Below, piece after piece: positions 1 through 35,619 of a stretch of DNA of 35,619 nucleotides. The translations under genes were made by a program, and so were the position numbers. The stretch's first letter is position 1, and every line of letters starts with the position of its first letter. The DNA comes from Acidobacterium sp. (GTDB lineage: Bacteria > Acidobacteriota > Terriglobia > Terriglobales > Acidobacteriaceae): NCBI GenBank assembly GCA_003167515.1, contig PMSS01000409.1, positions 1 to 35,619 of the forward strand, in the 5' to 3' direction. The notes under the pieces are model-generated. The model was not told the DNA's origin and searched no databases. It saw nothing but the letters and a program-made list of their open reading frames with translations.

Positions 1-2608
<2,608 letters not shown>

Positions 2609-2615
2609 TCAAAAG

Positions 2616-2692
2616 CTGTCATCCTGAGCGAAGCGCCGTAAGGCGCGTGTAGTCGAAGAGCCCGTCCTGAGCCTGCCGAAGCAACCTGCATT
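2616..2692. repeat. Interspersed repeat-like element (CATCCTGAGCGAAGCGCCGTAAGGCGCGTGTAGTCGAAG ... CCTGAGCCTGCCGAAGCAACCTGCAT)
   Basis: Direct reading: internal GCGCC GTAA GGCGC hairpin and two CCTGAGC..GAAG units. Resembles the GTCATCCTGAGCGAAGCG..GTCGAAGGACCTGCAT repeat I recall from acidobacterial intergenic regions. Confidence 0.55.
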
Positions 2693-2962
2693 TCGGCCCT
2701 CGAAAGCAGCGTCCAAAGCGGGCATTTTGGCCTGAGAAATTGCCTGAAAACTAAGGCCTTTGGGGATCGCCGTTACACCCTTATTTTACCACGCAAACGC
2801 ACCATTCACCCCGCCCCACAACCAGTGCAAAACCCGCCAAAAATGCCCTCAAAACGCACGCTCGATGGCCTCTGCCAGTCCAATGCGATGTTTGACTCCC
2901 CGCGCCCCCAGGCGTAGCCTCAAGCCTCCCCTGAAAAAATCCAAAACCGGAGGTTTCTCTTC

Positions 2963-3406
2963 ATGAGAAATGCAATCCTCTTCGCCAGCGCCCTCTTCGT
3001 CACGTCCCTGGCCGCCATCCCCGCCGCCCACGCCCAGATCCCTTACAACGAAGGCAACGTCGAGCGCATCGTCCGCGTCCACATCTTTCCCGGCCACAGC
3101 GACGCCTTCTACGCCGACTTCAAGGCCAATAGCATCCCCCTCTTTGAAGCCGAAAAGAGCGCCGGCCTCATCGTCAGCTATCGCACCTTCCTCAACCTGA
3201 CCGCCAGCGGCCCCGAAGACTGGGACTTCGGTTACGTCATCGTCTACCAGAACATGGCTGCCCTCGACGGCATCGGCGACAAGATTTATCCCCTGCGCAT
3301 GAAGCACTACGGAGACCAGACCGCCGAGCAAAAGGTCCTCGACAAACGCTACGAGAATGCCCACCTCGTCTCCAGCTACCTCGTCCGCGACATCACCCTC
3401 CGCTAA
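2963..3406 (+). CDS. Small exported protein of unknown function (signal peptide, possible dimeric alpha/beta-barrel-like fold)
   Basis: MRNAILFASALFVTSLAAIPAAHAQ is a clear Sec signal peptide; 147 aa ORF with stop. Confidence 0.8.
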   Translation: MRNAILFASALFVTSLAAIPAAHAQIPYNEGNVERIVRVHIFPGHSDAFYADFKANSIPLFEAEKSAGLIVSYRTFLNLTASGPEDWDFGYVIVYQNMAALDGIGDKIYPLRMKHYGDQTAEQKVLDKRYENAHLVSSYLVRDITLR

Positions 3407-3596
3407 CTCCGAAGCCCGCTGCAGTGAATTAGCAAAAGAAGCCGAGAGGGAAGTGCTGCAGCTCATTGAAGGACCGGCTGGCCTGGGTCTCGCCTTTGAG
3501 ACCCGGGATCCACAGAGCCTTGTCCTCCCGACCGAAGCGCCGCCAGGCGCGTAGCGGAGGGAGCCGCTTTTCAAAACCCCTCGCCGGGTGCCCCAT

Positions 3597-3625
3597 CCTG
3601 GCGCGCCCGCCGTTGGCGCACCAGG
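3597..3625. repeat. Imperfect inverted repeat within a GGGTGCCCCATCCT...AGGGTTGGA element
   Basis: cctggcgcgcc-cgccgtt-ggcgcaccagg: 11-nt arms with one mismatch, 7-nt loop, in the non-coding gap between a gene and its degenerate copy. Confidence 0.5.
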
Positions 3626-3718
3626 GTTGGATTCCACGGCGCCAACCCGGCAACAGCCAACATACCCCCCGAAGCTAACGGTCGAACGAGGCGAAGGACG
3701 TGAATTTCCAAGATTCAG

Positions 3719-3885
3719 ATGAACTCCGACGCCGCACCAGCCCCGCGCCGCCTAACCGACAAGGTCTACTCCCCGCGCATGAACCAGTACGGAGACCAGA
3801 CCGCCGAACAAAAGGTCCCTGACAAACGCTACGAGAACGCCCACCTCGTCTCCAGCTTCCTCATCCGAGACATCACCGTCAACCA
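3719..3885 (+). pseudogene. Truncated duplicate of the 3' end of the exported protein gene at 2963-3406
   Basis: DKVYSPRMNQYGDQTAEQKVPDKRYENAHLVSSFLIRDIT versus DKIYPLRMKHYGDQTAEQKVLDKRYENAHLVSSYLVRDIT. 3758-3877 aligns ungapped to 3278-3397 (offset 480, about 14 mismatches in 120 nt by eye). It lacks the N-terminus, signal peptide and original stop. Confidence 0.85.
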
Positions 3886-4317
3886 TCCGCTGGAGAACCA
3901 GCTGGCTGGTGCCTTCTTTCGCCTTTCGTCAAATATCGGTAAAAGGCGACCGTGCAGCTCCTGGTTAATTCCGTCACGACCCGTAGCATGGATTTTCGCA
4001 GCATTGTTATCCAACTGAAGCTCAAACCATTGTCCGATGATTGCAAAGCGATGGGTAACCCCTCCAATCTCACGCAGGTCGTCAACCGAATCGCACTCAT
4101 CATCCCCAACGATGAATCGGAACGAGGCCCAAGCAGGATAGGCTTCCGCGCCCATCGGTCCGGGCCGCGAGAGATTTTCAGGCACAGAGGCTTTCAATAT
4201 CTCAACGATCCGCTCGACATCGTCAGGATAAAGCGTCGCCGACGGCAACCTATTGTCCGTTTTGTAGCGGGGACGTATCGTCAAGACGTTTCCGCCTCGA
4301 ATACTACACCGGTTCAA
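3829..4317 (-). CDS. Truncated ORF of unknown function, tightly coupled to the upstream NTase-TIM-barrel gene; its C-terminus reads antisense through the duplicated fragment
   Basis: LTIRPRYKTDNRLPSATLYPDDVERIVEILKASVPENL...RRKKAPASWFSSGW, then LTVMSRMRKLETRWAFS is the antisense of the duplicated fragment. The TTG start at 4315-4317 lies directly after the upstream stop. Confidence 0.5.
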   Translation of the reverse strand: MNRCSIRGGNVLTIRPRYKTDNRLPSATLYPDDVERIVEILKASVPENLSRPGPMGAEAYPAWASFRFIVGDDECDSVDDLREIGGVTHRFAIIGQWFELQLDNNAAKIHATGRDGINQELHGRLLPIFDERRKKAPASWFSSGWLTVMSRMRKLETRWAFS

Positions 4318-4318
4318 A

Positions 4319-6160
4319 CTATGCGGCGATAGTGTTTTCTACAAGCCACGGGAATGCCCTGCGCCCCTTGGCAATTTCTCGCTCAACACGCTCAGGCGAC
4401 GCATCGTCGTCCAACCGTGATTCAAAGATCATCGCAGCACCCCTCGGAATGAGCGAACTAATCATCTGATAAGCCGCAATAGCTGCCTCGCTCATCGGCA
4501 CATGCTTGCTCGCTGTGTTAATTTCGCTCAAATGCACCTGCACCAGGCGGTCTGCAAAACGTTCCAGCATAAGGAACGATTCCACCATGCTCGTGTCGAG
4601 CTGCCGCGCATGAGCCACATCAAGACAGAATCGCGCTTGCGGCAGGCGCTCAAAAAAACGAGCAAGTTCCGCGGCGGTTCGGCCCGTTCTCTTGCGTGAG
4701 TCCATATTTTCAATGCAGACAACATCTCCCAGATTGCTCCACAGGTCGAAATCATGAATGCTGTCGGGATGAACGATAACTGGCACTGGCCGGAAGGTTA
4801 TCCCCGCAGCTAGCTGATCCACAACAGCGCGCTCTTCCACGCGGGAAAAAACGCTCGGCGCATGAATGGAAACATAGGAATACTTCCTCAGATCGAGGTA
4901 CGGCAGTTCGTCGAGCAAAGGGTTCAGTTCAGGAAAGCGCAGAGCCGAAAGCTCGATCGCATTAGTGTCCGTCGCCTGCAAGACATTCAATGCCCGATGA
5001 AAGTCGGACAGCGCTATCGCCCCTGTTGAAAACCCGAATTGAGCCATCAGAATACTCCGTACTTGATCGTTAGATCGGAGAGCAGGCCGCTCCCGGGCCG
5101 AAAGGAATAGTTCTGTGATCGCTTCCTGGAACCGTTGACCTATCGCTCGTGCCTGCAAATAGAGCCCATCGTTCGCCATCTCTTCAGGGCGGAGCTCCTC
5201 CAGGCGCTTACGGTTGCTTGACTTGGACAACAACCCGAGAAATCCATCGTAAGATTCTAAGAAGCTCTTGCTTGCATCGTTGATCAGATCCAAATCAAGC
5301 AGGCTCTTCGAAATCAAATCGAGGGGAGGCATGTTGGCAATCGTCTCCAGGAACAAAACGAGACGCAAACCTCGCTCCTCCGGTGCCAGGTTAGCATCCC
5401 AGGCGTTGGCCACGATCGGATCGTCCCGCCAAATTCGAAGAGAAAAGCAAGTTACCAAGCCAGCCAAATAAAGGAGCTTTCTCGAGAATCTCAACTTAAC
5501 GTTCCGGAGGGCAAATCCAACATTTTCCCGTTCACGTTTCTTCGTTTGGAAATCCACGGCCATCGTGCGCCAAAACCGAGCTACATCGTTAAGCAGAAAC
5601 CGGGGGACATGGTCTGAATGCTTACCGCTCAGGAAACTCCCATCTTCAACGATGTAACGCGAAAGGATATTGCGAATCACGCGGCTGCGAACCGCCGCTC
5701 CATAGAGGGCCTCAGACTCTAGCAGCAAAAGTAGCCGCCGCGTCGTATTCGCGTTCGTGTCATCGCCTCCACCGATTTGGTGGATCAGATCGTGACTAAA
5801 GGCTAGATTTCCGAAAGGGCCCGTTTTACTCGGCTCCTTCTGGTCGGCGTCAACCAAATGTCTCAACCCGTGGACCAGATCGATATCCTGACTGGCCGCC
5901 AGTCCATCCACCAGAAGTGTCCAGTCGACATCGCTCTTCCCTGAACCCGTAAATTCGTTTCTCGCCAAGGACCCAAACACCACGAATGACCTGTCACTGT
6001 CGTCCCCGCCTGTGAGAAGTTCAGAAGTTTCAATCTGTCCGCGCAGTATCCGCTTTGTAAGGATGGATTTCTCCCAAGCCGCCTCGATTCCGTCGAGTCG
6101 CAGCCCCAAGCGCTGAGCCAGAACGAAGACGGGACTATCGTAGGCAGGCTGCTGGCTCAT
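4319..6160 (-). CDS. Nucleotidyltransferase domain fused to a xylose-isomerase-like TIM-barrel (sugar phosphate isomerase/epimerase superfamily)
   Basis: N-terminal NTase signature FVVFGSLARNEFTGSGKSDVDWTLLVDG. C-terminal TIM-barrel signatures VVCIENMD, ARFCLDVAHA, LVQVHLSEI and AMIFESRL (E/D-x2-H/H/E ligand pattern). Likely start is MSQQPAYDSP near 6160; the track ORF extends to 6292. Confidence 0.75.
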   Translation of the reverse strand: MSQQPAYDSPVFVLAQRLGLRLDGIEAAWEKSILTKRILRGQIETSELLTGGDDSDRSFVVFGSLARNEFTGSGKSDVDWTLLVDGLAASQDIDLVHGLRHLVDADQKEPSKTGPFGNLAFSHDLIHQIGGGDDTNANTTRRLLLLLESEALYGAAVRSRVIRNILSRYIVEDGSFLSGKHSDHVPRFLLNDVARFWRTMAVDFQTKKRERENVGFALRNVKLRFSRKLLYLAGLVTCFSLRIWRDDPIVANAWDANLAPEERGLRLVLFLETIANMPPLDLISKSLLDLDLINDASKSFLESYDGFLGLLSKSSNRKRLEELRPEEMANDGLYLQARAIGQRFQEAITELFLSARERPALRSNDQVRSILMAQFGFSTGAIALSDFHRALNVLQATDTNAIELSALRFPELNPLLDELPYLDLRKYSYVSIHAPSVFSRVEERAVVDQLAAGITFRPVPVIVHPDSIHDFDLWSNLGDVVCIENMDSRKRTGRTAAELARFFERLPQARFCLDVAHARQLDTSMVESFLMLERFADRLVQVHLSEINTASKHVPMSEAAIAAYQMISSLIPRGAAMIFESRLDDDASPERVEREIAKGRRAFPWLVENTIAA

Positions 6161-6337
6161 TGAATCGAGATCGGGAAAAACAATCGTACATGTATTAACT
6201 CTGGAAAATATGTCCCAACCGAATTTGCCCGAGATCGCTGCCTCAACCTCGTAACGGACCCTTGCTTGATTGCCCTTACGCTCGTAACCCATACCCTCCG
6301 TCTTCCCAACGCTCCATTTCCGCCCCCCGGCGACACA

Positions 6338-6918
6338 TCAACCCCGCAGCAACCGCAACGCCCAGTCAGCGGCCCCAAATCCCCCGCAAAGCTGGCCACC
6401 ATCGCCGGCAGAAAAGTCCGCGGGCTGACCCGCCGAAGCTGCAGCGGCTGGTCAAACGCAGCGCCAATCAGTCCCGCAAACGACAGTTGCGTGCGCCCGT
6501 TCCCCTCCCGAAAGGGATGAATCGCGTTCAGCTCCGCCAGGAACCCCGCCAGCCGAGTGACAAATTCCTCCGGCGTCACATCGCGAAACCGAGTTCCGCC
6601 CTCAATCCCGCCAAAAAGCGCCTCCATCTGCGCCGGAATGTTCTCCGGGTAGCAGAACACCGTCTCGCCCTTCGCGATCCGCACCGTTCGATACTGTCCC
6701 GCCCACGCGTAAACATCACCGAACAGGTGCCGATGGACGGCGCAATAATGCGCTGGATCGAAATTCCCCTCCGGCAGCCGCTCCCACGAGCGCAGCCGGG
6801 AAATCTCAACCTCAAAGCTCTCCAGAGCCTTGGCGTCTCGAATATCAAGCTTGTTGCGGAGAACAGAAGTGCCCGGATATACGTACGGATCGTCGAAGGC
6901 CCCGTAGCCTCCAGCCAT
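6338..6918 (-). CDS. Fic domain protein (Fic/DOC family), with an apparent 3'-end frameshift
   Basis: HPFREGNGRTQ Fic motif and FGDVYAWAGQYRTVRIAKGETVFCYPENI upstream. Track ORF (6157-6921) runs on past the conserved end (TGRCGCCGVDVSPGGG...). One extra base in the GGGG at TTGGGGCC would restore ...GDLGAADWALRLLRG* with TGA at 6338-6340. Confidence 0.85.
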
Positions 6919-7118
6919 CAACGCCCTCGAGCTGACTTATAGGCGGCAATCGTCGCAGCGCGGCGCTTCGCGGGGCTCATCGACCGCGCCCGCTTCAGCC
7001 TCTTCTCGCCCTCAGCGCTCAGCTTCAGCCCTTCCACAGCCGTGATGGCCGCGAAATTCTCATCGCCCAGCACATAGCGCACCGCGGTCTTCCTCGCGCT
7101 CTTCGACGACTTCGCCAT
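6918..7118 (-). CDS. Putative VbhA/FicA-like antitoxin of the adjacent Fic protein
   Basis: 66-aa ORF immediately upstream of Fic, stop overlapping the Fic ATG (TGATG). Contains FAAITAVEGLKLSAEGEKRLKRARSMSPAKRRAATIAAYK, resembling the EGL... region of VbhA-type antitoxins. Confidence 0.7.
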   Translation of the reverse strand: MAKSSKSARKTAVRYVLGDENFAAITAVEGLKLSAEGEKRLKRARSMSPAKRRAATIAAYKSARGR

Positions 7119-7211
7119 ACCCCAAGTATATCGTCCTTACCTACGTAACCCCGAACCCACCGATTTCCCTTGCACTCAACTTCCCACCCTGCAACCATGG
7201 ATACAGTAGCC

Positions 7212-7238
7212 AAAGGACTGTCCACCAGACAGTCCTTT
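7212..7238. terminator. Perfect 11-bp hairpin, probable Rho-independent terminator (possibly bidirectional)
   Basis: aaaggactgtc-cacca-gacagtccttt followed by one more t; A-tract on the other side. Confidence 0.65.
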
Positions 7239-7495
7239 TCATTTGCACCCAAAATCCAGGGCCGGCCAAGGCAGAGCGCTCACGCCGCCCGCACCAGGTT
7301 TTCCAATGCAGAGAAGCACCCACAAGCTCCATCGAATGAAATTGCAGCGCGCAACCCTCGAATTCTCAAATCAGTACAAGCAGCCCAGGCACACGATGGG
7401 GATATCAAACTTGATAACATCAGAAACCCCCTCCCCTGCAACAACTTGCTGCACCACCATATCGGGGGGGAGGGGGGTACCCCCACCCAAAACCC

Positions 7496-8224
7496 TCACC
7501 GCCGCGGGATGACCCCCAAATCGGTCAGCCCATTCACAAAAAACTGCATAGCCAGAGCGACCAGCAGGAGCCCCATGATCCGCACCAGAATCCGAATCCC
7601 CGTCTCCCCCAGCAAGACCCGGATCCGGTCCGCCCCGCTCAAAACGAAAAAGCTGACCACGGCCGTAACGGTGATCGACCCCAAAATCGCCATCATCTGC
7701 CAATGGTTCGGAGCCTGCCCAACCAGCACCATCACGCTCGAAATAGCGCCCGGCCCCGCCAGCATCGGGATGCCCAGCGGCACGATCCCGGCATCCTCTT
7801 TCGCCGCAGCCTCCTCGGTTTCATCCTGGGATTCCTGAGTCGGAGAACGCTTCGCCTCCATCATGTCGATCCCGATCAGCATCAGGATCAGCCCGCCGGC
7901 AATCTCGAACGCCGGAAGCTTGATCCCGAACAGCGAGAAGATGAACTGCCCCGCCAGCGCAAAAGAGATCAAAACAATAAAGCAGGTAAGAGCAGCCTTC
8001 CACGCCATCCGCCGCCGCCGCACCGGCTCCACCCCCGCCGTGATCGCAATAAACGACGGAATAGCCGCAAACGGATCGACCAGGAAAAAGATGGAGCTAA
8101 GCGCCAGCAGTGAAAAACGAACATAGGTCGAGTTCAGCGCCTCCTCGGCCGCAGTGGTTGGCGAGACCCACGCCGCCGCAACCGGGCCCGCAACCCACTG
8201 AATGAATTGAGCTTCGACGTGCAT
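7496..8224 (-). CDS. MarC family integral membrane protein
   Basis: FFLVDPFAAIPSFIAIT, GGLILMLIGIDMM, GIVPLGIPMLAGPGAISSVMVL and LLLVALAMQFFVNGL are typical of the MarC (UPF0056) family. Confidence 0.9.
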   Translation of the reverse strand: MHVEAQFIQWVAGPVAAAWVSPTTAAEEALNSTYVRFSLLALSSIFFLVDPFAAIPSFIAITAGVEPVRRRRMAWKAALTCFIVLISFALAGQFIFSLFGIKLPAFEIAGGLILMLIGIDMMEAKRSPTQESQDETEEAAAKEDAGIVPLGIPMLAGPGAISSVMVLVGQAPNHWQMMAILGSITVTAVVSFFVLSGADRIRVLLGETGIRILVRIMGLLLVALAMQFFVNGLTDLGVIPRR

Positions 8225-8512
8225 TCTCTCAGGTTATCCCAGCCTTTCGATGCGCCAGCCGAAGCCAAAGCTCCCGACAGACGCTGAATCGGGAAATTTT
8301 GACGGGAATGCCGATACCTCTTACCGATCAGCAAAGGTTGTCTGCCCTCCAACTTTTCTGCAAACGCCGCCTTTTGAGCCATTTAGCCGCTATTTTTCCC
8401 GTCACACAGGATGTGGACTGTCCCTTGCTTTTTTCCAACTCTGCGGGAGCCGGAATGCTCTGGTTGGCTCCGCGTTCTAAGTTCCTCCGGCGCCCGCGCA
8501 CGAAAGAGGGAC

Positions 8513-8929
8513 ATGCCCAACATGACGAGCCAATCAAAGAAACAACCAAAGAAGCAATCAGACCAGCCTCTTTCGGATCGATCGATCCTGCTCGCCAGCG
8601 ATTCGGAACGGCACGGAACGACGATGCATCGGGCTCTCCAAAAGCAGAAGTTTGCCATCGAGTATGCCGGCGACGATTCGCAACTCGATGCCCGCCTGAG
8701 CGGACAGAAATACGACGTGGTGCTCCTCGAAGTCACCGGCGAACACGCAGTAGAGCCGGCCGTGGAAGCAGCTCTGCGCGTCAAGCGCGCCGATGCGCAG
8801 CAGTTTGTCGGCTACCTGGCCGATGCGGGCCTCGAGACCAGCCGCCTCGCCGGAGATGCGGTACTGCCGCGCAGCGCGGCCAAGCTGCCGGACGCTCTGC
8901 GCCGGTTTATGGCAGAGGGCGCAAACTGA
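8513..8929 (+). CDS. Degenerate (pseudo-)receiver-domain protein
   Basis: ILLASDSERHGTTMHRALQKQKFAIEYAGDDSQLDARLSGQKYDVVLLEVTG follows the CheY-like pattern, with the phospho-acceptor Asp replaced by Glu. Start preceded by gaaagaggg. Confidence 0.6.
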   Translation: MPNMTSQSKKQPKKQSDQPLSDRSILLASDSERHGTTMHRALQKQKFAIEYAGDDSQLDARLSGQKYDVVLLEVTGEHAVEPAVEAALRVKRADAQQFVGYLADAGLETSRLAGDAVLPRSAAKLPDALRRFMAEGAN

Positions 8930-9073
8930 AACTCGACCCTGGGGCGCGCGAGCATCCCGGCACAACGCAGCATGGCCGCGCCGTCGCGTCGGCTTCGCGC
9001 TTCCCCCCTCTCTTCAGCGAAAATTCAGGAACCTGGAGTAGTCTGGCTGGGCTTGTTCGCAAGGAGAGAGACC

Positions 9074-10135
9074 ATGTTAAGACATATCCGTATTGTTGGA
9101 TCCGCCGCTTTGGCGCTATGCGGGGTGGCATTGAGCGGGATAACGCACGGACAAAATGCGCCGACAGCCGCGCAAACCGCGCCGTTTCACATCGTGAACG
9201 ACTGGAAGATCGGCGGAGATGGCGGGTGGGATTATCTCGCAGTCGATCCGCAGTCGAAGCTGCTGTACGTCACGCGCGGCAATCACGTAATCGTGATTGA
9301 TACAAATGCGGGCAAGCAGGTCGCGGACATTACGGGACTCCACGGCACGCATGGAGTGGTCTTCTCCTCCGATGGTGTGCATGGATACATCACCGATGGC
9401 GGGGCCAATCAGGTGGCGGAGTTCAACCGGCAGACGAACACGATCGAGAAGACTATTCCGGCAGGAACAGGACCCGACGGCGCGGTGTTTGAGCCAGTGA
9501 CGAAGACGGTTTGGGCCTTCAACGGCCATAGCCACGACGTAACTGTAATCGACACTGCTACGAATGCGGTGGTGGCGACGGTGGCCCTGCCGGGGAAGCC
9601 CGAGTTTCCCGTCGCGGACGGAAACGGATTTGTCTACGACAACATCGAGGACAAGAGCGAGATTGTGAGTATCGATGCGAGGACGCACACGCTGACCGCA
9701 ACATGGCCGGTGGCGCCCTGCGAGAGCCCGTCAGGGCTGGCTATTGATCGAGCGCATCACCGGCTGTTCGCGGTTTGCGATGGCGGCAAGATGGCGGTCG
9801 TGGATGCGGAGAGCGGCAAGGTGGTGGCGACACCCGCGATCGGAGATGGCCCGGATGCGGCGCGGTTCTCGGCAACGGATCAGTTTGCGTTCAGCTCGAA
9901 CGGTGGCAGCGGGACGCTGACGGTGGTGCACGAAGACGACCCCGATCACTACACGGTTGTCGAGAATGTGCCGACGAAGCGCGGAGCACGCACCATGGCA
10001 ATGGATCCCGACGGGAGCCACATCTATGTCGTCACGGCGGAGTTTGGGCCGCGGCCAGCGGCAACGGCGGACAATCCGCGCCCACGACCGACGATTGTCC
10101 CCGGGAGCTTCGAAGTGATCGTTGTCGGGAAGTAG
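9074..10135 (+). CDS. Secreted YVTN-type beta-propeller repeat protein
   Basis: Signal peptide MLRHIRIVGSAALALCGVALSGITHGQ; repeated blades such as KLLYVTRGNHVIVIDTNAGKQVADI and HDVTVIDTATNAVVATV. SD aaggagag upstream. Confidence 0.85.
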   Translation: MLRHIRIVGSAALALCGVALSGITHGQNAPTAAQTAPFHIVNDWKIGGDGGWDYLAVDPQSKLLYVTRGNHVIVIDTNAGKQVADITGLHGTHGVVFSSDGVHGYITDGGANQVAEFNRQTNTIEKTIPAGTGPDGAVFEPVTKTVWAFNGHSHDVTVIDTATNAVVATVALPGKPEFPVADGNGFVYDNIEDKSEIVSIDARTHTLTATWPVAPCESPSGLAIDRAHHRLFAVCDGGKMAVVDAESGKVVATPAIGDGPDAARFSATDQFAFSSNGGSGTLTVVHEDDPDHYTVVENVPTKRGARTMAMDPDGSHIYVVTAEFGPRPAATADNPRPRPTIVPGSFEVIVVGK

Positions 10136-10153
10136 GGAAACATAGTCTGACAT

Positions 10154-10179
10154 GGGGCTGCCGGACGGCAGCCCCTTTT
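10154..10179 (+). terminator. Rho-independent terminator
   Basis: ggggctgcc-ggac-ggcagcccc followed by tttt, just downstream of the beta-propeller gene. Confidence 0.85.
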
Positions 10180-10380
10180 GCTTTAGCTCAAAGTCAGGGT
10201 CTCACCGCTGACGGCGAGGGATGGCCCGCCAGGGCTTCGCCCAGCCGGCCAACCGGCCGCTATATGCTTCGAACAGGATGGTGTAAACGATCGCAGCCGA
10301 GAGTGGTCGCGACTCCAGACGAACGCAATGCTGATTTCCGAATGGACCGTACGCCCTACACTGGAGCAGGCAGAAAAGCC

Positions 10381-11160
10381 ATGAACGCAGCAATCGAATT
10401 CCGAGACGTCTGCTTTGCGACGGCCGAGGGCCGTCTGTTGCTGGACACGATTTCGCTCGCGGTGGAGGAGGGCACAACGACCGCCGTGCTGGGGCGCAGC
10501 GGTTCCGGAAAAACAACCCTGCTGCGGACAGTGAATCGCATGGTCGCGCCGACCGGCGGCGAAGTGCTGGTCGACGGAAGGAGCGTTCGCAACGCGGACC
10601 TGATTCGCCTGCGGCGCAGCGTTGGGTACGTCATCCAGGAAACGGGCCTGTTCCCGCACATGACCGCCGAACGCGATGTGGGGCTGGTGCTCGAGGCGCA
10701 GGGACGGCCCCGCGCCGAGCGCGTGCGGCGGAGTCATGAGTTGCTTGCCGCCGTCGGACTCGATCCGAAACAATTTGCGCGGCGCTATCCGTATCAACTG
10801 TCCGGCGGGCAGCGGCAGCGGGTGGGGCTGGCGCGCGCGCTGGCCGCGGAGCCCAGCGTCCTGCTGATGGACGAGCCGTTCGGCGCGCTCGATCCGCTCA
10901 CCCGCGCGGAGATGCAGGACATGCTGCGCGGGCTGCTGGCCAGCCTGGAGAAGACAGTGCTGCTGGTGACGCACGATCTGGATGAAGCGCTCTACCTTGG
11001 CGACCGAATCGTGCTGCTCAGCGAAGGCAAGCTGGTGGCGAATCTCGAGCCGCAAGAATTTTTGCGGTCGCGTGAGCCGCAGATCGAAGCCTATGTGCGG
11101 GCTTTCCATCGCGGTAAGCAAAGCGCGGCTTCAGGACCGGTTGAGGAGAAGCGTGCATGA
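10381..11160 (+). CDS. ABC transporter ATP-binding protein, OpuC/Osm (quaternary amine) type
   Basis: Walker A GRSGSGKTT, signature LSGGQRQRVGLARALA, Walker B VLLMDEPFGALDP, H-loop LLVTHDLDEAL. Confidence 0.93.
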   Translation: MNAAIEFRDVCFATAEGRLLLDTISLAVEEGTTTAVLGRSGSGKTTLLRTVNRMVAPTGGEVLVDGRSVRNADLIRLRRSVGYVIQETGLFPHMTAERDVGLVLEAQGRPRAERVRRSHELLAAVGLDPKQFARRYPYQLSGGQRQRVGLARALAAEPSVLLMDEPFGALDPLTRAEMQDMLRGLLASLEKTVLLVTHDLDEALYLGDRIVLLSEGKLVANLEPQEFLRSREPQIEAYVRAFHRGKQSAASGPVEEKRA

Positions 11161-11813
11161 GCGGCTTCCTCGCCGAGTACGGCGGCGAAATCGCCACGCT
11201 CACGGTGGAGCACCTGTGGCTAACCGGCGCGGCGATACTCTTCGCCACGGCCATCTCAGTGCCGATAGGTGTCTGGCTCACACGACGCCCGGGCTGGGCG
11301 AAGCCGGTCATCGGCGTGGCCAATGTTGTGCAGACCATTCCTTCGCTCGCGATGTTTGGATTCCTGCTGCCGCTGCCGTGGCTGGGCGAGCGCGCGGCAC
11401 GCGTAGCCATTGTGGCGCTCACGGCGTATGCGTTGTTGCCGATCCTGCGCAACACCTACGCGGGGATTCAGGGCATCGACCGCTCGCTCATTGAAGTTGC
11501 TCGGGCGCTGGGCCTGACCGATGCGCAGCGCTTCTTCAAGGTAGAACTGCCGCTGGCGGCGTCGTTTATTCTGGCGGGACTCAGAACAGCAACCGTAACG
11601 TGCGTGGGGATTGCCACCATTGCCGCTGCTGTCGGCGCGGGCGGCTTGGGCGAGCTGATCTTTCGCGGCGTCGCGTCGGTCGATAATCGCCTTGTGCTGG
11701 CCGGGGCGATCCCGGCGGCCTTGCTGGCGTTGACATGCGATGGGGCGCTGGGGCTGCTCGAACGGTGGTTTCGCGTGCCGGGACCCGTTTCAAGTCCGAG
11801 CGCGGCGCGATGA
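11157..11813 (+). CDS. ABC transporter permease, OpuCB/YehW-like
   Basis: PIGVWLTRRPGWAKPVIGVANVVQTIPSLAMFGFLLPL and LPILRNTYAGIQGIDRSLIEVARALGLTDAQRFFKVELPLA; overlaps the preceding stop (ATGA). Confidence 0.92.
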   Translation: MSGFLAEYGGEIATLTVEHLWLTGAAILFATAISVPIGVWLTRRPGWAKPVIGVANVVQTIPSLAMFGFLLPLPWLGERAARVAIVALTAYALLPILRNTYAGIQGIDRSLIEVARALGLTDAQRFFKVELPLAASFILAGLRTATVTCVGIATIAAAVGAGGLGELIFRGVASVDNRLVLAGAIPAALLALTCDGALGLLERWFRVPGPVSSPSAAR

Positions 11814-12691
11814 CAAGGGAATTCGTCACCGTCGTGGTGACTTTTTGTTTACTGCTTGCCGGATGTTCCCCGCCCCGCTCCGATCGTCCCGTCATCGGGG
11901 CGAAGAATTTCACCGAGCAGGTGGTCCTCGGCGAACTACTGGCGCAGGAGATCGAAGCAAAAACGAATCTCAGGGTCGAGCGGCGCTTTTATCTCGCCGG
12001 CAGTTACATTTGCCAGCAGGCCATGCTCGCCGGGCGCATCGATGGCTATCCGGAATACACGGGCACCGCCCTTACGGCCATCCTCAAGCAAACCGTCGAT
12101 CGCAATCCGGAGTCGGTGCTCAGAACAGTCCGGCAAATGTATCAGTCGAAGTATCGCATTACTGTGGGTCCGCCCCTGGGATTCGAGAACACCTTCGCGA
12201 TGGTGATTCGCGGCGACGACGCAAAAAAGCTGCATCTGACCATGCTCAGTCAGGCGGCACAATACACCCCGCAATGGCGCCTCGGCGTGGGCTACGAATT
12301 CGAGCAGCGGCCGGATGGCCTCCCCGGCCTGAGCGCGGCCTATGGGCTCAGGTTCAACGGGCCGCCGCGAACCATGGACCTCGGCTTGCTGTACCGCGCG
12401 CTCCAGGCGCAGCAGGTGGACATGATCGCAGCCAATTCGACGGATGGGCCGATCGAAGCCTTAGGGCTGACAGCCCTCGAGGACGACCAGCACTACTTCC
12501 CACCCTATCAGGCGGTGCCGCTGATCCGTGACGAGGCGCTCGAGCGTTGGCCGCAGATCGGCAACGCCCTCGCGGCTCTGGCGGGCGAGATCGACGCCGA
12601 CGAAATGCGCGCGATGAATGAGGCGGTCGATGGCGAGCATCGCGATCCCGCCGAGGTCGTGCGCGAATTTCGAAACAGGAAGGGATTGTGA
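11810..12691 (+). CDS. Glycine betaine/choline-type substrate-binding lipoprotein of the ABC transporter
   Basis: Lipobox LLLAGCS; IGAKNFTEQVVLGELLAQEIE and GRIDGYPEYTGTALTAILKQ are typical of the OpuAC/OsmF family. ATGA overlap with the permease stop. Confidence 0.92.
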   Translation: MTREFVTVVVTFCLLLAGCSPPRSDRPVIGAKNFTEQVVLGELLAQEIEAKTNLRVERRFYLAGSYICQQAMLAGRIDGYPEYTGTALTAILKQTVDRNPESVLRTVRQMYQSKYRITVGPPLGFENTFAMVIRGDDAKKLHLTMLSQAAQYTPQWRLGVGYEFEQRPDGLPGLSAAYGLRFNGPPRTMDLGLLYRALQAQQVDMIAANSTDGPIEALGLTALEDDQHYFPPYQAVPLIRDEALERWPQIGNALAALAGEIDADEMRAMNEAVDGEHRDPAEVVREFRNRKGL

Positions 12692-12704
12692 TGCAACCAG
12701 CGAA

Positions 12705-12729
12705 AAAGGCCGCTTCGCCAACGGCCTTT
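12705..12729. terminator. Hairpin between convergent genes (probable bidirectional terminator)
   Basis: aaaggccg-cttcgccaa-cggccttt. Confidence 0.65.
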
Positions 12730-12751
12730 CGCCGATCCGAGGACCAGCGCG

Positions 12752-14023
12752 CTACTGTCCCGCGGTTGAAGTGACGGTCTGGCTGGCATGGTTGCCATGC
12801 GGAACGGCGGCTACGCAGGTGGGTAAGCCTGACACCGAGTAAGGAGAATTCTGGACACCGGTGAGAACTCCAGTATTGGGATTGAGCTCGCCGGCGGATA
12901 CATAGCTGAACTGAGAGAGCGAGGCGTAGACGTAACGTCCGAGTGCCGGATCGACGAGGATGCAGGTGGGTCCGGGGCTGCCGGTATTGAACGAGGAAGA
13001 AGCCAGCGCGGAAGGCGCACCGTTGACCTGCGAAATCGTAAACTCGCTGATGGTAGAGGCGTTGAAGTTGCTGACGTAGAGATACTGGTCGCGTGGATCG
13101 ACTACCAGATTCACCGGGAAAGTGCCCGTCGCGATTGGCCCATTTATATTCGGCAGTAGCGCGCCGCCGCCCTCGATTTGGTACACGATGATCTGGTTCT
13201 GAACGCTGTCAGTCGTGTAGAGGAAGCGGCTGGTCTGATCGATGGCGATGCCGGTCGGCGTGGTTCCCGCAGCAAATGGACTGCCGGGAACGCTGGTGAG
13301 TACGCCCGACGCGCTGACGGAGAAGCCCGAGATAGTCCCCTGCGCTGGACAGCCGGCTGGCGTCGTCGGCGGCGTTGCAGTGCTGGGCGGAGAGGTGGTC
13401 ACGACGACAGAGTTAGTATTCGAGACGAATGCGTAGCTGCCATTGGGCGAAACGGCTACGCCCCCCGGGAAGCACTGCAGCGCGGTGTAACTCAAGCCGC
13501 CGCTGGCCACAGGCGAACCGAGCGAGCCATCGGAATTGACGGGGTAAACAACCAGCGCGCCAGGACCTGGCGTCGTGTCCGAGAATCCAGCCTGATAGTA
13601 GTCGAGGACGAAGAGCAGAGTTCCCGCATTGTTGATGGCGAGGGAGACGGGCTCAGCGCCCGGTGTTGTGTAAGCCTTGGCAAACACCAGCTGGCCGTCG
13701 GTGCCGATGGCGAACTCCGCGATGTTGTTGCTGCCGTGATTGGCAACGTACAGATACTGGCCGTTGGGTGAGGCTACCTCGGCGACGGGATTCGCGCCCT
13801 GGGAACAGACGGGCGAGCCGGCAACTGCACTGATCGCGCCCGACTGCGAATCGACGTGATATGAGTCGATCTCGCCGTTCCCGCTGCAGCCGGCGGCAGC
13901 GCTGTTCGAGGTGACAAAGAGATAATCGATGGTGTCGCTGGGGCTGCACGAGGTGATGCCGAAGCCCAGTCCCAGACACGCTGCAACGGCCAGCAAACCC
14001 TGACCGATTCTCGTCAACTTCAT
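12752..14023 (-). CDS. Beta-propeller lipoprotein (lactonase-like), paralog 1
   Basis: MKLTRIGQGLLAVAACLGLGFGITSCSPSDTIDYLFVTSN lipoprotein signal; blades such as SPNGQYLYVANHGSNNIAEFAIGTDGQL and DPRDQYLYVSNFNASTISEFTI. Confidence 0.88.
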   Translation of the reverse strand: MKLTRIGQGLLAVAACLGLGFGITSCSPSDTIDYLFVTSNSAAAGCSGNGEIDSYHVDSQSGAISAVAGSPVCSQGANPVAEVASPNGQYLYVANHGSNNIAEFAIGTDGQLVFAKAYTTPGAEPVSLAINNAGTLLFVLDYYQAGFSDTTPGPGALVVYPVNSDGSLGSPVASGGLSYTALQCFPGGVAVSPNGSYAFVSNTNSVVVTTSPPSTATPPTTPAGCPAQGTISGFSVSASGVLTSVPGSPFAAGTTPTGIAIDQTSRFLYTTDSVQNQIIVYQIEGGGALLPNINGPIATGTFPVNLVVDPRDQYLYVSNFNASTISEFTISQVNGAPSALASSSFNTGSPGPTCILVDPALGRYVYASLSQFSYVSAGELNPNTGVLTGVQNSPYSVSGLPTCVAAVPHGNHASQTVTSTAGQ

Positions 14024-14114
14024 GCTTATCCTTCGTCCCTCGCGGGAACCACGTAATATTTTAAGTTCCGGCACGCTGGCCGGAGCAACTTCGCCGCAAA
14101 CTTACGCCGGCTCG

Positions 14115-15386
14115 TTAGACCCCATTCTTATTGCCGCCTGCGTGAGTAACAGCCGCCACGCAGGTGGGCTGTCCTGACGAGACGTAGGGGGCGCCCTGAT
14201 TGGTAATCAGCGTCCCGGTCGACGGATTCAGCTCAGCGCCGCCGATCGATCCGCCGATGTAATCGGAAGTGTAAAGGAATCGCAGTGTATCCGGGTCGGC
14301 AAGAATGCAGAGCGGTCCGGACGAACCGGCATTGCTGGTGGCGATCAGAGACGGCACTCCCAAACTGAGCGAATAAATGCTGAGGGAGCCGTCTTTGTAG
14401 TTGGTCAGGTAAAGATACTTGCTGGACGCGGAATTCGTGATCACCGTGCCGCCCATCGGCATGGTGCCGGTGCCCACCGTCGAGGCCAGGGAGAGCGCGC
14501 CGCTGGACTGGATCGAAAACGTATAGAGCTGGTTGAGAAGACCGTCCGTGACGTAGATCGAGCCGTTGCCCGGATCGGCGACAATGCCCGTCGGTCCGGA
14601 GCCGGTGCCGGCCGTGAAGGGGCTGCCGGCAACCGGGGTGACGGCGGAAGAGCTGACGGAGAAAGCCGAGATGGTGCCGTAGGCCGGGCAGGAAGCCGGG
14701 AGGACGGGCACCGTTCCCGTGACCGGAGGTGAGGTCGTGACGATAACCGCTTTGGTGTTGGTCACGTAAACGAAGTTGCCGTTCGGGGTGATGGTCAGGT
14801 TCGTGGGGAAGCACTGAACGGAAAAGTAATTTGCCGCTCCCACGCTGAGCGCTGTTCCCAGCGTTCCGTCAGTATTAATCGGATAAACGATGAGCGCCCC
14901 TGGACCAGGATTAAGGTCGGTGAATGACGGTTGCCCAGGTGCCGCCGGCTCATAGTAATCCAGCACGTACAGCGCGGTCCCCGCCGAATTGATCGCAAGC
15001 GCAACCGGCTCCGTGCCCGGAGTATTGGTCGTGGTCAGCGGATAGAGCTTGCCGTCCGTCCCGATGGCGAACTGCACAATCGTGTTGTCGTCGTGATTCA
15101 CGACGTAGAGATTCTTGCCGTTGGGAGACGCGACCTCATAGACAGGATTGCGTCCGCCCGAAGGATAGGGCGAGTCGGGAATCTGGTGGAGCGCGCCGGA
15201 TTCAGAATCAACCTGGTAGACATTGATCTGGCCTGGATTCTGCAGATTGCTCGTGACGTAGAGATAGTCGACAGTGTTGCTTGCCCCGCACGACAGCATG
15301 AGCAGCGACAATCCTGCTGTAGACGCGACAGCCAGCAGCCGCCCGCCCCATTGCTTCAACTTCGTGTGCCGAAATCCTGCGCGCAT
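14115..15386 (-). CDS. Beta-propeller lipoprotein, paralog 2
   Basis: LLMLSCGASNTVDYLYVTSNLQNPGQINVYQVDSESGAL; closely parallels paralog 1 (ASPNGKNLYVVNHDDNTIVQFAIGTDGKL). ATG overlaps the TGA of the upstream paralog; track ORF extends to 15416. Confidence 0.88.
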   Translation of the reverse strand: MRAGFRHTKLKQWGGRLLAVASTAGLSLLMLSCGASNTVDYLYVTSNLQNPGQINVYQVDSESGALHQIPDSPYPSGGRNPVYEVASPNGKNLYVVNHDDNTIVQFAIGTDGKLYPLTTTNTPGTEPVALAINSAGTALYVLDYYEPAAPGQPSFTDLNPGPGALIVYPINTDGTLGTALSVGAANYFSVQCFPTNLTITPNGNFVYVTNTKAVIVTTSPPVTGTVPVLPASCPAYGTISAFSVSSSAVTPVAGSPFTAGTGSGPTGIVADPGNGSIYVTDGLLNQLYTFSIQSSGALSLASTVGTGTMPMGGTVITNSASSKYLYLTNYKDGSLSIYSLSLGVPSLIATSNAGSSGPLCILADPDTLRFLYTSDYIGGSIGGAELNPSTGTLITNQGAPYVSSGQPTCVAAVTHAGGNKNGV

Positions 15387-16720
15387 CAGTCTGTGTTGGA
15401 ACTGTAGAGGCACCATGTCGGAGTACCCACAGTGGCAAAAGAAGAACCCTTGCGCAAATCGGTGAGGATGCCGGTGCCGGGATCGATAGCGGCGCCGCTG
15501 ACAATGCTGCTGCCTGCGCCCGCCGTATAGAGATACTGGTGAGAAGGATCCTCGAAAATGCAGACGGGACCTGATCCTGTGCCGAAGGTGCTGGTATTGG
15601 CAGCGATTGTGTCGGAGAACGGGGTGAGATCGCCGCTGCTGGGATTGATGATAAACGCGGAGATGACGCTGTTGGATTGGCCGAGGGTCGTCGATTGGGT
15701 GTTCGTAATGTAGAGGAATTTCGAGGAACTGTCCGTGGCGAGAGCCGTCATCCCGGTGGCGTTGGGGGTATTGGCAGCGGCGCCACCAGAGATCGCGGAG
15801 AGCAGACCGTTTCCTCCCGCGGTAAAGGTGAAAATTGAATTCGTGCCGTTATCGAGAACATAGATATAGCTGCCGGAGGCGCTGGCTCCAATCACGCTGA
15901 TATTGGTAGCGCCGCTGATGGGCTGCGCGCCACCAGGCACCTGAATCAGCTGGCCGCTGGTGTTCGCCGAGTACGCATAAACCACCTGGGGGTTGCCGCT
16001 GGCAGGATCGCTGGCTTCAGCTGTATACAAATAGCCAGCACCGAGGTGGAAGTCGATCGCGCCGCACCCAATGGGAAAATAATCGAGCGGGTTGTTGTTG
16101 ATGTTCTGCGCCTGCGTATTCTGCACCAGGAACAGGCGCCCCGTCGACGAATCGATGCTGTAAACGCTGATATCGCCAGCTGGACGATACACGCCACTCG
16201 TCGAGTCGTAGCAGGGAGTGGCCGCGCTGATGCTGCTGGATGCGGCCGTGGTATTGGGGGTCGATCCAGGCTGGTATTGATCGAGGACGTAAAGAAGATT
16301 GCCCCCGGGTCCGAGCGCCAGCCGGATGGAGCCATAGCCCTGGCTGGGATAGGAAATCTGATAAGACAGAGATCCGTCGCCGCCAACGCTGAAGAGCGAT
16401 ATGTTGGCCCCGGTCCAGGTGATGGTCCCGTCCGCAGCCGTCGTGGGTTTGCCCTCATTCAGAACATAGACGTATCGCCCGCCGGTGAGCAGCAGCGCGC
16501 GGATCGGATTCGTTCCAACAGTGCTAAGCGGGCTTCCTGGCGCTGCTGTCAGCTGACCCGTCTCATTATTTTCCTTGTAGGACGCAATCTGGTTGTACTG
16601 AGAGCCAGTGACGAAAACGTAGGCCTCTGTGTAGTTATAATTGCAGGATTGAGTCCCAAATCCGATGACAAGGGATGCCGCCATAGCCAGAGCGATCCGG
16701 CCGAATTTACTGAACTTCAT
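15386..16720 (-). CDS. Beta-propeller lipoprotein, paralog 3 (more divergent)
   Basis: MKFSKFGRIALAMAASLVIGFGTQSCNYNYTEAYVFVTGSQYNQIASYKENNETGQL lipoprotein signal and repeated blades. Confidence 0.87.
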   Translation of the reverse strand: MKFSKFGRIALAMAASLVIGFGTQSCNYNYTEAYVFVTGSQYNQIASYKENNETGQLTAAPGSPLSTVGTNPIRALLLTGGRYVYVLNEGKPTTAADGTITWTGANISLFSVGGDGSLSYQISYPSQGYGSIRLALGPGGNLLYVLDQYQPGSTPNTTAASSSISAATPCYDSTSGVYRPAGDISVYSIDSSTGRLFLVQNTQAQNINNNPLDYFPIGCGAIDFHLGAGYLYTAEASDPASGNPQVVYAYSANTSGQLIQVPGGAQPISGATNISVIGASASGSYIYVLDNGTNSIFTFTAGGNGLLSAISGGAAANTPNATGMTALATDSSSKFLYITNTQSTTLGQSNSVISAFIINPSSGDLTPFSDTIAANTSTFGTGSGPVCIFEDPSHQYLYTAGAGSSIVSGAAIDPGTGILTDLRKGSSFATVGTPTWCLYSSNTD

Positions 16721-16883
16721 GCGCTTCCTTCACGCCGGGCGGCCCCGCAGGGCAGCCTCGACAGGCTGTAGGGATAATCCCGGTCCATTGTAAATGGAAC
16801 CGGGGTCTTGCGCTGCGATAGAGGAGATCCGAGCCGGCGGGGGGAGATGCGGCGGCCCGGAGTCCTGAAGGTTAGACGGACGA

Positions 16884-18968
16884 TTACCAAACTCGGCAGG
16901 CGTCTTCCGGCATCATGGGCTGGCCTTTGTGGCAGCCGAAGGCCTTGCCGAACTCCTCGAAATTGCGAACCACGCCATCGACCCGGAACTGACCGGGGGA
17001 ATGCGGATCGACCTTGGCGGCCATCCGCGAGTATTGCTCGCTGCGATTTTCGCACCAAACCTGCGCGAACGCGATGAAGTAGCGCTGAGCCCCGGAGTAG
17101 TTGTCGATCTTGTCTTCGATGCTCTTGCCCTGCTGCGCGAGGGTGCTCAGCAACGCCTGCCATGCGATCCGGATCCCGCCGTTATCGGCAGTATTCTCGC
17201 CCAGCGTCAGTTTGCCGTCCAGGTTCACTCCGGGGATCGGCTCGAAGCCGTGATATTCGTTGATCTCGCAGTCCAGGCGCTGGTTGAACGCCTTTTCATC
17301 CGCATCCGTCCACCACGGCTTCACGTTCCCGTGGCCGTCGTACTTGCTTCCCTCGTCGTCGAAACCATGCGTCATCTCGTGGCCAATCACCACGCCGATG
17401 GCGCCGAAGTTAACTGCCGGATCCTTGCTGACGTCGTAGAACGGCGGCTGCAGAATTCCAGCCGGAAAATTAATGTCGTTCATCGGCGGAGCGTAGTAGG
17501 CATTGACCGTCGGCGGCGTCATGCCCCATTCCTTCTCGTCCACCGGCTTGCCCACCTTGTTCAGCTCGTAGTTGAACTGAAACTCGGCCGAGTGGTCCAG
17601 GTCTTCGACGAAGTCAGTGCGCGTCACCTGGAACTTTGAATAGTCCCGCCATTTTTCCGGATAGCCGATCTTCTGCCGGAATTCGTCCAGCTTTGTCTCG
17701 GCCTGCTTTTTCGTATCGTCGGTCATCCACGGCAACGCCTGTATATCGTCGGCGAGCGCCTTCTTGAGCGCCGTCACCAACTGCTCCATATTCTGCTTCG
17801 CCTGGGGCGGAAAATTCTCCTTCACCCAGTCCTGCCCCACCGCCTCGCCCAGCGCCCGATCCGTCGCCGTCGTGCAGCGCTTCCAGCGAGCCGTCTGTTC
17901 TGCCTGCCCCTGCAGTGTCTTCTGGAAGAAGTCGAAGTTCGCATCCGCGTACGGCTTCGAAAGCCATGACGCTACTCCACCGATGGCGTGAAACTTCAGA
18001 TAGGCCTTCAGCGCATCGAGGCTCTCGTCCGCGATCACCTGGTTCTCCGCCTTGAAGAAGTCCGGCATCCCCACATTCAGATCGCTCACTTTGGGAGCAT
18101 CAACCCCTTTGAAATATGCCGCCCAGTCGAAGTTCGGCTCCAGCTGGTCAAGCTCCGCCAGTGTCTTGATGTGGTAAGTCTTGTCCGGATCGCGCAGATC
18201 CACGCGAGGCATCGCGCCCTTTGCAAGCCCCGTCTCGATCTCCAGCACCTGCCCCGCTTCCTTCTTTGCCTCGTCCTCACTCTCGCCCGTCAGCTTGAAG
18301 ACCGTGACGATGTAGTCGACATACTTCTCGCGAATCTCCTTCATGTGCGGATTGTCTTCGAGATAATAATCGCGATCCGGCAGCGTGAGCCCGCCCTGAT
18401 ACACCGCTTCAATCTGCTTCGTCGAATCCTTCTGATCCTGCTCCACGCCAAACCCAAAGAAGACGCCGGTTGGGGTCTTCGAGTCGAGATATGCATCGAC
18501 CGCACCGATTTCCTTCTTGTCCTTGATCGCGTCAATGCGCGCAAACAGAGGCAGAATCGGCTTGTCCCCCAGCTGATCCGCCAGATCGGAGTTCATGCAG
18601 GCCGCGAAGAAATCTCCATATTTGTGCTGCAGCGGTGTCGCCGGAGAATCCGCAGCCTTCTTCAGATCGACGTAGAGCAGATAACGATTGCGCTCGGAGA
18701 GCTCGTTGAATCTGCCCCAGCGCGGCTGATCTCCGGGAATGGGGTTGTTCTTGCGCCAGTTTCCGCAGGCGTACTGGTAGAAGTCAGTGCAGGGGTCAGC
18801 CGACTTGTCTATGGCGCTAAGGTCGAAGCTGTGAAGGGCCTTCGGTTCCGTGGGCGTCTGCGAGGAGGCCGTGTCCGGAGAAGCGACGTTCTGCTGAGCG
18901 AAAACGGCGATGGGGCTGAACAGAAGAACGATGGCGGCATGGCGCCAGGCGGATTGAACTACGCGCAT
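16884..18968 (-). CDS. M13 family zinc metallopeptidase (neprilysin/PepO-like), secreted
   Basis: VIGHEMTHGFDDEGSKYDGHGN (HExxH), GENTADNGGIRIA, C-terminal CRVW, N-terminal KSADPCTDFYQYACGNW; signal peptide. Confidence 0.96.
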   Translation of the reverse strand: MRVVQSAWRHAAIVLLFSPIAVFAQQNVASPDTASSQTPTEPKALHSFDLSAIDKSADPCTDFYQYACGNWRKNNPIPGDQPRWGRFNELSERNRYLLYVDLKKAADSPATPLQHKYGDFFAACMNSDLADQLGDKPILPLFARIDAIKDKKEIGAVDAYLDSKTPTGVFFGFGVEQDQKDSTKQIEAVYQGGLTLPDRDYYLEDNPHMKEIREKYVDYIVTVFKLTGESEDEAKKEAGQVLEIETGLAKGAMPRVDLRDPDKTYHIKTLAELDQLEPNFDWAAYFKGVDAPKVSDLNVGMPDFFKAENQVIADESLDALKAYLKFHAIGGVASWLSKPYADANFDFFQKTLQGQAEQTARWKRCTTATDRALGEAVGQDWVKENFPPQAKQNMEQLVTALKKALADDIQALPWMTDDTKKQAETKLDEFRQKIGYPEKWRDYSKFQVTRTDFVEDLDHSAEFQFNYELNKVGKPVDEKEWGMTPPTVNAYYAPPMNDINFPAGILQPPFYDVSKDPAVNFGAIGVVIGHEMTHGFDDEGSKYDGHGNVKPWWTDADEKAFNQRLDCEINEYHGFEPIPGVNLDGKLTLGENTADNGGIRIAWQALLSTLAQQGKSIEDKIDNYSGAQRYFIAFAQVWCENRSEQYSRMAAKVDPHSPGQFRVDGVVRNFEEFGKAFGCHKGQPMMPEDACRVW

Positions 18969-19078
18969 AGACTCCTCAGGCGGCGGGAGCCGCGTCGAAT
19001 GTGTAAAAAAACGATACCACGCCGCGAAAGATGCGGTGTAGAGGCCACCGCGCAGGCCGGTGCGGGCGCGGAGCCAGC

Positions 19079-20155
19079 TCAGAAAATCTTGACGTGGAAG
19101 GTCAGGTACTTCTTCGGATCTTTGCGGATCGCCACGATCAGATCGCTCGTATCCGTCATCACCGTGTTCGCGTTGTCGTAGAGCTTGCGATCCTTTAGCA
19201 GCGCGCCAAGGCTGCCCTGGCCGTTGTTGATCTGGGTCAGAACCGAGTCGAGCTGGTTAACGGTATCCGTGAGTTTGGTGGCGAATTTGGGATCTTTAGC
19301 GAGAATCCCCAGACTCCCCTGGCCGGCATTGATGTTCGCCGTAATCTGATTCAGGTTGTGGGTCGTGTCCTTCAGCTCGTTGTACAGCGTGTCATCCTTC
19401 AGCAACTTCCCTATCGTCCCTTTGCCCTCATCGAGCTGGGTGGTCAGGTCCTCGAGCTTGCCCACCGCGCTGTTGACGCGGTTGTAGAACGTGTCGTCGT
19501 TGATCAGCTTGCCAACGGATCCCTTGCCGTTGGTCACCGCATCGACCAGACCCTGTAATTGGTTCAGAGTAAGAACCGCCTTGTGGTAGAGCGTCGGATC
19601 GTTGATCAGCAACCCGATCGACCCCTTGCCCGAGGTCAGGTCGTCGGCCAGCGAGTTGACCTTGGCAAGGATCGTGTCCAGCTGCTGGATAGTGCCCTGG
19701 CTGGCCTGAATCACGTCCTGGATATTCGGAGTTTCGTTCGTGGGAAGCTCGGCGTTGTTCTTCGCGAGGCCGCCGTGGGCGAGCTTGCTGTCGAGGTCGA
19801 CGACCGTGTCGCCCAGGACGCCCATGGTGGTGAGGCTGGCTGTCGAGTCGTCGCGGATGCCGTCGCTGTACTTCTTGTTCACCTTCATCGTGACTTCAAT
19901 GGGAGTGAGTCGGCGGTCCATCACGGGACGTATGGAGGTGACGCTGCCGACTGTAAATCCGTCCAGGTTGACCGGTGCACCGATTTTCAGTCCGGCGGAG
20001 TTTTCGAAATAGGAGCGGAAGGTCAGGTGACCGGACCAGAAGCCGCCGGTCGAATTCGACATAAGAAAGACCAGCGCCGCCAGCGCCGAAAGCGCAACGA
20101 TCACCAGTACGCCCACTTTCAGTTGTGACCATCGCACTTCCTGTTGACCTGGCAC
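19079..20155 (-). CDS. MlaD/MCE family protein with C-terminal 34-aa tandem repeats
   Basis: One N-terminal TM helix, MCE region YFENSAGLKIGAPVNLDGFTVGSVTSI and TTMGVLGDTVVDL, then five GxGS(I/V/L)GxLxxDxxxY repeats. Confidence 0.9.
   Translation of the reverse strand: MPGQQEVRWSQLKVGVLVIVALSALAALVFLMSNSTGGFWSGHLTFRSYFENSAGLKIGAPVNLDGFTVGSVTSIRPVMDRRLTPIEVTMKVNKKYSDGIRDDSTASLTTMGVLGDTVVDLDSKLAHGGLAKNNAELPTNETPNIQDVIQASQGTIQQLDTILAKVNSLADDLTSGKGSIGLLINDPTLYHKAVLTLNQLQGLVDAVTNGKGSVGKLINDDTFYNRVNSAVGKLEDLTTQLDEGKGTIGKLLKDDTLYNELKDTTHNLNQITANINAGQGSLGILAKDPKFATKLTDTVNQLDSVLTQINNGQGSLGALLKDRKLYDNANTVMTDTSDLIVAIRKDPKKYLTFHVKIF
19121..19630 (-). repeat. Five in-frame 102-bp (34-aa) repeat units in the MCE protein
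   Basis: GKGSIGLLINDPTLY.. / GKGSVGKLINDDTFY.. / GKGTIGKLLKDDTLY.. / GQGSLGILAKDPKFA.. / GQGSLGALLKDRKLY.., period exactly 34 aa. Confidence 0.88.
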
Positions 20156-20302
20156 GCTTTTTCCTCGGAAAAGGAAGACAAAGAATCGCTGCGCAGAGGA
20201 TACCAGACGATTGACAGCTCAGGGTTTTCGATGAGGAACGGAGGCCATCCGTTGCAGCGATCGGCTGGCTTCCCGTGCCGGGGACATGCACAATCGTTTC
20301 TA

Positions 20303-21352
20303 TCAGTGCGCGGGGTAGTCCGTCGTCGTTCCAGTACGTACGTTATAGACGGAAAAGCTGCCTTTGCGCGAGGCGGTGACCTCAAGGCCGAAGCCGGTGT
20401 CGGGGCCATGCAGGTTCGCGATGAACTTCTCTGGCGGATTGTCCGGGCCGGCCTCTTCGGAGTAATGCAGCTGCCATTCGGCCTCTAGTCCGGGGATCTT
20501 GCGGATGGTCTCCACGGTAGGCTTCGATCCGCCCTTGGTGGCCCCGTTATCCATAATCGCCACACGGGGAGTGATGGCGTCCACCAGCGCGGGGCTCGAG
20601 CTCTGATTCCAGCCATGGTGGCTGACGATGAGAATATCGACGTGCCCGATGACGTTGTTGGGGCACATCATGTCCATTTCCTTGTCCCAGGTCAAGTCGC
20701 CGAGGTCGAGGATCCGCAGCTTGCCCCAGGTGATCAGCGTGCCCACCGAACGGGCGTTCTCCGTCTGGTCGGCGGGCCGCGTCTCGGAGTCCTTGCAAAA
20801 CGGGTTGGGCTGGCCGGCGCCCGGCAGCGGCTTGTCAATGAAGTTGCCGTCAGCCGTGAGCACCTCAGCCGTCAGGCCAGGGACGGGGACCATGTCCCCG
20901 GGCTTGGCGAGGATGTGCTTGTATTTTCCGGTGGCCAGGACCTTTTGATAGCCCTCGTAGGCCTCCGCCGTAGCTTTGTCGCCGGGTTCGCGGAGCGGAC
21001 CGTGGTCGATGAACGTCCCGACCGGGATACGGTCAACCAGCTGCGGGACACCGCCTGTGTGATCGACGTGGTAGTGGGTGAGGAGGACGTAATCGATGTG
21101 GTCGATGCCGGCGCGTTTCGCGGCCGCCGCGATGCGGTCCGCATCCCGCCCCGCGTTCCCCGGCCAGCCCGTATCGATCAGCAAAGAGCGATGGTCCGGC
21201 GTGACAAAAAGAGTAGACTGCCCGCCTTCCACATCGATGAAGAAGATTTTCAGGTCGTCGGAAGTATGCTGGGCACGAAGCGTGGCGCAGGAGAGGAGTA
21301 ACAGGCAAACGAGAGACGCAAGGGGGCGCGCAAAACAAGGCGCAAACTTCAT
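20303..21352 (-). CDS. Secreted metallo-beta-lactamase-fold hydrolase related to the ComEC/Rec2 C-terminal domain
   Basis: Signal peptide; FFIDVEGGQSTLFVTPDHRSLLIDTGW, LTHYHVDHTGG (HxHxDH), LRILDLGDLTWDKE, ILIVSHHGWNQS. Confidence 0.88.
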   Translation of the reverse strand: MKFAPCFARPLASLVCLLLLSCATLRAQHTSDDLKIFFIDVEGGQSTLFVTPDHRSLLIDTGWPGNAGRDADRIAAAAKRAGIDHIDYVLLTHYHVDHTGGVPQLVDRIPVGTFIDHGPLREPGDKATAEAYEGYQKVLATGKYKHILAKPGDMVPVPGLTAEVLTADGNFIDKPLPGAGQPNPFCKDSETRPADQTENARSVGTLITWGKLRILDLGDLTWDKEMDMMCPNNVIGHVDILIVSHHGWNQSSSPALVDAITPRVAIMDNGATKGGSKPTVETIRKIPGLEAEWQLHYSEEAGPDNPPEKFIANLHGPDTGFGLEVTASRKGSFSVYNVRTGTTTDYPAH

Positions 21353-21442
21353 GGAAGACTCCGATTGGCTGAGATATCTCACCCGAGCCATAATAGACCC
21401 CGCTCACAGCCAGAGGAAAAGCTGAGGCCCCCAATTATCCGA

Positions 21443-21988
21443 TCAGCGAATCGTGAAGGCCAGCGCGGCCGTAATCAACCCGGCGACGCCGAACACCATC
21501 CCCATATACCAGTAAGCCCGCTGCCGCGCGAGCAGCGTGATCGACGTGACGACGAGGGCGATTTCAAGCAACGCCTCGCCAAGATCGAAGCGATCCGCCC
21601 GGCGCTCGGACTTGTTCACTTCGGCCTCGAGCTCATGGGCAGTGGCCTCGCTTTCGGCGAGGTCCTGGTTCCATTTCTGCAGGTGCGATTTGTAACCGTC
21701 GAGGATCTTACTGGCCGCAGCGGGATCGCGGACGGGGAGATTGCTCAGCACGTCGGACATCAGCTGCGTATCGTACTGCCGGATCTTGTGCGCTTGGTAA
21801 AGGTTCCACTCATCGGCGGCCCGCGTCTGGTTGAGCACAGCTTCGGTGTGAGTGCGATGGCCGAGCACCATGACAATCGCGACCAGCACCGCCAGAATGC
21901 TCATGGTAAAGCTGACCGGGTGCAAGCTGCGATCTCCGGCAGCGTGCTCATGCTGTTCCTGGAGTTCCTGCGCTTCGTTGGCTTCCAT
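21443..21988 (-). CDS. DUF4337-like membrane protein
   Basis: FTMSILAVLVAIVMVLGHRTHTEAVLNQTRAADEWNLYQAHKIRQ and two C-terminal TM helices match the DUF4337 pattern. Confidence 0.8.
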   Translation of the reverse strand: MEANEAQELQEQHEHAAGDRSLHPVSFTMSILAVLVAIVMVLGHRTHTEAVLNQTRAADEWNLYQAHKIRQYDTQLMSDVLSNLPVRDPAAASKILDGYKSHLQKWNQDLAESEATAHELEAEVNKSERRADRFDLGEALLEIALVVTSITLLARQRAYWYMGMVFGVAGLITAALAFTIR

Positions 21989-22044
21989 AGGTTCTCCTGA
22001 GAACCATACAACAGGAAACAGGCGAGCCGGAAGGCGAGCGGGTT

Positions 22045-22857
22045 CTATTTGGATTTTGGCGGTGCGGAAGAGCTGGCGGTGTCGCTCTCGGATTGCAGAA
22101 CGCTCACGATGCGGTTGCGGAAATCGTCGTACGTGGGCGCCCCATCCATGGTGCCGATCATCGCGGAGGTCCCGGCAAAGTAGCTTTCGAGCGCAAAGCG
22201 GTGCAGCGTCGATCCCACAATGTCAGGATGCTCCTGGTGGTACGCGGCCTGATCCTGATCGTCGGTTGCGAAAGCGTAATACCCAAGGACGACCCCTTTG
22301 GCGTCGGAGACCGTGAACCGGTACCAAACGTGATCCGAGCCCTGCGGGTCGAAGTACTCCACGGCCTCGATTCCCTTATCGCCCGCATGGAAGCGCTCGA
22401 TCACAATGCCGGGAGTTTTGGTCGCGGAGGGATGACGACCGTCGGCGTGGTAGCCCCGCAGGATGGCCCGCTCAACGTCGCGATCCTTGCGATCGCCGGT
22501 TTCGGCGAAGGCCTCAAGCAATCCTGCATGAACATCGGTGCTGCCCGGCCACGCCGCCTGGGAGTTGCGGAAACACACCAGGGCCTCGTCCGGCTTGCCG
22601 TAGTCGAGCAGCAGCGTCCCGATCATGAAGCTGGCTTCCGCGTTGCCGGGGTGAGCGTCGAGGATGGCTTCGGCTTCGCTGAGGGCCTCCTCGCGCCTGC
22701 CGGAGAGCAGATCGGAGCGGACATTAGCGAAGTCGGAGTTCTCGAGCGCCGCCGACGACCGTGGCATCGGCGGCGAACAGATAGGATGCTGCGGCCCCGC
22801 CGCGACGACAAGGCAGGGCGAGATCGCCAACAGCAGAACGGCGAGCGCGCGTTTCAT
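22045..22857 (-). CDS. Secreted TPR-containing protein
   Basis: Signal peptide MKRALAVLLLAISPCLVVAAG; TPR-like SGRREEALSEAEAILDAHPGNAEASFMIGTLLLDYGKPDEALVCFRNSQAAWPGS. Confidence 0.7.
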   Translation of the reverse strand: MKRALAVLLLAISPCLVVAAGPQHPICSPPMPRSSAALENSDFANVRSDLLSGRREEALSEAEAILDAHPGNAEASFMIGTLLLDYGKPDEALVCFRNSQAAWPGSTDVHAGLLEAFAETGDRKDRDVERAILRGYHADGRHPSATKTPGIVIERFHAGDKGIEAVEYFDPQGSDHVWYRFTVSDAKGVVLGYYAFATDDQDQAAYHQEHPDIVGSTLHRFALESYFAGTSAMIGTMDGAPTYDDFRNRIVSVLQSESDTASSSAPPKSK

Positions 22858-23055
22858 CCTCGGATCTGGGAATAGTATCCGGATCACAACCTGGGGAAGT
22901 GAGATGCGCATTCGTGCTACAGTATGCAGCCTCGGAGGCAATGGGGAGAAGCAAAAAAAAGCAGAGATCCGGCATTTGCCGGGTACAGAGACAGAGGCAC
23001 CGCCGGGTGCGGCCCTTCTCGTTCCGTGCTTCATTTTGCCCCGGTCAAACCGCCT

Positions 23056-23754
23056 TCAGAGCCGAAAATAGATCCCGACCATCGGCTCGGCGGTGTGCGT
23101 GAATGTACTGGTCGAGGAAAAGAGCTTGGTCACGTTGGGCGCCGAATAAAGATTACCGCGGTACTGGAGCCGCAGCCCGATGTGCGGCAGAAGCCCCCAG
23201 TCCAGGCCGGCTCCGTAGACGTAGACAGGCTTGGTGGAGGAGCTGGTGCTGGATATGCTGGTAGTGGTAGCAGGGGCCCCCGGACACGTCACGCTGCAAG
23301 GACTCGTCGTCGTAACCGTGGCCTGGCTGTTCGAAGGCACGTCGAGCAGAAGCCCGACGCCCAGCACTCCGAAGGGCCGCAAATTCGCGATATGGACCGA
23401 CGGCACCCAGTCTGCCGTAACTTCGTGAGCATTAGCCGCGACGGACTCCGTCGAAATGGAGCAGCCAAACGCCGGGCAGCCGCCGGGCGCGCTGGTATAG
23501 GTCTGGTTGGCGCGATTAAAGGAATACGTACCCTCAAACCCGAGAATCGGATTCGAAATATGGCGGACTTCCAGCAAGCCCCCAGCCTGATTCGCGGGAC
23601 TCTGTTCAGTGCCGTTGCCGGTAGTAGTGCCGCTAAACGCACCATAGACACTGGCCGACACCGACGTCTGGGCTAAGCCGTTCCCCGGAGCGATGGCGGC
23701 GACAACCAAAGCGCTCGCGACCAGGAACGGCGTATAAAACCGTTGGGTTCGCAT
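23056..23754 (-). CDS. Outer-membrane beta-barrel protein (OmpA/OmpW-like fold)
   Basis: Signal peptide; alternating strands; ends VGIYFRL with terminal aromatic-x-Leu. Confidence 0.7.
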   Translation of the reverse strand: MRTQRFYTPFLVASALVVAAIAPGNGLAQTSVSASVYGAFSGTTTGNGTEQSPANQAGGLLEVRHISNPILGFEGTYSFNRANQTYTSAPGGCPAFGCSISTESVAANAHEVTADWVPSVHIANLRPFGVLGVGLLLDVPSNSQATVTTTSPCSVTCPGAPATTTSISSTSSSTKPVYVYGAGLDWGLLPHIGLRLQYRGNLYSAPNVTKLFSSTSTFTHTAEPMVGIYFRL

Positions 23755-23878
23755 GAAGGACTCCAGAAAGACTGTGCGCTGTCCCGGTGGGGCAAGCCTC
23801 GCCCCCGGCTCCCGGCTCCGGGCTAAGTCAGCACTCAACTCGTTTGGACGCGAAACAACGGATTATGTTGTGCGGCCG

Positions 23879-24379
23879 TCACCGGCCGGGGCTGGGCTCG
23901 AAAGGCTGGCGAGCTTCGCGAAGCAGATACCAGGAACCCATGCTGATGCAGAGTGCAGCGAGCAGTGCGCCGCCGCCGGTAACCGCTTCAGCGGGCCCGG
24001 TAAGCAGGGAAGCGAAGTCCGCGTGCAGAGTCGGAGTCCAGTGGGATGAGACGGGGCCGGCGTGATGCGTCAAAAGCCAGGCGAACGATGCGACTGCGTA
24101 CACACCGGTCAGGGCGCGCAGCGCGCGGAACCACAGATCGGCGCGGTGCCGCAGATGCAGCCGTGCACGCCGCCGAGCCTCCACCCACACATGCCCCGCA
24201 TCGGGGACCTTCGTCGTGGTCTGAATGCACGCGGACTCTTCGAGCAGAGCCTGCGTTACAGCGCACACTTCAGAACATGTGGGGCAAGCATCGGCGTGCT
24301 CGCGTAGGCCGGCACTCCAGAACCCGATCCGCACCGCGCGGGAGACATCGGATTCGTGTGGGCAGCGGAGTTGAGTCAT
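23879..24379 (-). CDS. Putative membrane anti-sigma factor (zinc-finger-like)
   Basis: HADACPTCSEVC motif near the N-terminus, TM helices, start overlapping the stop of the ECF sigma gene (ATGA). Confidence 0.75.
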   Translation of the reverse strand: MTQLRCPHESDVSRAVRIGFWSAGLREHADACPTCSEVCAVTQALLEESACIQTTTKVPDAGHVWVEARRRARLHLRHRADLWFRALRALTGVYAVASFAWLLTHHAGPVSSHWTPTLHADFASLLTGPAEAVTGGGALLAALCISMGSWYLLREARQPFEPSPGR

Positions 24380-24948
24380 ACGAACCTCTTTTGCGGGACT
24401 TCTTTCGGGGCCCGGCCTAAGGCACCCTGCGGTTTCAACAGCTGAGCGGCTTTGCGCCGAGCGCGAAACAGCAGGATCTTAATGCTGAGAACGCCCAAAC
24501 CCGTCGCGGCCGCGATCTCCTCGTGGTTCATGCCTTCGACGTAGGCCAGCCACAGCAACTCGCGCTCGCGCGGCTTCAGCTGCCGCAGAGTCGCACGAAC
24601 ATCGAGGCGCGACTCCATGTTAGTCACCGCCCCGCGCTCGCGCATTTCGGGGACGATCAAATCGGCGCGGCTGCGCACACGGTCGTGCACCAGATTCGTC
24701 GCCACGCGAAACAGCCATGACCGAGTTTGCGACTCATCCATAACAGGGTGCCTGCGCATCAGGTAGCGGCAATACGTTTCCTGCAGAAGGTCGTCGGCAA
24801 CGTCCGGCCGGCGGCACACGTGCAGCAGATAAGCCCGTAGTTGCGGGGAGGTGGCGTCGTAGAGAACGCGGAATTCCCCCTCGCTGGCGGCGCCGGCCTG
24901 TGAGCTGGCGCCCAGCATCACGCTCACGATCCCAGGGGTTCTTTCCAT
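24376..24948 (-). CDS. ECF-type RNA polymerase sigma factor
   Basis: LRAYLLHVCRRPDVADDLLQETYCRYL (region 2) and LKPRERELLWLAYVEGMNHEEIAAATGLGVLSIKILLFRARRK (region 4). Confidence 0.93.
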   Translation of the reverse strand: MERTPGIVSVMLGASSQAGAASEGEFRVLYDATSPQLRAYLLHVCRRPDVADDLLQETYCRYLMRRHPVMDESQTRSWLFRVATNLVHDRVRSRADLIVPEMRERGAVTNMESRLDVRATLRQLKPRERELLWLAYVEGMNHEEIAAATGLGVLSIKILLFRARRKAAQLLKPQGALGRAPKEVPQKRFV

Positions 24949-24993
24949 GCTGTCTTCTACGTACACAGGCCACCCCGCGTTCCGTTGCCAGCG

Positions 24994-25428
24994 TCAGGAA
25001 CGAGGTTCCGTCAATCCCATCGACCGATAGAGGTACCACGAGACAAACGCAGCCACCTCGAAGCCGAGGCCGAGCGCCAGAGCCAGCACCCCCGGAACAA
25101 TCGCATCCGAATCCACATCGCCCATGCCGCGCAGGATGCAAAGTGCCCCGCCGAGGAAGATGATCACAATCCCCCAGCGCACGCAGGCCAGCATGGGACC
25201 GAGCGGCGTCTCATTCTCCAGCGTGACAGTGCTCAGGAGCTTCTTCCCCGTATCCGTCTGAACATACGACAGCAGGTTCTGCGCCGAGTCGATGCGCGAA
25301 AGAAGGACGGTCTGCACGTCGGCCTGCACGCGCGCCATTCTCAGCCGCCGCACAGTCGTGAAAATCGTCCAGGTGATGAAGCTGATCGTGCCGAATACCG
25401 CAATGAGGGCGACTACATCGGTTTGCAT
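24994..25428 (-). CDS. Small membrane protein of unknown function
   Basis: 144-aa ORF with several hydrophobic helices; start 5' of the sigma/anti-sigma pair on the same strand. Confidence 0.7.
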   Translation of the reverse strand: MQTDVVALIAVFGTISFITWTIFTTVRRLRMARVQADVQTVLLSRIDSAQNLLSYVQTDTGKKLLSTVTLENETPLGPMLACVRWGIVIIFLGGALCILRGMGDVDSDAIVPGVLALALGLGFEVAAFVSWYLYRSMGLTEPRS

Positions 25429-25613
25429 GGCCTTACCTCATACTCAGAATTTGCATTGCACCGAGTAATACGGACCCAAAGGTGTTTTGGTTAACAGGAA
25501 TTTTCCGGGCGTGATGAATTGGGGAGGACTCGGGCGCGGTAGCGCGACGGGCTACCGGCTACAGGCTGCCTGCGTGTGGTTTATGCTGATGCGGCGTCGT
25601 TTAAGGAGGCATT

Positions 25614-26690
25614 ATGACGGTGGTGCAACGAGCAGCGTCTTTGGCGGTCCTCGCGGTAGGCGTAAGTTGCGGTTTTGCGCAGGTAGGTCCCGCCGTCCAC
25701 GAGGCTGATTATGTTGCACATGATTTTCATTTCAGGTCCGGCGAGTCGCTGGCCGAAATGAAGCTGCACTATCGAACCCTCGGCGCGCCCCACAAAAATG
25801 CGCAGGGCCACGTCAACAATGCCGTGCTGATCATGCACGGCACCGGCGGGACCGGCGCGCAGTTTCTGGCTCCGTACTTCGCCGGCGTGCTGTTTGGAAC
25901 AGGACAGCTGCTCGATGCGGCAAAGTACTACATTATTTTGCCCGACGATATTGGCCATGGCGGATCGGCGAAGCCGAGCGACGGGATGCATGCGCACTTT
26001 CCGCATTACGACTACGACGACATGGTGGCGGCCGAGCACTTGCTCCTTACCGACGGCCTTCACGTCGATCATCTCCGCCTTACTCTGGGAACCTCGATGG
26101 GCTGCATGCACGCGTGGGTCTGGGGCGAGACCTGGCCAGCCTTCAGCGATGCCCTGATGCCCCTGGCCTGCCTGCCAGTGCAGATCGCGGGGCGCAATCG
26201 CATGATGCGCAAGATGGCGATGGATGGCATCACAGACGACCCGGCCTGGAAGAACGGCGATTACACCACGCAGCCGCCAGGCCTCAGAACGGCGCTCGAG
26301 ATGCTGCTGATCATGGGATCGAGCCCTCTGCAGATGCAGGAGCACGAGCCCACGCGAGACCAGGCCGATGCGTACCTGGACAATTTCCTGAAGTCGCATT
26401 TTGTAACGACCGACGCCAACGATTTTCTCTACGCTTTCAATTCGTCGCGGAATTACGATCCCTCGGCGAAGCTCGGGACTATTACCGTGCCGGTGATGGC
26501 GATCAATTCAGCCGACGACTTCATCAACCCGCCGGAGCTGAACATCATGCCGGAGATGATCAAACGAGTGCCCAGAGGCAAATATGTCCTGCTGCCCATC
26601 ACAGAGCAGACACGCGGCCACGGCACGCACACCATGGCCGCGATCTGGCAAACTTACCTGGCGGAGTTGCTGCAGGAATCAGCGCGCTAA
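25614..26690 (+). CDS. Exported alpha/beta hydrolase, homoserine acetyltransferase (MetX)-like
   Basis: Signal peptide MTVVQRAASLAVLAVGVSCGFAQ; FRSGESLAEMKLHYRTLG, LIMHGTGGTG, nucleophile elbow GTSMGC, catalytic His region TRGHGTHTMA. Confidence 0.85.
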   Translation: MTVVQRAASLAVLAVGVSCGFAQVGPAVHEADYVAHDFHFRSGESLAEMKLHYRTLGAPHKNAQGHVNNAVLIMHGTGGTGAQFLAPYFAGVLFGTGQLLDAAKYYIILPDDIGHGGSAKPSDGMHAHFPHYDYDDMVAAEHLLLTDGLHVDHLRLTLGTSMGCMHAWVWGETWPAFSDALMPLACLPVQIAGRNRMMRKMAMDGITDDPAWKNGDYTTQPPGLRTALEMLLIMGSSPLQMQEHEPTRDQADAYLDNFLKSHFVTTDANDFLYAFNSSRNYDPSAKLGTITVPVMAINSADDFINPPELNIMPEMIKRVPRGKYVLLPITEQTRGHGTHTMAAIWQTYLAELLQESAR

Positions 26691-26957
26691 GGGCGACTAC
26701 CCACATCATCTTGCAAGAAGAAACACCACCCTAAAAACCAAGGAAACGCCAGGTTCACCCCACAGCAAAAAGCAAACTCCCCGCCTACCCAGGGGTCAAT
26801 GTGAATCGATTCTGGGTTCACCCGAAAGTGCTGTCTTGCACCAGTTTGGGAAAAGTTCACAGACTCCGCTCATGCGAGCTGGTGAGCTTTCCTCCGGCTC
26901 TCCGTCGCGCAGCTTTGAACGGGCACGGCCAGCCTCGCCGCATAACCAGTGAAAAAT

Positions 26958-26992
26958 GAGCCTTTGCCCTGAGGAATGGTTTCCGAAGGCTC
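26958..26992 (-). terminator. Possible Rho-independent terminator for the S53 peptidase gene
   Basis: On the minus strand: GAGCCTT-(21 nt)-AAGGCTC then ATTTTT. Confidence 0.45.
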
Positions 26993-27005
26993 AATCACAG
27001 CTTCC

Positions 27006-29570
27006 TTAGTTCACAGTAAGCGTCAAAGTAGTCGACGCCGTGATGCTCGACGTAGTTGTGTCGGTACCCGTCAGCGTCAGGGTATAGGTGCCCTGAGCTA
27101 CGTCCGTGGATGTCGTTGTGGTGGAAGTCCCGGAACTGCTGCCGCAGCCCACCGAGAAGCCCAGCATCGCAACCAAAGCCAAACAGCTCACTAGTGACCA
27201 CGCTTTTCTGGACCGCCTGAACCCAAACAGCAGCGCGCCCGCGAGAGCCGCCACGCCAAGCGGGATGGATTTCCCGAGCGGTCGATTGTTTTGTGAAGAC
27301 GCGATGTGGGTGGCGCCCTTCCTGACAAAGGAGCGCACTGCCGAAAGCGTGCTGCACGCGCTTTCCGAGGTGTAGATGGTCAGCGAAGCGGTAGTTGTTC
27401 CCCCTGCCGTGACCGCGGCGTTGTTGATGGTGTAGCAGCCGTAGCTGTTCAGCGAAGAGCTGGTTGAAGTGAGCGTAAAGCCCACCGTTCCCGCATAAGA
27501 CTTTTGCGAAACGACGCTGACCGTCGAGACGCCTGAACTCCCCTGTGCGGCCGTCACATTTGTCGCGGAGATAGCAAAGGTTCCGCTGCCGCCGCCCCCG
27601 CCACCGATGGTCCCTCCGCTCCAGGCATTCATCAGGTTATTAAAGTCTACCGAGCCCAGGCCGGTGGCTTCGTCGTACCCAGTGCCCGCTGCGTATTCCG
27701 ACGCGCCTGCAGGGGAGCAGTAACTCGATCCCGCCGTGCACTGATTGCCTCCGCTGGTGATGTCGTGAAAAGCCGACGCATAAGTCGAGCCGCTCGCCGC
27801 GAGCGAGTAGAGCGTCTTGTTAGCCACGCCCTGGCCGCTGGAGCTTTCTTTCTGATTGACGATGGCCATCATGGCGGCAAAGATCGGCGCGGCGAAGCTG
27901 GTGCCCCCGGCCACGGTCAGATCCTGAGTGGCTGAATCGCGGAATCCGCTGTTGCAACTGGCCTTCTGTCCTGTGCTCCATGCGGAGGTGTCGCTCGAGC
28001 AGTAAAGATAAGGCGCATACTCGGCCGAAGACGAAAGCGATACGTCAGGCACCAGACGGGAGCTGCCCGACGCTATGCCGGTGACTCCGGTTTGCCAGCT
28101 CGGCCGCGGAGTGAACGTGCTCATGCTCGCGCCGCCCCCTCCCGAGGAGAGCGCGTACAGCGCCCCATATTTTGCTCCAATCGCGGCACTGTCATCGTTC
28201 CATGCCTGCTCGGGAATGTAAGACAAGGCCGAGCTGATCACATCGCTGCTGCTCGCTGACTCCCAGTAAGTGGTGTTGCCCGCGGCCACATCGGCTGCGG
28301 GGAATTCGGTTCCACCAACACCGGTGGCGTAGGCACTGCTCGCCGGATAATTCACAGCCAGCGCTTCCTGCTGTGCTGTAGTTAATCCAGAGCTTCCGCC
28401 CGGATCGTAACAAGCGGTCGACCCGTCGTCACCAGCGGCGGTCACGATCGTCTGACCCTGGCTCGCGCCCTGCTCCATGATGCCTTCAAGTGACGTGTAA
28501 TCGCTCGAGCTAAGCGTCGTTTCGCAGGCGCCGTAACTGATGCTGACAACAGACGCGAGTTTGTTGTCGACGGCATACTGCAGCGAATCGAACACGCCGT
28601 AGTTTGGGTTATTGCCAACATAGACAAAAGTGATGTTCGCACCGCGCGCGATGCCGCTCGAGTATTCGAGATCGAGGTCGGACTCCGCTTCATCGCCGGC
28701 AACCGTCGCTGCGGTCCCGGAGCCTGGCACCAGCACAACCGTGGGATCTTTGACCGTCAGACCCGCCGCGCTCTGGAATGCCTCGATGTCCGACAGCGCA
28801 ACTTCCGACTGGCCCATGATGGCGATCGACTGGCCACTGCCCGTGTAGCCGGAGTTATACGCCGCGTTGATGTCGTAAATCGTCGCCACGTCTTTCGGAG
28901 TCAGGAAGTGCTCCTCGGTTTGGGCCGAGGTAAAGGTTGGCTGAACGCTGGCGGGAGAAGGCCGGAACTGCGGATTGGGACGAAAATCGTCGAGATTGCG
29001 AACCGACCGCACCACCCCCAGCAACGCCGATGGAATCGACAGATTAGTCGCGTTGGCAAAGTGTGTTTCCTCCCCAATCTGGTAGCGATGCATCTCCGTC
29101 TGAAACGCCGACTCCACCTGCGCCGCAGTCCCCGAGAACGCGATGCTGGTGTGGCTGTTGGAGACGCGATCGATGTTGAAGCCCTCGGACTCGAGCCAGC
29201 TCTGAGTTTTCGCGAGATCGGCTTCACTCAGTCCAAATTGGCTGGCGTACTCGGCAGGCGTGAGCCACGCGTGGTAATAAGGTGAGCCCGGCGTCTGTTG
29301 TGCCTCGACCAGCGCGTCGAGCCGCGCCTGCTGATCGGCTGTGGGCTGGAAGTAAATCGTGACGCCGTTAAGTGGCGTCGCCGGATCGAGTCGCCCGACA
29401 TCGTAGCGCGATGCAACCCGGGGATTGACCGACCCGGGCAGGGCCGCCGTCGAGCGCGAATCGATCTCCTGAACGATGCGGTTAGTGGGCTGCTGCGCCG
29501 AAGTCAGAGTCGCAGAAATCAAAACTGCGAAAACGCTGCCGAGATACGGGCGAAGGGGGGAACAATGCAT
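27006..29570 (-). CDS. S53 family peptidase (pro-kumamolisin/sedolisin) with C-terminal extension
   Basis: Pro-domain YYHAWLTPAEYASQFGLSEADL; catalytic E/D in GDEAESDLDLEYSSGIA; GGTSFAAPIFA with catalytic Ser; Ca-site DEATGLGSVD. Confidence 0.95.
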   Translation of the reverse strand: MHCSPLRPYLGSVFAVLISATLTSAQQPTNRIVQEIDSRSTAALPGSVNPRVASRYDVGRLDPATPLNGVTIYFQPTADQQARLDALVEAQQTPGSPYYHAWLTPAEYASQFGLSEADLAKTQSWLESEGFNIDRVSNSHTSIAFSGTAAQVESAFQTEMHRYQIGEETHFANATNLSIPSALLGVVRSVRNLDDFRPNPQFRPSPASVQPTFTSAQTEEHFLTPKDVATIYDINAAYNSGYTGSGQSIAIMGQSEVALSDIEAFQSAAGLTVKDPTVVLVPGSGTAATVAGDEAESDLDLEYSSGIARGANITFVYVGNNPNYGVFDSLQYAVDNKLASVVSISYGACETTLSSSDYTSLEGIMEQGASQGQTIVTAAGDDGSTACYDPGGSSGLTTAQQEALAVNYPASSAYATGVGGTEFPAADVAAGNTTYWESASSSDVISSALSYIPEQAWNDDSAAIGAKYGALYALSSGGGGASMSTFTPRPSWQTGVTGIASGSSRLVPDVSLSSSAEYAPYLYCSSDTSAWSTGQKASCNSGFRDSATQDLTVAGGTSFAAPIFAAMMAIVNQKESSSGQGVANKTLYSLAASGSTYASAFHDITSGGNQCTAGSSYCSPAGASEYAAGTGYDEATGLGSVDFNNLMNAWSGGTIGGGGGGSGTFAISATNVTAAQGSSGVSTVSVVSQKSYAGTVGFTLTSTSSSLNSYGCYTINNAAVTAGGTTTASLTIYTSESACSTLSAVRSFVRKGATHIASSQNNRPLGKSIPLGVAALAGALLFGFRRSRKAWSLVSCLALVAMLGFSVGCGSSSGTSTTTTSTDVAQGTYTLTLTGTDTTTSSITASTTLTLTVN

Positions 29571-29837
29571 GGGGACCTCTTCAAGAATCGCAAAATGCGG
29601 CAGGACCAGAATTCCCGCGAAGCAGCACAGTGTGGCTAGTTAGACGCCATGGAACGGCGAATCGTTACGCGAAGCGCCCTCGAAAACCCCCGTATCCGTC
29701 CCATCTTGGCGCCCTCTGGCGGCTTTTTGCCGCTCTACGGCCGCTGGCGGCAATTTTAGACCGCCGTGCGGAATCAGGAGCTTGCTACAACCGATGACGT
29801 TATACTCGGCTTTCACTCCAAAATCCGAGGTGGATCG

Positions 29838-31511
29838 ATGGTTTCTGTTTCGCAGAAAAAGCTGGCCCTCTTCGCTGTATTCGTAGCAGCCGCATGCACA
29901 ATTTCTGTCGCCGCGGCCCAGGACAAACCCAGCGACAAACCCGCTGAAAGGGGCGGCGAAGCGAAATCCGCTGCGTCCCAAACCACCGCAGCCCCGGATT
30001 CAATCACCGAAGGTTCGGTGACCATTGGCGGCCAGCCTGTCTCCTACCGCGCCGTCGCCGGAACCATCACAGTAGGCGCAACCGACGCACAGGATGCGAC
30101 CCTTGCTCCCGACGGCAGTTTGCTGCCGGACTCAGGCGTCAAAGCCCCCGCCGATCCCGCCGAAGCGCCCCCGACCGCGCGCATCTTTTATGTCGCCTAC
30201 TTCAAAAAGGACACGACCGACGAGACCCGCCGCCCCGTCACCTTCATCTACAACGGCGGTCCCGGTTCGGCAACCATGTGGCTGCATCTCGGAACCTTCG
30301 GCCCCCAGCGCATTGTCGTCCCGGACGCCGATCACCAGGAAGCAGCCCCCTACAAGATGGTCAGCAATCAGTATTCGCTGCTCGACACCAGCGATCTGGT
30401 CTTCATCGACGCACCCGGAACCGGCTTCAGCCGCACCTTCGGCAAAGAAAAGGCCAAGGCGTTCTACGGAGTCGACCCCGACGGCCAGGCCTTTACCCAT
30501 TTCATTCTGAAATTCCTGACTAAATACAACCGCTGGAATTCCCCGAAGTACCTCTTCGGCGAAAGCTATGGCACCCCCCGCTCCGCCGTGCTCGCAGCCG
30601 ATCTCCGCGGCGTCGACCTGAACGGCATCATTCTCCTCTCCCAGATTCTGAGCTTCGACAACTCAGTCGACGATCCCAACCAGAACCCCGGCGTCGACCA
30701 GGCCTATGCCCTGGCGCTGCCCACCTACGCCGCGACCGCATGGTATTTTCACAAGCTCCCTAACCAGCCTCCCGCGCTTCGTCCCTTCCTCGACGAAGTC
30801 GAAAAGTACGCCCTCGGCGATTACATGGCCGCGCTCCTTCAGGGCAGCCAGCTTTCCGACGACCAAAAGCATGCCGTCGCCGAAAAGCTCCACACCTATA
30901 CAGGCCTGCCCGTCGATTACCTCATCCGCGCCAACCTGCGCGTGGTAGGCGGCAATTTCTCCAAAACCCTCAAGCTCGACGAAGGAACCACCATCGGCCG
31001 CCTCGACACTCGCTTCCAGGGTCCGGACGTCGATCCCCTCAGCGAGAGCGCGCAATATGACCCGCAGAGCGACGCCATCACCTCGGCATGGACCGCCGCC
31101 ATCAACGACTATCTCCGCAAGGACCTGAAGTACGGCCTGCAGGGCACCTACTTCCCTTCGGGCCGCTCCGGCGGCGACTTCACCTGGGACATGCGCCATC
31201 GAACCCCTGGCTCGTTCGGCCCCGGCGGCGAACAGGAAGGCGGCACCAACGTCATGCCCGACCTCGCCTACCGCATGAAGATGAACCCGAAGATGAAGGT
31301 CCTGCTGGCGGGCGGCTACTACGATCTGGCCACGCCCTACTTCGAGGGCGAGTACGAGATGCACCACCTCCAGATTCCGAATGCCCTGCAGTCGAACATC
31401 AGCTATCACTACTACGAAGCCGGGCACATGATCTACGTCAGGGAAGAGGTCCTTAAACAGTTCCACGACGATGTGGAGAGCTTCATCAAGTCGACCGAGA
31501 GCGGACAATAA
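29838..31511 (+). CDS. S10 family serine carboxypeptidase-like protein, secreted
   Basis: VTFIYNGGPGSATMWLHLGTFGPQR, FIDAPGTGFSR, YLFGESYGTPRSA, AGGYYDLATPY, YYEAGHMIY. Confidence 0.95.
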   Translation: MVSVSQKKLALFAVFVAAACTISVAAAQDKPSDKPAERGGEAKSAASQTTAAPDSITEGSVTIGGQPVSYRAVAGTITVGATDAQDATLAPDGSLLPDSGVKAPADPAEAPPTARIFYVAYFKKDTTDETRRPVTFIYNGGPGSATMWLHLGTFGPQRIVVPDADHQEAAPYKMVSNQYSLLDTSDLVFIDAPGTGFSRTFGKEKAKAFYGVDPDGQAFTHFILKFLTKYNRWNSPKYLFGESYGTPRSAVLAADLRGVDLNGIILLSQILSFDNSVDDPNQNPGVDQAYALALPTYAATAWYFHKLPNQPPALRPFLDEVEKYALGDYMAALLQGSQLSDDQKHAVAEKLHTYTGLPVDYLIRANLRVVGGNFSKTLKLDEGTTIGRLDTRFQGPDVDPLSESAQYDPQSDAITSAWTAAINDYLRKDLKYGLQGTYFPSGRSGGDFTWDMRHRTPGSFGPGGEQEGGTNVMPDLAYRMKMNPKMKVLLAGGYYDLATPYFEGEYEMHHLQIPNALQSNISYHYYEAGHMIYVREEVLKQFHDDVESFIKSTESGQ

Positions 31512-31642
31512 AGGGACGAACAGGCCTGCGCTGGGTTCGATGCATTTGATTCGACGTATTTGAAACCTGGTTGCATCGCCTTCCTGCATTCCCGAATTTC
31601 CGGCCAGAGCTATCTCGACTTTTTGCATCCAAGGAGTTCGAA

Positions 31643-33673
31643 ATGTCGAATTCCCCAAAACCGGTGCTTCATTTCGCATTGAATCAAAGAGCGCCTCGGG
31701 AGAAATGGGCACGCGCGCCGAAAGGAAGCATGAATTATCCCGCAGCTCATCCCGAAACCGGCGCTTCCGCGACCGCTGACTTAGGACGCTATCGACTCCA
31801 GGATCTGCTGGGCCAGGCGCCGGCCGGCATTGGGTTATTGAGTGGCCCCGAGCAGCGATGGATTTATGTCAACGACTACTACGTCCGCATGACCGGCCGC
31901 ACCAGCGCGGCGGACTTTATCGGAAAGACCATCCGCGAAAGTTTGCCCGAGATCGAGTCCCAGGGCTTCAACGAACTGCGCGAGAAGGTCTATCGCACCG
32001 GTGAGCCTTACGTCGGGCGGGAAATGATGGCGAAGCTGAACCGGTCGGCAGCCGGTCTGCCCGACGAGGGGTACTTCGACTTTGTCTATCAGCCGCTGCG
32101 TGACCCGGAAGGGAAGGTCGAGGGCATCCTGATTCACGCCGTCGAAGTCACCGACAAAGTGGCCGCGCGCAAGCGGATCGAAGATGCGGCGGAACGCCTG
32201 GAACTGGCGCAGGCCGCAGCCCGGATCGGCACCTGGGAATGGGATCCTGCCCAGGAAATCCACGAGCTCTCCCCTGAACTCCATCGCATCTTCGGAACCG
32301 ACGAATCGGATCCCAACCACGCGCGGCAATGGGCCTCGCGCGTCCACCCCGACGACTGGCCGAAAGTGCAACAGCTCATGCTCGAGGGACACCGCCTCGG
32401 AAAGATGGAGTTTGAGTACCGGTACCAACACCCTGCCCTCGGACTACGCTGGTTTTACTGCATAGGCCGCAAGCTCCGCGGGCAGACGCCGATGTTCGGG
32501 GCCGTCCAGGATATTACCGCGCGCAAGGCTGCTGAAGAAGCCTCCCAGCGCCTGGCAGCGATCGTCGAGTCCTCCGACGACGCCATCATCAGCAAGGATT
32601 TGAACGGCATCGTTACCAGCTGGAATCCATGCGCGCAGAAGATATTCGGGTATACGGCTGCCGAGATGATCGGCCGCCCCATTCTCACCATCATTCCTCC
32701 GGAACTTCACGCCACCGAAAGCGAAATTCTCGCCACCATCGCCCGCGGTGAGCGGATCGAGCACTTCGAAACCGTCCGCCTCAGAAAGGATGGAGAACGG
32801 ATCGAGATTTCGCTCACCGTCTCCCCGGTCAAGGACGAGACGGGCAGGATTGTCGGCGCCGCCAAAATCGCAAGGGATATCACGCAGCTCAGGAAGGCGG
32901 AGCGCGCACTGCGAACTACCGAGCGCCTCGCGTCTGTGGGCCGGCTCGCCGCTACCGTGGCCCACGAAATCAATAACCCCCTCGAAGCAGTCACAAACCT
33001 GATTTATCTGGCCAGACAAGCCGCGATTCTCACCGATGTGCAGGGTTATCTCGATGCCGCCGAACAGGAACTGGCTCGCGTTTCGCAACTCACCAAGCAG
33101 ACCCTTGGCTTCTATCGCGAAACCAAAAGTGCTTCAAACGTTCGGCCTGGCGATCTGGTGACATCTTTGCTTCCCGTCTTCGCGTCCAGAACGCGAAACA
33201 GGGGGATTGAGCTTTGCCCCGAGATTGAGGACGACTCGGAAATCTACGCAGTGGCTGGAGAAATAAGGCAGGTCATCGCGAACCTCATCGGCAACAGCAT
33301 CGACGCGCTCACCGCCGGCGGAAAAGTTCGCATTCGCGTCTCGGCCGCCACCCAATGGAGCCCCGATCGCAAACCAGGTATTCGCCTCACCGTATCCGAT
33401 ACCGGCTCCGGCATCCCCCCCGAAGCGCGTCCGAAAATCTTCGAGCCCTTCTTTACAACCAAGCGGGACGTCGGAACCGGGCTCGGTCTATGGGTCTGCA
33501 AGAGCATCGTGGAGAACCACGGCGGCTCCATTCGCGTGAAGAGCAGCACGGCTCCGGGAAAGAGTTGGACCGTGGTTTCGGTTTTTCTCCCCTCCACCCC
33601 GCGAAGCGTCGTTGCCCCGGATGTCTTGGCGCAGGCTGCGCAGCGCCCGGACGTGCTGCGACCGGCAATCTAA
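31643..33673 (+). CDS. Soluble PAS-domain sensor histidine kinase
   Basis: Three PAS/PAC-like units (VEVTDKVAARKR, VQDITARKAAEEA, ARDITQLRKAERAL), H-box LASVGRLAATVAHEINNPLEA, N-box QVIANLIGNSIDAL, G boxes SDTGSGIP and GTGLGLWVCKSIVENHGG. No receiver or TM domain seen. Confidence 0.95.
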   Translation: MSNSPKPVLHFALNQRAPREKWARAPKGSMNYPAAHPETGASATADLGRYRLQDLLGQAPAGIGLLSGPEQRWIYVNDYYVRMTGRTSAADFIGKTIRESLPEIESQGFNELREKVYRTGEPYVGREMMAKLNRSAAGLPDEGYFDFVYQPLRDPEGKVEGILIHAVEVTDKVAARKRIEDAAERLELAQAAARIGTWEWDPAQEIHELSPELHRIFGTDESDPNHARQWASRVHPDDWPKVQQLMLEGHRLGKMEFEYRYQHPALGLRWFYCIGRKLRGQTPMFGAVQDITARKAAEEASQRLAAIVESSDDAIISKDLNGIVTSWNPCAQKIFGYTAAEMIGRPILTIIPPELHATESEILATIARGERIEHFETVRLRKDGERIEISLTVSPVKDETGRIVGAAKIARDITQLRKAERALRTTERLASVGRLAATVAHEINNPLEAVTNLIYLARQAAILTDVQGYLDAAEQELARVSQLTKQTLGFYRETKSASNVRPGDLVTSLLPVFASRTRNRGIELCPEIEDDSEIYAVAGEIRQVIANLIGNSIDALTAGGKVRIRVSAATQWSPDRKPGIRLTVSDTGSGIPPEARPKIFEPFFTTKRDVGTGLGLWVCKSIVENHGGSIRVKSSTAPGKSWTVVSVFLPSTPRSVVAPDVLAQAAQRPDVLRPAI

Positions 33674-33821
33674 ACCTCTTCATCGAGGAGAGATATTGAG
33701 CCGTCTCGTTGAAGACTGGTTCGGAAAAGTAAGTCGGAAATGAAGAGAGATCGTCATCGGACGCCCCCTCTTTATTTGCTGTCGAATTGGCTGCGGCTCT
33801 TCCCGACGCGGCAGGTTCCAG

Positions 33822-34562
33822 CTACTTCGATGCTGCGCCGGCATGGAGCACGAAACCCACGACCACCTGGGTGCGAACGCGAACCGGTTTTCCATTCACA
33901 GGAATCGGCCGGTAGCGATAGGTCCTGACCGCGGTGAGCGCGGCGTTTTCGAGCAGGGGCGGTCCGCTGACGACTTTCAGATTCTCGACGGTTCCGGTCT
34001 TGGAGATGACGATGTCGATCACCACTTTTCCCTGGACATTGGCAGCCCTGGCGATGGCCGGGTACTGCAAGTCTTCGCCGGAGATTCTCATGGACTCCGC
34101 AGCATAGGGTGGCAGGGTGAGGATTGCATCGCCCGACCCAGCGGATGTTGACGTCGTCACCGCCGCTGGTTTTGCCGATCCGGGTGGAGCGGAGGAAGGG
34201 CTGGCGGCCTGGACAGCCGCCGCAACGGACGGGAGCGCCTTGGCCGCCAGCGCCGGTGTGGGACTGCTGGATGGCGTCGGAATCGCGGCGACTGAGGGCG
34301 CCGCAGCAGGTGTGCTCGGTCCCGCGCCCACTGGAGCCGCTCCCGCAGATGGACCCACGCCGCCCGCCGTCGGCAACGCCGGCCGCGCAGGCCCGTTCAG
34401 CGAACGCGCAATCACCACCACCAGAACGACCCCAATGAGAATCGGAACCGTAATCGCGACGACATTAATATACCGGCGGAAACCCGTAGGCTCCCCCTCG
34501 TCGACCTGGGTTTCAAAGACCCGGCTTCCGGACTTACGCGGTGACTCGGCGGCCAAGGTCAC
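33822..34562 (-). CDS. TonB-like energy transducer protein
   Basis: N-terminal TM helix, long Ala/Pro/Ser-rich linker, C-terminal YPAIARAANVQGKVVIDIVISKTGTVENLKVVSGPPLLENAALTAVRTYRYRP. GTG start. Confidence 0.88.
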   Translation of the reverse strand: MTLAAESPRKSGSRVFETQVDEGEPTGFRRYINVVAITVPILIGVVLVVVIARSLNGPARPALPTAGGVGPSAGAAPVGAGPSTPAAAPSVAAIPTPSSSPTPALAAKALPSVAAAVQAASPSSAPPGSAKPAAVTTSTSAGSGDAILTLPPYAAESMRISGEDLQYPAIARAANVQGKVVIDIVISKTGTVENLKVVSGPPLLENAALTAVRTYRYRPIPVNGKPVRVRTQVVVGFVLHAGAASK

Positions 34563-34736
34563 CTCCTGGAACTACGGTCGCCGTAATTCTATCCGATCCA
34601 CCCCGGCCCAGGTTCAGCCATATCAGCCCCAGACTCCTCTGCCATAGTTTTCAACAGTTTCCCGCCCTTTTCCTCAACTTGCACCCCTCCCCGTCCTCGC
34701 GTAGGATCAAGCAGTCGCCTTCTCCAGCCGCCCGAT

Positions 34737-34749
34737 TTGCGATTCGCAA
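34737..34749. promoter_or_regulatory. 13-bp inverted repeat, possible operator
   Basis: TTGCGA-T-TCGCAA in the region upstream of the rRNA gene. Confidence 0.3.
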
Positions 34750-35086
34750 CCGGGCATGGTAAAGTAGACAAGATTGATAGCAGTGGCAAGTTCTTCGCCA
34801 ACGGGTTCTCGTGACCCGGTTTTGAAGGGCAGCGAAGGGGATCTGTTCGACACTCGTTGAGCTTAGGCCGACGGTAAGCCAGACAGAACAATCCATTGCA
34901 GTGGGAGTCGAGGGATTTTGCTTGCCCTCGAAAACTCCTTATGGGCGGTCAGCCGCCCCCTGACGAGTTTTGCTCGCGGGATGATCTTTCTAAAGTTTGG
35001 CGCTTCCCGAGCCCTCCGATACGGAGGATCTCCGGTTTGTGCGAACCAGGCAGCTGCGAGGAATCGATCCCATCAACAGGATCGCC

Positions 35087-35114
35087 TTGACAAAGGCCAT
35101 CGAGTTTGTATAAC
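35087..35114 (+). promoter_or_regulatory. Probable sigma70-type promoter of the rRNA operon
   Basis: TTGACA - 16 nt - TATAAC, about 270 nt upstream of 16S. Confidence 0.75.
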
Positions 35115-35384
35115 CTCGAAAAGTTCGCGCAAAATTGAAGCGCAACAAGTTCGAGGACATGCAATACGCCTTTCGGGGCATATCGCTGGCTTCGATCCAA
35201 AGCGGCCCGCTCAGGCGGCAAACCGTTAAGGATCTTTGACAATCAGGTAGAACATGCCAGTCGTGAGAATACGGAAAGATCTGGTTTGATCATTCTCACA
35301 ATGTAGTGCTTCGATGCGTTTTCGAGCGCATGCGAAGCTGGATTCCGTCCGGAGACCTCCGTCGACGGCCGGAATCATCAGGTT

Positions 35385-35619
<235 letters not shown>

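Follow-up and report, generated by a model that had tools for sequence, protein, structure and literature searches.

The locus studied here raises the question of whether one polypeptide of a soil Acidobacterium, reading from a nucleotidyltransferase (NTase) into a sugar-isomerase-like barrel, is a genuine bifunctional enzyme and, if it is not, what the two parts do side by side. It lies in what we call the window, the whole 35,619-nt stretch of DNA analysed, which belongs to a metagenome-assembled genome (MAG) of 501 contigs. At the contig end the window carries the 5′ end of a 16S rRNA gene (35385-35619; Rfam RF00177).

The fused frame and the gene pair behind it

A single uninterrupted open reading frame (ORF) of 613 aa was found on the minus strand from an ATG at 6160 to 4319, in agreement with the first-pass annotation, which gave no strand, and all the motifs quoted there are present in it. 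The start at 6160 is backed by a same-genus homologue that aligns from residue 1. Searches of the protein itself against Pfam and NCBIfam gave sub-threshold matches only, and the PADLOC profiles PDC-M70A and PDC-M70B matched residues 9-357 (E 3e-116) and 372-605 (E 4e-94), respectively. The first-pass annotation knew of no named system with this architecture; this has to be corrected, since PADLOC already lists M70A/M70B as a candidate. Both profiles match nearly full length, adjacent and in the same order, and PDC-M70 is the right home for the locus, although PADLOC models A and B separately, stating no requirement for separate genes, and the window reads both in one frame by way of a one-base shift. 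The features of the locus are as follows.

5101..6160, minus strand: M70A (gene A), GlnE-like NTase with C-terminal helical domain, 353 aa up to the frame shift (PDC-M70A profile, alignment, AlphaFold2/Foldseek)
5921..5977, minus strand: NTase signature FGSLARNEFTGSGKSDVDW (G63 S64 R67 E69 ... D77xD79; residue identity across the superfamily)
5102..5698, minus strand: C-terminal helical bundle of M70A (LxND..R motif, N191 D192 R195; K222, R227; conservation, AlphaFold2 helices)
5098..5104, minus strand: one extra base (net) compared with the homologue from the same genus, shifting frame A into frame B (blastn alignment with G007/L002)
5047..5097, minus strand: ancestral C-terminus of gene A, intact and out of frame (..SDLTIKYGVF, then stop TGA; nucleotide alignment, homologue ending ..YGVF and stop)
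5045..5049, minus strand: retained TGATG, in which the stop of gene A overlaps the start of gene B (sequence)
4319..5047, minus strand: M70B (gene B), Endo IV/xylose-isomerase-like TIM barrel, 242 aa, with its own ATG at 5047 (PDC-M70B profile, alignment, AlphaFold2/Foldseek)

Related loci were drawn from relatives, from 299 genomes of the class and from a contig scan, of whose 168 loci the best 80 were kept and compared. In 79 of these 80, A and B are separate adjacent genes or A is present only as a broken remnant. A one-base overlap of the two genes (TGATG, TAATG and similar) occurs in 53 of the 80, and in the remaining loci the genes are mostly a few bases apart; in two of the 80, full A is not detectable and its tail is kept. 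Genes A and B are normally translationally coupled. The only clean natural fusion among the 80 is that of Acidobacteriaceae KBS 96 (L065 = L022), where two sense codons stand in place of the stop (junction ..YGLFYLMRPIGF..).

Against G007, a genome of the same genus with about 83% DNA identity, blastn placed a net additional base in the window at about 5098-5104, which merges frames A and B. Immediately 3′ of this site the original frame still encodes the conserved A tail SDLTIKYGVF and its stop, followed by TGATG and a normal B start. Given that tail and TGATG survive out of frame and that the neighbouring Fic gene is similarly shifted, the fusion is likely, judging from these alignments, to result from a sequencing or assembly error or else from a mutation that arose very recently. 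A selected natural fusion in the window was rejected on account of the retained tail and TGATG, and programmed frameshifting was set aside as its source in view of the ordinary stop-start coupling of the relatives. That the fused polypeptide is the functional form, selected as such, is scarcely credible: KBS 96 indicates that fusion is tolerated, but in the window the ~17 C-terminal residues of A are scrambled by the fusion while the intact tail persists out of frame with TGATG, and the one-base shift in the adjacent Fic gene is independent of it. Taken alone, the window sequence amounts to an ordinary copy, its frame possibly damaged, of a candidate that is listed but uncharacterised.

The Fic/Doc protein (PADLOC PDC-S04; 6300-6921, minus strand) lies directly upstream of M70A. 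Its one-base difference from G007 is located near ~6363, and its natural ..ALRLLRG end, followed by the stop, is out of frame. The order Fic-M70A-M70B also occurs in G007 (L037); Fic was rejected as a third component because the order is kept only there and because G011 has Fic without M70. Just downstream of M70B is a 162-aa ORF (3829-4317, minus strand) with no match in Pfam, NCBIfam or PADLOC, the start of which is 89% identical in G007, whose contig ends at that point.

Folds and active sites of the two partners

The N-terminal part had been read in the first-pass annotation as an NTase followed by a helical region, and the C-terminal part as a xylose-isomerase/AP-endonuclease-2-like barrel with intact metal-ligand positions. 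Both assignments are backed by PADLOC, by Pfam matches of the homologues and by structure prediction, a check that the annotation had itself proposed: the AlphaFold models are confident and have the NTase and TIM-barrel folds. The catalytic acids and ligand positions are invariant in the alignments of both domains.

Pfam recognised NTP_transf_2 in 16 of 17 A homologues and DUF294 in 14 of 17. The AlphaFold2 model of A, built from the homologue alignment, has a mean pLDDT of 88, and its top Foldseek matches in the PDB are the GlnE adenylylation domain (3k7d, E 4.5e-3), DrrA (6yx5, E 1.2e-2) and the GlnE deadenylylation domain (E 2.7e-2), with probabilities of 0.99-1.00 but TM of only about 0.40-0.45 and marginal E values. 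The MNT antitoxin (E 0.55) and CD-NTases (E 2.6 and 5.7) scored lower. Sequence searches against solved structures returned nothing significant, including no sequence-level match of A to solved GlnE. M70A has a GS..DxD NTase core and a helical domain of the GlnE-type fold, the fold similarity being of marginal E. The GlnE adenylylation domain and DrrA are protein AMPylases. According to PMC3710099, GlnE, GlnD, DUF294 and DrrA each consist of an NTase with an inactive HEPN-like helical domain fused to it, and M70A shares the combination of NTase core and helical domain with the GlnE/DUF294/DrrA adenylyltransferases. Unlike GlnE, however, it has one NTase domain only and adjoins a TIM barrel, and no link to glutamine synthetase was seen.

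G63, S64, D77 and D79 are invariant in the M70A alignment; the G, S, R, E, D, D of the signature are identical in 50/50 members of the wider superfamily, as are N191, D192, R195 and R227 of the helical bundle, and the GSxxRxE...DxD core together with the LxND..R, SR and P positions is nearly invariant across the 50.

For B, AP_endonuc_2 was recognised by Pfam in 8 of 19 homologues, and the AlphaFold2 model from the homologue alignment has a mean pLDDT of 91. Foldseek matched it to UlaE, Endo IV, tagatose/allulose epimerases and relatives at E 1e-9 to 1e-6 (UlaE and Endo IV 1qum at about 1e-7 to 1e-9). M70B is a TIM barrel with His/Glu/Asp metal ligands (PF01261 fold): H62, H93, E113, D143, H146, H172, H182 and E209 are invariant in its alignment, and these H, H, E, D, H, H, H, E metal-site positions are shared with the Endo IV/xylose-isomerase-like barrels, CbiR included. 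The M70B profile also aligns, with a weak E, to M. tuberculosis Endo IV over the D143/H146/H172/H182/E209 region. Endo IV has a DxH motif whose Asp, as we take it, stands two positions before the last ligand His; nearly all M70B have Ser at this presumed position. Endonuclease IV proper was rejected on this ground, together with a Pfam barrel match in only part of the family and no NCBIfam Endo IV match. CbiR was likewise rejected, the match being weak and local (15 bits, E 0.013) and far below the NCBIfam equivalog score of 105.

Distant relatives and their phosphoesterase neighbours

What is new here is that distant NTases of the same superfamily stand beside other, unrelated phosphoesterases. 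These A homologues lack M70B and usually have another phosphoesterase as neighbour, in a raw tally without a random-gene baseline. A DEDDh exonuclease lies directly upstream of the NTase in six loci (L141, L142, L143, L144, L146, L149), overlapping or abutting it in L141, L143, L144, L146 and L149; in L141 and L143, the two examined, it matches a PADLOC 'Effector' exonuclease family, and the NTase is not CD-NTase-like. A 2H phosphoesterase is directly downstream in four loci, called from PF13563 above the cutoff in L150, a sub-threshold Pfam match in L151, similarity to L151 in L190 and the motif only in L145. An HD protein overlaps the NTase from upstream in four more (L186, L188, L189, L194), hosted by Alphaproteobacteria and a planctomycete; L186, L188 and L189 are close relatives of one another. 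Single cases are a downstream HIT protein (L193), an upstream HAD (L192) and an adjacent histidine phosphatase (L185). No phosphoesterase partner was evident beside the distant NTases L179, L184, L187 and L195. In a maximum-likelihood tree the TIM-paired NTases form one group and the DEDDh-paired NTases another, and the 2H and HD pairings need two changes each.

That one NTase superfamily occurs next to five or more unrelated phosphoesterase folds suggests a common chemistry, and this wider pairing pattern matters more than the window sequence. We tentatively suggest, as a possibility that falls somewhat short of probable, that PDC-M70 is a branch of a wider, undescribed class in which a GlnE-like 'writer' NTase is joined by interchangeable, structurally unrelated 'eraser' phosphodiesterases (Endo IV-like, DEDDh, 2H, HD, HIT). 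If each partner removes what its NTase adds, unvalidated defence candidates would be explained and new de-nucleotidylating enzymes gained. The PDC families were proposed as candidates in a 'guilt-by-embedding' study, and most are unvalidated (PMC12988326); PDC-M70 is such a listed, unvalidated candidate anti-phage pair. Among the papers searched, none names it or describes the pairing of NTase and phosphoesterase.

Two of the distant loci were also of interest for their setting. The 4.5-kb E. coli plasmid pISHS7_5 has just two annotated genes, one of them encoding the NTase of L184 (711-1706). In L185 (7944-9639; Rhizobium plasmid pRspBT04e), NTase and histidine phosphatase lie in a glycosyltransferase/aminotransferase/MFS cluster near rtcR, which suggests a non-defence, possibly biosynthetic setting.

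Proposed chemistry and competing readings

Our judgement that PDC-M70 is a module of writer NTase and eraser phosphodiesterase is evenly balanced, and we infer its chemistry, target, direction and any defence role alike. A would use an NTP as donor of an NMP, probably AMP, and attach it to a cellular target, a protein being likelier here than free nucleotides; B, in a metal-dependent reaction, would hydrolyse the resulting phosphodiester and take the nucleotidyl group off again. The module would then be reversible, B keeping A harmless or resetting it. The first-pass idea of a nucleotide- or sugar-linked modification or signal that is made and processed remains the best one in outline, but its placement in one protein does not hold, split gene pairs being the rule.

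Addition and removal of a nucleotidyl group is the simplest reading of a GlnE/DrrA-like transferase found beside varied phosphodiester hydrolases. It is supported by the invariant active-site residues of both domains and by the coupled A-B order with its one-base overlap, and the eraser role by the resemblance of B to Endo IV and epimerases together with the weak local match to the phosphodiesterase CbiR. RNase Z provides a precedent for a nuclease with protein deAMPylase activity (PMC12663964). There is room for A in 74 loci, and in 16 of these A is broken and B intact, the pattern to be anticipated were A costly and B not. In the about 22 loci identified by way of an intact A, B is always intact too, with no reverse case. 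The bias (Fisher one-sided p about 0.01, confounded by MAG errors, by selection of loci on B and by the greater length of A) hints that A is the costly partner. On the other side, A matches GlnE/DrrA in Foldseek with marginal E and TM values, sugar epimerases are just as near to B in fold, and four distant NTases have no evident phosphoesterase. Nucleic acids are the usual substrates of the DEDDh, 2H and Endo IV folds, which would suit RNA/DNA end processing or a nucleotide signal as well.

If B, or the DEDDh, 2H or HD partner, were instead a nuclease effector or toxin restrained through nucleotidylation by A, the pair would resemble MNT-HEPN, which is predicted to work in this way with the NTase gene first (PMC3710099). 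We regard this as unlikely. M70 shares with MNT-HEPN the order of an NTase gene and a smaller coupled partner, the MNT antitoxin is among the Foldseek matches of A, a constant NTase with variable nucleases resembles a regulator with swappable effectors, and the DEDDh partner matches a PADLOC 'Effector' family. However, M70A is larger and has its own helical domain, and the partner is an Endo IV-like TIM barrel rather than a HEPN RNase, so that membership was rejected. An intact B beside a broken A in 16 loci is unexpected if B is toxic without A, and HIT enzymes and epimerase-like barrels would be unusual toxins.

It is quite unlikely that the product of A is a modified nucleotide or a (cyclic) oligonucleotide which B degrades or responds to. 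The 2H, DEDDh, HD and HIT enzymes beside the relatives all act on nucleotides or oligonucleotides, and CBASS likewise couples an NTase to varied effectors, some distant relatives here even pairing with a PADLOC 'Effector' exonuclease. Yet A is nearer in fold to GlnE/DrrA than to CD-NTases, which led us to reject CBASS itself, B has no sensor domain, and clustering of the M70 neighbour genes found no receptor and no recurring third gene. RNA/DNA 3′-end repair or tailing, with the partner cleaning ends to which A adds nucleotides, is very unlikely: known end-processing enzymes (Endo IV 3′-diesterase, 2H, DEDDh trimming), the CCA-adding and tailing members of the NTase superfamily and the Rhizobium plasmid relative near rtcR fit it, but partners of the HD, HIT and histidine phosphatase types are a poor match for it, the helical domain is GlnE-like and not like that of tailing enzymes, and no conserved RNA-binding or ligase gene lies nearby.

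The defence-island context suggested in the first-pass annotation was examined with a coarse measure on a small sample. In it, 110 M70 neighbour proteins matched 41 PADLOC families and 110 control proteins, taken from related genomes at regions chosen arbitrarily, matched 37, with no visible excess for the neighbours; each of the 25 best families listed was represented by one protein. Homologues of B gave no match in phage or viral-contig collections and three on plasmids. One plasmid copy, in Mesorhizobium, does sit in an island that looks defence-like, with SIR2, ATP-binding, RecB-like and ThiF genes close by, and a Sinorhizobium copy lies near AbiEii.
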